Shown here: positions 1 to 50,050 of the stretch, one piece after another
Layout: each line of letters begins with the position of its first letter
Numbering within the stretch: position 1 is the first letter of the stretch
From: an uncultured SAR116 cluster alpha proteobacterium
GTDB taxonomy: Bacteria; Pseudomonadota; Alphaproteobacteria; Puniceispirillales; Marisalimonadaceae
Direction: 5' to 3'
DNA length: 50,050 nucleotides
NCBI GenBank assembly: GCA_902615325.1
Contig: CACMOJ010000008.1
Location: 17,501 to 67,550, forward strand
The notes under the pieces: generated by a model
The model's input: only the letters and a program-made list of their open reading frames with translations
The model's database searches: none
What the model was told of the DNA's origin: nothing
Translations under genes and position numbers: made by a program

Positions 1-1043
1 GGATATGGAAGATTCTCATAATTTTTTCTTACCATTTTTGAAGTTTCATCTCTAATCAAAGAAAAATTTATAATATTTTTTGATATGATTTTTTCTCTCT
101 CGAAATTAGAAATTTGAGCTTTGTAAATTTTTTTAAAGACATTTTTAAAATTTGTTTTTTTAATCCATGATTTTTCAAATAAGGGAACATAGCAAGATAA
201 TAAAGCAATACTGACATCTAATTTTTTAGAATTTAATTTATTATATATTTTTTTGGAGTTTAAATTTTTAAGAACTTTTTTTTCATATTCATCAATATTG
301 TAAATATAATCTGTATTAATACATTGAAGAGAGAGAGCCTCAATAACTTTTTTTGAACTATGATTTAAAATTATAGCTTCTTTTTCGATTAAAAGAAATT
401 TTCTTAGAGACATTATAAATTTTTCTAGAAATAAATCTGAGATAGGGACTGTTTCCAATAATTTTATAAACAAATTTTCTTTACTTAATTTAAGAATAAT
501 ATCTTCGTTAAAATTGTTATTGTAAAAATCATTTTGAATATTTTTAAATTCTACTTTATGTTTCAATAAGCTAAGTATGCTATTCATAAAATCACGAGGT
601 CTAACAAAATTTTTTTTATTTAAAATTTTTAGGTATATATTTTCAATTTCATTTGAATATTCTGAAAACCGGATCTTTCTTAAATAATAAATAAAGATTG
701 AGTTCTTTAAAGTTTTGTTACAATCTTTTTGATAAGCGAGTTGATAATAATGAAATGATTTATTATGATTTTGTTTTTTAAAATGGGCATTAGCTAAATT
801 AATGTAAGCATCGTAAGAAGCTCTAATTTTCAATGATTTAATTAAATAATTAATAGCTAAGTCATATTTCTGATTAATATAATATATTAAACCTATAAAA
901 TTATAAATTTTGTAATTAGCGTTGTCATCTCTTTCTAACTTTAGACATTCAACCAAAGCTTCATTATATTTCCTGTTTTTTAATAAATTTTCTATGTCAA
1001 ATTCTAAAGGTTTATTTATATTATTTATTGTTTTTAATTTCAT
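1..1043 (-). CDS. TPR-containing SAM-dependent methyltransferase, N-terminal part (cut by window edge)
   Basis: An uninterrupted reading frame runs on the minus strand from an ATG at 1043 off the left edge (347 codons visible). Residues 20-110 have the alternating helix pattern of tetratricopeptide repeats (NYKIYNFIGLIYY, ASYDAYINLANAHFKK). The last visible residues are KNYENLPYP, which resembles the QYEENPYPRW-like motif that I know from bacterial proteins with N-terminal TPRs and a C-terminal Rossmann methyltransferase domain. The methyltransferase domain itself would lie outside the window, so the enzymatic call is inference. The gene faces away from everything to its right. Confidence 0.7.
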   Translation of the reverse strand, partial: MKLKTINNINKPLEFDIENLLKNRKYNEALVECLKLERDDNANYKIYNFIGLIYYINQKYDLAINYLIKSLKIRASYDAYINLANAHFKKQNHNKSFHYYQLAYQKDCNKTLKNSIFIYYLRKIRFSEYSNEIENIYLKILNKKNFVRPRDFMNSILSLLKHKVEFKNIQNDFYNNNFNEDIILKLSKENLFIKLLETVPISDLFLEKFIMSLRKFLLIEKEAIILNHSSKKVIEALSLQCINTDYIYNIDEYEKKVLKNLNSKKIYNKLNSKKLDVSIALLSCYVPLFEKSWIKKTNFKNVFKKIYKAQISNFEREKIISKNIINFSLIRDETSKMVRKNYENLPY

Positions 1044-1262
1044 TTTAGTATGTAAGTAAAATTTTGATATTTAACTTGGTATGCAAAAAACAATCCAATT
1101 GCGTTTGATTTACAATTTTTTTTATTATATAAAAATGTTAAAATAAATTTTTTGAAAATTAAAATTGAAAAATATTTCACATTTATTTTTCAATGATTTA
1201 TTTGTAACAGTTCTAATTTTACAAATAAACACCAGTTTTAATCAAAATTATATAAGTGATTA

Positions 1263-1312
1263 TCAGGCTCATAACCTGAAGGTCGCAAGTTTATATCCTG
1301 CCTCTGCAACCA
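1263..1312 (+). pseudogene. 3' fragment of an initiator tRNA (tRNA-fMet, CAT anticodon)
   Basis: These 50 bases match the last two thirds of a bacterial initiator tRNA. There is a perfect 5-bp anticodon stem (TCAGG 1263-1267 with CCTGA 1275-1279) around the loop CTCATAA with anticodon CAT at 1270-1272. Then come the variable loop AGGTC, a T-arm GCAAG-TTTATAT-CCTGC, the 3' acceptor strand CTCTGCA, discriminator A and an encoded CCA at 1310-1312. No D-arm or 5' acceptor strand lies upstream. The T-loop has lost C56 and A58 (TTTATAT instead of TTCAAAT) and one T-stem pair is broken. It is therefore a decayed fragment, possibly an old attachment-site remnant, and not a working tRNA. The rest of the 1044-1441 gap holds nothing I recognise. 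Confidence 0.8.
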
Positions 1313-1441
1313 ACTAATTAAATTTTGTAACTATATGGAATTGTAGATCAAAAGATTAACATCAGCGTTCAATTTAATTTTAACTAGTGAAAAGTTTGGT
1401 ATTAAATTTGCACATCACTATTATTTAAATTTAGGTATGAT

Positions 1442-2092
1442 ATGGAATTTAAATATGTAACTTTACCTAATTTAGGTATTATTGAAACGCAACTTTCAGA
1501 AGAAATTATAAAAAATTTGTGGGTAGTTATTGAAGATGCAAAACAAAATCAAGTTAATCATAAAAAAGTCTTAGCTGGACATATCTCATCATCATTAAGA
1601 ATTGATCAAGATTCAAAATATTTAAAAGCTTTTCTTGAAAATGTTTTACCACAAATTACTAGTAAATATATTGAAGCATATAAAGGATTGCCGGTAAGAC
1701 ATTTAGTATCAAACCAGCATCCAAAAATAGAATTAGATCTGGATAGTTTGTGGGTAAATTTTCAAAATAAGCACGAATTTAATCCTATACACAGTCATGG
1801 AGGAGCTTTAAGCTTTGTAATTTGGATGAAAATTCCCACTTCTAGCAATGAACAAAACAATCTACCGATCTCTAAAAACTCGTCTAGTAAAGGATTAGCA
1901 TCTAATTTTTCGTTTATTTATAACGATATTTTAGGAACCATTCGAACATTTGTTTATCAAATGGAAAAAAATATATCTGGATATATGGTTATGTTTCCTT
2001 CAAGCCTTCATCATCAAGTTTGTCCATATTATGAGTCGGATGAAAGTAGAATTACTATTTCTGGAAATTTAGCTTTAAAATATCTTGTATGA
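1442..2092 (+). CDS. Putative 2OG-Fe(II) oxygenase-like protein
   Basis: The 216-residue protein has the layout of the small 2-oxoglutarate/Fe(II) oxygenase family (2OG-FeII_Oxy_5 type) common in marine bacteria and their phages. The segment FNPIHSHGGALSFVIWMKIP supplies the first metal ligands (H117 and H119). A distal MFPSSLHHQVCPY segment supplies H190 or H191, and R203 in SRITISGN would bind the 2-oxoglutarate carboxylate. The usual HxD is HxH here, so the exact ligand set is uncertain. No signal peptide or membrane segment is seen. The substrate cannot be inferred; it stands alone between a tRNA fragment and the convergent VTC gene. Confidence 0.65.
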   Translation: MEFKYVTLPNLGIIETQLSEEIIKNLWVVIEDAKQNQVNHKKVLAGHISSSLRIDQDSKYLKAFLENVLPQITSKYIEAYKGLPVRHLVSNQHPKIELDLDSLWVNFQNKHEFNPIHSHGGALSFVIWMKIPTSSNEQNNLPISKNSSSKGLASNFSFIYNDILGTIRTFVYQMEKNISGYMVMFPSSLHHQVCPYYESDESRITISGNLALKYLV

Positions 2093-2319
2093 TCTATCTT
2101 CATGACAAATCATTTTGATCCACTAAATTTTAAATTTAGAGAAAAATATATTACGCTAATCAAATTCTTTTAAATTAAAAATGGTACATCACTAAAATAT
2201 TTAAGCAGATTTATTAAATCTTCATCAGTTTGAATTATATCGTCAATAATCTTGTTCTTGAGAATATCATTTTTTTAAATTAAAATAATCTAGGTAGGAT
2301 AATATTACATGAGAATTAA

Positions 2320-2922
2320 TCATTTCATAAATGAATTAATTGCTCTACTATATTTAGAAAACCTAACCCTGTTAAAATGAAACATCTTATATAAAAATTC
2401 AGTTGGCACAAAATTTCCAGCTTTTACCTCTAAAATTATATTTGGTTCATAATTTTTATAAACACTTTCTCTAAGCTTGTTTACTTGAATGTATTCTATA
2501 TTTTGGTCAATAGTAAGTCTTACATTATGAATTTTATAATAAGACCTTTGATAATTTACTCTAACCTTAGGTTTACAAATTCCGTAGTCTTTATCCAATA
2601 AACCAAGAGTCATGATCTTATCAAGATTAAAATCTGTAAGTATATTTTTGTATCTACCTTCGACAGATGAAATCTTAACTTCTAAAGTACTAGATTTCAT
2701 TTCATGCTTATATTTTGTATAGCTTCTAACTCTAATTTTTTTTCTAGGAACACACCCTTCTTCTGAATCATTAAACATTTTCATTTCTTCATTGTCAAAA
2801 TAAGTAGAGGAAACGGTTCTATTGTCATATAATTTATATCCGCCGTTTTCAAATACCCAATCTAACAAATTATGCAACTGACTTTTACTGACATTTAGTT
2901 TTTCTTCTTTTCTAAAACTCAT
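2320..2922 (-). CDS. VTC-domain polyphosphate polymerase family protein
   Basis: The whole 200-residue protein is a VTC/TTM tunnel domain, the fold of the catalytic core of yeast Vtc4, which polymerises ATP gamma-phosphate into polyphosphate. Visible tunnel motifs are RKEEK (4-8), SSTYFDN (38-43), the basic strand RKKIRVRSY with R64 and R66, LEVK (80-83), NYQRSYY with R126, TID (137-139), ILEVK with E165/K167, and RFSKYSRA with K190. There is no SPX domain and no membrane segment. The start overlaps the end of the CotH-like gene by 11 bp, so the two are translated from one transcript. The third gene of the operon, DUF4956, may supply the membrane part that Vtc4 carries on the same chain (inference). 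Confidence 0.85.
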   Translation of the reverse strand: MSFRKEEKLNVSKSQLHNLLDWVFENGGYKLYDNRTVSSTYFDNEEMKMFNDSEEGCVPRKKIRVRSYTKYKHEMKSSTLEVKISSVEGRYKNILTDFNLDKIMTLGLLDKDYGICKPKVRVNYQRSYYKIHNVRLTIDQNIEYIQVNKLRESVYKNYEPNIILEVKAGNFVPTEFLYKMFHFNRVRFSKYSRAINSFMK

Positions 2923-5143
2923 AAAGTAAACTAACTAGTGAGTTTGCCTGTTGATAAACTTGGCTTGGTTGACAATTATGCTTTTTAACCATTATTTTTC
3001 CACCCCAAAATTCTTGTTTTTTGTTATATGCGCTAAAACAAGTATTAACTGCATAATTAGTTACATCATGAACTTTTATAATAGAAGAATCTTTAGAAGC
3101 TATTCCTATGTTTGTCTCTGACACTTTAGCTTTATTTAAGGTGAGGTTTGAGTTTTCGCCCACAGAAATTCCTTTATCTTTACAATTTTTTAACACAGTA
3201 TTTTCAATATAGTAACTTCCATATGAAAAATCTATACAGTCATTTCCTGCAGAACTTATTTCAATTTTTTTAAAATTCAATTTTGAAAAGTCCACGTCAA
3301 AAGCATCACTCAACACATTTTTGATAACTACTTTTTTTATATTTCCGTTTACCCTAATTAAATTAACGCCGTCCTCGCATGAAGAACCATTAATATCAAT
3401 TTCAACGTCATTTACTGTCATATCTAGAAAAGTTAGACAACCTGTTAATAATTTATGATTAAAACGTTGTTTTTTAAGGAGGTCAAAATTGTTTTTAACT
3501 CCATTAAATTTTAAGCTCCACTCTTTTAATGTTCCGCCTCTCAACAAAATTCTATCATTAATATTATTTTGGAAGATCTCTATTTTCCTATTATTTCTAT
3601 CTAATAGTAATTTTGCCTTTCCATAAGAAATTAATTCTACTTTGTCACCAAGGTAAAATTTATTTTCTTCATTTTGTTTTGGTTTAATTATGCCACTAAT
3701 ATATTCTTGTTTATCCCCTATAAATATATATGAATTATTAAATTTTGCAGCCAATAATTTAGAGTATTCCTCTAGAGAAATTGTCTCGAAATCACAAGAA
3801 GTTAAAGTAAAATTGCAAACTTCAATTCGTAATTTTTCTGTTGTAGTAAATACTAACCTGCCATCATCATTATATTCTTTATAGTTGGAAAAATAAGGAA
3901 TATATGGTCTGTTTTTTGTATTATTTAGAGAGCGAGAAGCTATTGATTCTAAATTTAATTTTATATTGTTTATAATTGAATTTACCTTTTTTATACTATA
4001 ATCCAAACCAAGTTTATTTAAATTATTTTTAAAACTTTTTCTGTTTATATTTTTAAGTAAGAAAATCGCAGCATCTGCTTTAATTACTTCATAAGCGCTG
4101 GGTGTATGATCTGATTTAAGCTTAATTTCTTCGATATTAACAATGTCCCCATCATAATAAATTGGGATAAAGGATTGATACATAGGATCATAATAAAAAC
4201 GCGAATCATCAGCAGAGAGGCCATGATTAGCGCCCATTGCAAGCATTAATACCTTAAACTCTATTTCTTTATTAATGGCGTTTTTATTGTAATAATTTGC
4301 TTTCAAAGGACGCTTCAATCTGTAGGGGTCTGAATATACATACTCCAACGATAAATTTTCTAAATATGTTTTATTTAGCTGATTGAGTGCTTTCTGGGAG
4401 ATTAGTAAACTTGTTGTACCTTTTTTTATCCATTTACTATTTATCACTTTTGTTAAGACAAATTTATTTGCTAAACGACTATGCATATGCCGCTCATCTC
4501 CCTCAATTATAGGAGCTTCGCGTAAACCGTTAGTTTCAATAAACTCCTTTGTAATTTTTTCTTGATAAAGATAATTTATTTCTTTTCCATTAAATAAAGC
4601 TGGTACATAATAGGTTTTTGGGGCTAAAAATCCTAACTCTTTAAACAGTGCGGTTGCAAAAACTTCATTATCACCACCTCTTGTATGTGGAATAAACAAT
4701 TTAAATTGGGTGGATGAATCAATGTTACCATTAAGTAACCTTACATCAAGACTAGTAACTGGAGGAATAGAGGCTAGATGGTCATTAAAGTCCCCATGTA
4801 TTCTTATTTTTGCAGAAAAAATACAGCTTAAGTTATTGCCAAATAGTATTCTTATTTTAGCTTTAAATCGTTTTTTATATTTCTTTAAAATTTTTCCATA
4901 TTCAGTTAACACTGTATTTCTGGAAGATTCAACCGCTTTGATATAATTTTTTGCCCATTTTTTACTTTTATTCGTGGATATATCAATAAACTTAATATTC
5001 TTTGCAGATAAAAAGCTATCAATATTATCAGAATTACAGTTTGCTTGCGCATTAATTGAGAAAAAAACTAAATAAAATAATAGGACTACACAAACATTTG
5101 ATAATGCATTTTGAATATTTTCATTTCTAAATGGTCGGAACAT
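2912..5143 (-). CDS. Exported CotH-like kinase fused to a C-terminal beta-helix domain
   Basis: This 743-residue protein begins with a hydrophobic export segment (about 14-34, ending AQANC). A CotH-kinase-like region follows at 110-340: RIHG (114-117), a KLFIPHTRGGDNEVFATALF segment, YLYQEKI with the probable nucleotide-binding K196, EGDE (214-217), GANHGLSADDSRFYY (304-318) and IYYDGD with D331/D333 as the likely metal site. CotH of Bacillus is an atypical protein kinase of the spore coat. Residues about 530-715 are short repeated strands (VNDVEIDING, KKVVIKNV, FKKIEISSAGND, NSNLTLNKAKVSE) typical of a right-handed parallel beta-helix. The start codon shares base 5143 with the stop of the DUF4956 gene upstream. 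An exported kinase-like domain is odd because ATP is scarce outside the cytoplasm. The target is unknown. Confidence 0.75.
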   Translation of the reverse strand: MFRPFRNENIQNALSNVCVVLLFYLVFFSINAQANCNSDNIDSFLSAKNIKFIDISTNKSKKWAKNYIKAVESSRNTVLTEYGKILKKYKKRFKAKIRILFGNNLSCIFSAKIRIHGDFNDHLASIPPVTSLDVRLLNGNIDSSTQFKLFIPHTRGGDNEVFATALFKELGFLAPKTYYVPALFNGKEINYLYQEKITKEFIETNGLREAPIIEGDERHMHSRLANKFVLTKVINSKWIKKGTTSLLISQKALNQLNKTYLENLSLEYVYSDPYRLKRPLKANYYNKNAINKEIEFKVLMLAMGANHGLSADDSRFYYDPMYQSFIPIYYDGDIVNIEEIKLKSDHTPSAYEVIKADAAIFLLKNINRKSFKNNLNKLGLDYSIKKVNSIINNIKLNLESIASRSLNNTKNRPYIPYFSNYKEYNDDGRLVFTTTEKLRIEVCNFTLTSCDFETISLEEYSKLLAAKFNNSYIFIGDKQEYISGIIKPKQNEENKFYLGDKVELISYGKAKLLLDRNNRKIEIFQNNINDRILLRGGTLKEWSLKFNGVKNNFDLLKKQRFNHKLLTGCLTFLDMTVNDVEIDINGSSCEDGVNLIRVNGNIKKVVIKNVLSDAFDVDFSKLNFKKIEISSAGNDCIDFSYGSYYIENTVLKNCKDKGISVGENSNLTLNKAKVSETNIGIASKDSSIIKVHDVTNYAVNTCFSAYNKKQEFWGGKIMVKKHNCQPSQVYQQANSLVSLLYEF

Positions 5144-5787
5144 TAATAAAGTTTTACCTCAATGCTCTCTATATTTTGATTTTGATCTATAGATTTTCTA
5201 ATTTGATCTATGTCCTTTCTCGATTTCGAAGCTAATTTATAGTGAAATTCCTGTTGTTTTTTATCGTTAACGTATTGCAATAAAAATTTACTTTCATGCA
5301 ATATATCGATTGCTTTTTTTGATTGTATTTCAATGATGTTCAGTTGTAGAGCACCTTCATCAAAAGATAGTGAGAAAATATGAAGATTAAATTTTTTTGC
5401 AATTATTTCAAATAAATATGAAGCAATAATAGTAGCATTTATACTTGCTACTAATAACAATCCAAACTTAATATTGACAGACATACTTATACCTACAGTA
5501 ATTAATGCAAAAAAGATGACCAATTCGAATGGATTTTTTACAGGATTTCTAAAACGTATTATTGAAAGCGCACCAACCATTCCAAGAGATAGAGCTATAT
5601 TGCCAGAAATAACTTTAGTAATGACAAAAGTAATTGCTGGTAATAAAATATACGACATTGTGTGGTGATAGGTTGACGCCCATTTTTGTTTAACTAAAGA
5701 TAACATAATCCTTATAGAGAGGCCAGACGCCATTGCTACAAAACAATTGAATATTAAAGTTTGATTATGTTGTGATAATTCGATCAT
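5143..5787 (-). CDS. DUF4956 family membrane protein
   Basis: The 214-residue protein has four predicted membrane helices (about 10-32, 44-62, 86-104 and 107-130) and a soluble C-terminal half (135-214) with an alpha/beta pattern. The diagnostic GALSIIRFRNPVK segment (72-84) places it in DUF4956, a family I know to occur beside VTC-domain and CotH genes in many bacteria. It is first in the three-gene overlapping cassette. The ATG at 5787 has an AAGGA ribosome site at 5799-5803 about 11 bases upstream. A role as the membrane anchor or channel for polyphosphate made by the neighbouring VTC protein is inference from context. Confidence 0.85.
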   Translation of the reverse strand: MIELSQHNQTLIFNCFVAMASGLSIRIMLSLVKQKWASTYHHTMSYILLPAITFVITKVISGNIALSLGMVGALSIIRFRNPVKNPFELVIFFALITVGISMSVNIKFGLLLVASINATIIASYLFEIIAKKFNLHIFSLSFDEGALQLNIIEIQSKKAIDILHESKFLLQYVNDKKQQEFHYKLASKSRKDIDQIRKSIDQNQNIESIEVKLY

Positions 5788-6203
5788 AGTTTAAAAATCC
5801 TTACTAATGCAAAATTATATTCTTAAACATATTTTAATAATTATAAAAATAAAATTAGCATACAGTATAATACATCATTAGATAAAAGTTTAAAAATTAT
5901 TTATCTTAATAAGTATCTTAGAATTTAAGTAAATAAAAAATTTTTTTACGTAACAGAGAAAAATGTCTATTGTATTAAATTTTTGATCATTATTTATCCG
6001 TAGTAACCATTTTGTTAATCGCTTACATTTAATTTTTTGATTAATAATGTGATAAAATATTCAGGTAATTTACATATTCTTACTCAGTTAGGATCAAATT
6101 TCACCACTACCACAAATATAAAAGAGTATCAAAAAGTTAAGTATGTATAAATTTAGTAATTATTAGTAAATGAATCATTTTTGAAAGATAGATTTTTAGT
6201 AAA
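5788..6203. other. Intergenic region without a recognisable gene
   Basis: These 416 bases separate the DUF4956 cassette from the GYD/DUF779 group. They presumably carry the cassette's promoter on the minus strand; TATACT-like and TATTAT-like boxes are present near 5850-5870, but the AT-richness makes any single choice unreliable. I see no ORF with a credible start and no convincing structured RNA. Confidence 0.4.
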
Positions 6204-6461
6204 TTACTTGTTAATAGTACCTTCTTGTATACTAACTTTGGCCATGCCTTGTTCACTTAAGCCTTGCATAGCTTTTATAACTTCTAAATTAGAACCTGCT
6301 ATACTCTTATTAGTAAAAGATTCAAAAATAAAGCCATTATTGTCACCAGCTTTAAATAAGAAACGTTTATAATCTTCACTTTCTAACTTACTTGAAACAG
6401 CATTTACAACTGCCCATAGCGAAGGGGCTAATAAGGTAAAAGTTGTAACTCTACCATACAT
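6204..6461 (-). CDS. Small protein of unknown function, GYD-associated
   Basis: The 85-residue product is not recognised with certainty. It has a strand/helix alternation (YGRVTTFTLLA, LWAVVNAVSSKL, YKRFLFKAGDNNGFIFESF, NLEVIKAMQGL) that would fit a small alpha/beta-barrel or ferredoxin-like fold. It has no signal peptide. Its ATG at 6461 directly abuts the stop of the GYD-like gene (which ends at 6462), so the two are almost certainly co-translated. This pairing is the main clue to its role. Confidence 0.6.
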   Translation of the reverse strand: MYGRVTTFTLLAPSLWAVVNAVSSKLESEDYKRFLFKAGDNNGFIFESFTNKSIAGSNLEVIKAMQGLSEQGMAKVSIQEGTINK

Positions 6462-6812
6462 TTATTTTTTCTCTGCAACCTGAATAGATGAAATATAATT
6501 TGCCATTTTTTTTGATGAGTCTTCAAAAATCTCTTTCATCTCATTAGATTCAAAAGCTCTAAACCAAGAAAAAGATGTCCAAGCACCACTAGAATATAAA
6601 ATATTACATGCTGACTGAATGTCATAATCACTATCACCACTAATAACAGCTAAAAAATTGTAATCTGGGTGAGTTACCCATAAAAATTCATTCATTTCAA
6701 CTTTAAATGCATCTATTAAAGGTTGAACTATTTTTCTTCTGTCTTGTGGCTTGTTTAACATTGCTGCTGTGTTTTCACTGGTAGTTTTACCCAATAAAAT
6801 ATATTTTCCCAT
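6462..6812 (-). CDS. GYD-domain-like small protein
   Basis: The 116-residue protein starts KYILLGKTTSENTAAM, continues with RRKIVQPLIDAF, and has YNFLAVISGDSDYDIQSACN followed by SGAWTSFSWFRAF. This order (T-rich first strand, R helix, aspartate-containing second half, aromatic last strand) matches the GYD family of small ferredoxin-like proteins, whose function is not established. It is cytoplasmic by sequence. It lies between DUF779 and a second small protein, all on the minus strand downstream of the aldehyde dehydrogenase. A link to aldehyde or thiol stress is inference from position only. Confidence 0.6.
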   Translation of the reverse strand: MGKYILLGKTTSENTAAMLNKPQDRRKIVQPLIDAFKVEMNEFLWVTHPDYNFLAVISGDSDYDIQSACNILYSSGAWTSFSWFRAFESNEMKEIFEDSSKKMANYISSIQVAEKK

Positions 6813-6854
6813 ATTGTATATCTTTCTCTAATTTTAAAATTGGTCACATATTTT

Positions 6855-7202
6855 CTAAATTATGCAAACTTCTGATCTAGTAAGAAATCTCTGCCCAGTT
6901 CCATTATCAAGCGAGAACATTCCACCAATACCTTTAACTGCATCAATAATTAAATCAGTATGTTTCCACTTTTCGTATTGATCGTCATTCATATAGAAAG
7001 GAATTCCACCTATCTCACCTAACTTTACATCGTTATCACCAACAATATATTCAGATTGCAAATAACACATTGGTGCACTTCCATCACAACAACCACCTGA
7101 TTGATGAAATAATAAATCAGGCCCATATTTTGTCTTAAGCTTTTCTATTAATTGTATAGCCTCAGGTGTTGCGACAACTTTAGTATCATCTAGGATTTTC
7201 AT
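6855..7202 (-). CDS. DUF779 family protein
   Basis: The 115-residue protein carries the DUF779 signature FHQSGGCCDGSAPMC (residues about 52-66), with three conserved cysteines that could bind metal or form a disulfide. DUF779 genes are known to sit next to ExaC/AldB-type aldehyde dehydrogenases, and here the gene lies 63 bp downstream of one on the same strand. An AAAGGAG ribosome site (bases 7209-7215, minus strand) precedes the ATG at 7202. A hairpin with a T-tract sits just upstream, so transcription from the dehydrogenase promoter is probably partly terminated before this gene. Confidence 0.85.
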   Translation of the reverse strand: MKILDDTKVVATPEAIQLIEKLKTKYGPDLLFHQSGGCCDGSAPMCYLQSEYIVGDNDVKLGEIGGIPFYMNDDQYEKWKHTDLIIDAVKGIGGMFSLDNGTGQRFLTRSEVCII

Positions 7203-7215
7203 AAATGCTCCTTTG

Positions 7216-7249
7216 AAAAAAAACCGGTATCATATAAATTATGATACCG
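7216..7249 (-). terminator. Rho-independent terminator or attenuator between aldehyde dehydrogenase and DUF779
   Basis: Read on the minus strand, a perfect 10-bp stem CGGTATCATA / TATGATACCG closes a 5-base loop and is followed by one G-C pair's worth of C/G and eight Ts (A-run 7216-7223 on the plus strand). This is a textbook intrinsic terminator. It lies after the dehydrogenase stop and only about 14 bases before the DUF779 start, overlapping its leader. Confidence 0.85.
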
Positions 7250-7265
7250 ATTATTTAGTTATTTT

Positions 7266-8810
7266 CTAAAAAAAACCAAGAGCATTTGGATCATAAGAAA
7301 CATGAACATTTTTTGTTTGTCTATAATGTTCTAACATCATTTTATGTGTTTCTCTCCCAATGCCTGATTGTTTATAGCCTCCAAAAGCAGCATGTGCTGG
7401 ATAATCGTGATAACAATTCACCCATACTCTTCCAGCTTGGATTTCTCTTCCCATTCTAAAAGCTTGATTTCCATCTCTGGTCCAAACTCCCGCACCTAGG
7501 CCGTATAGTGTGTCATTAGCAATTTCCAATGCCTCAGCTTCGTCTTTGAATGTTGTAACTGAAACGACAGGCCCAAAAATTTCTTCTTGGAAGATACGCA
7601 TTTTGTTATTTCCTTTAAAGACAGTTGGTTCTATGTAATATCCATTACTTAAACCATCAACAGATTTAATATTACCGCCTGCAAGAACATCGGCTCCTTC
7701 ATCTTTACCAAGCTTTAAATAAGAAGATATCTTCTCCATTTGCTCAGTTGATGCTTGTGCTCCTATCATTGTATCCATCTCAAGTGGATTACCTTGTTTT
7801 ATTGCAGCTACCCTATCAAGAGCTTTTTCCATGAATTTATCATAAATTGACTCTTGAATTAATGCTCTACTAGGACAAGTACATACTTCTCCTTGATTAA
7901 GTGCAAACATTGTGAACCCCTCTAAGCATTTATTAAAAAAAGCATCATCAGAATCCATAACATTTTCAAAAAATACATTTGGAGATTTTCCACCTAGTTC
8001 TAATGTAACAGGAATTAGATTTTGAGAAGCATATTGCATGATTAATCTTCCTGTTGTTGTCTCGCCTGTAAAAGCAACTTTAGCAACTCTTTTTGAAGAC
8101 GCTAAAGGTTTTCCTGCCTCTAGTCCATAACCACAAACTACGTTTACAACACCTGGCGGTATTAGATGACCAATTAAATCCATTAAAACCATAATAGATG
8201 CTGGTGTTTGTTCTGCTGGTTTTAAAACAACACAATTTCCAGCAGCTAATGCAGGAGCTAGTTTCCAAACTGCCATTAAAATAGGAAAGTTCCATGGAAT
8301 AATTTGTCCGACAACTCCCAAAGGCTCTTTAAAATGATAAGAATATGTGTTTGAATTAATCTCTGATATTGTTCCTTCTTCAGCCCTAATAACACCTGCA
8401 AAATATCTAAAATGGTCTATAGCTAGAGCTATATCAGCGTTTATAGATTCTCTAATTGGCTTGCCATTATCTAAAGTTTCAGCAGCTGCTAAGAGATTAA
8501 TATTGGACTCCATAACATCTGCTATTTTATTTAACATGTTGGCTCTTTCAGTGAGAGATGTTTTCCCCCATTTAGGAAAAGCAGCATGTGCAGCATCCAA
8601 AGCTGAGTTAACATCTTCTTCATTTGATCTAGCAACTTCACATAAAATTTCACCAGAAATAGGTGTTGGGTTTTCAAAATATTGTCCAGATTTTGGGGTT
8701 ACATATTTGCCATTTATATAATTATTGTATTTATCTTTAAACGGAAAATCTATATCTAAGTGTTTTACGTTTAAAGCGGATGTAGACATTGCTCTGCTTA
8801 AATCATCCAT
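7266..8810 (-). CDS. NAD(P)-dependent aldehyde dehydrogenase (ExaC/AldB type)
   Basis: The enzyme oxidises an aldehyde, probably acetaldehyde or another short-chain substrate, to the acid. The 514-residue sequence has the whole superfamily set: N174 in IIPWNFP, the cofactor-binding K197 in [15 protein letters not shown] (247-254), general base E271 in LELGGK, catalytic C310 in [11 protein letters not shown], and EEIFGPV near the C-terminus. The [11 protein letters not shown] form and the DUF779 neighbour point to the ExaC/acetaldehyde branch. The ATG at 8810 has an excellent ribosome site (AAGGAGG, 8816-8822 on the minus strand). A Fur-like palindrome lies 35 bp upstream. Confidence 0.92.
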
Positions 8811-8844
8811 TTTTTCCTCCTTAATTTTGTTATTAATTTTAGAG

Positions 8845-8861
8845 TAATGAGAATCATTATC
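8845..8861 (-). promoter_or_regulatory. Fur-box-like operator upstream of the aldehyde dehydrogenase
   Basis: On the minus strand the bases read GATAATGATTCTCATTA. This contains a perfect 6-bp inverted repeat (TAATGA / TCATTA) around GAA and closely matches the classical iron-uptake-regulator box GATAATGATAATCATTATC. It is 35 bp from the dehydrogenase start, where bound repressor would block transcription, and about 140 bp from the divergent PPOX gene. Binding by Fur, and not a related Mur/Irr/PerR-type protein, is inference. Confidence 0.6.
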
Positions 8862-9002
8862 AGAGTCAATCTGAGGTGTACATTTTTTAATTTTTCAGAA
8901 CACTTAATTATTTTTTAATTCATTCATTTTACTTTTTGCACTTAATAATTTAATATAAAATATGTACAGATAATTCTTAAAAAATAAATTATTGGAAAAA
9001 TT

Positions 9003-9473
9003 TTGATACCTGACTTAACATTAAATTCATTAAAAAAAGGTTTCGGTCATTTTGGTGTTGCTTCTAAAAGTAATAAAACGAAACACGTTGATACATTAGG
9101 TGTAAGGGTCAACAAAGAAGAATGTTTACTAACTTGCTTTGTTATTCATTCTGAATGTAAAGAAGTTTTAGAATATTTAAATGAGTCTGGTAGAATCAGT
9201 TTTTTTGTGGGGATGATAAGTCATGAGGCATATAATTTTAAAGGACAATATGTATCATCCGAGACAATGAATGAGAGTGATTTGAAAATCTCTAAAGATT
9301 ATTCAAAAAATGTAATAGACATAATTACAAGTATTGGATTGTCTAAAGAAGCTGCATTAGAAAAATATGGAAAATTACCTGACATAGGAATAACATTTAA
9401 GGTAGATAAAGTTTATATTCAAACACCTGGACCAGATGCAGGTAAAGAAATTACGAAAAGCGACACACAATGA
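9003..9473 (+). CDS. PPOX-fold flavin-binding family protein (first of pair)
   Basis: The 156-residue protein looks like a pyridoxamine-5'-phosphate-oxidase-related split-barrel: GRISFFVGMISHEAYNFKGQYV and the later DIGITFKVDKVYIQTPGPDAGKE correspond to strands of that fold. The start is a TTG at 9003 behind GGAAAA, since no ATG precedes the conserved part. It overlaps the next PPOX gene by 4 bp (ATGA) and is the first gene of a three-gene operon ending in a GAF-linked adenylate cyclase. The bound cofactor (FMN, heme or F420) cannot be read from sequence. Confidence 0.7.
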   Translation: MIPDLTLNSLKKGFGHFGVASKSNKTKHVDTLGVRVNKEECLLTCFVIHSECKEVLEYLNESGRISFFVGMISHEAYNFKGQYVSSETMNESDLKISKDYSKNVIDIITSIGLSKEAALEKYGKLPDIGITFKVDKVYIQTPGPDAGKEITKSDTQ

Positions 9474-9853
9474 TAAAAGATTTTCATTTACCAGCATTAC
9501 AAGGAATGTTTCCAAGTTGGATAACGAGTTGTTCGTCAAGTGGTGAACCAAACACCACCGTAATTTCACAAATTTGGTATGTTGATGAAAATCATGTAGC
9601 TTTGTCATTTCAATTTTTTAATAAAACTAAGAAGAATATTTCTGAAAATCCTTATGCTTTCGCAACAATTTCTGATCCAACTACACTAAAACAGTATAAT
9701 TTAGAATTAAAGTTTGATCATGAGGAAACTGAAGGTGATCTGTTTGATGAAATGGATATGAAGTTACAAGCCATAGCATCAATGACGGGTATGACGGGTA
9801 TTTTCAAACTAAGAGCAGCTGATGTCTATAAAGTTATATCAATAAGTGAATAA
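9470..9853 (+). CDS. PPOX-fold flavin-binding family protein (second of pair)
   Basis: This 127-residue split-barrel protein has the order typical of FMN-binding PPOX proteins: a first strand region with PSWITSCSSSGEPNTTVIS, the core IWYVDENHVALSFQFFNKTKKNISENPYAFATISDP, and a tail ending TGIFKLRAADVYKVISI. The FNKTKKNISENP stretch is where the family binds the flavin phosphate and packs its dimer. It overlaps the preceding PPOX gene (ATGA) and ends 25 bp before the cyclase gene. A role in sensing redox state or a small ligand for the cyclase is inference from the conserved-looking arrangement, which is repeated on the opposite strand at 11411-13224. Confidence 0.75.
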   Translation: MIKDFHLPALQGMFPSWITSCSSSGEPNTTVISQIWYVDENHVALSFQFFNKTKKNISENPYAFATISDPTTLKQYNLELKFDHEETEGDLFDEMDMKLQAIASMTGMTGIFKLRAADVYKVISISE

Positions 9854-9878
9854 TATTTTTCATTATTAGGTATAAGTT

Positions 9879-11378
9879 TTGATAAATAAAAATTTACAAT
9901 CCGAAAATGAACTTGAAAACATAAAAAGTCTTCTTGAAAGAAAATCAAAAGAAGTAGAAATAATTAAACAAATTTCTAATAAAATTAACAAATCTCTTGA
10001 TTTAAACTTAATTGCTTCAGAAATGCTCTCCTTAATGAATGACTTTTTTGGATTTCAACATTCTATGATTTTATTGGCATCTGAAGATAAAAAATACTTA
10101 AGTGTTTTAGAAACTTATGGATATAACAAAAAGGGTGTTGGCGCAAAAGTTAAATTTGGTGTTGGAGTTATTGGGATAGTTGCCGAAAAGAAAAAGCTTA
10201 TGAGAATGGCCAATTTAGGAATGCAAAGAAGTTATATGCAAGCTATTCGTGAACAAGTTAAAATAACAGATAAAAATCAACTTCAAGATAAAGTTATGTT
10301 ACCAGGCCTTAAAAACGCAGAAAGTCAAGTTGCAATTCCTATGTTATTAGACAATGAACTTGTAGGTGTGTTTTCTGTTGAAAGTGAAAAAATGAATATT
10401 TTTGACAAAGCCGATGAAATATTAATTGGTATCTTAGCAAATCAAACTGCTATTGCGCTAGAAAATGCTCGGCTTTACCAACTTGAACAAAAAAGACTGA
10501 AAGAGCTAAATAAAGCCCATCACAAACTAGAGAACCTTAATACAAATCTTGAAAAAAAAGTTGATGAGAGAACTTCTGAGTTAAAAATCCTTTCTGAAAA
10601 ATTATCAAAATACTTTTCGCCTCAAGTTTACGAGTCAATTTTTTCAGGTAAGCTAGATGTAAAGATTCAGACTAAAAGGAAACCTCTTACAGTATTTTTT
10701 TCAGATCTACAGGGTTTTACAGAATTAACGGAGAGGTTAGAACCTGAGGTGCTAACAAAACTTCTTACTCAATACTTAACAAAAATGTCTAATATTGCAA
10801 TTAAATGGGGGGGTACAATTGATAAATTTATAGGGGATGCAATTTTAATATTTTTTGGAGATCCTGCAACTAAAGGAGATGAAGAAGATGCAATAGCTTG
10901 TGTTTCAATGGCAATAGAAATGTTAGAGGAACTCAATAAACTTAGAATATCATGGAGAAAAAAAGGATTAACAAAGCCTTTAAATGCTCGAATTGGGATA
11001 CACAGTGGTGTATGTACAGTAGGTAATTTTGGTTCTCAAGATAGACTAGACTATACAATTATTGGAAATGGTGTAAATTTAGCGTCCAGACTAGAATCAA
11101 AATCTAATATAAATAAAATTTTATTGTCTGAAGATACCTATTTACTTATTAGAGATAAAATCATTTGCAAAAAAAAAGAAGCAATAAAAGTAAAAGGTAT
11201 TTCGTATCCAATTCAAACTTATGAAGTCATCAAATTTTCAGAGGAAAATAAAAATTTAATTGAGAAGAATATTCCAGGGTTATCTCTTTCTATTGACAAG
11301 TCTGAAATTGAAGACAGTAAAGTTGCAATAGATTTAGTGTCTGAAGTTCTTCAGCATTTGAAGTCAAAAGATAGTTAA
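9879..11378 (+). CDS. GAF-domain class III adenylate cyclase
   Basis: The 499-residue protein has a GAF sensor domain (about 35-200, with VGVIGIVAEKKK and ILANQTAIALENARLY), a coiled-coil linker (200-245) and a class III nucleotide cyclase domain (265-455). Catalytic residues are all present: metal-binding D276 (FFSD) and D320 (IGDA), adenine-selecting K316 and T393 (DYTIIG), and the transition-state pair N400 and R404. The Lys/Thr pair indicates ATP as substrate and so cAMP as product. A short amphipathic tail follows (460-499). The start is TTG with AGG nearby; the first ATG inside the frame is too late. It is the last gene of the PPOX-PPOX-cyclase operon. Confidence 0.9.
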   Translation: MINKNLQSENELENIKSLLERKSKEVEIIKQISNKINKSLDLNLIASEMLSLMNDFFGFQHSMILLASEDKKYLSVLETYGYNKKGVGAKVKFGVGVIGIVAEKKKLMRMANLGMQRSYMQAIREQVKITDKNQLQDKVMLPGLKNAESQVAIPMLLDNELVGVFSVESEKMNIFDKADEILIGILANQTAIALENARLYQLEQKRLKELNKAHHKLENLNTNLEKKVDERTSELKILSEKLSKYFSPQVYESIFSGKLDVKIQTKRKPLTVFFSDLQGFTELTERLEPEVLTKLLTQYLTKMSNIAIKWGGTIDKFIGDAILIFFGDPATKGDEEDAIACVSMAIEMLEELNKLRISWRKKGLTKPLNARIGIHSGVCTVGNFGSQDRLDYTIIGNGVNLASRLESKSNINKILLSEDTYLLIRDKIICKKKEAIKVKGISYPIQTYEVIKFSEENKNLIEKNIPGLSLSIDKSEIEDSKVAIDLVSEVLQHLKSKDS

Positions 11379-11410
11379 TGTTAATACTATATTAATATAT
11401 TTATAGGTCA

Positions 11411-12031
11411 TTAGTATTTATTGCCTTTTTTATGCGGATCATTTGTAGGTAATATATTTTTTATATAATCTCTTTCTTTCCATTCAGGTGCTGGTGGAAA
11501 CTGTTGACCTTTTCTTGGGACGTAAACAGAGGGTTCTTTAGTATCCAAGTTTGGAATATAACGAGGACAGTTTGGATAAATTTCACATTTAATCCTAACA
11601 ATAAACTTTGCACCATAGTGTTTTTTTATGGAGTTGTTATCATGATGAATAGTTGCGTGTCCATTAATTCTAATTCTACGACTTTTTCCATCAAAATTTA
11701 TGAAAAGTAATCCTACATTTGGGTTTTTTAAAATATTGCCTGCAGTTCGATACATTGAATTACCGTCATATTCCGGATATTCAATAATCTCATTATCAAT
11801 TATTTTTACAAATCCTGGATCGCCAGACTTTATATTACAATCAATATATCCTTTCCATGCACTTGCTATGAAGAAAAACTTTGAATTTTCAATAATGTCT
11901 TTTTCATCATCCCAAAATTGATAATGTTTTCTATTTTTCTCAAGTGCTTCGGCTGTTCTTTTTCCATCAAAAAGATCTTGAAAATGTCTCATGCCTTCAT
12001 GAAAAAAATCTCTTTCTTTGAAATCGTTCAT
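11411..12031 (-). CDS. PPOX-fold flavin-binding family protein (partner of PAS cyclase)
   Basis: The 206-residue protein resembles larger PPOX-family members: KFFFIASAWKGYIDCNIKSGDPGFVKI (SGDPG is the typical FMN-phosphate turn), then GNSMYRTAGNILKNPNVGLLFINF, RIRINGHATI, and a C-terminal region with KCEIYPNCPRYIP that matches the proline-rich tail of this group. It follows the PAS-cyclase gene by only 5 bp on the same strand. Its operon points towards the PPOX-cyclase operon on the plus strand, and the two converge with 32 bp between stops. Confidence 0.85.
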   Translation of the reverse strand: MNDFKERDFFHEGMRHFQDLFDGKRTAEALEKNRKHYQFWDDEKDIIENSKFFFIASAWKGYIDCNIKSGDPGFVKIIDNEIIEYPEYDGNSMYRTAGNILKNPNVGLLFINFDGKSRRIRINGHATIHHDNNSIKKHYGAKFIVRIKCEIYPNCPRYIPNLDTKEPSVYVPRKGQQFPPAPEWKERDYIKNILPTNDPHKKGNKY

Positions 12032-12036
12032 TTTTA

Positions 12037-13224
12037 TTACTTTTCTTGGTCTTTTTTTAATTGTTTTAATGTATTTTCTAAAGAAGATATAACTTTATCT
12101 TTTTTAGAAATATTTAAATCAATATTTAAATTAAATCCATCAAACTCTTTATTTAAAATTTTTCTTTTCTTGGCCATATTTTCGTATGAGCCTACTACCT
12201 TATATGTTTGTATTTTATGAGCTATGCCTTTTACTTTAATTTCATCCTTTTTCTCGCAAATGATGTCTTTTTTAATTAAAGCATAGGTCTCTTGTGAAAT
12301 TAAAATTTGACCAGTCATTGCGTTAGATTCAAGGCGACTAGCTAAATTAACTTCTCCACCAATAATTGTATAATCAAGTCTATTTTCAGATCCAAAATTA
12401 CCAACATTACAATAACCAGTATTAATACCTATTCGAATTTCTAAGGGATTTGCAATCCCTTGATCTTCCCATAAATTTTTAAGTTGATGCATGCGTTCCT
12501 GCATTTCTAAAGCCATTAAAACACATGAATGAGCATCTTCTCTTTCACCTTTTGTCTCTGGGTCACCAAAGAAAATTAAGATTGCATCGCCTACAAACTT
12601 ATCAATTGTTCCTCCATATTTAAGAGCTATTTTAGACATTTCATTTAAATAACTATTAAGTAATTTGCTTAGTACTTCTGGTTCCAGTCTGTCTGTAATT
12701 TCTGTAAACCCTTTAATATCAGAAAAGAACACAGTCAGTTTTTTTCTATAAGCTTCAATTTTTACATTTTTTTTTCCTGAAAATATTGATTGATATACCT
12801 GAGGTGATAAGTATCTTGAAAGCTTCAAAGCTAATTGTTCAATTTTATCCCTTGCTTTAACTCTTTCGGTAATATCTACAACAGTCCATAAAACTTCATC
12901 TTTATCTGCAACCGGATCACCTGCAATTCGAAACCATATTTTTTCATTATTCTTCTTCTTAAAAGGCCAATCTAAATTTACAGGTTTATTATTTCTTACT
13001 AGATTGAAAGCTTTTTCACCAAATTCTTTATAAGCTTTATTAGACGTATGTATGATTTGTGCATTCTCTCCAATAAGTTCTTCTTTTGTAAAGCCTAACA
13101 TTTCACAAAACTTTGGGTTTACTTCAATAAGGTTGCGATTTTTATCCACGATCATTATTCCGAAACCAGTATTGTGAAAAACTTGTTTAAATCTAGAAGA
13201 TAGTTGGTTACTTTTAAGTTTCAT
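12037..13224 (-). CDS. PAS-domain class III adenylate cyclase
   Basis: The 395-residue protein has a PAS sensor domain (about 12-120, with IMIVDKNRNLIEVNPKFCEM and a WTVVDITERVKAR end) joined by a short helix to a class III cyclase domain (about 155-350). The catalytic set is complete: D169 and D213 for metal, K209 and T286 for adenine, N293 and R297 for the transition state. It is clearly a paralogue of the GAF cyclase at 9879-11378: the helix LSxYxSPQVYxSIFSGK, the catalytic core and the amphipathic tail all align. No membrane segment is present, so it is a cytosolic sensor. Confidence 0.9.
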   Translation of the reverse strand: MKLKSNQLSSRFKQVFHNTGFGIMIVDKNRNLIEVNPKFCEMLGFTKEELIGENAQIIHTSNKAYKEFGEKAFNLVRNNKPVNLDWPFKKKNNEKIWFRIAGDPVADKDEVLWTVVDITERVKARDKIEQLALKLSRYLSPQVYQSIFSGKKNVKIEAYRKKLTVFFSDIKGFTEITDRLEPEVLSKLLNSYLNEMSKIALKYGGTIDKFVGDAILIFFGDPETKGEREDAHSCVLMALEMQERMHQLKNLWEDQGIANPLEIRIGINTGYCNVGNFGSENRLDYTIIGGEVNLASRLESNAMTGQILISQETYALIKKDIICEKKDEIKVKGIAHKIQTYKVVGSYENMAKKRKILNKEFDGFNLNIDLNISKKDKVISSLENTLKQLKKDQEK

Positions 13225-13468
13225 TCATGCCACAATTATTTAAGTATAAAATACTATTAATAATAATTTAATAATATCAATTTAAAAAATTTATTAACAT
13301 GATTTTAATTCCATAAAATTTTATTGATATGACTTCATTTATCATTCTTATTACATAAAGGTCGTAAATTTAAATATTTTTTCATTATCCAAAAAGTTTT
13401 ACAAATTAAATATATCGTGAGGTATTTAAAAAATATGAATATTAGGTTTTTTTTTAGAATGCCAGATA

Positions 13469-14080
13469 TTATTTTTGATTGACTAATTCCATGAACTCTG
13501 AGCGCAAATTCTGGTCATCTTTAAATATACCTATCATTTTTTTTGTTACAGTACTCGATTCAGGTTTGTGTACACCTCTTGTAGTCATACATTGATGGGA
13601 TGCGTCTATAAGAACCGCGACCCCTAAAGGATCTAAAACATTTTGTAAGGTTTCAGCAATTTGAGATGTTAATGTTTCTTGTATTTGTAACCTTTTAGCG
13701 AATATATCAACAAGTCTTGCAATTTTACTAATTCCAACAACTCTATTTTTAGGCATATAAGCAACGTGAGCTATCCCAAGAATTGGAACTATATGATGTT
13801 CACAATGTGATTCAAGTCTAATATTTTTAATTAAAACCATTTCATCGTAACCCTCAACTTCTTCAAAAGTTTTTGAAAGAATTTCAATTGGGTCTATTTT
13901 ATATCCCTCAAAGAATTCTTCATAAGCTTTTACAACTCTTTGAGGAGTTTCAATTAGGCCCTCTCGTTCAGGGTCATCACCTGCCCAAGCAATTAGAGTT
14001 TTTACTGCTCGCATGGCCTCTTCTCTTGAAGGATTAGGGTTAAATTTAATTACATTTTCATTATTATTTTTAATAGTCAT
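13469..14080 (-). CDS. folE: GTP cyclohydrolase I (type IA)
   Basis: The enzyme converts GTP to dihydroneopterin triphosphate, the first step of folate synthesis. The 203-residue sequence has the zinc ligands C93 and H96 (SHCEHH) and C164 (HQCMTTRG), the GTP-binding ISKIARLVDIFAKRLQIQE stretch and the KPESSTVT loop. Length and motifs are those of the zinc-dependent IA enzyme. It is divergent from the CobW-type GTPase, with a Zur-like palindrome between them. This fits zinc-responsive control, since this enzyme needs zinc. Confidence 0.95.
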   Translation of the reverse strand: MTIKNNNENVIKFNPNPSREEAMRAVKTLIAWAGDDPEREGLIETPQRVVKAYEEFFEGYKIDPIEILSKTFEEVEGYDEMVLIKNIRLESHCEHHIVPILGIAHVAYMPKNRVVGISKIARLVDIFAKRLQIQETLTSQIAETLQNVLDPLGVAVLIDASHQCMTTRGVHKPESSTVTKKMIGIFKDDQNLRSEFMELVNQK

Positions 14081-14101
14081 GGTTAAATATTCATTAAAGT
14101 T

Positions 14102-14118
14102 ATGTTATATAATTACAT
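14102..14118. promoter_or_regulatory. Zur-box-like palindrome between folE and the CobW GTPase
   Basis: ATGTTATATAATTACAT is an imperfect inverted repeat. Against the Zur consensus as I recall it (ATGTTATA-N-TATAACAT), the left half matches 8 of 8 and the right half 6 of 8. It lies 21 bp from the folE start and 44 bp from the CobW start, where it could control both. COG0523 GTPases and folE genes are known members of zinc regulons, which supports the reading. The AT-rich background weakens it. Confidence 0.5.
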
Positions 14119-14162
14119 TATGTACAAAAATCTTTAAAGTTTAACCCTTTTTTTTAATTAAT

Positions 14163-15188
14163 ATGAATTTATTTCCTAAAACTATTCCAATAACTGTATT
14201 AACAGGCTTTTTAGGAAGTGGTAAGACTACTTTATTATCAGAGTTTGTTAGAAGTGAAAATGTAAATGATGTTGCATTTATTATCAATGAATTTGGAGAA
14301 GTGGGTCTTGATCATCATTTGATAGACAGTACAGATGAAACTATTTTAGAACTTCAAAATGGTTGCATATGTTGTTCAATTCAAGAAGACCTTAAATCAA
14401 CTCTTTTAAGTCTTTTAACAAAAATGGAAAAAGGCTTAATAAGAAAATTTAATAGGGTTATCATAGAAACAACAGGATTAGCTGATCCGGTACCTATTAT
14501 TCATACATTAATGACATCAATTGATCTAGTTCGTGCCTATATTCAAGATGGTATTATAACAATCGTAGACGTTGTAAATGGCGACCAAACTTTTAATAAT
14601 CACTTAGAATCTATAAAACAAGTAACTTTTGCTGATAAAGTTATTTTATCTAAAGTAGATCTAGGAAATAAAATAGTGATTGAAAAACTAATTAAGAGAA
14701 TAAGAAAAATTAATCCTAAAGCACCTATTACTCTAAGTAAAAAGAATCAATTGCCAATTAAAGAATTCTACGGATTAAATGATTATCAGCCAAATAATGA
14801 ATTGTGGAATGTTAGACAATGGTTAAGTGAAGAAAAAAACAAAGATAAACATGTTCACGATCACAAGCATCATCACGATAAAAATAGCCATGATGAAAAT
14901 ATTAAATCTTTTTCTTTAGTAACTCACAAACCAATAAGCATAACCTCTTTAAACTTTTTTTTAGAATTAGTGTCAAGTCAAATGGGCCAAAATATGCTTA
15001 GAATTAAGGGTATTATAAATGTGGAAGGAGAAATACGTCCTGCAATTATTCATGGAGTTCAGCATATTTTTCATCCTTTAGAATGGCTAGAAAAGTGGCC
15101 AGATGAGGACTTTTCATCGAGATTAGTTTTTATTACTAATAAAATTGAAAAGTCAGTTGTTGAACAATTTTTTAAAATATTAGAATAA
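14163..15188 (+). CDS. CobW/COG0523 family GTPase (putative zinc chaperone)
   Basis: The 341-residue protein is a G3E GTPase: Walker A GFLGSGKT (15-22), the metal-binding GCICC motif (67-71), ETTGLADP (102-109), the LSKVDL G4 motif (162-167) and a C-terminal CobW_C domain. Between the two domains a histidine-rich stretch (230-243, seven His) provides a metal reservoir. Family members include zinc transferases (ZNG1/YeiR/ZigA) as well as cobalt and nitrile hydratase chaperones. The His-rich linker, the folE neighbour and the Zur-like site favour zinc. Cobalamin synthesis is unlikely because no cob genes are nearby. Confidence 0.9.
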   Translation: MNLFPKTIPITVLTGFLGSGKTTLLSEFVRSENVNDVAFIINEFGEVGLDHHLIDSTDETILELQNGCICCSIQEDLKSTLLSLLTKMEKGLIRKFNRVIIETTGLADPVPIIHTLMTSIDLVRAYIQDGIITIVDVVNGDQTFNNHLESIKQVTFADKVILSKVDLGNKIVIEKLIKRIRKINPKAPITLSKKNQLPIKEFYGLNDYQPNNELWNVRQWLSEEKNKDKHVHDHKHHHDKNSHDENIKSFSLVTHKPISITSLNFFLELVSSQMGQNMLRIKGIINVEGEIRPAIIHGVQHIFHPLEWLEKWPDEDFSSRLVFITNKIEKSVVEQFFKILE

Positions 15189-15232
15189 GTTTGTAGGCTA
15201 TATTAGTTTTAGTATTTTATAAATTTTAACTC

Positions 15233-16147
15233 TCAATGAGACATGCCACCAACAATAGGTATGCTTAACAATGCTAGAACATAAGAAATAATCCCTGATC
15301 TAACAACAGCATCTGTAGTTACATTATATATAGAGGCGAAAACTAAGCCCATAGCGCCGATTGGAGCTGCTGCAACCATCATAGTTGTTCTTGAAATATT
15401 AAGATCATAATTTTTTAAATATAAAATGACGAACAGTATTAATGGAAAGATAAATATTTTTAGCAAGGTAATTACTAAAGATAATTTTATTTGTGTTTTG
15501 TCAGTTTGGTAAGATAGTAAAATACCCATAGCTATTAGGGCACATGGAGTTCCAGCATCACATATAAAATTAACTAATCTATTTAAACTAAGAGGTATGT
15601 TAATTTGAAAAAAAAATATTGTTAAGCCTAAAAATAAACCAATTAAGGCAGGGTTTTTTAATTGACTTAAAAAAATTTGGCTAAAATTTATTTTCTTTTG
15701 ATTTGCTAATTCTAATGCACAAACACTTAATCCTACGGTTATAAAATCAACAGAAATTATAGTTTCTATCGGCACAATATCCTTTGGTCCAAACTCAAAC
15801 AATGCGATAGGATAAACAAAAAACAAATGATTTGAAAAAGATGAAGTCATGCCGATAATGATGCACTCAGAGAAATGTCTTTTAAAAATTAATTTTGCTA
15901 TTGAAAATCCTAAAAAGTATATGATTGATTGTGTTAGTAAATAATAGAAATATAAATTCCAATTAACAAATTCGTATCTAAAATTTCCAATAATTTTAAT
16001 ACCTAATACTGGTACAATAACTAAGCCAATAAGTTTAAGAAAAACTTTAGAATCCGATTTATCTAATAAATTAAGCTTACCAGATATAAAACCAATCAAT
16101 ACTAAACCAAAAAGAGGTAGTGTTGAGAAAAATAAACTATAGAACAT
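15233..16147 (-). CDS. Auxin efflux carrier (AEC) family transporter
   Basis: The 304-residue protein is almost wholly hydrophobic, with about ten predicted membrane helices. It has the family's discontinuous-helix prolines (GLVIVPVLGIKII near the start and AAAPIGAMGLVFASIY near the end). AEC proteins export or import organic acids, amino acids or malonate-type anions; the substrate here is unknown. The 3' end converges on the CobW gene (44 bp gap), and a methyltransferase gene lies 17 bp upstream on the same strand. Confidence 0.85.
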   Translation of the reverse strand: MFYSLFFSTLPLFGLVLIGFISGKLNLLDKSDSKVFLKLIGLVIVPVLGIKIIGNFRYEFVNWNLYFYYLLTQSIIYFLGFSIAKLIFKRHFSECIIIGMTSSFSNHLFFVYPIALFEFGPKDIVPIETIISVDFITVGLSVCALELANQKKINFSQIFLSQLKNPALIGLFLGLTIFFFQINIPLSLNRLVNFICDAGTPCALIAMGILLSYQTDKTQIKLSLVITLLKIFIFPLILFVILYLKNYDLNISRTTMMVAAAPIGAMGLVFASIYNVTTDAVVRSGIISYVLALLSIPIVGGMSH

Positions 16148-16164
16148 TAACTTTTTAATTCATT

Positions 16165-16932
16165 TTAGCTTGAAAAGGCTGATGTAAGAACACTTACAAC
16201 AGTGAATGCGAATTTGCCTTTTTCTTCTGCTTCTTCAAGTTGATCCTGCCATTTTTGAACAAGATCTTGGGAAACACCTTTTTTAATTGCTGCATTAATC
16301 ATTAAGATTTCATGAAATTTTGGAAATGAGTTCTCTTCTTTTCTTGTAATGAAAAAAGGAATCTCATTTGTTTTAATATTTGTGTAACCTTGTTTTTCTA
16401 ACTTCCCATTTAATTGTACAGGAAGCATTGGGTGTTTTTGACTTCGATAAATTACATGCATCATATCATTTAATTCTTTTTCAGGTCCATGAAATCCAAA
16501 AAAATTCCAAAGAGTAGAAATATTTACAAAAATAGATTTAGGTTTTTGAAGCTTTTTAGTTACAAATAGAGCTTCATCAACATTATTAATGTACTCTAGT
16601 GTTTGTGTAAAAGTGACGGCATCACAGGAATTTTCATCAATATTTATATCATTTGCATCGCTGCATAAAAACTGAACGTTAGATAAATTTTTACATCTTT
16701 CTTTAGCTGTTTTTATTTGAAACTCACTTGGGTCAACTCCAATTGCACTTCCAGAAGATCCAATGCTTTTAGAAATTTCTTCTACGAGATGACCACCACC
16801 ACAACCAATATCAATAATTGTTTGACCCTTATGAATATCTAATTCTTTTAAAATTGCTTGTCTACGAAGAACACCAATATTGGTTTCAGTAAGCATTTGT
16901 TGAATAGAACCTATTTTATCATCAAATTGCAA
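16165..16932 (-). CDS. Class I SAM-dependent methyltransferase
   Basis: The 255-residue protein has motif I IIDIGCGGGHL (about 38-48), the acidic end of strand 2 in GVDPSE, motif II in LCSDANDI and motif III in CDAVTFTQTLEYI. It resembles UbiE/Methyltransf_11 proteins, but the substrate is not visible. It precedes the AEC transporter by 17 bp on the same strand and is probably co-transcribed with it. The ATG at 16932 is preceded on the minus strand by AAAAAGGAT. Confidence 0.85.
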   Translation of the reverse strand: MQFDDKIGSIQQMLTETNIGVLRRQAILKELDIHKGQTIIDIGCGGGHLVEEISKSIGSSGSAIGVDPSEFQIKTAKERCKNLSNVQFLCSDANDINIDENSCDAVTFTQTLEYINNVDEALFVTKKLQKPKSIFVNISTLWNFFGFHGPEKELNDMMHVIYRSQKHPMLPVQLNGKLEKQGYTNIKTNEIPFFITRKEENSFPKFHEILMINAAIKKGVSQDLVQKWQDQLEEAEEKGKFAFTVVSVLTSAFSS

Positions 16933-17036
16933 AGTAAAATCCTTTTTGAAAATTAAAAAAATAAATTAATTAACAATAAAAGTACATTATTTAATAAAAA
17001 GTTTGATAATTCTTTTTATTAAGTTAGAATCTTAAT

Positions 17037-17162
17037 ATGTTAAGTAAGCTTAGTAATAGTTTTCATGAAACAAAGAAGACTACTTGCTACAACAAATTTT
17101 TAATTCCTTATTCACTAATAGTAACAATTTTATTAATTGCGGATATTTTAATTTATCATTAA
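17037..17162 (+). CDS. Small single-span membrane protein candidate (41 aa)
   Basis: An ATG-initiated frame encodes 41 residues: a polar N-terminal part with HETKKTTCYNKF and one membrane helix (about 21-39, LIPYSLIVTILLIADILIY). Such short one-helix proteins can be accessory subunits of membrane complexes, but I do not recognise this one. No strong ribosome site is seen. It is the only credible frame in the 514-base gap 16933-17446, whose remainder holds a tRNA-like fragment and a hairpin. Confidence 0.35.
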   Translation: MLSKLSNSFHETKKTTCYNKFLIPYSLIVTILLIADILIYH

Positions 17163-17181
17163 TTAATTATTTTTACATGAT

Positions 17182-17210
17182 TGTCTAAGGTTCATAATCT
17201 GAAGGTTTCA
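17182..17210 (+). pseudogene. Possible second, more decayed tRNA-fMet fragment
   Basis: AGGTTCATAATCTGAAGGT (17187-17205) matches the initiator-tRNA anticodon region AGGCTCATAACCTGAAGGT at 17 of 19 positions; both differences are C to T, and CAT is in the anticodon position. The following bases no longer form a T-arm and there is no CCA end. It is weaker than the 1263-1312 fragment and could be chance, but the mismatches are what AT-drift of a dead copy would give. Confidence 0.35.
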
Positions 17211-17323
17211 ATTTGAAAAATTATTTCTAATCTACTTGTTTGATATTATCTGCTGAGGTTTTATCTTTGTTTATTGCTTAGAAATAAGTTTTTTTTTAAT
17301 AAAATTTTAATACCTAAAGTTTC

Positions 17324-17352
17324 ATGAGTTAATACTCATCATGGGTTTTTTT
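17324..17352 (+). terminator. Weak hairpin with T-tract
   Basis: ATGAGT (17324-17329) and ACTCAT (17334-17339) pair around TAAT, and a run of seven Ts starts at 17346 after CATGGG. The gap between stem and T-run makes it a poor intrinsic terminator. It may end transcripts of the small frame at 17037 before the carbonic-anhydrase-like gene. Confidence 0.35.
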
Positions 17353-17446
17353 ATATCTAGTATTTGTGAAAATATAATATTCTTGATAGACAGAATAAAA
17401 TGCTTTTGTATATTTAAATTATAGAGCAAACTCCTAATGGAAATAT

Positions 17447-17908
17447 ATGAAAATTAGTGAACAAGATATTATTAAAGCTCAAGAATTATGGGCAGAAAAT
17501 ATTATCAAAATTGGAAAAATATATCTTGAAAAAGGTAACTATAAAGATTACGCACGTAATTTTGTTAAAAATTTTTATGCATATGATATTGGTAAAGTTT
17601 TATTTAAGCCAACATTAGCAAGTAAAAATCAATTCAGAAATACTTTCGATGAAGCACTCTCCTATTTCGTAAAAGGTTCAATTCAAGAAGATGAAGGATT
17701 TGCTTTAAAATGTTGGGACAATATTCGTTATGAAGATAGAAACATTGTAATTTTAGACAATTATGCTTATGCGATGGGGAATTATTTTTTTAAAAGTTCA
17801 AATACTGATAATGAAATTAAAGTTGAGTATACTTTTGGCTATATAAAAAAAAATTTACAGCATTTAGTTATTAACCTTCATCATTCTTCATTACCATTTA
17901 AAAAATAA
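17447..17908 (+). CDS. Iota-carbonic-anhydrase-like protein (COG4337 type)
   Basis: The 153-residue protein has the NTF2/SnoaL-like cone fold pattern. It begins with a helix pair, then VLFKPTLASKNQFRNTFDEALSYF, then the strands ILDNYAYAMGNYFF and VEYTFGYIKKN. It ends in NLHHSSLPF (143-151). The terminal HHSS.P, preceded by a Y-T-F/Y strand, is the hallmark I know from iota-class carbonic anhydrases of diatoms and bacteria, which convert CO2 and bicarbonate, in some cases without metal. Homologues have often been mislabelled phosphoribosyl-AMP cyclohydrolase. No signal peptide is present, so it would act in the cytoplasm. Activity is inferred from family only. Confidence 0.6.
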   Translation: MKISEQDIIKAQELWAENIIKIGKIYLEKGNYKDYARNFVKNFYAYDIGKVLFKPTLASKNQFRNTFDEALSYFVKGSIQEDEGFALKCWDNIRYEDRNIVILDNYAYAMGNYFFKSSNTDNEIKVEYTFGYIKKNLQHLVINLHHSSLPFKK

Positions 17909-18081
17909 TTAAGTTAAAAATCTAGCAAAATTTATTTTTAGCTTAAAAAATTTAAATCTTTAAGTAAAAGCACTTAACATTTAGAGAAGACTAACTAAAC
18001 CCCTAATGGCGTTGTAAGTATGCTGTTTAAAAGTAAAATAAAAATATTAAATTTAAAATGGTAATTATAGAATCATAATAG

Positions 18082-18295
18082 ATGAACGAATTTATTTTGA
18101 TAACAATTGTCCTTAGTAAAGATCTCTCTACCTTTGAGATAAGAGTTCCAAAAAAAACCTACAAAAAATGTATTGAAGATTCTAAAAACTTATAAATTTC
18201 CATTTGAAGAGTTGCATAAAGTTACATCTGTAAAAACTAGATTTAAAAAAGTGATTGGAAAACAAAGACAATTGGAAAATGAGAAATTTATTTAA
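18082..18295 (+). pseudogene. Small frameshifted reading frame (about 70 aa)
   Basis: A frame starting at ATG 18082 (MNEFILITIVLSKDLSTFEI..., 37 aa) stops at 18193-18195. A second frame shifted by +1 continues from about 18182 (LKTYKFPFEELHKV...) to a stop at 18293-18295. Both halves are codon-like, lysine-rich and of matching character. The junction lies in an A-rich run, so a single-base indel in a small gene is the simplest reading. Function is unknown. Apart from this and the promoter at 18321, the 516-base gap 17909-18424 shows nothing else. Confidence 0.35.
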
Positions 18296-18320
18296 AATTA
18301 TATAAAATTAAAAAATATAC

Positions 18321-18351
18321 TTGACCTTCCCCTTAGGGTAAAGCTTATATA
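18321..18351 (+). promoter_or_regulatory. CueR-type promoter/operator of the copC operon
   Basis: A -35 box TTGACC (18321-18326) and a -10 box TATATA (18346-18351) are separated by exactly 19 bp, the overlong spacing typical of MerR-family-activated promoters. Within the spacer lies the dyad CCTTCCCC-TTA-GGGTAAAG. The core TTCCCCTTAGGGTA recurs identically in the promoter next to cueR at 24374-24404. Metal-loaded CueR would untwist this DNA to start transcription of 18425-23108. Confidence 0.88.
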
Positions 18352-18424
18352 GTTTAAAGATTTCGTTAGTTTTTTTAACTACCTTTATCTTTATGATTTT
18401 TTTAAAAATTGGAGCGAATATAAA

Positions 18425-19054
18425 ATGAAGATATTAGTAATTTGTTTATTAAGTTTATTGTTAAATTTCTCAACTGCAACAGCTCACTCGCCAGTCGGCT
18501 TTGTGGTACCAAAAGATGGGTCTATCATCAAAAAAGCCCCAAAAAAAATGGAAATTGTTTTTACTGCATCGGCAAAACTGATCAAAGTTGAGTTTTCAAA
18601 AGTTAAATCAAACCAAAAAAAGTCATTAATTAGTGGTTTGCTTGGGAACGAAGCTTTAACTCCAATAAAATTAAATAAGGATCATCTTATGAAGGAAGCA
18701 AGACAACATATTATCAGTCTACCTGAATTAGATGATGGTGTTTATAAAACAGCATGGCGCGCACTTAGTGAAGATGGTCACGCTATTAAGGGAGAGTTTA
18801 TATTTGAGGTGTCACCTAAGGGTTCAGACATGTCAGGCACTGATGTAAAATTGTTAATGGGTGAAGGTCAAGTTAAACGCATAAGAGGGACAAAAATAAC
18901 AATAAAACATGGACCATTAGGAGAGTTAATGCCAGCAATGACAATGGAATTTAATGTCTCAGACAAAAAAGTAATTTCAAACTTTAAAAGGGGAGACAAA
19001 GTTACGTTTCAAGTGAATAAAAAGTTAGAACTTATTAAAATTGAATCAAAATAG
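18425..19054 (+). CDS. copC: Periplasmic copper-binding protein: CopC domain fused to CusF domain
   Basis: A signal peptide (1-20, ending TATA) would leave His21 as the mature N-terminus, as in CopC, where the amino-terminal histidine forms a Cu(II) site with a later D-x-H. Here D117 and H119 (SEDGHAIKGEFIF) supply those. Residues about 145-207 form a second domain like CusF, the periplasmic Cu(I) chaperone: H162 in KHGP, then MPAMTMEF with M169, M172 and M174. The residue aligned with the Trp that caps the CusF copper site is methionine (M169). It is the first gene of the CueR-type operon, 74 bp after the -10 box, with a GGAG ribosome site. Confidence 0.9.
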   Translation: MKILVICLLSLLLNFSTATAHSPVGFVVPKDGSIIKKAPKKMEIVFTASAKLIKVEFSKVKSNQKKSLISGLLGNEALTPIKLNKDHLMKEARQHIISLPELDDGVYKTAWRALSEDGHAIKGEFIFEVSPKGSDMSGTDVKLLMGEGQVKRIRGTKITIKHGPLGELMPAMTMEFNVSDKKVISNFKRGDKVTFQVNKKLELIKIESK

Positions 19055-19068
19055 ATGAATTACAAATT

Positions 19069-19389
19069 ATGAATATTAAAAAAGAAACAACTACAAAAAC
19101 TAATTCTAAAATTTTTATTTTTATGTCAACTTACTATTTTAATTTTCTAAATTTCTTATTCACTTTTAAAGCAATGGTTTTCTTAATGATTGCCGGAACT
19201 TTTTTGTTTTCAGTAGCCGCTAAAAGTGACGAGAATTCAACAAATAAAAATATATATAAATCAATTTTTGAATCTTATGAAAAATGGGAATGGGAGGACA
19301 CATCAGACTGGATTATTTCAAATAAAACTGTCGATGAGATTGGAGGGTGGCAATATTACTCTCGTGAAAAAAGCGAGGAAAAAAAATAG
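19069..19389 (+). CDS. Small membrane-anchored or periplasmic protein of copper operons
   Basis: The 106-residue protein has a hydrophobic export segment (about 26-50) and a short polar C-terminal part containing W81-x3-N85 and then GGW (92-94)-x-YYSRE (96-100). I recognise this W...N...GGW..Y.RE pattern from small proteins encoded with TolC/Cus-type metal efflux genes, but no function is established. It lies 14 bp after copC-cusF and 7 bp before the TolC-like gene. An earlier start cannot be excluded because the N-terminal 15 residues are unusually polar. Confidence 0.7.
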   Translation: MNIKKETTTKTNSKIFIFMSTYYFNFLNFLFTFKAMVFLMIAGTFLFSVAAKSDENSTNKNIYKSIFESYEKWEWEDTSDWIISNKTVDEIGGWQYYSREKSEEKK

Positions 19390-19396
19390 GTTATCA

Positions 19397-20797
19397 ATGA
19401 AATTGAGAATTTTTTATTTTGCTTATATATTTATAATATCTAGTTGTACGTCTTATAAATTTGAAGAAAGTTTAAATAACATTAATAGCAACAAAGATAT
19501 AGTTATTGCTGGTAAAATAACTGCAGCTATTAACCAAGAACAACAAAATCAATTATTTAATAATTCAAAAGCTCTTCTAAATTCAGAAGTTGGTGAAAAG
19601 GAAGCTGTAGAATTAATGCTTTCCAAAAGTCCTAGTTTTCAATCCCTTTTATTTAAATATCGCGGGAGTGGGTCAGCTGCTGCTCAAGAGGGAAGGATTT
19701 CTAATCCAGTGTTTTCGTTTGAACGAATGGTTAAGGGTTCTGAAATAGAATATGGTAGGTTTTTAAGTTTTGGACTTCTTGATTTGCTCACACTTCCAAC
19801 TAAACAAAAATCCTCAAAACTTGCTGTTGATTTGAATGATATAAACTTTGCCTCTGAAATTTTTGGGGCGATTAATGATGTAAGAATGTCTTGGCTTGAA
19901 GCAGTTGCTTCAGAACAACAACTAACTCTATATAATAATGCCTTTATTGCTTTTTCTGCAAATGCTGAACTTGCTAAACGAATGAAAAAAACTGGTAATA
20001 TGACAACTAGTGATAGAGTTCGTCAACAATTAATCTATTCGGAAGCTACTATAGCACTTGCTAAAGCGAAAATAAGAAAAATATCTAGTAGTGAAAACTT
20101 AATACGTAAAATAGGTCTTACACAGAGTGAATCTAAAAATTTAATTATACCTAAAAAATTACCAGAATTACCAAAAGCACCAATATCAATAGAGAACATT
20201 GCTAATAAAATTAGTGACAGATTTGACGTAAAAACTGCTCGTATTGAATATGAATTGTTATTGGAACAGTTAGGAGTTGAAAGAATAAATTCTTACACAG
20301 ATATCGAACTTGGATATAGAAATGATAGAATAAAAGATGATGGAGTTATCTCAAACAAAAAAGGCTATGAACTTGAAATTAAAATTCCAATCTTCGATTG
20401 GGGTGATCTTCAAAGAGATACAATTCAAGCAAATCTAATTGCTAAGCAAAAAATTTATGAGAATACTGTACTAGCTGCAGCCTCTGAATTTCGTGAGGCT
20501 TATCAAAAATACAGGACAGCCTTTGATATCGCAAAACATTATTATGATCAAATTATTCCAATGCATGAAATACTTTTAGAAGAAGCAACTTATAATTATA
20601 ATGGAATGATAATTGGAATATTTGAGTTGATGCAAATAGGACTTGAGAAATCAACAGCTGAAATAAAAGCCACAGACGCATTACAAAACTTATATACTGC
20701 AGAACTAAACTTAAATAGTGTTGCTGTAGGAAGAAAATTAGGAGCAAAATCAAGAACCACAGAGATTGAATCTAATAAAGCCAAAAAAGGGCATTAG
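19397..20797 (+). CDS. TolC/CusC-family outer membrane efflux lipoprotein
   Basis: The start is the ATG at 19397 because it gives a lipoprotein signal (MKLRIFYFAYIFIISSC, lipobox ISSC with Cys17 as the lipid site). An upstream non-ATG start would bury this signal inside the protein. The 466-residue product has two outer membrane efflux repeats with long coiled-coil helices (AVELMLSKSPSFQSLLFKYRGSG, ISDRFDVKTARIEYELLLEQLG) and the IPIFDWGDLQRD turn typical of TolC family members. It should form a trimeric outer membrane and periplasmic channel. No RND pump or membrane fusion protein is encoded nearby. Confidence 0.88.
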   Translation: MKLRIFYFAYIFIISSCTSYKFEESLNNINSNKDIVIAGKITAAINQEQQNQLFNNSKALLNSEVGEKEAVELMLSKSPSFQSLLFKYRGSGSAAAQEGRISNPVFSFERMVKGSEIEYGRFLSFGLLDLLTLPTKQKSSKLAVDLNDINFASEIFGAINDVRMSWLEAVASEQQLTLYNNAFIAFSANAELAKRMKKTGNMTTSDRVRQQLIYSEATIALAKAKIRKISSSENLIRKIGLTQSESKNLIIPKKLPELPKAPISIENIANKISDRFDVKTARIEYELLLEQLGVERINSYTDIELGYRNDRIKDDGVISNKKGYELEIKIPIFDWGDLQRDTIQANLIAKQKIYENTVLAAASEFREAYQKYRTAFDIAKHYYDQIIPMHEILLEEATYNYNGMIIGIFELMQIGLEKSTAEIKATDALQNLYTAELNLNSVAVGRKLGAKSRTTEIESNKAKKGH

Positions 20798-20828
20798 TGA
20801 GAGATAATATTAAAAAATGGAGACTTAA

Positions 20829-22235
20829 ATGAAATCAAGACGCGAATTTATAAAGATGTCTGCATTAGCAGGCACAGCAATAGCTGGTGCATCGGTTGCT
20901 ACCTCGTCACTCGCAGGGTTACCCGAGCCAGTCATACAAACATCTGCAGACACAATTAGTCCAAATCAGTCGAATGTAACATCCAATTATAATCCTGTTG
21001 TTACACTTAATGGATGGACATTGCCTTACAGAATGAACGGTAACTTTAAAGAGTTTCATTTAATTGCTGAACCTGTTGTTAGGGAACTAGCACCTGGAAT
21101 GAATGCTAATCTTTGGGGATATAATGGCCAAAGTCCTGGCCCTACAATTGAAGTTGTTGAGGGTGATAAAGTTAGAATTTTCCTTACAAATAAATTGCCA
21201 GAACATACAAGTATTCATTGGCACGGCCAAAGGCTACCAAATGGAATGGATGGAGTAGCGGGGCTAAACCAGTTAGCTGTAAGCCCTGGTAAAACCTTCG
21301 TATATGAATTTGAAGCAAAACGACCAGGAACTTTTATGTACCATCCTCATGCTGACGAAATGACTCAAATGGCAATGGGCATGATGGGATTTTGGGTTAC
21401 TCATCCAAAAAAAGAACATCCCTGGATTAGCAAAGTAGATAGGGACTACTGTATATTACTAAACGCATTTGATATTGTCCCTGGCTCAGAGACGCCAAAA
21501 ATAATGACTATGCTTGATTTCAATTTATGGGCTTGGAACAGCAGAATTTTTCCTGGAATTTCACCCCTTATAGCAAGAAAAAATGACCGTGTTAGAGTAA
21601 GAATTGGAAACTTAACAATGACAAACCATCCTATACACGTCCATGGAATAGAGTTTGAGGTAACAGGTACAGATGGTGGACCAACTCGACCAGAGAGTCG
21701 ATGGAAAGAAGTAACTAGTGATATAGCGGTTGGCCAAATGAGGCAAATAGAGTTTATTGCTGACGAAGAAGGAGATTGGGCAATGCACTGTCACAAAAGC
21801 CATCATTCAATGAATGCTATGGGCCATAATGTACCTACAATGATTGGTGTTGACCATAGAGGAGTGTCAGAAAAGATTAAGAAGTTAGTCCCAGATTATA
21901 TGGTTATGGGTGAACGAGGAATGGCTGATATGACTGAAATGACTATGCCATTACCAGATAATACAATCCCAATGATGACAGGAGATGGTCCTTATGGCTC
22001 TGTTGAAATGGGAGGTATGTTCAGTATACTTAAGGTTAGAGCTGATCAAGCCTCAGGTGATTACACTGATCCAGGCTGGTTTAAAAATCCTATAGGTAAG
22101 CAGGCATATGAGTTTAAAGGAGAATTGCCAAAAATGTCAAAAATAAATGGAACAGGCAATCCACTTATGTCTTCAAAACCTAAGATAAAAACAACTCAAT
22201 TCACAGCTGTAAAACCAAATTATAGGAAAAGTTAG
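20829..22235 (+). CDS. Tat-exported multicopper oxidase
   Basis: The 468-residue enzyme probably oxidises Cu(I) to less toxic Cu(II) in the periplasm, passing electrons to O2. A twin-arginine signal (SRREFIKMSA, 3-12) exports it folded. All copper ligands are present: H130/H132 (HWHG), H172/H174 (YHPHAD), H267/H270/H272 (HPIHVHG), and H320-C321-H322...H326....M331 (HCHKSHHSMNAM), with methionine as axial T1 ligand. A methionine-rich stretch near the C-terminus (about residues 359-398) could bind Cu(I). It sits between the TolC-like and CopD genes in the CueR-type operon. Confidence 0.93.
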   Translation: MKSRREFIKMSALAGTAIAGASVATSSLAGLPEPVIQTSADTISPNQSNVTSNYNPVVTLNGWTLPYRMNGNFKEFHLIAEPVVRELAPGMNANLWGYNGQSPGPTIEVVEGDKVRIFLTNKLPEHTSIHWHGQRLPNGMDGVAGLNQLAVSPGKTFVYEFEAKRPGTFMYHPHADEMTQMAMGMMGFWVTHPKKEHPWISKVDRDYCILLNAFDIVPGSETPKIMTMLDFNLWAWNSRIFPGISPLIARKNDRVRVRIGNLTMTNHPIHVHGIEFEVTGTDGGPTRPESRWKEVTSDIAVGQMRQIEFIADEEGDWAMHCHKSHHSMNAMGHNVPTMIGVDHRGVSEKIKKLVPDYMVMGERGMADMTEMTMPLPDNTIPMMTGDGPYGSVEMGGMFSILKVRADQASGDYTDPGWFKNPIGKQAYEFKGELPKMSKINGTGNPLMSSKPKIKTTQFTAVKPNYRKS

Positions 22236-22238
22236 TTG

Positions 22239-23108
22239 ATGGATGTATGGATGGTTTTCACTCCTGTTTTGAAAGTTCTACTTTATTTAGTTGGATTAGC
22301 AGTAGTTGGAACAAAATTATTTGATCTTCATTTTAGTAAGTATCAAACAATAGACAACATGGAATACTGTAACTTCTTATCTCAAAAGAGCTGTTTATAT
22401 GGCCTTATAATATCAGTTGGGATGATATTTTCCATAGCAGGCAATTTAGGTGGAGAATTTTTGAGTATTTTAGACCCAATTATTTTAGAGCTTGCTTTAA
22501 CATCAAAGGCTGGATATGCGGCAATTTTTGCATTAATTGGTTTTATACTAACTGTAATTAGTACAAGACATGAATTAGTCTCTCTAAAGTTACTTGGGTG
22601 GTTAGGTATTGGTTTTGTTCTTTTATCATTTATTTATACAGGTCATTCCCAAAAATCTGGTATCCTGGCACAGATTTTACTATTATTTCATCTCATTTGT
22701 GTTGCGTTTTGGCTTGGATCTTTTATCCCACTATACAATATGTGCTCATCTGCTAAAACAAGTAATCTTCATGTAATAGCCCACAGATTTGGTATTCTAG
22801 CTATCTTTTATTTGGCTATTTTAATAATATCTGGAGGTTCATTTGCATATATTTTGATGAATGACATTAGTTTATTATTCAGTACTTCTTATGGTAACGC
22901 ATTTTTAATTAAAATGTCTTTAGTTTCTTTATTACTTTTATTTGGAGCTCTAAATAAATTTAAAAATGTTCCATTAATAAAAAACGAGCCTACAGTTGGC
23001 TCAATACAACTAAAAAAATCCATTCGCATTGAAATGTTCATTGCATTACTAATTTTATCCTTAACTAGTATTCTTACCACTTCGATGACTTTACCTATGG
23101 GTGGTTAA
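22239..23108 (+). CDS. copD: CopD-family inner membrane copper protein
   Basis: The 289-residue protein has eight predicted membrane helices. It carries the CopD features YTGHSQ after helix 4, a LFHLICVAFWLGSFIPL segment and a histidine in AHRFG. CopD is thought to move copper across the inner membrane, or to help load periplasmic enzymes, in partnership with CopC. I chose ATG 22239, which follows AGGA at 22224, over the TTG one codon earlier that abuts the oxidase stop. It is the last gene of the copper operon. Confidence 0.82.
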   Translation: MDVWMVFTPVLKVLLYLVGLAVVGTKLFDLHFSKYQTIDNMEYCNFLSQKSCLYGLIISVGMIFSIAGNLGGEFLSILDPIILELALTSKAGYAAIFALIGFILTVISTRHELVSLKLLGWLGIGFVLLSFIYTGHSQKSGILAQILLLFHLICVAFWLGSFIPLYNMCSSAKTSNLHVIAHRFGILAIFYLAILIISGGSFAYILMNDISLLFSTSYGNAFLIKMSLVSLLLLFGALNKFKNVPLIKNEPTVGSIQLKKSIRIEMFIALLILSLTSILTTSMTLPMGG

Positions 23109-23156
23109 AATAATTTATTTAATTCAGCCTCGCTTTTAGATGAAGTTTTGAGTTTT

Positions 23157-23276
23157 TTATTTTAATCTATATAAATTCTCTTTAATAATTTCTTTCTTAT
23201 TTCTTCTTTGAACCCCATTTAGGTTTAATAAAGTAACTATTTCATTATTTAACCAACCTTTGTTATGTAATTTCAT
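23157..23276 (-). CDS. Small 39-aa frame, recombinase-tail-like
   Basis: In the 330-base gap after copD a minus-strand ATG frame encodes 39 residues with GWLNNEIVTLLNLNGVQRRN. This resembles the helix-turn-helix stretch of serine recombinases (..I...LN..G...R.G). It may be a remnant of such a gene or a chance frame; I see no ribosome site. No recombinase catalytic domain lies nearby, and the rest of the gap is featureless. Confidence 0.25.
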   Translation of the reverse strand: MKLHNKGWLNNEIVTLLNLNGVQRRNKKEIIKENLYRLK

Positions 23277-23438
23277 AATAACATTCAGTATGTTTTGGTT
23301 TATCGAATTGATGTAATTTAATGAAGAGATACAGTTTCAATATCTTAAGTATTAGTAAAGAAATAACCATTATTTGGATAAAAATTATTTAAGTTTCTAT
23401 ATATTACTTTAAAATTCATTCCACCGTTGCCCATTAAT

Positions 23439-23918
23439 TTAATGTTTTGATCTAGAATTAATATTATTATGAATTTCTTTTATTTTTTTAGGCCACGTGC
23501 TCTTTATATAAGATAGTACAGCAATAATTTCTTCATCGCTTAATACATCTTTATAAGCAGGCATATTATTTGGATATTTTTCTCCAATGAATTCTTCAAT
23601 TCCGTATTTAGTAACCATGAACAAATACCTATCTGGATGATGCCATGTATGACCTGTTTCGTCATGAGGAGGTGCTGGCATCAATCCATCAGGTAATCGT
23701 GACATCCAATTTTTTTGTCCTTCTAAATTAACACCATGACATGATGCACAATTATCAGCATAAATTTTTTTACCATTTACTATGACCGAATTATCAGTTG
23801 TATTTAAATTTATACTAGCATTTGACTTATTGGAGTATGTTATTAAAAAATATAATGTTGGTAGTATAACCAAGACTGAAATAATGAAAAATTTGTTTTT
23901 AAAATACATTAATGACAT
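23439..23918 (-). CDS. Membrane-anchored or periplasmic class I cytochrome c
   Basis: The 159-residue protein has an N-terminal hydrophobic segment (9-28), a single heme site CASCHG (C57, C60, H61) and a probable axial methionine M119 in NNMPAYKDVLSDEEI. A His-rich insert between them (HDETGHTWHHPD, 85-96) is unusual and could bind metal. The gene overlaps the end of the DUF4396 gene by 10 bp, so it belongs to the operon driven by the CueR-type promoter at 24374-24404. Confidence 0.88.
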   Translation of the reverse strand: MSLMYFKNKFFIISVLVILPTLYFLITYSNKSNASINLNTTDNSVIVNGKKIYADNCASCHGVNLEGQKNWMSRLPDGLMPAPPHDETGHTWHHPDRYLFMVTKYGIEEFIGEKYPNNMPAYKDVLSDEEIIAVLSYIKSTWPKKIKEIHNNINSRSKH

Positions 23919-24352
23919 GCTTTTCCTAAGGCTTTAAGCCTCCAATAATTGTATGGAAGTGGCGTTATAAATCCAGCTATCAGCATCAGAGGTATAACCC
24001 ACCAAGTTAAGATGGCTCCTCCAGTAAAAATGACGTCTGTAATATTCATCGCAACTTCCATCGAAATCATTGAAACAAGTGACATTCCTATAGCTGTTTT
24101 GAAAGCTATATTAAAAGACATTTGTCTTGAAAGCACATAAGTTTCAAGTGCTATAGATGTTAATATACCGTTTATAATTGCTAATGACATGATTGCTAAA
24201 ACTGGCCAGGCAATTTCTGTAAATTGAAAAAAAGCAATAGTACCAAAGTCGCCAATACAACAACCTAACAAACACCATGAAGTGTTTTTTGAAGATTGAA
24301 GCCAAGTATGATGGCAATACCAATTTATCGATAAAGTATTTTGGATTGACAT
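23909..24352 (-). CDS. DUF4396 family membrane protein
   Basis: The 147-residue protein has an amino-terminal metal-ligand-rich region (C13 H14 H15, then C27 and C31 C32 in SWCLLGCCIGDFGT) and three to four membrane helices ending in a TPLPYNYW segment. This is the DUF4396 pattern, a family without a known function that I associate with metal-resistance loci. It is the first gene after the minus-strand CueR-type promoter, with an AGGA ribosome site just upstream of the ATG at 24352. Copper or other soft-metal handling is inferred from regulation. Confidence 0.8.
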   Translation of the reverse strand: MSIQNTLSINWYCHHTWLQSSKNTSWCLLGCCIGDFGTIAFFQFTEIAWPVLAIMSLAIINGILTSIALETYVLSRQMSFNIAFKTAIGMSLVSMISMEVAMNITDVIFTGGAILTWWVIPLMLIAGFITPLPYNYWRLKALGKACH

Positions 24353-24373
24353 TATTTTCCTATTAGTGATATT

Positions 24374-24404
24374 AATATATACTTTCCCCTTAGGGTAGAG
24401 TAAA
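24374..24404 (-). promoter_or_regulatory. CueR-type promoter/operator of the DUF4396-cytochrome c operon
   Basis: On the minus strand, -35 TTTACT (24399-24404) and -10 TATATT (24374-24379) are separated by exactly 19 bp. The spacer contains ACCCTAAGGGGAA, the reverse complement of the core found at 18328-18340. The same sequence lies 12 bp upstream of the cueR start on the other strand, so CueR bound here can also affect its own transcription. Confidence 0.88.
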
Positions 24405-24415
24405 GGAAAAAAATA

Positions 24416-24805
24416 ATGAATATTGGAAAAGCAGCTAAATTGTCAAATTTAACGATTAAAACAGTAAGATATTACGCGAACATAGGCTTAGTTAAACCTG
24501 AACAGAATACTTCCTCAGGTTATAGAGAGTATAATGATGAAGAAGTAGCCAAACTTAAATTTATTGGGAAGGCAAGAAAGTTTGATTTCAGCATTGATGA
24601 ATGTAAAGAATTATTATCTCTGTATGAAGACAAAAACAGAACAAGCAAAGAAGTTAAAAAGATAACTTTAGAAAAAATATCACAAATTGATAGCAAACTA
24701 AATGATCTTAAAGATTTAAGAAATGAGCTTAGTTTTTTAGCTTCGAATTGTCACGGAGATGACAAACCTAATTGTCCAATTCTTGATGAACTCTCAAAAA
24801 ATTGA
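24416..24805 (+). CDS. cueR: CueR-type copper-responsive MerR-family activator
   Basis: The 129-residue protein has the MerR winged helix at its N-terminus (NIGKAAKLSNLTIKTVRYY), a dimerisation helix (about 80-108) and the metal-binding loop NCHGDDKPNC with C112 and C120. This is the same spacing and numbering as E. coli CueR (C112/C120). Ser77, which in CueR distinguishes monovalent Cu(I)/Ag(I) sensors from divalent sensors, is conserved. It should activate promoters with a 19-bp spacer on Cu(I). It is divergent from DUF4396-cytochrome c across the shared operator, with AAAGGA before its ATG. Confidence 0.93.
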   Translation: MNIGKAAKLSNLTIKTVRYYANIGLVKPEQNTSSGYREYNDEEVAKLKFIGKARKFDFSIDECKELLSLYEDKNRTSKEVKKITLEKISQIDSKLNDLKDLRNELSFLASNCHGDDKPNCPILDELSKN

Positions 24806-24929
24806 ATTGCATGTAATAATTATTTCCTTCTTTAAAGAATAAGACTAAGATTTTATCTAAAAAACTTATTTATTAAGCAATAATTTAATAATGATCAAAT
24901 TACAATTAAACATACTTTTGTTATTTTAA

Positions 24930-25763
24930 ATGTCTGATAAAAGAATAAATATGAGCCTTGATAATATTCTATTATTTACAGATCTTGACGGTACCTTATT
25001 AAATAAAAAAACTTTTGAATATAAAGCTGCCTTAGATCTCATCAAAAATTGTATAAGTAAAGGTATTAACATCATTCCTAATAGTAGTAAAACAGATTTA
25101 GAGCTTGACGAAATATGTGAAAAATTAGAGATACCGAAAGTTTATATTAGCGAAAACGGATCTTGTATATATGGCTTAAATTTTTTAAGTGATAAATTAA
25201 ATGAAAAGATATGTCTTAGTAGATATAAAGAAACAATATTTAAAAACTTTTCAGATAACATAAATTTCAAGCTTCAAAAAAAGTGCTTAATTCTTGAAAA
25301 TGAAACTTTACAAAATCAAATTGAGGTTTTGGGTTTGCCTAAAAATAAAATATCTAAAGCTATGAATAGAAAATTTTCAATGCCATTTATTTTTTTAGGT
25401 AATAAAGAAGAAGAAGTAGAATTAAAAAATAGCGTAAAAACTCATGGACTGAGCATCCAATTCGGTGGAAGAGTTCTTAGTTTAGGTGATAAGGTATCAA
25501 AAGGTAATGCAATGACGAGATTCATCTCATTATTGTCAAATGAAACTAAAAAAAATTATGTTTCAATTTGTGTAGGTGATAATGAAAATGATTTTGATAT
25601 GTTAGATAAATGCGATTATCCATGTTTAGTAAAAAATGGTCCTCTTAAAAAGATAAATTTTAAAAATCAATGTGTGGTTTCAAAAAAAGAAGCTCCTGAT
25701 GGTTGGGTTGAAGTTGTTAATAAAACCTTAAATATTATAAAAAAGTTAGAAGTAAATGAGTGA
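24930..25763 (+). CDS. HAD phosphatase, glucosyl/mannosyl-3-phosphoglycerate phosphatase type
   Basis: The 277-residue enzyme is a HAD-superfamily IIB phosphatase of the MpgP/GpgP group: nucleophile motif FTDLDGTLL (D18, D20), the SSK motif in IPNSSKT, a cap domain (about 90-190), and GDNENDFDML as the metal motif. It should remove phosphate from glucosyl-3-phosphoglycerate made by the next gene, giving glucosylglycerate, a compatible solute. The gene overlaps that glycosyltransferase by 8 bp. An internal ATG at 24951 is an alternative start. The choice of glucosyl over mannosyl rests on the neighbours. Confidence 0.82.
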   Translation: MSDKRINMSLDNILLFTDLDGTLLNKKTFEYKAALDLIKNCISKGINIIPNSSKTDLELDEICEKLEIPKVYISENGSCIYGLNFLSDKLNEKICLSRYKETIFKNFSDNINFKLQKKCLILENETLQNQIEVLGLPKNKISKAMNRKFSMPFIFLGNKEEEVELKNSVKTHGLSIQFGGRVLSLGDKVSKGNAMTRFISLLSNETKKNYVSICVGDNENDFDMLDKCDYPCLVKNGPLKKINFKNQCVVSKKEAPDGWVEVVNKTLNIIKKLEVNE

Positions 25764-26979
25764 ATTTTCTCAAAATGGTGTAGTTGCAACTTTGCATGAT
25801 TTTTCTAACAGAGATTTGAAAGATTTGGAACGCGATTTAAAAAAATTCTCTAAGGATAGAAAAATGGAACTTATTCTTCCTTGTCTCTATTCTGAATTAG
25901 AAGGTAATGCATTACCAAATATAGTTAGTGAAATTAGCAAAACGAATTATTTAAATCATATAATCATAGGGTTAGACAGGGCTAATGAAGAGCAAGCAAA
26001 GAAAGCTTGGAACTTTTTTAAGAAATTAAATTGTCCATTCACTATTTTATGGAATGATGGTCCTAATCTTCTAAAATTAGATAAAGAGCTAAAAAATTAT
26101 AATTTAGCTCCTCAGGAGCTAGGTAAAGGACGAAATGTTTGGTATTGTTTGGGTATGGCTATTGCTAGAGGTGAGGCGAGGTCCATAGCTTTTCATGATT
26201 GTGATATATTAACATTTGATAGAAGGTTATTAGCTAAACTTTTTTATCCAGTTGTAAATCCACTATTTAATTTTGAATTCTGTAAAGGTTATTATCCAAG
26301 AGTTGCAGAAGGCAAAATGAACGGTAGAGTTTCAAGATTATTAGTTACACCACTTCTCACGGCAATGGAAAAAACTGTTGGTCACAACGATTATCTTGAT
26401 TATATGAAAGCATTTAAATATCCACTGGCTGGAGAGTTTTCTTTTAGGAGAAACTTAATGGCTGATATGAGAATTCCATGTGATTGGGGAATAGAGATTG
26501 GGATTTTATCCGAGATGTACAGGAATCAAGCATCAAATAGGATATGTCAAGTTGATTTAGCTGATACATATGATCATAAACATCAAGATTTATCTATTGA
26601 TGACCAAACTAAAGGTTTATCTAAAATGTCCATTGATATTATTAAAACTTTAATAAAAAAATTAGCTACTCAAGGTAACTCTTTTAGTCTTGAAACATTT
26701 CGTTCAATAAAAGCAACATATTATAGAACTGCATTAGACATGATTGATATTTACAGAAGTGATGCTTTAATGAATGGTCTCAAATATGACTCTCATATGG
26801 AAGAAAAAGCTGTTGAATTGTTTGCTTTAAATATCATGAAAGCTGGGGAAAGTTTTTTTGAAAACCCAATGGATACTCCATTTATACCAACTTGGAGCAG
26901 AGTTAACAGTGCAATTCCAAACTTTATGAATAGGTTGAAGCAAAAAGTTGAGTTAGATAATGAAAAATACAAATCTTAA
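25756..26979 (+). CDS. Glucosyl-3-phosphoglycerate synthase-like glycosyltransferase
   Basis: The 407-residue protein resembles GT81 GpgS enzymes: an ELILPCLYSE segment, GKGRN (123-127) where the family has its PGKG-type nucleotide loop, a DCD metal motif (148-150) in AFHDCDIL, and FKYPLAGEFSFRRNL followed by WGIEIGILSEM. GpgS joins glucose from an NDP-sugar to 3-phosphoglycerate. It overlaps the phosphatase upstream by 8 bp and the GH13 phosphorylase downstream by 20 bp, so the three are translationally coupled. Confidence 0.85.
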   Translation: MSEFSQNGVVATLHDFSNRDLKDLERDLKKFSKDRKMELILPCLYSELEGNALPNIVSEISKTNYLNHIIIGLDRANEEQAKKAWNFFKKLNCPFTILWNDGPNLLKLDKELKNYNLAPQELGKGRNVWYCLGMAIARGEARSIAFHDCDILTFDRRLLAKLFYPVVNPLFNFEFCKGYYPRVAEGKMNGRVSRLLVTPLLTAMEKTVGHNDYLDYMKAFKYPLAGEFSFRRNLMADMRIPCDWGIEIGILSEMYRNQASNRICQVDLADTYDHKHQDLSIDDQTKGLSKMSIDIIKTLIKKLATQGNSFSLETFRSIKATYYRTALDMIDIYRSDALMNGLKYDSHMEEKAVELFALNIMKAGESFFENPMDTPFIPTWSRVNSAIPNFMNRLKQKVELDNEKYKS

Positions 26980-28714
26980 TATAAAAAACATTGACCATTT
27001 AATTTATAAAAAATTATTATTTATCTACAGAAATGAGAAAACAAGATTTAATATTAAGTATTATTCAGATTTAATACTAGAATTAATAAAAACATTTCAA
27101 AAAGATTATAAATTCAAAAACAAAATTATTTCTGAAAAAACTCTTTTATTAATCTCTTATGGAGATAACCTAAAAAATAAAAACGAAGTACCTTTAAAAA
27201 CTTTAAAAAATTTTTTTGAAAAACATCTTAAAAACTTTTTTGAAATATTGCATGTATTGCCATTTTATCCATCTAGTAGTGATGGAGGGTTTTCAGTAAC
27301 TGATCACAAAAATGTAAGTAAGAATTTAGGAACATGGAGTGATATACGTTTATTGTCAAATCATGCGTCAATAATGGCAGACTTGATTTTGAACCATTCT
27401 TCAATAAAAGGCTTATGGTTTAATTCATTCATCAAAGAAAAAGAAGATTATAAAAACTTTTTTTTTACAATCGGTGATAATTTTGATTTTTCAAAAGTGA
27501 TAAGACCAAGAGACCATAATTTAATTCAAATATATAATTATAAAAAAAAGAAAAAGAATTTATGGTGTACATTTAGTCACGATCAAATTGATTTAAATTT
27601 CAAAGACCCTGTTGTGTTAATTGAGTTTATTGAAATAATTCTTTTGCTTCTAAGTAAGGGGATTACAACTTTTAGGCTAGATGCAGTAGCATTCATCTGG
27701 AAAAAACATGGTACATCTTGTGTTAATTTGCCAGAAACACATGAGATTGTTAAATTATTAAGATTAATTGTAAATTTCATAAATCCTTATGCATTAATTG
27801 TTACAGAAACAAATTTACCTAGAAAAGAAAATTTAAGTTATTTTGGGAATGATGATGAAGCAAATTGGATTTATAACTTCCCCTTGCCTCCGTTGATTTT
27901 ATATACTTTTTTATTTGAGGATAGTTCTAAAATATCAGGTTGGAGTAAAAGTATGCCACCTGCACAAATTAATAATGCTTATCTGAATTTTATTGCATCT
28001 CATGATGGGATCGGAATGAGGCCAGCTGAAGGTATTTTAGACAATATTATTTTAGATAAACTTTTTAAAAGAGTAGAAAAAAATGGCGGAAAATTCTCCT
28101 TTAGAAAAGTTGAAACTAAAAACAAAGTATATGAAGTTAATATCACTTTGTTCGACGCATTAAAACGAACAGATTTTGATAAAGATGGAAATTTTGCAGT
28201 TGAAAGATATATTGCTGCACATTCAATCTTACTTGCTTTAGAGGGTGTTCCTGCCATTTATTTTAATTCACTATTTGGAACTTCTAATGATCAAAACGCA
28301 TTCATAAAAACAGGAATTAAAAGGAATATAAATCGTTTCAAGTGGGATTTTAGTGATCTAAGTAAAAAATTAAAAAATAAAAACTCTTTAGAAAATATTA
28401 TATATTCAAAAATACTAAAAATTATATCTCTGAGGCAGAAACAAATTGCCTTTCATCCAAATGCAACACAATATACTCTAACTCTTGGGAATAAATTATT
28501 TGGTGTTTGGAGACAGAGTATTGATAGAAGCCAAAATATTTTTGCTATAACGAATATATCTTCAGTTGTAAGAGAGTTAAAATTAAGTAAAATAAACTTG
28601 TTTGAAAATCAATTATGGTTTGATCTTTTAAAGCCTGACGAAAGTTTGAATAATTTAAAAATATTAAAATTAAAGCCTTTTCAAACAGTTTGGATTTCTA
28701 ACAAAAAAGATTAA
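26960..28714 (+). CDS. GH13_18 sugar phosphorylase, probably glucosylglycerate phosphorylase
   Basis: The 584-residue protein has a sucrose-phosphorylase-type GH13 barrel: DLILNHSS (141-148), nucleophile D241 in TFRLDAV, acid/base E283 in VTETN and transition-state D349 in IASHDG. Subfamily 18 includes sucrose, glucosylglycerol and glucosylglycerate (YcjM-type) phosphorylases. Directly downstream of and overlapping glucosylglycerate synthesis genes, it most likely releases glucose-1-phosphate and glycerate from the stored solute (inference). The N-terminal 60 residues are lysine-rich and poorly conserved in pattern. Confidence 0.85.
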   Translation: MKNTNLNIKNIDHLIYKKLLFIYRNEKTRFNIKYYSDLILELIKTFQKDYKFKNKIISEKTLLLISYGDNLKNKNEVPLKTLKNFFEKHLKNFFEILHVLPFYPSSSDGGFSVTDHKNVSKNLGTWSDIRLLSNHASIMADLILNHSSIKGLWFNSFIKEKEDYKNFFFTIGDNFDFSKVIRPRDHNLIQIYNYKKKKKNLWCTFSHDQIDLNFKDPVVLIEFIEIILLLLSKGITTFRLDAVAFIWKKHGTSCVNLPETHEIVKLLRLIVNFINPYALIVTETNLPRKENLSYFGNDDEANWIYNFPLPPLILYTFLFEDSSKISGWSKSMPPAQINNAYLNFIASHDGIGMRPAEGILDNIILDKLFKRVEKNGGKFSFRKVETKNKVYEVNITLFDALKRTDFDKDGNFAVERYIAAHSILLALEGVPAIYFNSLFGTSNDQNAFIKTGIKRNINRFKWDFSDLSKKLKNKNSLENIIYSKILKIISLRQKQIAFHPNATQYTLTLGNKLFGVWRQSIDRSQNIFAITNISSVVRELKLSKINLFENQLWFDLLKPDESLNNLKILKLKPFQTVWISNKKD

Positions 28715-28752
28715 CATATCTTTTAAAATTATTTAACTAATGGAGATTTAAT

Positions 28753-29301
28753 ATGGCTAGAGTCAAAGACATACAAATTGACGAAGTTTCAAAAGAAATA
28801 CGTCCTATATATAAAAAATTTATTGAAAATTATGGACCATTTTCTAATCAAGCAAAAGTTTTTGCTCATAGACCAATTATATTTAAACACATGATGAGTA
28901 TGTTGATGGAAATGGCTGATAAGCCAATTATAGACAAAAGATATTTAGAAATTGCAATTGTGTCTGTTTCTGCTGTTAACAAATGTGATTATTGTGTGGC
29001 ACATCATGCACCAAACTTGATATCTGAGGGATTATCAAATGTTACGGTTGATAATATATTGGAAGCAGATTGTCCTGGTTTAGAACCATTAGATATTTTA
29101 GTACGTGACTATGCTGTTCAGATCACAAAAGATCATAATAAAATTCAAGATAAAGTATTTGAAAAACTTAGAGAATACTTTTCTGAGGAGCAAATGGTTG
29201 AATTAACATTTCGTATAACTTTGTGTACTTTTTTTAATAAATTTAATGATGTTATGCAGTTAGAAATGGAAGATAGTCAATTATTATATTTAAAAAAGTA
29301 A
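28753..29301 (+). CDS. AhpD/carboxymuconolactone decarboxylase family protein
   Basis: The 182-residue all-helical protein has the AhpD-type redox motif C78-D-Y-C81-V-A-H-H85 (NKCDYCVAHH). It is longer than a minimal CMD domain and resembles stand-alone peroxidase-related proteins. It probably reduces peroxides or acts as a thiol reductase. It lies 38 bp after the phosphorylase with its own GGAG ribosome site, so it may share the transcript, but no functional link to glucosylglycerate is evident. Confidence 0.85.
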   Translation: MARVKDIQIDEVSKEIRPIYKKFIENYGPFSNQAKVFAHRPIIFKHMMSMLMEMADKPIIDKRYLEIAIVSVSAVNKCDYCVAHHAPNLISEGLSNVTVDNILEADCPGLEPLDILVRDYAVQITKDHNKIQDKVFEKLREYFSEEQMVELTFRITLCTFFNKFNDVMQLEMEDSQLLYLKK

Positions 29302-29379
29302 ATAATGATTATAGTAATTTTTTTTTAATTTAAAATTTATAAAATTGCAAATGAAGTAAAAAAAAACTATAGTTAATTT

Positions 29380-29535
29380 ATGTGTATAGGTTCAACTAGT
29401 ATTTTGTCATCTTTTTTATTAGCTTTATTAGCATGTATTAGTTATTTCAATTATAACAAGATAGAAAAGTTTTTTAAAAACGTTATATATTTCAAATCAA
29501 GAAAATCTGACAAAAATGAAAAAACTTTCAGTTGA
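29380..29535 (+). CDS. Small membrane protein candidate (51 aa)
   Basis: An ATG frame in the gap 29302-29675 encodes 51 residues with one membrane helix (about 5-24, TSILSSFLLALLACISYF) and a basic tail. It overlaps the start of the next small frame by 20 bp. I do not recognise it and no clear ribosome site is visible. Confidence 0.35.
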   Translation: MCIGSTSILSSFLLALLACISYFNYNKIEKFFKNVIYFKSRKSDKNEKTFS

Positions 29536-29674
29536 AGATTTTGTCAAAACATCTTGTGGAATAGATCAATATAATTTATTAAAAAAAAATAAATCTATGT
29601 TTGGAAAATTGCGATTATCTTGGTTTCTATTTTTTGCAACAATTAGAGATTTATTTTTATCAAAAAAAAAATAA
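29516..29674 (+). CDS. Small basic protein candidate (52 aa)
   Basis: An ATG frame encodes 52 residues beginning MKKLSVEDFVKTSCGIDQYN and ending FATIRDLFLSKKK, with a hydrophobic helix near residues 36-46. Its stop comes one base before the convergent TypA stop. It overlaps the preceding small frame in another register, which is a common layout of real genes in compact genomes. No family is recognised. Confidence 0.4.
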   Translation: MKKLSVEDFVKTSCGIDQYNLLKKNKSMFGKLRLSWFLFFATIRDLFLSKKK

Positions 29675-29675
29675 T

Positions 29676-31502
29676 CTAATTTTTTGATCTTTGATCTTTT
29701 TTTCTTTCGTGTTCTTTTAAATATCTTTTTCTAAGTCTTATTTCTTTTGGTGTAACCTCAATTAATTCATCTTCATTTATCATCTCAATTGCCTTTTCTA
29801 ATGTAATCTTAGTTTCTGGTGTTAAAACTATTGCTTCATCAGCTCCACTTGAACGAAAATTAGTTAATTGTTTTGTTTTAAGTGGGTTAACAGTTAAATC
29901 ATTTTCTCTTGAATTAAAACCAATTATCATTCCTTCATATACTTCAATGTTACTAGGAATAATTAATTTCCCTCGTTCTTGTAAGTTGAATAAAGCGTAT
30001 GGTACAGCTTTTCCCTGACTCATAGAAATAAGAGCTCCATTTTTTCTATTTCTGTTAATGTTGATGACACAAGATTTATATTCTTTAAAGGTATGATTAA
30101 TTATACCAGTTCCAGAAGTGAGGGTTAAAAATTCTGACCTAAAACCAATTAATCCACGAGTTGGAATTTCATAATTTAATCTTAACTTATTATTTTCAAA
30201 AGGAGTTAAGTTTATAAGTTGAGCTTTTCTTTCTCCAAGTTTTTCAATAACAACACCCTGGTATTGTTCTTCAATATCCAAAATTAAGTCTTCAAAAGGC
30301 TCACATTTTTGCCCATTAATAGTTTTGTAAATTACATCAGGTGAAGACACGCCAATTTCAAAACCTTCTCTTCTCATGTTTTCAATTAAAATAGATAAAT
30401 GCAATTCTCCTCTTCCTGAAACTTTAAACTTATCTGCGCTTTCTGTACTTTCTACTTTTAAGGCTACATTAGTCTTTATTTCTTTATCTAATCTATCTTT
30501 GATTACTCTGCTTGTTACAAACTTTCCATCATTACCTGCGAATGGGCTATCATTTACTTGAAATATCATTGAAAGAGTTGGTTCATCAATTTTTAAATTA
30601 GGCATTTTTTCCAAATGTTCTGGATCGCAAATGGTATCTGATATTTTTAAATCATCCAAACCACTTAATGCCACTATATCCCCACAAAAAGCCTCATCTA
30701 CTTCTTTTTGATGTAAGCCCTGAAAAATCATTATTTTAGAGACTTTGTCCTGTTTTACCTTTCCGTCCTTACCAATTATGCTGACTGTTTGATTTTTTTT
30801 AATTAAACCTTTTTTTACTTTTCCTATACCAATAATGCCCAAAAAATTTGAATAATCTAATGCAGTTATTTGCATTTGTAGAGGTTCATTTGATTTATCA
30901 TCTGGAGATTCTACATTATCAATTATCATTGAGAATAAATCATTTAAGTTATCTGTTTTTTTGTTATGTTCTTTCGATGCCCAACCATTCAAAGCTGAAG
31001 CATAAATTATTGGAAAGTCTAATTGATTCTCATCTGCATTTAACTCTACAAACAAATCAAATGTTTTATCTAATACCCAATCAGGCCTAGCACCATCTCT
31101 ATCTATTTTATTAATGACTACTATTGGTTTTAAGGAGCTTTCAAGAGCTTTTTTTAAAACAAATGTCGTTTGTGGCATTGGGCCTTCCACAGCATCAACA
31201 AGTAAAAGGACAGAGTCTGCCATTGAGAGAATTCTTTCAACCTCTCCTCCAAAGTCTGCATGGCCCGGTGTATCGATAATATTTATTCTAAATTCATTCC
31301 AGATTATACCTGTATTTTTAGATAAAATTGTAATGCCTCTTTCTTTTTCAAGATCATTAGAATCTAAAACTCTTTCTTTTAGTTCCTCATGTTCTTTAAA
31401 GGTACCAGATTGTTGAAGCATTTTATCAACTAAAGTTGTTTTGCCATGATCTACATGTGCAATAATAGCTATATTTTTTATTTTATTAGTTTCAAATTTC
31501 AT
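29676..31502 (-). CDS. typA: Ribosome-associated GTPase TypA/BipA
   Basis: TypA is an EF-G-like translational GTPase that helps ribosome assembly and stress adaptation. The 608-residue protein has G1 AHVDHGKTT (15-23), the RGIT switch I motif, G3 DTPGHADFGGEVER, G4 NKIDRDGARP, domain II, EF-G-like domains III and V, and the TypA-specific C-terminus (NFRSSGADEAI and a basic tail). The length is normal. Its start codon is only 13 bp from the ATG of the divergent gene at 31516. Confidence 0.96.
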   Translation of the reverse strand: MKFETNKIKNIAIIAHVDHGKTTLVDKMLQQSGTFKEHEELKERVLDSNDLEKERGITILSKNTGIIWNEFRINIIDTPGHADFGGEVERILSMADSVLLLVDAVEGPMPQTTFVLKKALESSLKPIVVINKIDRDGARPDWVLDKTFDLFVELNADENQLDFPIIYASALNGWASKEHNKKTDNLNDLFSMIIDNVESPDDKSNEPLQMQITALDYSNFLGIIGIGKVKKGLIKKNQTVSIIGKDGKVKQDKVSKIMIFQGLHQKEVDEAFCGDIVALSGLDDLKISDTICDPEHLEKMPNLKIDEPTLSMIFQVNDSPFAGNDGKFVTSRVIKDRLDKEIKTNVALKVESTESADKFKVSGRGELHLSILIENMRREGFEIGVSSPDVIYKTINGQKCEPFEDLILDIEEQYQGVVIEKLGERKAQLINLTPFENNKLRLNYEIPTRGLIGFRSEFLTLTSGTGIINHTFKEYKSCVININRNRKNGALISMSQGKAVPYALFNLQERGKLIIPSNIEVYEGMIIGFNSRENDLTVNPLKTKQLTNFRSSGADEAIVLTPETKITLEKAIEMINEDELIEVTPKEIRLRKRYLKEHERKKDQRSKN

Positions 31503-31515
31503 ATATTTTTATGTT

Positions 31516-32133
31516 ATGTCTGGGTTGTTAGGTATTTGGAATAATGCTAATCAAAAGTTTTTGCATGATTATGAAGATTGGTATAATAATGAGCACCTTT
31601 TTGAAAGATTAAGTGTTTCAAATATCAATGTTGCACGAAGATTTCAAGGTTTAAAATCTAATTATAATTATTTTACAAGTTATGAGGCTAAAACATGCAA
31701 AACTTTTTTTTCTGAGGAGTATTTAAAGAAATTAAACAAACCTACAAAGAAAACAAAGTTTGTTATGGAATTTGTTTTTCAAGACATGTCTAGAACTGTT
31801 TTTAAGAAAACAATTCTTAAAGGGAGTATAAGGGGAGCATTTTGTTTAATTATTGCTATAAGAGATAAAATTGAAGTTGAAAATTTAATTAATTTTCAAA
31901 AAAACATTAAAAATATTAATCAAGTATATTCCGAAATTTGGGAATCTAAAGAAATTAAAGATTTTCAAATATCTAAAGAAGAAAGCTTGAGAGGTAAGGA
32001 CAAAAAGTTTTCTAATTGTTTATATTTAGAATTCACTAATGGAAATGATGCAGTATTTTTAATGGACGATGCAAAAAGTATTTTTAGTGAAGCAGAAATA
32101 GGTGCTTATCAATTGATATCAACTTTAAGTTAA
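31516..32133 (+). CDS. EthD-like dimeric alpha/beta-barrel protein
   Basis: The 205-residue protein starts with YEDWYNNEHLFERLSV and NVARRFQGLKSNYNYFTSYEA. This is the D-W-Y-N-x-E-H...RR pattern of EthD/DUF4286-like ferredoxin-fold proteins that handle small aromatic or organic compounds. A second, weaker repeat of the same fold appears at 100-200 (FCLIIAIRD ... CLYLEFTNGNDAVFLMDD), so it is probably a tandem barrel. The substrate is unknown. It is divergent from typA with a 13-bp gap. Confidence 0.65.
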   Translation: MSGLLGIWNNANQKFLHDYEDWYNNEHLFERLSVSNINVARRFQGLKSNYNYFTSYEAKTCKTFFSEEYLKKLNKPTKKTKFVMEFVFQDMSRTVFKKTILKGSIRGAFCLIIAIRDKIEVENLINFQKNIKNINQVYSEIWESKEIKDFQISKEESLRGKDKKFSNCLYLEFTNGNDAVFLMDDAKSIFSEAEIGAYQLISTLS

Positions 32134-32216
32134 CTTAATTATTAAGATCTTTAATTTTTTAAAGTCAAATTGATTAAATCCATATCATAATTTTACTTAA
32201 CTGTTATAAGAATAAA

Positions 32217-33107
32217 ATGAAAAATTATACCAATACTGGAGTATCACTTATGATATTGACTACTTTTCTTTTTTCTTGCATGGATGGGGTGTCAAAATAT
32301 TTAGCAGAAAATAATAACGTAATTTCTTTGGTTGCCTTTAGGTATTGGTTCATTTTAGTTTTTATATTTTCATATTGGATTTTTTCAAAAAAAAGATTTT
32401 ATGAAATTGCCTATACAAAACAACCATTTTTACAATTTGCTCGTGGATTGATTTTGTCACTTAACAATTGTATTGTTGTTTATACTTTTGCACTTATAGG
32501 TCTTGTTGAAACACATGCAGTAATAGCGTGTTATCCGCTTATTGTTGCTGGTCTTTCAGTACCATTTTTAGGAGAAAAATTTGGTTGGAGGCGTTGGAGT
32601 GCAATAGCTTTTGGTTTTGTTGGAGTACTAATTATATTAAGACCAGGGTTTAACATTTTTTCAATAGGTTCAATTTTTGCGTTTATAGGTGCGTCCATGT
32701 TTGCATTTTATTTGATATTAACTAAGTATGCTTCAAGACAAGATAGTGCCATCACAAGTTTTTTTTGGACAGGTCTTGGCGGAAGTATAACTATGCTATT
32801 TATGATTGTTTTTTTTGGAGATATTATTTCAAAAGATTTCTATGTCTTAGTTTTTATTATGTGTACCTTAAGTGCAATATCTCACTTTTTAATGGTTAAA
32901 ATATTAGAATTAGTTGAAGCATCTTTAATACAACCATACTCATATCTTCAACTAGTGTTTTCTGCGATTATTGGAGTTTTTATATTTTCTGAAAGATTAG
33001 ATATCTTTATTTTACTTGGTGTTATGATTGTTGTATCTTCAGGTTTATATACTTTTTGGAGAGAAAAAGTTGTTAAAAATTTCAATGAAAAATCAAATTT
33101 GAATTAA
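32217..33107 (+). CDS. EamA/DMT-family transporter
   Basis: The 296-residue protein has ten predicted membrane helices in two EamA repeats (FSCMDGVSKYLAENN in helix 1, the SLNNCIVVYTFALIGLVETHAV region, and PYSYLQLVFSAIIGVFIFSERLD near the end). DMT transporters of this type export amino acids or other metabolites; the substrate is not predictable. It stands as a single gene before a tiny membrane frame and the Tas reductase. Confidence 0.88.
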   Translation: MKNYTNTGVSLMILTTFLFSCMDGVSKYLAENNNVISLVAFRYWFILVFIFSYWIFSKKRFYEIAYTKQPFLQFARGLILSLNNCIVVYTFALIGLVETHAVIACYPLIVAGLSVPFLGEKFGWRRWSAIAFGFVGVLIILRPGFNIFSIGSIFAFIGASMFAFYLILTKYASRQDSAITSFFWTGLGGSITMLFMIVFFGDIISKDFYVLVFIMCTLSAISHFLMVKILELVEASLIQPYSYLQLVFSAIIGVFIFSERLDIFILLGVMIVVSSGLYTFWREKVVKNFNEKSNLN

Positions 33108-33112
33108 TTGAT

Positions 33113-33205
33113 ATGGAAGAATATTTGAAATATTTGTATTTAATCATAGGGATTCTATGCATTTATTTATACAGAGTATTAAAGAGAAAATTTTATAAGA
33201 AATAA
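33113..33205 (+). CDS. Very small membrane protein candidate (30 aa)
   Basis: A 30-residue ATG frame fills the gap between the EamA and aldo/keto reductase genes. It encodes MEEYLKYLYLIIGILCIYLY followed by a basic tail, that is one membrane helix with the positive-inside side at the C-terminus. No family is recognised, and it could be chance in this AT-rich sequence. Confidence 0.35.
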   Translation: MEEYLKYLYLIIGILCIYLYRVLKRKFYKK

Positions 33206-33229
33206 TAATGATTTTAATAAGAGTAAAAC

Positions 33230-34276
33230 ATGAAATATAACTTTTTAGGTAAAAGTGATTTAAAAGTCTCAAATTATTGCTTAGGAACAATGACATATGG
33301 AGAGCAAACTGGTGAGATGGATGCTCATTTGCAAATGGATAAAGCTTATGATTCAGGAATAAATTTTTTTGATACAGCAGAAATGTATTCAACCTGTCCA
33401 CGCCTTGCAGAGACTGCAGGTAAAACTGAACAAATTATTGGGACTTGGATTAAAAAGAATCCAACCTTAAGAAATAAGTTAATATTAGCCACTAAAATTA
33501 TTGGTAATGGAGATACATTCATTAGAGATGGAGGTCCAATAAATAGGAAAAGTTTAAAAATTGCATTAGAGACTAGTTTAAAAAGACTTCAGACCGATTA
33601 TATCGATCTCTATCAACTTCATTGGCCTAATCGAGGTTCTTATCACTTTCGAAAAAATTGGAATTATAACCCGTCTGATAGTAATAAAGATGAAGTTGAA
33701 AATGATATCTTAGAGATTGTAGAAACACTGCATGATTTTAAATCAGAGGGTAAGATTAGAGCTTTTGGCCTTTCAAATGAAACATGTTGGGGAGTAACAA
33801 AATATGTTAATGCAGTAAAAAAATTCAATAATTTTCCAGTTGCTTCAATTCAAAATGAATACAGTTTATTATGCAGGTTATATGATACTGATATGAATGA
33901 AATGTCTTATTATGAAAATATACCTTTGTTGGCTTATTCTCCATTAGCTGGAGGTCTGTTAACTGGTAAGTATCTAAATGAGGAAATGCCAACTGATTCA
34001 AGAATAACAAGAGTTTCAACAATTGGAGATAGAGTTAACATAAATGCTATGAAAGCTGTTCAAGAGTATATAAAAATTTCAAAAAAGTTTGATATTCATC
34101 CAGTACATTTGGCTTTGGCTTTTTGTACAAAAAGACCTTTTATGGGGTCTGTTATATTTGGCGCAACAACAGATGAACAATTAGATGTTGTAATAAAGGG
34201 CTTGGATGTTGATTTAAGTGATGAAGTCATGGAAGAAATAAGTTTAGTTTATAAAAACTACGCATTAACTTTTTAG
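33230..34276 (+). CDS. tas: NADPH-dependent aldo/keto reductase, Tas type
   Basis: The 348-residue TIM-barrel enzyme reduces aldehydes or ketones with NADPH. It opens with CLGTMTYGEQTGEMDAHLQM and GINFFDTAEMY (catalytic D and Y). It contains the catalytic lysine in ATKI, YIDLYQLHWPNR with the catalytic H, and a C-terminal GSVIFGATTDEQL NADPH-phosphate loop. These features and the length match the Tas subgroup. It is convergent with endonuclease III (4 bp between stops). Confidence 0.9.
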   Translation: MKYNFLGKSDLKVSNYCLGTMTYGEQTGEMDAHLQMDKAYDSGINFFDTAEMYSTCPRLAETAGKTEQIIGTWIKKNPTLRNKLILATKIIGNGDTFIRDGGPINRKSLKIALETSLKRLQTDYIDLYQLHWPNRGSYHFRKNWNYNPSDSNKDEVENDILEIVETLHDFKSEGKIRAFGLSNETCWGVTKYVNAVKKFNNFPVASIQNEYSLLCRLYDTDMNEMSYYENIPLLAYSPLAGGLLTGKYLNEEMPTDSRITRVSTIGDRVNINAMKAVQEYIKISKKFDIHPVHLALAFCTKRPFMGSVIFGATTDEQLDVVIKGLDVDLSDEVMEEISLVYKNYALTF

Positions 34277-34280
34277 CAAT

Positions 34281-34931
34281 TTATTTTTTTGTTTTTATGG
34301 GTTTAATTCTTTTGGGATACAATGTCTTACATATATTACATTTAATGCCCAGGCATCCTCTAGCAGTGCAATACTCTCTACCATAAAAAATAATTTGAAG
34401 ATGTAATTTATTCCAACATTCTTTTGGGAATAGCCTTTTTAAATCTTTTTCTGTTTGATTAACACTACGACCATTGGTTAAACCCCATCTCTGAGCCAAT
34501 CTATGAATATGCGTGTCTACTGGAAAAGCAGGAAATCCAAATCCTTGAGACATTACAACACTGGCAGTCTTATGACCTACACCAGGCAATTTTTCTAATT
34601 CTTTAAAAGTTCTTGGGACATTACCATTAAACTCTTTGACTAAAATTTTAGACAATTCTGAAATGGCTTTTGATTTTTGTGGCCCTAAACCGCAAGGTTT
34701 AATGATACTGTAGATTTTCTCTTTAGACATTTTTTCCATTTCAAAAGGATTATTGGCAACTTTAAATAAAATTGGACTGATTTTATTAACCCTTTCATCA
34801 GTACACTGTGCACTTAATAGAACTGCTATCAACAATTCAAACTTATTTTGGTGTGTAAGAGGAGTAGGTGTTTTAGGGTATAATTTATTTAGTTCTTCCG
34901 AAATAAAATTAACTTTTTCTTTTTTTAACAT
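34281..34931 (-). CDS. nth: Endonuclease III (DNA glycosylase/AP lyase)
   Basis: The enzyme removes oxidised pyrimidines and cuts abasic sites. The 216-residue protein has the helix-hairpin-helix LPGVGHKTA with catalytic K121 and the GPD aspartate D139 in FPVDTHIHRLA. The C-terminal iron-sulfur region is unusual: cysteines occur as C188-x4-C193-x4-C198-x2-C201 in place of the classical C-x6-C-x2-C-x5-C. The last canonical cysteine position is a lysine. A cluster may still bind through C188, C193, C198 and C201. Confidence 0.93.
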   Translation of the reverse strand: MLKKEKVNFISEELNKLYPKTPTPLTHQNKFELLIAVLLSAQCTDERVNKISPILFKVANNPFEMEKMSKEKIYSIIKPCGLGPQKSKAISELSKILVKEFNGNVPRTFKELEKLPGVGHKTASVVMSQGFGFPAFPVDTHIHRLAQRWGLTNGRSVNQTEKDLKRLFPKECWNKLHLQIIFYGREYCTARGCLGIKCNICKTLYPKRIKPIKTKK

Positions 34932-34945
34932 ATGTGGTGAGATTA

Positions 34946-35995
34946 TTAAACTTTAGCTTGAATAACCATATTCGTTGCTGTTTTATAAGTCACTTTTATA
35001 TGGTTAAAGCCACCTTTTTTTAAAATTTTAGAAAGTTTTTTTGCACCTGCTTGAGCTCCTAATGCTAAACCAACTTTTTGAGATTTTGACGCAGGAACAC
35101 AAGCAATAGCAGAAAATGAATAATACATCTGACCTACTAAATTGAAATTATTTGAAACTTCGTCATCCGCATAGGGCTCTACAAGCATTAAAATTCCACT
35201 AGTATTTAGTTTTGACTTTGCATATTTTATGGCGCTAACTGGATCACCCATATCATGAAGACAATCAAAAAAAGAAATGATATCAAACTTACCTTGAAAA
35301 TTTTCTCCTGAAGCAACTTGATATGTTAGATTATTAAGTCCTTTAGAGGCAGAATTTTTGTTTGCTTCTCGAATAGATGGTTCGTGTGGGTCTATACCTA
35401 CCACCTTTGACTTTGGAAATTCTTTTGCAATTATTTCAGTTGAGTGTCCGTAACCACATCCTACATCAGCGAAGCTTCCACCTTTACTTAGAATTTCAAC
35501 CGCATTATCAATACTTGGAAGCCACTTTTTAATTAAAAAAATTGAATAGGCTGGCTTAAAAAATCGAGCAGATCCAGATAAGCAACATGGGTGAAGTGAT
35601 CCCCATTTAGTTCCGTGTCCATTTTTAAAATTGTCTTTTATAATCTTATAATTATGAACGGCTCCTACTAAATTTTCAAAACCACCAATCATCAAAGATG
35701 AACTTTCTTCATCAGCAAGAACTGAAAATTGTTCTTCAGTCATATAAAATTTTTGTTCTTTCGAATTGTAGTTGATATATTTAGAGGCACTTATAGCTAA
35801 TAACCATTCTCTAATATACCTATGATCCATTTCAATTTTTTTTGAAAAATCTTCAGAAGATATTGGGCCAAGTTTATATAACTTTTCAAATAGATTTAAC
35901 TCATCTCCAATCATCATTACTGGTATAAGAGCTCCTGCAGCTATGTCTTTCATAACTTTACCTTGAAGTTCTCTTATTTTTTGTAAATCAGTCAT
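34946..35995 (-). CDS. SAM-dependent methyltransferase with N-terminal winged helix
   Basis: The 349-residue protein has a winged-helix-like N-terminal part (15-95, GALIPVMMIGDELNLFEKLYKLGP and HRYIREWLLAISASKYI) and a Rossmann methyltransferase domain: FADVGCGYGHS (motif I), VVGIDPHEP (strand 2), SFFDCLHDMGDP (motif III) and ILMLVEPYAD. This layout is that of Rv2258c-like small-molecule methyltransferases. It lies 8 bp downstream of the MTHFR-like gene on the same strand, so both probably serve the same one-carbon pathway. Confidence 0.85.
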   Translation of the reverse strand: MTDLQKIRELQGKVMKDIAAGALIPVMMIGDELNLFEKLYKLGPISSEDFSKKIEMDHRYIREWLLAISASKYINYNSKEQKFYMTEEQFSVLADEESSSLMIGGFENLVGAVHNYKIIKDNFKNGHGTKWGSLHPCCLSGSARFFKPAYSIFLIKKWLPSIDNAVEILSKGGSFADVGCGYGHSTEIIAKEFPKSKVVGIDPHEPSIREANKNSASKGLNNLTYQVASGENFQGKFDIISFFDCLHDMGDPVSAIKYAKSKLNTSGILMLVEPYADDEVSNNFNLVGQMYYSFSAIACVPASKSQKVGLALGAQAGAKKLSKILKKGGFNHIKVTYKTATNMVIQAKV

Positions 35996-36003
35996 AAAAA
36001 CCT

Positions 36004-36900
36004 CTATTTTTTAAAATGTGATATTACTTCCGCAATTTGTTCTTCTTGATGATAACCCATTAAATGAATTCCATGAACACCTTCAATTTCTTGATATTTT
36101 TCTATTAGTTCTATACAAATCTTAATTCCTTCTTTGCTTTCATTTGTAGAATCTTCTAACCTTTGAATTATTGAATTTGGAATGTTAATACCAAAAAGAT
36201 TTTTATTCATCCATTTAGCACTTTTTGCAGACTTGATAACTCCTAATCCAACAAGGTAATAGGCCTTTTTAGTAATATTAAATTTTTTCAATCTATCCAT
36301 ATATTTTTTTAGAATTTGAGCATCAAAAGCATACTGAGTTTGAAAAAAATTAACTCCTTGTTCAATTTTTTTAATTAAATTTCCACAATCAAATTTGTCA
36401 TCTATTTCAAATGGAGTATCTGCACCACCTATAAAAAACTCAGGTGCTGATTTTATAGATCTGCCAGATGGAAATTTTTTTTCTTTTTTGAAATAATTTG
36501 CAGTATTTATAACTCCTAAAGTATCTAGGTCACGAACTTCTTTTGTTTCTGGTTGATCACCTGTTTCTACTTGATCTCCATAAATACATAAAATATTTTG
36601 TATATTTAATGTCCAGGCTCCAAGTAAATCTGATTGAATGGCTATTCTGTTTCTATCTCGTGTTGTTAATTGAAGAATTGGCTCAATTTCAATATCTTTT
36701 ATTATAGATGAAACCACAAGTGATGAAAGGTGTGATTTTGCACTTGCACCATCTGTTACATTTATTGCATCTGCTAGATCCTTGAGACATTGAACTCTAT
36801 CAGTTATTTCAGATCTAACTGTTGAATCAGGAGGTGATGTCTCAGCTGTAAACACAAACTCTTTACCTTTTAATTTTTTTTCAAAATTGTTGTTGATCAA
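36004..36900 (-). CDS. Methylenetetrahydrofolate reductase family protein
   Basis: The 298-residue protein has an MTHFR-type barrel: FTAETSPPDST (catalytic Glu), AINVTDGASAK, ILQLTTRDRNRIAIQSDLLGAW, then NILCIYGDQ for FAD binding and a VNFFQTQYAFDA segment. It interconverts 5,10-methylene- and 5-methyltetrahydrofolate. Next to a DmdA-like demethylase it would oxidise the methyl group that enzyme puts on tetrahydrofolate. The start is a TTG at 36900 behind AAGGA. Only 27 bp separate it from the divergent DmdA-like start. Confidence 0.85.
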   Translation of the reverse strand: MINNNFEKKLKGKEFVFTAETSPPDSTVRSEITDRVQCLKDLADAINVTDGASAKSHLSSLVVSSIIKDIEIEPILQLTTRDRNRIAIQSDLLGAWTLNIQNILCIYGDQVETGDQPETKEVRDLDTLGVINTANYFKKEKKFPSGRSIKSAPEFFIGGADTPFEIDDKFDCGNLIKKIEQGVNFFQTQYAFDAQILKKYMDRLKKFNITKKAYYLVGLGVIKSAKSAKWMNKNLFGINIPNSIIQRLEDSTNESKEGIKICIELIEKYQEIEGVHGIHLMGYHQEEQIAEVISHFKK

Positions 36901-36927
36901 ATCTTATTCCTTTTATATTTTCTGTAT

Positions 36928-38031
36928 ATGGATTACAAATTAACTCAATCCAATAGAATTGACTCTACTCCATTTACATCAAGGAATGCTCTTGCTGGAG
37001 TATCATCATATACAATATATAACAAGACACTTTTGCCTACAATATTTAAAAGTTATGAAGAAGATTACTATCATCTTATCAACCATGTTCAAATGTGGGA
37101 TGTATCTTGTCAAAAAATAATAGAGATCAAAGGATCTGATGCATTAAATTTTCTTCGTTATGTATCTTGTCGAAATTTTGAAATAATTGACAAATTTAAA
37201 TGCTATTACACACCTATGACTAACTTTAGTGGAGGTTTATTAAATGATACTTTAGTATACTCTATAGACGAAGAAACTATTTGGGTATCAATTTCAGACT
37301 CTGACATGTTCATGTGGTTTAGTGGTTTGTTAGTTAATTTGAATTTCAATGTTAAAGTAAAAAGCAAAAATATTTATACATTAGCGTTACAAGGTCCCAA
37401 GGCTATCAAATTAACTGAAGAGTTAATTGATAAGAAATTCCTTTCTTTACCATTTTTCAGCTTTGATTTTTTTGATTTTAAGAATACTCGAGTTCTAGTT
37501 TCCAAAACGGGATATAGTAAGCAAGGAGGATTTGAATTTCTTTTTGATGATGCAAAAATTGCTTGTGATTTCTGGGACTATGTAATGAAAGAGGGTAAAC
37601 CATTTAATATAAATGCTGGTTGTCCAAATATGATTGAAAGAGTTGAAAACTCTTTATTAAGTTATGGAAATGATATGACTTCTAAAGACACACCTTTTGA
37701 TTGTTCTCTAGGAAAATATTGTTCAATAGATATGTCTTATGATTTCATAGGTAAAATAGCTTTAACTAATTATGTAAAAAATAAACAAAAAAGAAATATA
37801 TATCGTGTTTTCTTTGGGGACAATGATTTAAAAATTAAAAGCAAGCTTAAATGTTATCATGAAAAAAAAGAGATCGGTGATATTACCTCAATTATTTTTT
37901 CTCCAAAATACAAAAAAAACATGGGATTTATAATAGCTTACGAAAATGATATATTGAAGGAGAATAATAAAAATTATTACGTAAAAACTGAACATGGTTT
38001 TATTGAAACTACGATAAATGATTTTAATTAA
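36928..38031 (+). CDS. DmdA-like tetrahydrofolate-dependent demethylase (GcvT family)
   Basis: The 367-residue protein closely follows DMSP demethylase DmdA as I remember it: TPFTSRNALAGVSSYTIYN, LLPTIFKSYEEDYYHLINHVQMWDVS, GPKA, GYSKQGGFEF, and GCPNMIERVENSLLSYGNDM. D107 is the folate-binding aspartate of GcvT proteins. In the region that reads GWSKQGGFEIY in the characterised SAR11 enzyme, this protein has Y196 for W and L205 for Y, while E203 is kept. DMSP is thus a candidate substrate, but a related methylated compound is as likely. The gene is divergent from the MTHFR-like gene. Confidence 0.8.
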   Translation: MDYKLTQSNRIDSTPFTSRNALAGVSSYTIYNKTLLPTIFKSYEEDYYHLINHVQMWDVSCQKIIEIKGSDALNFLRYVSCRNFEIIDKFKCYYTPMTNFSGGLLNDTLVYSIDEETIWVSISDSDMFMWFSGLLVNLNFNVKVKSKNIYTLALQGPKAIKLTEELIDKKFLSLPFFSFDFFDFKNTRVLVSKTGYSKQGGFEFLFDDAKIACDFWDYVMKEGKPFNINAGCPNMIERVENSLLSYGNDMTSKDTPFDCSLGKYCSIDMSYDFIGKIALTNYVKNKQKRNIYRVFFGDNDLKIKSKLKCYHEKKEIGDITSIIFSPKYKKNMGFIIAYENDILKENNKNYYVKTEHGFIETTINDFN

Positions 38032-38040
38032 AATTCATAA

Positions 38041-38065
38041 GCATTAGTTTTTAAAAAACTAATGC
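38041..38065 (+). terminator. Strong hairpin after the DmdA-like gene
   Basis: GCATTAGTTTTT and AAAAACTAATGC form a perfect 12-bp inverted repeat around a single A, starting 10 bases after the stop codon. TAATTTT follows. It should terminate transcription of the DmdA-like gene; on RNA the central A/T pairs would open into the loop. Confidence 0.75.
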
Positions 38066-38222
38066 TAATTTTAGGAGGATTTATTAATAAATTTTTAATA
38101 ATCCTTGATTATGACAAAATTTAGAAATGAATATGGCTAGTTTGTGATTTATAAATTTTTTTTCCCATTGAAAAATCTCCTATATTATCAATAAAAGAAT
38201 TACAAAAATGATCAAATTTTGA

Positions 38223-38324
38223 GTGAAATCTTTTAGAGAAACTTTAATTAGCTTTTGTTTCGTTTGGCTTAATAATTATATTAGTAACAAAAAAGAGAAA
38301 TTAGAAATTTCAAAAAAAGTATAA
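38223..38324 (+). CDS. Short GTG-start frame (33 aa) in an otherwise empty gap
   Basis: Within the 419-base gap 38032-38450 the only notable frame starts at GTG 38223. It encodes 33 residues with one hydrophobic stretch (ETLISFCFVWLNNYIS) and a lysine-rich end. It may be a tiny membrane protein, a remnant or chance. Apart from the hairpin at 38041 I see nothing else in this gap. Confidence 0.2.
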   Translation: MKSFRETLISFCFVWLNNYISNKKEKLEISKKV

Positions 38325-38450
38325 CACCTAAAATTCTATGTGTCTTATATTAGAAAACGGATTGATTTTGTAGATCTGTTTATTTTATAAACAACTATAC
38401 GTTCAAAATTATAAATTTGATGAAACATAAAATAATTATAACATAAACTT

Positions 38451-39491
38451 ATGAATTATAAAAAAATTAAATTAGCTGTTGTTGGCGTTGGGGACATGGG
38501 GCTTAAACATATTGATGCGATAAAAAAAACTAAAGGTGCGGTATTATCAGCAGTAGTTGATTTAAAAGAAAATTCATTCATAAAAAAAATTAATTCAAAT
38601 TTTTATACCTCAATTAGAGATATGTTTAAATTTGAAAAAATTGATGGTGTTATTGTTGCTACTCCAAATGCATCACATTTTAGGGATGGTCTTGAAGTTA
38701 TTAAACATAAATGTACAGTTTTGATAGAAAAACCAATTACAACAAATTCCAAAGATACTGAGAAATTAATATCTGTAGCAAAAAAGATGAAAGTTGAGAT
38801 ATTAGTTGGACATCATAGAAGGCATAATCCATTAATGCAAAAAGCTAAAGAGTTAATAGATAACAATATACTTGGAAAAGTTAGGACTATAAATATAAAT
38901 TGCCAAATGTATAAACCTGACAATTACTTTAAACAAGCTGTTTGGAAAAAAAAGGATGGAGCTGGACCTGTTTTGGTAAATCTAATTCATGATTTAGACT
39001 TAATGAATTTTTTATTTGGACGAATAATAAAGGTTTTTTCAATTTCACAAAACTCACTAAGAGGGTTTAAAAATGAAGATGTATCTGGAGCTGTTTTAGA
39101 ATTTAAAAGTGGGATCATAGCTACTTTTCTTTCATCTGACAGTGTTGTTTCGCCATGGAGTTGGGAATTAACAGCTAGAGAAAATGAGATTTATCCATCA
39201 ACAGAAGAATCAAGTTATTTAATTGGTGGAACAAAAGCTTCCATGTCTTTGCCAAACTTGAAATTATGGCAACATTCCAAAAATGGGCATTGGGTCACTC
39301 CAATTTCCAGTACAAATTATCCTTATAAATTTTCTGATCCTTTGGCAAATCAAATTGAACATTTTTGTAATGTGATTAAAAAAAAAGAAAAACCAATAAT
39401 CACTGCCTCAATTGCTAAAGACACTATTGAGGTTATTGAAGCTATTAAACTTTCCTCAAAAACAAAAAAATTGGTGGAATTAAAATATTAG
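38451..39491 (+). CDS. Gfo/Idh/MocA family oxidoreductase
   Basis: The 346-residue protein has an N-terminal NAD(P)-binding fold (LAVVGVGDMGLKHIDAI, 8-24), the family motif EKPITTNSKD with its lysine, and the catalytic-domain stretch GHHRRHNPLM. It ends with the usual antiparallel sheet domain. It would oxidise or reduce a sugar, inositol or similar hydroxy compound; no sugar-specific neighbour narrows this. A TauE/SafE exporter gene follows 61 bp downstream. Confidence 0.9.
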   Translation: MNYKKIKLAVVGVGDMGLKHIDAIKKTKGAVLSAVVDLKENSFIKKINSNFYTSIRDMFKFEKIDGVIVATPNASHFRDGLEVIKHKCTVLIEKPITTNSKDTEKLISVAKKMKVEILVGHHRRHNPLMQKAKELIDNNILGKVRTININCQMYKPDNYFKQAVWKKKDGAGPVLVNLIHDLDLMNFLFGRIIKVFSISQNSLRGFKNEDVSGAVLEFKSGIIATFLSSDSVVSPWSWELTARENEIYPSTEESSYLIGGTKASMSLPNLKLWQHSKNGHWVTPISSTNYPYKFSDPLANQIEHFCNVIKKKEKPIITASIAKDTIEVIEAIKLSSKTKKLVELKY

Positions 39492-39552
39492 AAATTTTTA
39501 AATATGATTTCAAATTCATTTTTTAAAATTTAAAGAAATTTAAAAATAGTTT

Positions 39553-40287
39553 ATGGACGTTATACTTGATAATTATTTAATTACTATCTCTATAATAGTT
39601 ATAAGTTTTTTTACTGCGATGATCACATCTCTTGCTGGCGCTGGTGGTGGTACAATTTTATTAGCTTACATGCTTCAGTTTATAAATCCATTAGTGGCAA
39701 TACCAATTCATGGTACTGTTCAGTTAACCTCAAATATAGCAAGAGTATTTTTATTTAGAAAGTATTTGGTTTGGAAATTAATAATTCCTTTTTGTATGTT
39801 TTTACCATTTGGAGTTTATTTAGGATTAACTATTTTTCAAAATTTAGATTCACAAAAAATTAAGTTTTTAATTGGTGCATTTATTATTTCAACAATAGTA
39901 TTTCAAAATATCAAGAAAAATAAAAAAGTTAGAATTCCTAAAAATTTTTATTATATCTTAGGTTTTTTGACAGGAGTTATGAATATGTTAGTTGGTGTCA
40001 TAGCACCAATATTGGCTATAATAATTAGAAATAATTTAACTAAAAAAGAGGAAATAGTTGGTACTTTAGGTTTTTTTGGTTTTACAGGAAACCTAATTAA
40101 AATTTTTGGATTTATGTTTATAGGATTTGAATTTTATGAATATTTAACTTTAATTTTACTAATGATACCTAGTACAATATTAGGTAGTAGGGTAGGGCAA
40201 ATTTTATTATTCAAAATTGATGAGAAAACTTTTAAGGTTATTTTTGATGCTATTTTATTTTTACTTGCACTGAGACTTTTATTTTAA
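39553..40287 (+). CDS. TauE/SafE-family membrane exporter
   Basis: The 244-residue protein has seven to eight predicted membrane helices and the family motif TSLAGAGGGTILLAYML followed by PIHGTVQLTSNIARVFLF. It repeats a weaker version in the second half (GFLTGVMNMLVGVIAP). Members export sulfite, sulfoacetate or other organosulfonates. It ends 4 bp before the flavoprotein gene, so the two are probably co-transcribed. Confidence 0.88.
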   Translation: MDVILDNYLITISIIVISFFTAMITSLAGAGGGTILLAYMLQFINPLVAIPIHGTVQLTSNIARVFLFRKYLVWKLIIPFCMFLPFGVYLGLTIFQNLDSQKIKFLIGAFIISTIVFQNIKKNKKVRIPKNFYYILGFLTGVMNMLVGVIAPILAIIIRNNLTKKEEIVGTLGFFGFTGNLIKIFGFMFIGFEFYEYLTLILLMIPSTILGSRVGQILLFKIDEKTFKVIFDAILFLLALRLLF

Positions 40288-40291
40288 AATT

Positions 40292-41260
40292 ATGAAAAGA
40301 ATAGTTGTAATAGGAAGTGGTATTGCAGGTTTAGCTGCAGCAAGGCATTTTCATGCTAAAAATTTTAACATAACTGTTCTAGACAAAGGAAAATATCCTG
40401 GAGGAAGAATTAGTACAAGAAAAAATAAAGAATTTATATTTAATCATGGCGCTCAATTTTTTACAGCTAAATCGAAAGAATTTAAAAAAATATGCCAGCT
40501 TGGAGTTAAGGATAATGTATTAATAAATTGGAATACATTTTCAAAAAAAGACAGATTTATTGGAAATCCAGATATGAGAGAATTTTCATATTGGTTTTCA
40601 AAAAATTTAGAAATATATCAGGAAACTCTTGTTGAACGTATTGAGTACAATGACACCTTTACTATTATTACTAATAATAAAAAATTTACTGCAGATGGGT
40701 TAATAATTACAGCTCCTGCATCTCAAACGGCTGGATTAATAAAATACTTGGATAACCAAATTTATAAATTAATAGAAAATGTCACATATTTTCCTTGTTG
40801 GTGTGTCATGATATCTATAAAAGATATGAACTTAAAAAAATTTGAAATTGAAGAAAATAGCATTTTCAGTTGGATTATTTCTGAAAATAATAAAATTAAA
40901 AATTCATTAAGTGATAATTGTATAACTATACATGCAAATGAAAAGTTCTCACTTGATCATTTAGAAAAACATAAAGAATTTGTTTTAGATAAAATAATAA
41001 GAGAATTTACCAAAATTTATAAAGTTAAAAATAGTGATATAACTTATAAAAATATTCATAGGTGGAGATACGCAAAAGTTAAGAATTACTTCCCATTAGA
41101 GCATAGTAAAATTTCAAAAATAATGCCTCTTGGTATTGCTGGTGATTGGTGTCCACCTATGTTAGATGGAGATTATTGTGTAAATGGACAGAGAGTTGAA
41201 GATGCATTTTTGTCAGGAATAGAATGTTCAAAAACTTTGATTAATAAATACTTTAAATAA
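40292..41260 (+). CDS. Renalase-like FAD-dependent oxidoreductase
   Basis: The 322-residue protein has the dinucleotide-binding GSGIAGLAAARHF (8-20), a DKGKYPGGRISTRK segment that is typical of renalase and related NAD(P)-binding amine oxidases, FNHGAQFFTAKS, and a C-terminal PLGIAGDWCPPMLDGDYCVNG motif that binds FAD. Bacterial renalases oxidise wrongly reduced NAD(P)H isomers; this role is inferred from similarity. Its 3' end overlaps the convergent phosphoesterase by 8 bp. Confidence 0.85.
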   Translation: MKRIVVIGSGIAGLAAARHFHAKNFNITVLDKGKYPGGRISTRKNKEFIFNHGAQFFTAKSKEFKKICQLGVKDNVLINWNTFSKKDRFIGNPDMREFSYWFSKNLEIYQETLVERIEYNDTFTIITNNKKFTADGLIITAPASQTAGLIKYLDNQIYKLIENVTYFPCWCVMISIKDMNLKKFEIEENSIFSWIISENNKIKNSLSDNCITIHANEKFSLDHLEKHKEFVLDKIIREFTKIYKVKNSDITYKNIHRWRYAKVKNYFPLEHSKISKIMPLGIAGDWCPPMLDGDYCVNGQRVEDAFLSGIECSKTLINKYFK

Positions 41261-42299
41261 ATTCTAATATGATGATTTCATTATTAGAACCTAATCTCAT
41301 TCTTGGTCCCCAACAACCTGATCCTGAAGAAACGTATAGATCTGTATTCCCTTTTTTGAAAAATCCATAAACATGAGGAAATTTTATTTTAACAATTAAA
41401 TTAAATGGAAATATTTGACCATTATGTGTATGTCCAGACAGAACTAATCCAGATAAATTTAGTATATTAAAGAGTGAAGGTTTATGAGATAAATAAATAT
41501 TAAATCTATTTTTATCAAAATATCTAAGTGCAACATTTTTCTGTTCTTCGATTGATTGATTATCGTTGATACCAATAATATTAAAATTTTTAATTAATTT
41601 AGAACGATTATTTAAATAAGTAATATTATATTTAGATAACTGATTTAATTTATCTTTAGATCCTTTGATATAATAATCATGATTTCCAGTACAAAATAAA
41701 ATTGGTTTTTTGATTTTTTTTAAAATTTCTAAATCAGATAATTTAAATTGACTTGAATCAATCAGATCACCCCCAATCAAAATAAAATCAAAGTCAATTT
41801 TACTAATTTTATCTAAAATTTTTTTTAGATGTTTTGTTGAATTAGTCCCAAGATGCAAATCACTCATAAAGATAATTTTGGATTTATTTTTAACTAAGTC
41901 AGAATTAAAAGTTAAAAATTTTAAATTGATTTTTGCGCCATTTGAATATGCGTAAATAGTAATTAAAATAATTAAAAAAATAGAGGCATATCCACTTTCG
42001 GTTTGATATTGTGTTATTAAAAATGAAAAAATAAGCGATAAGCTTGTTATCCAAAAACTTACAAATCCAATACCTATTCCTTCATTGACAAATAATTTCA
42101 AAAGCTTGTTTGTGTTAAATGTTCTAAAGTATATTAAGATTAGTAAATTTATAAACAGGGTAGTTAATAGTGATTTTAAATTAAAAATTTCTCCATTTAA
42201 TATTAATAATTCTATTACTTCTGACGGATATACGAATAGTAAATAAGTAACAATAAATATCAGACCGTAGTAGAGTATTTTGTAAAAAAGAGAGGTCAT
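41253..42299 (-). CDS. Membrane-anchored calcineurin-like metallophosphoesterase
   Basis: Four predicted membrane helices (about 5-130) precede a phosphoesterase domain with all metal motifs: FMSDLHLGT, LIGGDLIDS, CTGNHDYY, YLSHKP and LSGHTHNGQIFPFN. The layout resembles YkuE/YaeI-type membrane phosphodiesterases that act on phospholipids or lipid-linked phosphates. The substrate is not predicted. It is 7 bp downstream of the alpha/beta hydrolase gene. Confidence 0.88.
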   Translation of the reverse strand: MTSLFYKILYYGLIFIVTYLLFVYPSEVIELLILNGEIFNLKSLLTTLFINLLILIYFRTFNTNKLLKLFVNEGIGIGFVSFWITSLSLIFSFLITQYQTESGYASIFLIILITIYAYSNGAKINLKFLTFNSDLVKNKSKIIFMSDLHLGTNSTKHLKKILDKISKIDFDFILIGGDLIDSSQFKLSDLEILKKIKKPILFCTGNHDYYIKGSKDKLNQLSKYNITYLNNRSKLIKNFNIIGINDNQSIEEQKNVALRYFDKNRFNIYLSHKPSLFNILNLSGLVLSGHTHNGQIFPFNLIVKIKFPHVYGFFKKGNTDLYVSSGSGCWGPRMRLGSNNEIIILEFI

Positions 42300-42306
42300 G
42301 AATTTT

Positions 42307-43152
42307 TTATTTTTTATTGAAAAACTTTATAATATATTTTGATATTAACTCCGGTTCCTCTTCAGCAACCCAATGTCCACAATTAGAAATTTCATAACCT
42401 TCGTAATTATTTGTCACTCTTTTTAAAGATTTTAAAATGATTTTAATGCCCCTTCCATAACCTTCTCCACCTGCAATTCCAAGAAAAGGTATGTTCAATT
42501 TACCTTTTTTTAAAAACTTAAGATTGTCTTTAATATCCTGTGGTAAAGCTCTATAATATTCAAATCCTGCTTTCATAGCATTTTTGTTTGCGTATGCATC
42601 TAAATATTTTTTTTGAGCATTTCTGTCCATAACAAAATTTTTTCCACTCCAATTATTATAAAAATAATTTAAATAAATCTCTTCTCTGTCTATTGTAAGT
42701 TCTTCAGGTAAGTCGACAATTTTATGAAATTGATGGTGCCATCTATTTTCGGAAAAATCAGCACTTCCATCTCCTGGTATTGGAACATCAATTAGTACGA
42801 TTTTTTTAACCTTATTTTGATATGTTTGCGCATAAGAAAAAGAAATTGGCCCTCCCCAATCATGACCAATAATAAAAATTTTATCTAATCCGAGAAAATC
42901 GTGCACAAAGACTTGAATATACGAAGCTATGGTTTTTTTATCGAAAGATTTAGGAGCAGATGATTTTCCAAGGCCAGGTAAATCTGGCATAATTACTTTA
43001 AATCTATTTTTTACTAAATATGGATAAAGGTGTCTCCACATGAAAGAAGTTTGTGGCCAACCATGTAGTAATAAAACTGGAAAACCCTCTCCAACGATAC
43101 CATAATATAGCTTATTTTGATCATATTCAAAAAAACTATATTTTACTTCCAT
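42307..43152 (-). CDS. Alpha/beta hydrolase (epoxide hydrolase / dehalogenase-like)
   Basis: The 281-residue protein has the oxyanion motif LLHGWPQTSFMWRHL, the nucleophile elbow GHDWGG with aspartate as nucleophile, a cap domain (about 140-215) with FYNNWSGKN, and a catalytic histidine in ISNCGHWVAEEEPE. An aspartate nucleophile points to epoxide hydrolases or haloalkanoate (fluoroacetate-type) dehalogenases and not to esterases. It is 4 bp downstream of the DUF1330 gene in a minus-strand group of four. Confidence 0.85.
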   Translation of the reverse strand: MEVKYSFFEYDQNKLYYGIVGEGFPVLLLHGWPQTSFMWRHLYPYLVKNRFKVIMPDLPGLGKSSAPKSFDKKTIASYIQVFVHDFLGLDKIFIIGHDWGGPISFSYAQTYQNKVKKIVLIDVPIPGDGSADFSENRWHHQFHKIVDLPEELTIDREEIYLNYFYNNWSGKNFVMDRNAQKKYLDAYANKNAMKAGFEYYRALPQDIKDNLKFLKKGKLNIPFLGIAGGEGYGRGIKIILKSLKRVTNNYEGYEISNCGHWVAEEEPELISKYIIKFFNKK

Positions 43153-43156
43153 TTAT

Positions 43157-43447
43157 TTAAACACCAGCAAAAATTCTAATTTCTCTATCTGCCCCATTAT
43201 CTAATGCTTTTAATGCTTTTTGATAATCTTCACTTTCGTATGCTGCAACTGCTTTCTCAAATGTTTCAAACTCAACTAAAACCGTTTGTTGAGAAATTCC
43301 TTTTTCATGAGCAACAATATCACTGGTGCTAGCTAAAACTTTTCCACCAGCTTTTAACATTGCTGGACCAGCCAATTCTAAATATGCAGCCCTTTTTTCA
43401 GGATCTGCTGGACTTCTATGTGCACTTAAAAAATAACCTTTTGGCAT
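43157..43447 (-). CDS. DUF1330 family protein
   Basis: The 96-residue protein matches DUF1330, a dimeric alpha/beta-barrel: KGYFLSAHRSPADPEKRAAYLELAGPAM, then GGKVLAST and an EFETFEKAVAAYESEDYQKAL segment. Function is unknown. It has a strong GGAG ribosome site before the ATG. It sits between the SDR and the alpha/beta hydrolase, as one of several small barrel proteins in this window. Confidence 0.9.
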   Translation of the reverse strand: MPKGYFLSAHRSPADPEKRAAYLELAGPAMLKAGGKVLASTSDIVAHEKGISQQTVLVEFETFEKAVAAYESEDYQKALKALDNGADREIRIFAGV

Positions 43448-43460
43448 ATTATCTCCTTTT

Positions 43461-44147
43461 TTAAAAATTTATTTCTTTTCCATCATAATTAAAGAATTTT
43501 CCAGTATCTTCAAATGTTAAATTTTCAAAACTTTGTATTAATGATGATGCACTCTCTTTTGCTGAAAGTGTTGCATTTGGACCTCCCATATTTGTTCTAA
43601 CCCAACCTGGATGAAAAGATGATACAGTTATGTATTTTGACTTAAACTCTTGTGAAATCGAAACCATTATATTGTTAACTGCCGCTTTAGATGCTCTATA
43701 AATTAGAGCATTAGAGCCAGTATGTTTTTGAGTACTCATAATTGATGAAATCAATATTATTTTGGCATTTTTTCTTAAGTTTCTAGTAAAATGCTTAATT
43801 GTTAAAATACAACCTAATACATTTACGTTCAATACTTCCAACATTTTCTCATAACTATGATCTTGATCAAAAATACCTCCATAACCATTATTTATGCCAG
43901 CATTACATATCAAATAATCAATTGTTTGATCAATATTATTAGACACATTTACAATAGAATTTTCTTTAATGACATCCATTTCAAAAAGTTTCAAATTATT
44001 AGATTTTAATTTTAAAAGTTCTTGAGCAGTATTTTTATTTCTAAATGTTCCTACTACAGAAAAATTTTTAGCTAAACTTTCTTTAACTAATTCTAGGCCT
44101 ATACCTCTATTTGAACCAGTAATTAAAATAGTTTCAAAATTACTCAT
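43461..44147 (-). CDS. Short-chain dehydrogenase/reductase
   Basis: The 228-residue protein has the cofactor motif TGSNRGIGLEL (10-20), CNAGINN, the catalytic serine in LISSIMS and the Y-x3-K pair in YRASKAAVN. It is a classical SDR of normal length with unknown substrate. It is first of a minus-strand group (SDR, DUF1330, alpha/beta hydrolase, phosphoesterase) with gaps of 4-13 bp, likely one operon. Confidence 0.9.
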   Translation of the reverse strand: MSNFETILITGSNRGIGLELVKESLAKNFSVVGTFRNKNTAQELLKLKSNNLKLFEMDVIKENSIVNVSNNIDQTIDYLICNAGINNGYGGIFDQDHSYEKMLEVLNVNVLGCILTIKHFTRNLRKNAKIILISSIMSTQKHTGSNALIYRASKAAVNNIMVSISQEFKSKYITVSSFHPGWVRTNMGGPNATLSAKESASSLIQSFENLTFEDTGKFFNYDGKEINF

Positions 44148-44197
44148 ACTTTAATATAAAATATCTATAAGAAAATTTAAACTAATCTTTAAGTTAA

Positions 44198-44887
44198 ATG
44201 GAAACAAAATTAGAACATTTTAAATCTGGTGTCATCCAGGAATTACCTTTGCAAATAGGCGTATTCCCATTTGGACTAATATATGGGATATTAGCCATTG
44301 AAAGCGGGTTATCTGTATTACAAGCTCTTTTAATGTCTTCAATTATTTTTGCTGGAGCTAGCCAAATTGTTTTTGCACAGTTTTATTTATTAGTATCTCC
44401 TTTTTCTTTAATCACCTCAATAATTTCAATTAACTTGAGACATTTGCTTTATGGCATATCAATTAATGAATATTTAAAACAACTTTCTCTAAAATGGAGA
44501 ATAATATTGTCCTACCTTTTAACGGATGAAGCTTACGCTGTTTCAATTCAATACTTTGCGACAAATAAAAATAAAAAATTTATGCATTATCATCTTTTAG
44601 GATCTGGTTTGACATTATTTTTAACTTGGCAAATTTCAACGTTATTTGGTATTTTTTTTGGACAATTAATTCCCGAAAATATTAATTTAGCATTTATAAT
44701 ACCTTTGAGTTTTATAGCGATAATTACACCAATGATAAAACAAAAGTATGAGATAATTGCATGTTTAGCTTCTGGTATCTTAGCTATTATATTTTACAAA
44801 TTAAATTTTGAATTATGGATTATCTTCTCTGCTCTATTAAGTTTAATAATTTCTTTGCCGTTTATTGGAAAAGACACTTCACAATGA
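44198..44887 (+). CDS. azlC: AzlC-type branched-chain amino acid exporter, large subunit
   Basis: The 229-residue protein has about seven membrane helices and the AzlC features FPFGLIYGILAIESGL, SSIIFAGASQIVFAQFYLL, NLRHLLYGISI and LTDEAYAV. AzlC with its small partner AzlD exports branched-chain or other hydrophobic amino acids. Its stop overlaps the AzlD start (ATGA). Confidence 0.93.
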   Translation: METKLEHFKSGVIQELPLQIGVFPFGLIYGILAIESGLSVLQALLMSSIIFAGASQIVFAQFYLLVSPFSLITSIISINLRHLLYGISINEYLKQLSLKWRIILSYLLTDEAYAVSIQYFATNKNKKFMHYHLLGSGLTLFLTWQISTLFGIFFGQLIPENINLAFIIPLSFIAIITPMIKQKYEIIACLASGILAIIFYKLNFELWIIFSALLSLIISLPFIGKDTSQ

Positions 44888-45210
44888 GTGTATGGTATTT
44901 AATATTTTTGTGTGGAGTTTTAACTTTTTTAATTAGGTTTATCCCACTTTCGGGATTAATTAAATTTAAAGGTTCAGAATTATATTTAAAGGTGATTAAT
45001 TTAATACCAATTGTTGTTTTAACTCCTATTATTGTTCAAGCTTTATTTTTTAATAGAAATGATAATTTGATTGAAACTCTTAATTTTGAAATTATTTGTG
45101 CATTTTTAGCGATATTAATATCTATTTTATTTAATAATGTCATGACAACTATTTTACTTACCATGATAATATTTTTAATTTTAACCAATATTCATTACCT
45201 TAATGGTTAG
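44884..45210 (+). CDS. azlD: AzlD-type branched-chain amino acid exporter, small subunit
   Basis: The 109-residue, four-helix protein (CGVLTFLIRFIPL, then IPIVVLTPIIVQALF) is the small partner of AzlC. I chose the ATG at 44884, which forms the ATGA overlap with the AzlC stop. The frame extends 69 bases further upstream, but those codons read through AzlC in another register and encode no AzlD-like sequence. Its end overlaps the MFS gene by 8 bp. Confidence 0.88.
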   Translation: MSVWYLIFLCGVLTFLIRFIPLSGLIKFKGSELYLKVINLIPIVVLTPIIVQALFFNRNDNLIETLNFEIICAFLAILISILFNNVMTTILLTMIIFLILTNIHYLNG

Positions 45211-46456
45211 TTTAAACAAAAAATCATTAGCTTTTATTTTATATGATTGGGCCACATCACCAATTACAACTATTCACACAACTTTTATTTTTTCAGTCTA
45301 CTTTGTAGAAAAAATTGCAGTCGAAAATGGATCTTTTTTATGGGGTGTTATAATTGCAATTGCATCAATATTAACTGCTTTTTTAGGACCAATTTTAGGA
45401 AGTTATGCTGATAAAAAAAGGAAAAGAAAATTAATCTTGTTTATTCTTACAATATTAGGTGGACTTTCAACTATGTTATTGTGGTTTGCAAAACCAAGTT
45501 TAGAGTACCTATTGTTTGCAGGTATTTTGTCTTGCATAAGTATTTTAACAATGGAAGTTGTTTTTGTTTTATATAATTCACTACTGTCAACTTCAACAGA
45601 CAAAAAAAACTATGGTATTTTGTCTGGCGTGTCATGGGCAGCTGGGTATTTAGCTGGAATAATTTCTTTAGTCTTATGTTTAACTTTTTTTATTTTACCT
45701 GAAAAATTAATTTTTGATTTAACAAAAGAAAATGGTGAAAATATTAGAGCCTGCATGTTATTTATTTCTTTATGGATGCTAATTTTTGTAATTCCACTTT
45801 TTATTATTATTTCTGAACCTGAGAAAAATAAAACAGAGCAAAGTACATTAGTTTATTTGAAACAAGGATGTCTTTTTATATTAAAAGAAAAATTAATTTT
45901 AAGATTTTTTCTATCAAGATTATTTTATTTCGATGCTTTAGCTACTTTATTTGCGTTCGGAGGTATCTATGCATCAAATGTATTTGATTTCTCTACAAAA
46001 GAAATTTTATATTTTGCAATTTTAATAAATCTTTCTGCTGCTCTAGGTGCTATTATTGGTGGGTTTTATGATAGAATTATTTCCTCGTTTAGAGTAATTC
46101 AATTTTGTATAATATCTTTGATTGTTTTTGGTATATTTTTAATTTTAATTAAAAATGAAATATATTTTTGGATAGTGAGTTTTTTTTTAGGTCTTTTTAT
46201 TGGTCCACTTCAATCTTCAAGTAGAGTATTAATAAGTGATCTAGTCCCTTCAAAAAAAGGAGGCCAATTTTTTGGCTTTGCTGTTTTTTCTGGAAAAATA
46301 ACAAGTTTTTTAGGTCCCTTAGCTTATGGTTTTTTAATACTTATTTTTGATGATCATAGAATTGGTATGTCTTTTGTAATTATTTTATTAATCTTTTCTT
46401 TTTTAATACTTGGGCAAAAAAATCCATTACTAAAAAATTACAGGTCTTTTAATTAA
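45203..46456 (+). CDS. MFS transporter, UMF1/Atg22-like
   Basis: The 417-residue protein has twelve predicted membrane helices. It starts FILYDWATSPITTIHTTFIF, a pattern I associate with the UMF1/Atg22-like MFS group (YDWA..P), and has GPILGSYADKKRKRK as the loop between helices 2 and 3. In helix 11 it has SGKITSFLGPLAYG. Substrates of bacterial members are unknown. It overlaps azlD by 8 bp and may be translated from the azlCD transcript. Confidence 0.87.
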   Translation: MVSLNKKSLAFILYDWATSPITTIHTTFIFSVYFVEKIAVENGSFLWGVIIAIASILTAFLGPILGSYADKKRKRKLILFILTILGGLSTMLLWFAKPSLEYLLFAGILSCISILTMEVVFVLYNSLLSTSTDKKNYGILSGVSWAAGYLAGIISLVLCLTFFILPEKLIFDLTKENGENIRACMLFISLWMLIFVIPLFIIISEPEKNKTEQSTLVYLKQGCLFILKEKLILRFFLSRLFYFDALATLFAFGGIYASNVFDFSTKEILYFAILINLSAALGAIIGGFYDRIISSFRVIQFCIISLIVFGIFLILIKNEIYFWIVSFFLGLFIGPLQSSSRVLISDLVPSKKGGQFFGFAVFSGKITSFLGPLAYGFLILIFDDHRIGMSFVIILLIFSFLILGQKNPLLKNYRSFN

Positions 46457-46497
46457 ACATTTAATGACTAATTATATCATATACGGAAGGTAGTTCT

Positions 46498-46920
46498 ATG
46501 TTTAAAAAATTATTTTTTATAATATTTATATTATTTTATTCATCAACGAGTTATGGAAAAACTATTGAAATAGATATGTTGAATAAACTTGGTAAAGAGA
46601 AAATGGTTTACTCTATTAAAGTTGCGAAAGTCGATTTAAATGATAAAATTATTTGGAAACATATATCGAAGGGTCATAATGTTGAATTCATTGGAATGCC
46701 AAAAGGCGTAAAGAAGTTTAAAACTAAAATAAATAAAAAAGCAGAATATGAATTTAAAATACCTGGTATTTATCTTTATCAATGTACTCCACATAAGGCT
46801 ATGGGTATGATTGGTATAGTAGTTGTTGGTAACGATAAAAGTAACCTTAAACAAATAAAAAAAGTCAAACTTTACGGAAAATCAAAAAAAATATTTAAGA
46901 AAATATTAAAAGATCTATAA
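46498..46920 (+). CDS. Pseudoazurin-type blue copper protein
   Basis: A signal peptide (1-20, ending TSYG) is followed by a cupredoxin domain. The type 1 copper ligands are H60 (KGHNVEF), C96, H99 and M104 (YQCTPHKAMGMIG). The C-T-P-H-x-A-M-G-M spacing is that of pseudoazurin, which carries electrons in the periplasm, for example to nitrite reductase or cytochrome oxidase. The C-terminal tail (112-140) is lysine-rich. It has a GGAAGG ribosome site. No denitrification gene lies nearby, so its partner is unknown. Confidence 0.9.
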   Translation: MFKKLFFIIFILFYSSTSYGKTIEIDMLNKLGKEKMVYSIKVAKVDLNDKIIWKHISKGHNVEFIGMPKGVKKFKTKINKKAEYEFKIPGIYLYQCTPHKAMGMIGIVVVGNDKSNLKQIKKVKLYGKSKKIFKKILKDL

Positions 46921-46950
46921 TATAAAATATTATATAAATGGAGTTATACT

Positions 46951-47373
46951 ATGGCTAATACTTTTCATCTAGCAGTACCTGCGGGAGACATCAATACAGC
47001 TTTAAAATTTTATAAGGATATATTAGGGTGTAAAACTGGAAATCAAGAAGAAGGTCATTGGATTGATGTTGATTTTTGGGGTAATGAACTAACTCTTCAT
47101 CAAACTGAAACTAGACAAAATAGAGAAAGACATCATGTTGATATGGGTGAAGTTTGTGTGCCACATTTTGGAGTTCATCTTGATGAAGAAGTGTTTCAAA
47201 ACGTTAAAAAAAGAATTGAAGCTAGTGACATTGATTATCTCGATAAACCATATAGAAGATTTAAAGGTACTAAATTCGAACAGGAAACATTTTTTGTTGA
47301 AGATCCAAATGGAAATGTTTTAGAAATCAAAACCATGACTAATCCTGAAGTGCTATTTAAAGTTACAAATTAA
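46951..47373 (+). CDS. VOC/glyoxalase-fold protein
   Basis: The 140-residue protein begins FHLAVPAGDINTALKFYKDILGC, the standard first beta-alpha-beta unit of the vicinal-oxygen-chelate fold. It ends TFFVEDPNGNVLEIKTM with the metal-binding glutamate. Candidate ligands are H4-type His in the first strand, H-x-H around ERHHVD/CVPHFGVHL, and the late Glu. Substrate unknown. A GGAG ribosome site precedes the ATG. Confidence 0.9.
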   Translation: MANTFHLAVPAGDINTALKFYKDILGCKTGNQEEGHWIDVDFWGNELTLHQTETRQNRERHHVDMGEVCVPHFGVHLDEEVFQNVKKRIEASDIDYLDKPYRRFKGTKFEQETFFVEDPNGNVLEIKTMTNPEVLFKVTN

Positions 47374-47530
47374 ATTGTTATATAATTTATTTCTACCTTA
47401 ATCTTAAATAGTATCATGACACTGAAGGTAAGGTCTTATCATTTCTTATTTAAAACCTTGTTCTTAAAGTATTTATCGAACTCTAAAAAATAAACATTCC
47501 ATTATTTTTTTTATTAAATTATTATGATTT

Positions 47531-48292
47531 ATGTCTATAAAAAAAATAATACGATATCCAATAAAAGGATTAAATGGCGAGTTTTTAAAAAGTATTCAGC
47601 TTTCCCCTAATTTAACAATACCTGGCGATAGAAAATATGCTTTTGCAAAATATCATAATAATATTGATGAAAACAATCCTATATATATGCGAAAAACAAA
47701 TTTTCTTGCTCTAGTTAAAGAAGACAAATTATCTTTATTACATTGTGAACTAAATTTGGAAAATAAAGAGTTAAAATTAAAATATAAGAAACAAATTGTT
47801 TTCAGTGGGTCATTAAATGAAAAAAGTGATCTATTCGAATTATCAACTTCAATTTCAAAGTTTTTAGGAATAGATTTAAAGAAAAAACCAAGGCTCGTTA
47901 CAGACAAATCTAAATTTGAAAATCACTCTTTTTCTGATATTCCAGATAAAGCAATTTCATTTATAAATTTAAATACTGTAAAAGATTTTGAAAAAAAACT
48001 TCATAAGTCAATAGATTTCAGTAGATTTAGAGGAAATATTATTTTTGATGGGATCAAGGCTTGGGAAGAATTTAATTGGATAGAAAAAAGAATTAAGATT
48101 GGTGAAGTAGAAGTTCAAATTTTTAGAAAAATTAAAAGATGTGCTGCTACAGAGGTAAATCCTCAAAATGGTAAAAGAGATATAAATGTTCCTAATCAAC
48201 TCCATAAATTATATGGACATTCAGATTTAGGGGTTTATGGATTAGTATTAAATAAAGGTTCCTTAAAAACTGGTGACGAAATAAAAATATAA
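47531..48292 (+). CDS. MOSC-domain protein (molybdenum-cofactor sulfurase-like)
   Basis: The 253-residue protein has an N-terminal MOSC barrel (RYPIKGLNGEFLKSIQLSP) and a MOSC domain with FSRFRGNIIFDG and KRCAATEVNPQNGKRD, where C204 is the conserved cysteine that binds molybdenum cofactor or transfers sulfur. Members include YcbX/mARC-like proteins that reduce N-hydroxylated compounds. With ModA two genes downstream it forms a small molybdenum-related group. Confidence 0.88.
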   Translation: MSIKKIIRYPIKGLNGEFLKSIQLSPNLTIPGDRKYAFAKYHNNIDENNPIYMRKTNFLALVKEDKLSLLHCELNLENKELKLKYKKQIVFSGSLNEKSDLFELSTSISKFLGIDLKKKPRLVTDKSKFENHSFSDIPDKAISFINLNTVKDFEKKLHKSIDFSRFRGNIIFDGIKAWEEFNWIEKRIKIGEVEVQIFRKIKRCAATEVNPQNGKRDINVPNQLHKLYGHSDLGVYGLVLNKGSLKTGDEIKI

Positions 48293-48315
48293 ATAGTAGT
48301 TTATAAGAGGTATTT

Positions 48316-48636
48316 ATGTATGCAGTAAATGTAACGATAAAAGTTCAAAATGAATTGGCAAAAAAAGCAATTATTTTAGCGTTAAAAGATTGGAGTAATG
48401 ATTTATTTCAAAATAATGGGTTAATGTTGAGATGTTTTGTTGATAGGACAGAAAATCAAGTAGAAATATTTCATGTTTTTAGAACAAAGAAAGAAATGGA
48501 AGAGGTAAGGACAACAAAATCAAATAAGTTTTGGGATCAAATAAAAGAAATGGGTGGCCAAGTGTCTAGATTTGAAGGAAATTGTGAGGTTGAAGTTTCT
48601 AGAGGATTACAGGATTTAGATTTAAAATTTAAATAA
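48316..48636 (+). CDS. Small protein of unknown function, ABM-like fold
   Basis: The 106-residue protein has the strand-helix-strand order of an antibiotic-biosynthesis-monooxygenase-type barrel (YAVNVTIKVQ, LMLRCFVDRTENQVEIFHVF, EMEEVRTTKSNKFWDQI). I do not recognise a defined family. It lies between the MOSC and ModA genes, and its stop codon touches the ModA start (48636/48637), which implies co-translation. Confidence 0.75.
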   Translation: MYAVNVTIKVQNELAKKAIILALKDWSNDLFQNNGLMLRCFVDRTENQVEIFHVFRTKKEMEEVRTTKSNKFWDQIKEMGGQVSRFEGNCEVEVSRGLQDLDLKFK

Positions 48637-49386
48637 ATGATAAAATATTTTTTTTTTATTTTTCTTTTTTGTATTTCTAATGTTTACGCATATGAAAGAG
48701 TTCATATTGCTGTATCTTCAAATTTTATAGAACCATTAGATTTGATAAAAAAGCAATTTTTAAAAAAGAATAAAATAATAATTACAACATCAAAAGGATC
48801 GACAGCAAAACTTTTTGCTCAGATAATAAATGATGCACCAATAGACATATTTTTATCTGCAGATAAATTAACAATAAAGAAATTGCCGGATAATAAAAAA
48901 ATTAAAGGAAGCGAATTCACATATGCTATTGGAAAACTTGTAATTTTCTCAAAATCGAAAATTTTAAAACAATTAAAAGTGGAAAAATTTCTTAGTCAAA
49001 AATTATCGAATAAAATTGTTATAGGTAACCCAAAATATTCACCATATGGTCTTGCATCTAAGCAGGTTTTAGAAAGTTTAGGTATATGGACTTTGTTCAA
49101 AAATAAGATTATTCTTGCTTCAAATATTAACCAGGTATCATCATTTATTTATTCAGGAAATGCTGATTTAGGTATAATTTCTAATTCTGACAAGTTGAAA
49201 CTTAAAAAATATGAATTTGGATATTTTAAAGAAATACCACAAAATCTTTATTCACCAATTAAACAAGATGTCATTCTTTTAGAAAATGCAAAAAATAATA
49301 ATAAGGCAAAGTTATTTTTTAATTTTTTAAAATCTAAAGATACTAAAAAAATTATCAAATCATTTGGTTATAAGGTTACAGATTAA
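48637..49386 (+). CDS. modA: Molybdate ABC transporter substrate-binding protein
   Basis: The 249-residue protein has a signal peptide (1-18, ending VYA) and a class II periplasmic binding fold. It carries the ModA landmarks HIAVSSNFIEPLDLI (molybdate-binding serine), TTSKGSTAKLFAQI, IDIFLSADK, GKLVIFSKS and GNPKYSPYGLASKQVLE. It binds molybdate or tungstate for import. The permease and ATPase genes (modB, modC) are not in the window: the next gene is sco1 on the other strand, overlapping by 11 bp. Confidence 0.9.
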   Translation: MIKYFFFIFLFCISNVYAYERVHIAVSSNFIEPLDLIKKQFLKKNKIIITTSKGSTAKLFAQIINDAPIDIFLSADKLTIKKLPDNKKIKGSEFTYAIGKLVIFSKSKILKQLKVEKFLSQKLSNKIVIGNPKYSPYGLASKQVLESLGIWTLFKNKIILASNINQVSSFIYSGNADLGIISNSDKLKLKKYEFGYFKEIPQNLYSPIKQDVILLENAKNNNKAKLFFNFLKSKDTKKIIKSFGYKVTD

Positions 49387-49969
49387 GAAGTTTTTTTAGT
49401 TTTAATTTCATGGAATTATCACTTTCTCCCCAGGCTATTGTTCCAGCAAAATTTCCTTTTTTATTGATCATAAATACTGTGGCAGTGTGATTAATTGTAT
49501 AGTCATCTCCTTCAGAAACTTTTTCCCAATAAATATTCCAATTTTTAGCAAATTTATTTATTTCATTTAATTCACCAGTTAAACCGATCACAGATGAATT
49601 AAAGTTTTGCAGATAATCGTTTAAAATATTTATAGTGTCTCTTTCTGGGTCTAAAGTTACAAACAAAATTCTATAATTTTTTTTATTTTTCTCTAGTAAT
49701 TCAATATTATTTAACAAATTAGAAAGAGTTGTAGGGCAAACTTCAGGACAATGAGTAAATCCAAAAAAAAGCAAAGTAGGTGTATCTTTAAAATCTTTGA
49801 TATTAACTATTTTTCCATGATGTGAAAAGAGATTTACTTCGGTTAAAGTAGATTGTAATGATAAAGTTGAAGCTGACTTAAAATAATTTACCACAAGTAA
49901 ATAAATAGGTGTTAAAATTAATATGCCAATTAAAGTAAATGGAATTATAAGTTGTTTTTTTATTTTCAT
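49376..49969 (-). CDS. Sco1/SenC-family copper chaperone
   Basis: The 197-residue protein has an N-terminal membrane anchor (7-28) and a thioredoxin-like domain with the copper-binding C74-P-E-V-C78 in FGFTHCPEVCPTTL and H161 in INHTATVFMI. Sco proteins insert copper into the CuA site of cytochrome c oxidase. No oxidase gene is in the window. The gene converges on modA with an 11-bp overlap. Confidence 0.93.
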   Translation of the reverse strand: MKIKKQLIIPFTLIGILILTPIYLLVVNYFKSASTLSLQSTLTEVNLFSHHGKIVNIKDFKDTPTLLFFGFTHCPEVCPTTLSNLLNNIELLEKNKKNYRILFVTLDPERDTINILNDYLQNFNSSVIGLTGELNEINKFAKNWNIYWEKVSEGDDYTINHTATVFMINKKGNFAGTIAWGESDNSMKLKLKKLLNL

Positions 49970-50050
49970 TATTAAATCATTATTTAATGTTTTATTAAAA
50001 TAATTAGATGCTAAATTATGTCAATTTATAGATTGAAACATAATTATTAG

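Follow-up and report, generated by a model that had tools for sequence, protein, structure and literature searches.

The yeast VTC complex (Vtc4, PDB 3g3q and 8i6v) has a tunnel domain homologous to the VTC protein of our window, that is, of the whole stretch of 50,050 nucleotides that was analysed, and most of the aligned tunnel residues are common to both. In the window, however, the membrane part is a separate chain of another family (DUF4956), and the VTC protein, at 200 amino acids, is too short for an SPX domain. The same three families stand side by side in Gram-positive Pel loci, in the arrangement cotH-PPP-DUF4956(-DUF4832), where PPP is a poly-phosphate polymerase; they have already been published as an accessory set, described as linked to exopolysaccharide (PMC7112168). 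In Clostridium perfringens, VTC-domain genes share the NELoc-2 locus with CotH, HEAT-repeat and glycosyltransferase genes, and the available parts of its descriptions mention no beta-helix fusion, unlike the window CotH; going by these parts, the 226- and 222-amino-acid genes labelled tubulin/FtsZ may be DUF4956 (PMC2879425, PMC11677781). The Bacillus CotH kinase (PDB 5jd9 and 5jda) has its fold and the equivalent of D251 in common with the window protein, whereas the latter carries an N-terminal hydrophobic segment. A right-handed beta-helix is also found in Cthe_2159 (PF14262) and the PL3 pectate lyases, but the window beta-helix gave no family-level sequence match to them. Within the literature searched, the trio is in print without a tested function. 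The trio itself is not new; this version is set apart by the fusion of CotH to a beta-helix and by the altered CotH active site, in which His stands in the column of the D228 Asp, and these two features separate the window protein from both the Pel accessory set and Bacillus CotH.

In the present study, the trio was located on the minus strand from 5787 to 2320, in the order DUF4956, CotH-fold/beta-helix and VTC. The first-pass annotation had described three overlapping genes, and this was confirmed by the coordinates of the open reading frames, which overlap by 1 and 11 bases. The features are as follows.

5143 to 5787, minus strand: DUF4956 membrane protein, 214 amino acids (open reading frame and PF16316)
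2912 to 5143, minus strand: CotH-fold protein that ends in a fused right-handed beta-helix, 743 amino acids (open reading frame, profile and Foldseek)
2320 to 2922, minus strand: soluble VTC-type tunnel domain, 200 amino acids (open reading frame and PF09359)
5788 to 6203, minus strand: intergenic stretch upstream of the cassette, where synteny breaks (blastn)

Synteny with two same-genus genomes ends at the intergenic stretch, as the blastn matches of L055 and L056 to window positions 1-14000 start at 6196 and 6226. In contrast to the Pel accessory set, visual inspection of the open reading frame list for 1-12000 picked out no pel genes near the cassette, and no Pel biosynthesis families were found among the seven Pfam-scanned proteins within 1442-11378. 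The promoter and terminator scan gave 37 against 29.4 (sd 5.1) and 1 against 1.1, respectively, which is near shuffle level. A phage or plasmid carrier was also considered for the cassette and was set aside; three tblastn searches, made against plasmids, returned 3, 5 and 0 records, none of them close.

We infer, tentatively and with a little less than an even chance of being right, that the cassette encodes a membrane-bound polyphosphate synthase of VTC type, divided over two chains, which supplies an extracytoplasmic CotH/beta-helix protein, and this applies to synthesis, export and use alike. The VTC protein would bind to DUF4956 on the cytoplasmic side of the inner membrane, which is the step we hold most certain; it would turn ATP into polyphosphate, which comes second, and DUF4956 would then help the chain to cross the membrane, which comes third. 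Outside, the CotH/beta-helix protein might use or bind the phosphate polymer. This last step is the least certain, and the likeliest role of the protein would be in the modification or arrangement of an acidic polymer at the surface, held by the beta-helix. If VTC and DUF4956 do form a two-chain membrane polyphosphate synthase, they would represent a minimal bacterial VTC in which experiments could separate catalysis from membrane passage.

The VTC protein matched PF09359 at 83.7 bits (cut-off 23), all 18 VTC sequences had the Pfam VTC match, and the family profile found yeast Vtc4 (3g3q) at E 1.7e-11. No hydrophobic segment was found in its 200 amino acids, and a VTC protein with embedded membrane helices was therefore set aside; the earlier claim that the VTC domain and the membrane helices are on separate chains was borne out. 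In Vtc4, R264 and R266 have been reported as essential to synthesis (PMC8749416). The residues aligned with Vtc4 K200, R264, R266, R361, E426, K428 and K458 are kept in 18/18 sequences, those aligned with S457 and R373 in 17/18 and 15/18, and the family has 14 invariant columns in the 18 sequences with M1 counted. K167 of the window protein aligns with K428, the position of which, by our own mapping, is presumably that of Glu-171 in AtTTM3. K83 had been taken as the equivalent of K281 and was dropped, since the HMMER alignment shows no clear counterpart of K281. Judged from the alignment, and leaving K281 aside, the Vtc4-like tunnel is largely intact. The claim of a soluble VTC domain with intact tunnel residues is thus upheld for solubility and for the seven aligned residues. 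Position E6 is acidic in every sequence (Glu in 15, Asp in 3). Going by the ExExK motif, we take E6 to be an acidic-patch position of tripolyphosphatases, absent from Vtc4, and here the protein looks more like the tripolyphosphatases than like Vtc4.

This residue bears on an explanation which we consider possible but rather unlikely, namely that the cassette is a surface-polymer module in which polyphosphate is incidental. The VTC protein would then be another triphosphate tunnel enzyme (e.g. a tripolyphosphatase or a nucleotide-triphosphate enzyme), DUF4956 would be a regulator resembling MgtC, and exopolysaccharide would be modified or bound by the CotH/beta-helix protein. The retained E6 agrees with it, as do the several activities reported for members of the tunnel fold (PMC4641920) and the resemblance of the beta-helix to pectate lyases, whereas the counterparts of K428 and of the catalytic K458, kept throughout the family, and the uniform Pfam VTC match argue against it.

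The DUF4956 protein matched PF16316 at 33.0 bits, over the cut-off of 30.6. It had been described as a four-helix protein, and this has to be corrected, as the model (mean pLDDT 70) gives five helices and a low-confidence C-terminal domain (45-67) of beta-alpha-beta-beta-alpha-beta, or ferredoxin-like, order. The motif LSLGMVGALSIIRFRNPVKNPFEL is conserved, and G69, L74, R80 and I96 are invariant in 16/16 members. In a search up to E 1, 8/16 members matched MgtC (PF02308); the strongest match (E 9.1e-4) spans nearly the whole MgtC domain, at 20 bits against a Pfam cut-off of 31.4. MgtC is thus the closest relative found, and the sub-threshold match suggests a weak resemblance, in line with an MgtC-like regulator in a surface-polymer module; against such a role, the match stays under the Pfam cut-off and the window member itself has none in a search up to E 1. 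Foldseek gave nothing at E <= 0.001 for DUF4956, its weak matches being confined to the C-terminal ferredoxin-like part. Kinship with the yeast VTC membrane domain was also considered and rejected, as no structure or profile match pointed there. The proposal that DUF4956 is the membrane partner of VTC draws on the conserved neighbour pair and not on any link to the yeast VTC helices; a conserved neighbour of a VTC domain that has no helices of its own is the natural candidate.

Co-occurrence counts, proposed in the first-pass annotation as a check, were made in an order set and a phylum set. VTC and DUF4956 occur together in 7/136 order genomes and 7/398 phylum genomes, always on one strand and within about 4 kb, and just one of the two was found in 1 further genome of the order set and 2 further genomes of the phylum set. 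The exceptions to pairing are VTC without DUF4956 in G002 and, as a weak match, in G301, and DUF4956 without VTC in G385. Fisher p values were 5e-11 (order) and 2e-13 (phylum draw), and they overstate the clustering because related genomes are not independent; the clustering is far beyond chance, with p values inflated by kinship. Among 14 named control genomes, 3 match both families, the same 3 for each. Full-length CotH/beta-helix matches were obtained in 5/398 genomes, and in 5/5 of these the contig also carries VTC and DUF4956; the linkage of CotH, VTC and DUF4956 persists across differing gene orders. Another 14 genomes matched A5 over part of its length and were excluded from this count; in the three that were read further, L047, L048 and L049, the match does not include the active-site column. 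In L003, VTC lies beside a short beta-helix-like open reading frame only, with no DUF4956-like open reading frame seen.

The third gene varies. In Paenibacillus, a Cthe_2159 beta-helix takes its place after VTC-DUF4956; binding of acid sugars has been reported for the Cthe_2159 family (PMC6712302). At other sites the place is filled by a CotH with Asp intact, adjoining polysaccharide genes. The trio CotH, VTC and DUF4956 is also annotated on Bacillota plasmids (4 of 5 VTC-bearing plasmid records were examined, H5 being left out). This variety fits a VTC-DUF4956 core that would supply phosphate polymer while the third gene sets its use. Other trio sites have Pel-locus and glycosyltransferase neighbours, which were counted both for the split synthase and for a surface-polymer module. 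A PHO4 phosphate transporter lies directly downstream of VTC in two genomes (G218 and G234:C9); it was counted for the phosphate-polymer reading and speaks against polyphosphate being incidental.

The same transporter agrees with a further explanation, in which polyphosphate would be a phosphate reserve outside the inner membrane, the beta-helix protein would bind or release polymer with metal ions, and the CotH fold would be a pseudokinase scaffold. The replaced catalytic Asp is consistent with such storage, as are a report that SAR11 cells have a labile buffer of phosphate outside the cell (PMC4525184) and the lack of any match to PPK1, PPK2 or Ppx-GppA in G000, although this genome is only 82% complete. 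We nevertheless regard storage as distinctly unlikely, as the third gene at other sites is an Asp-bearing CotH next to polysaccharide genes, and a cassette that is rare in the order (VTC in 8/136 genomes) does not explain a general trait. In order genomes at least 90% complete, VTC was found in 0/43, which was weighed against the split synthase. Replacement of PPK1 by VTC was also examined and rejected for want of association, PPK1 being present in 4/8 genomes with VTC and 67/128 without.

The CotH/beta-helix protein consists of a hydrophobic segment (residues 12-30, the only one in its 743 amino acids), a CotH fold (~90-330) and a beta-helix (~494-722), and the N-terminal segment predicts an extracytoplasmic location. 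PF08757 (CotH) gave no match up to E 1 with the window protein alone, and it was matched by 6/12 relatives at E 0.01. With a 9-row family profile, Bacillus CotH 5jd9 (E 2.1e-6) was the sole PDB match up to E 10. Foldseek on the model (mean pLDDT 62) likewise placed 5jd9 first at E 1.2e-9, followed by pectate lyases, PL3 among them, only at E > 0.01. The exported CotH-like kinase with a beta-helix that had been claimed thus stands as to fold and hydrophobic segment, but not as to kinase. H307 occupies the column of the CotH D228 Asp and is His in 9/9 sequences of alignment A1 and 12/12 of A5, or 13 of 13 distinct sequences (L024 is in A1 and was left out of A5 for long insertions); Planococcus CotH carries Asp there. 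D331 is invariant and is the D251 equivalent by the 5jd9 alignment and by an equal spacing of 23. H122 is also invariant.

The CotH fold and the invariant D331 would suit an ordinary exported protein kinase that phosphorylates secreted proteins, with VTC-DUF4956 as a mere neighbour. One would not expect to find ATP beyond the membrane, which speaks against such a kinase. We find this explanation very improbable, since linkage to VTC-DUF4956 is retained across gene orders and D228Q is reported to inactivate B. subtilis CotH (PMC7821199); with His in place of the D228-aligned Asp, the kinase label is unproven and a plain protein kinase doubtful. Under a split synthase, a bolder version, which we offer as a long shot, is that the His-type protein is an extracytoplasmic phosphotransferase fed by polyphosphate and not by ATP. 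VTC would make the chain inside, DUF4956 would pass it across, and H307, perhaps with H122, would transfer phosphoryl groups to an acidic polymer held where Asp and Lys are stacked along one face of the beta-helix. If the partner does take polyphosphate as its donor, this would account for the action of a kinase fold outside the membrane, in a place where no ATP would be anticipated.

Precise residues for testing are provided by the replacement of Asp with His and by the stacked face of the beta-helix. An alignment of 12 rows of the CotH/beta-helix family has 26 invariant columns, of which 16 fall between 568 and 708, and the invariant residues of the beta-helix keep a 22-residue register that was reached by 4/20,000 random placements. 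This register supports a beta-helix fold with a shared face, and not any one function.

In the present study, the three overlapping genes reported by the first-pass annotation were found where it had placed them, with overlaps of 1 and 11 bases:

5143-5787, minus strand, DUF4956 gene (ORF)
2912-5143, minus strand, CotH/beta-helix gene, 743 aa (ORF)
2320-2922, minus strand, VTC gene, 200 aa (ORF)

In the excerpts consulted, this trio is already in print: in Gram-positive bacteria it accompanies Pel loci as an accessory set, with PPP as the VTC gene (PMC7112168), and in C. perfringens it belongs to NELoc-2 (PMC2879425, PMC11677781); hence, the find is a variant of a known set and not a new set. 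A limited search of partial texts on DUF4956 and related terms returned no test of function.

Among 136 genomes of the order, VTC was found in 8 and DUF4956 in 7, all of them within the 8; in these 7 the two genes are clustered on one strand, with two clusters in G023. In a draw of 398 genomes from the phylum, 8 had a VTC match, 7 of them over the cut-off, and 8 had DUF4956; both, clustered, were found in 7. Of 14 named control genomes, the same 3 matched VTC and DUF4956. The observed orders were DUF4956–CotH–VTC, DUF4956–VTC–CotH and CotH–VTC–DUF4956. Full-length CotH/beta-helix matches occurred in 5 of the 398 genomes, each time on a contig that also carries VTC and DUF4956, and partial matches alone in 14 others. 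Since VTC and DUF4956 form a constant core, they are most simply read as a counterpart of the VTC complex built from two chains, in which the VTC protein would act in the cytosol with DUF4956 as its membrane partner alongside.

The third gene varies; it mostly encodes an extracytoplasmic, polymer-related protein and otherwise a phosphate transporter. The PHO4 family follows the pair in G218 (E 4e-105) and on contig C9 of G234 (4.7e-100), at these loci:

L035:4621-7772, DUF4956–VTC, then a PHO4-family phosphate transporter
L037:5023-8012, DUF4956–VTC, then a PHO4-family phosphate transporter

PHO4 is absent from the second G234 copy (L036), close to which lies a short ORF, transposase-like by eye. 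Four of five plasmid VTC records were opened; two records are annotated with the whole trio, and a Nonomuraea plasmid carries CotH by Pfam and a tblastn DUF4956 match adjoining VTC. On a Paenibacillus cellulosilyticus plasmid (L060:3929-7353), VTC–DUF4956 is followed directly by a Cthe_2159 beta-helix protein, in the place that CotH takes elsewhere; an excerpted report describes such proteins as beta-helix, binding cellulose and acid sugars (PMC6712302). Together with the fused beta-helix here, this means that beta-helix proteins have joined the pair in at least two ways. A constant core with a varying third gene suggests that the core would supply polyphosphate, by synthesis and passage, to the membrane or beyond, and that the third gene would set its use, the user here presumably being the CotH-fold/beta-helix protein. 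At another locus (L033:1839-7566), one run holds CotH with lamin-tail domains, VTC, DUF4956 and an HlyD-like secretion protein; its CotH motif carries Asp by eye.

The VTC protein scored 83.7 bits against a Pfam cut-off of 23, and a profile from 10 relatives retrieved structures of yeast Vtc4 (best 3g3q, E 1.7e-11). In this alignment Vtc4 K200, R264, R266, R361, E426, K428, S457 and K458 correspond to window K8, R64, R66, R126, E165, K167, S189 and K190. Excerpts describe Vtc4 R264 and R266 as essential (PMC8749416) and assign K458 the role of catalytic Lys (PMC4641920). The tunnel residues first claimed as intact were largely so, K8, R64, R66, R126, E165, K167 and K190 each being kept in 18/18 sequences; S189 is kept in 17/18 and R135 (Vtc4 R373) in 15/18, and for Vtc4 K281 the alignment gave no clear counterpart. 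Position E6, placed by the ExExK motif, we take to be one of the four AtTTM3 Glu positions; it is acidic in all 18 sequences, whereas K167 follows Vtc4. In AtTTM3, four Glu take the place of basic residues which in Vtc4 guide the chain away (PMC4641920). Judged from sequence, the acidic E6 counts against a simple polymerase label.

The DUF4956 protein (33.0 bits, cut-off 30.6) had been called a four-helix membrane protein; the predicted model corrects this to five helices and a beta-alpha-beta-beta-alpha-beta C-terminus, with a mean pLDDT of 70 (45-67 in the C-terminal part). Foldseek gave weak ferredoxin-like matches alone for this terminus (best E 7.9e-3). All 16 relatives match DUF4956 in Pfam and 8 match MgtC at up to E 1, the best at 9.1e-4 over model positions 1-118 of 121, its 20 bits falling short of the 31.4 cut-off. 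MgtC is a membrane protein that ends in an ACT-like domain, and the likeness may serve as a lead only.

Single-sequence Pfam found neither CotH nor Beta_helix in the 743-aa protein; among its relatives they were found in 6/12 and 4/12. The family profile retrieved Bacillus CotH (5jd9), which was also the top Foldseek match of the model (1.2e-9); the beta-helix part matched PL3 pectate lyases at E above 0.01. Overall the model has a poor pLDDT of 62; at about 571-700 it is good, with values above 88. In the profile-5jd9 alignment, H307 takes the place of the CotH 'NFD' Asp and D331 that of the first Asp of 'PWDYD'. The two window residues lie 23 apart, as do D228 and D251 of B. subtilis CotH, both reportedly required for its activity (PMC7821199). 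H307 is His in 13/13 distinct relatives and D331 is invariant; unlike the window protein, a Planococcus CotH adjoining VTC and DUF4956 keeps Asp in the H307 column. Because of this His-for-Asp change, an ordinary ATP-using CotH kinase seems unlikely; the change allows a pseudokinase scaffold or, more boldly, a polyphosphate-fed phosphotransferase. Twelve sequences share 26 invariant columns; 16 of these, nine acidic and three Lys, fall within 568-708 and recur every 22 residues, so that they line up along a single face of the helix.

The contig carrying the window is 67.5 kb long. On the right flank, 87% DNA identity with two same-genus genomes extends up to 6196 and 6226, with divergence beyond, and no VTC match was found in either genome (60% and 78% complete). 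VTC was found in 0/43 order genomes at least 90% complete against 8/93 others (Fisher p 0.056), so a bias from contamination or binning should be borne in mind; G027 and G030 share flanking genes, which argues against it for those two. PPK1 was found in 4 of the 8 VTC genomes, likewise Ppx-GppA, and PPK2 in none; the window's own genome (82% complete) had no match to any of the three. In the named genome collection, the sole relative found was a Pelagibacteraceae single-cell contig, with a VTC protein 42% identical. Upstream of this gene (AG-461-B18, L003:2777-3653) only a 96-aa ORF resembling a beta-helix end was seen, and no DUF4956-like ORF; decay or a broken assembly is possible.

In addition, a guanylate/adenylate cyclase catalytic domain fused to a GAF domain lies at 9879-11378. 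A putative 2OG-Fe(II) oxygenase (PF13759, 1442-2092) adjoins the cassette on the opposite strand, and its stretch 1379-1795 gives an 82% match to the end of L056, a same-genus locus in which the window's 85-aa neighbour gene continues as a 915-aa ORF (L056:5765-8512, G059).
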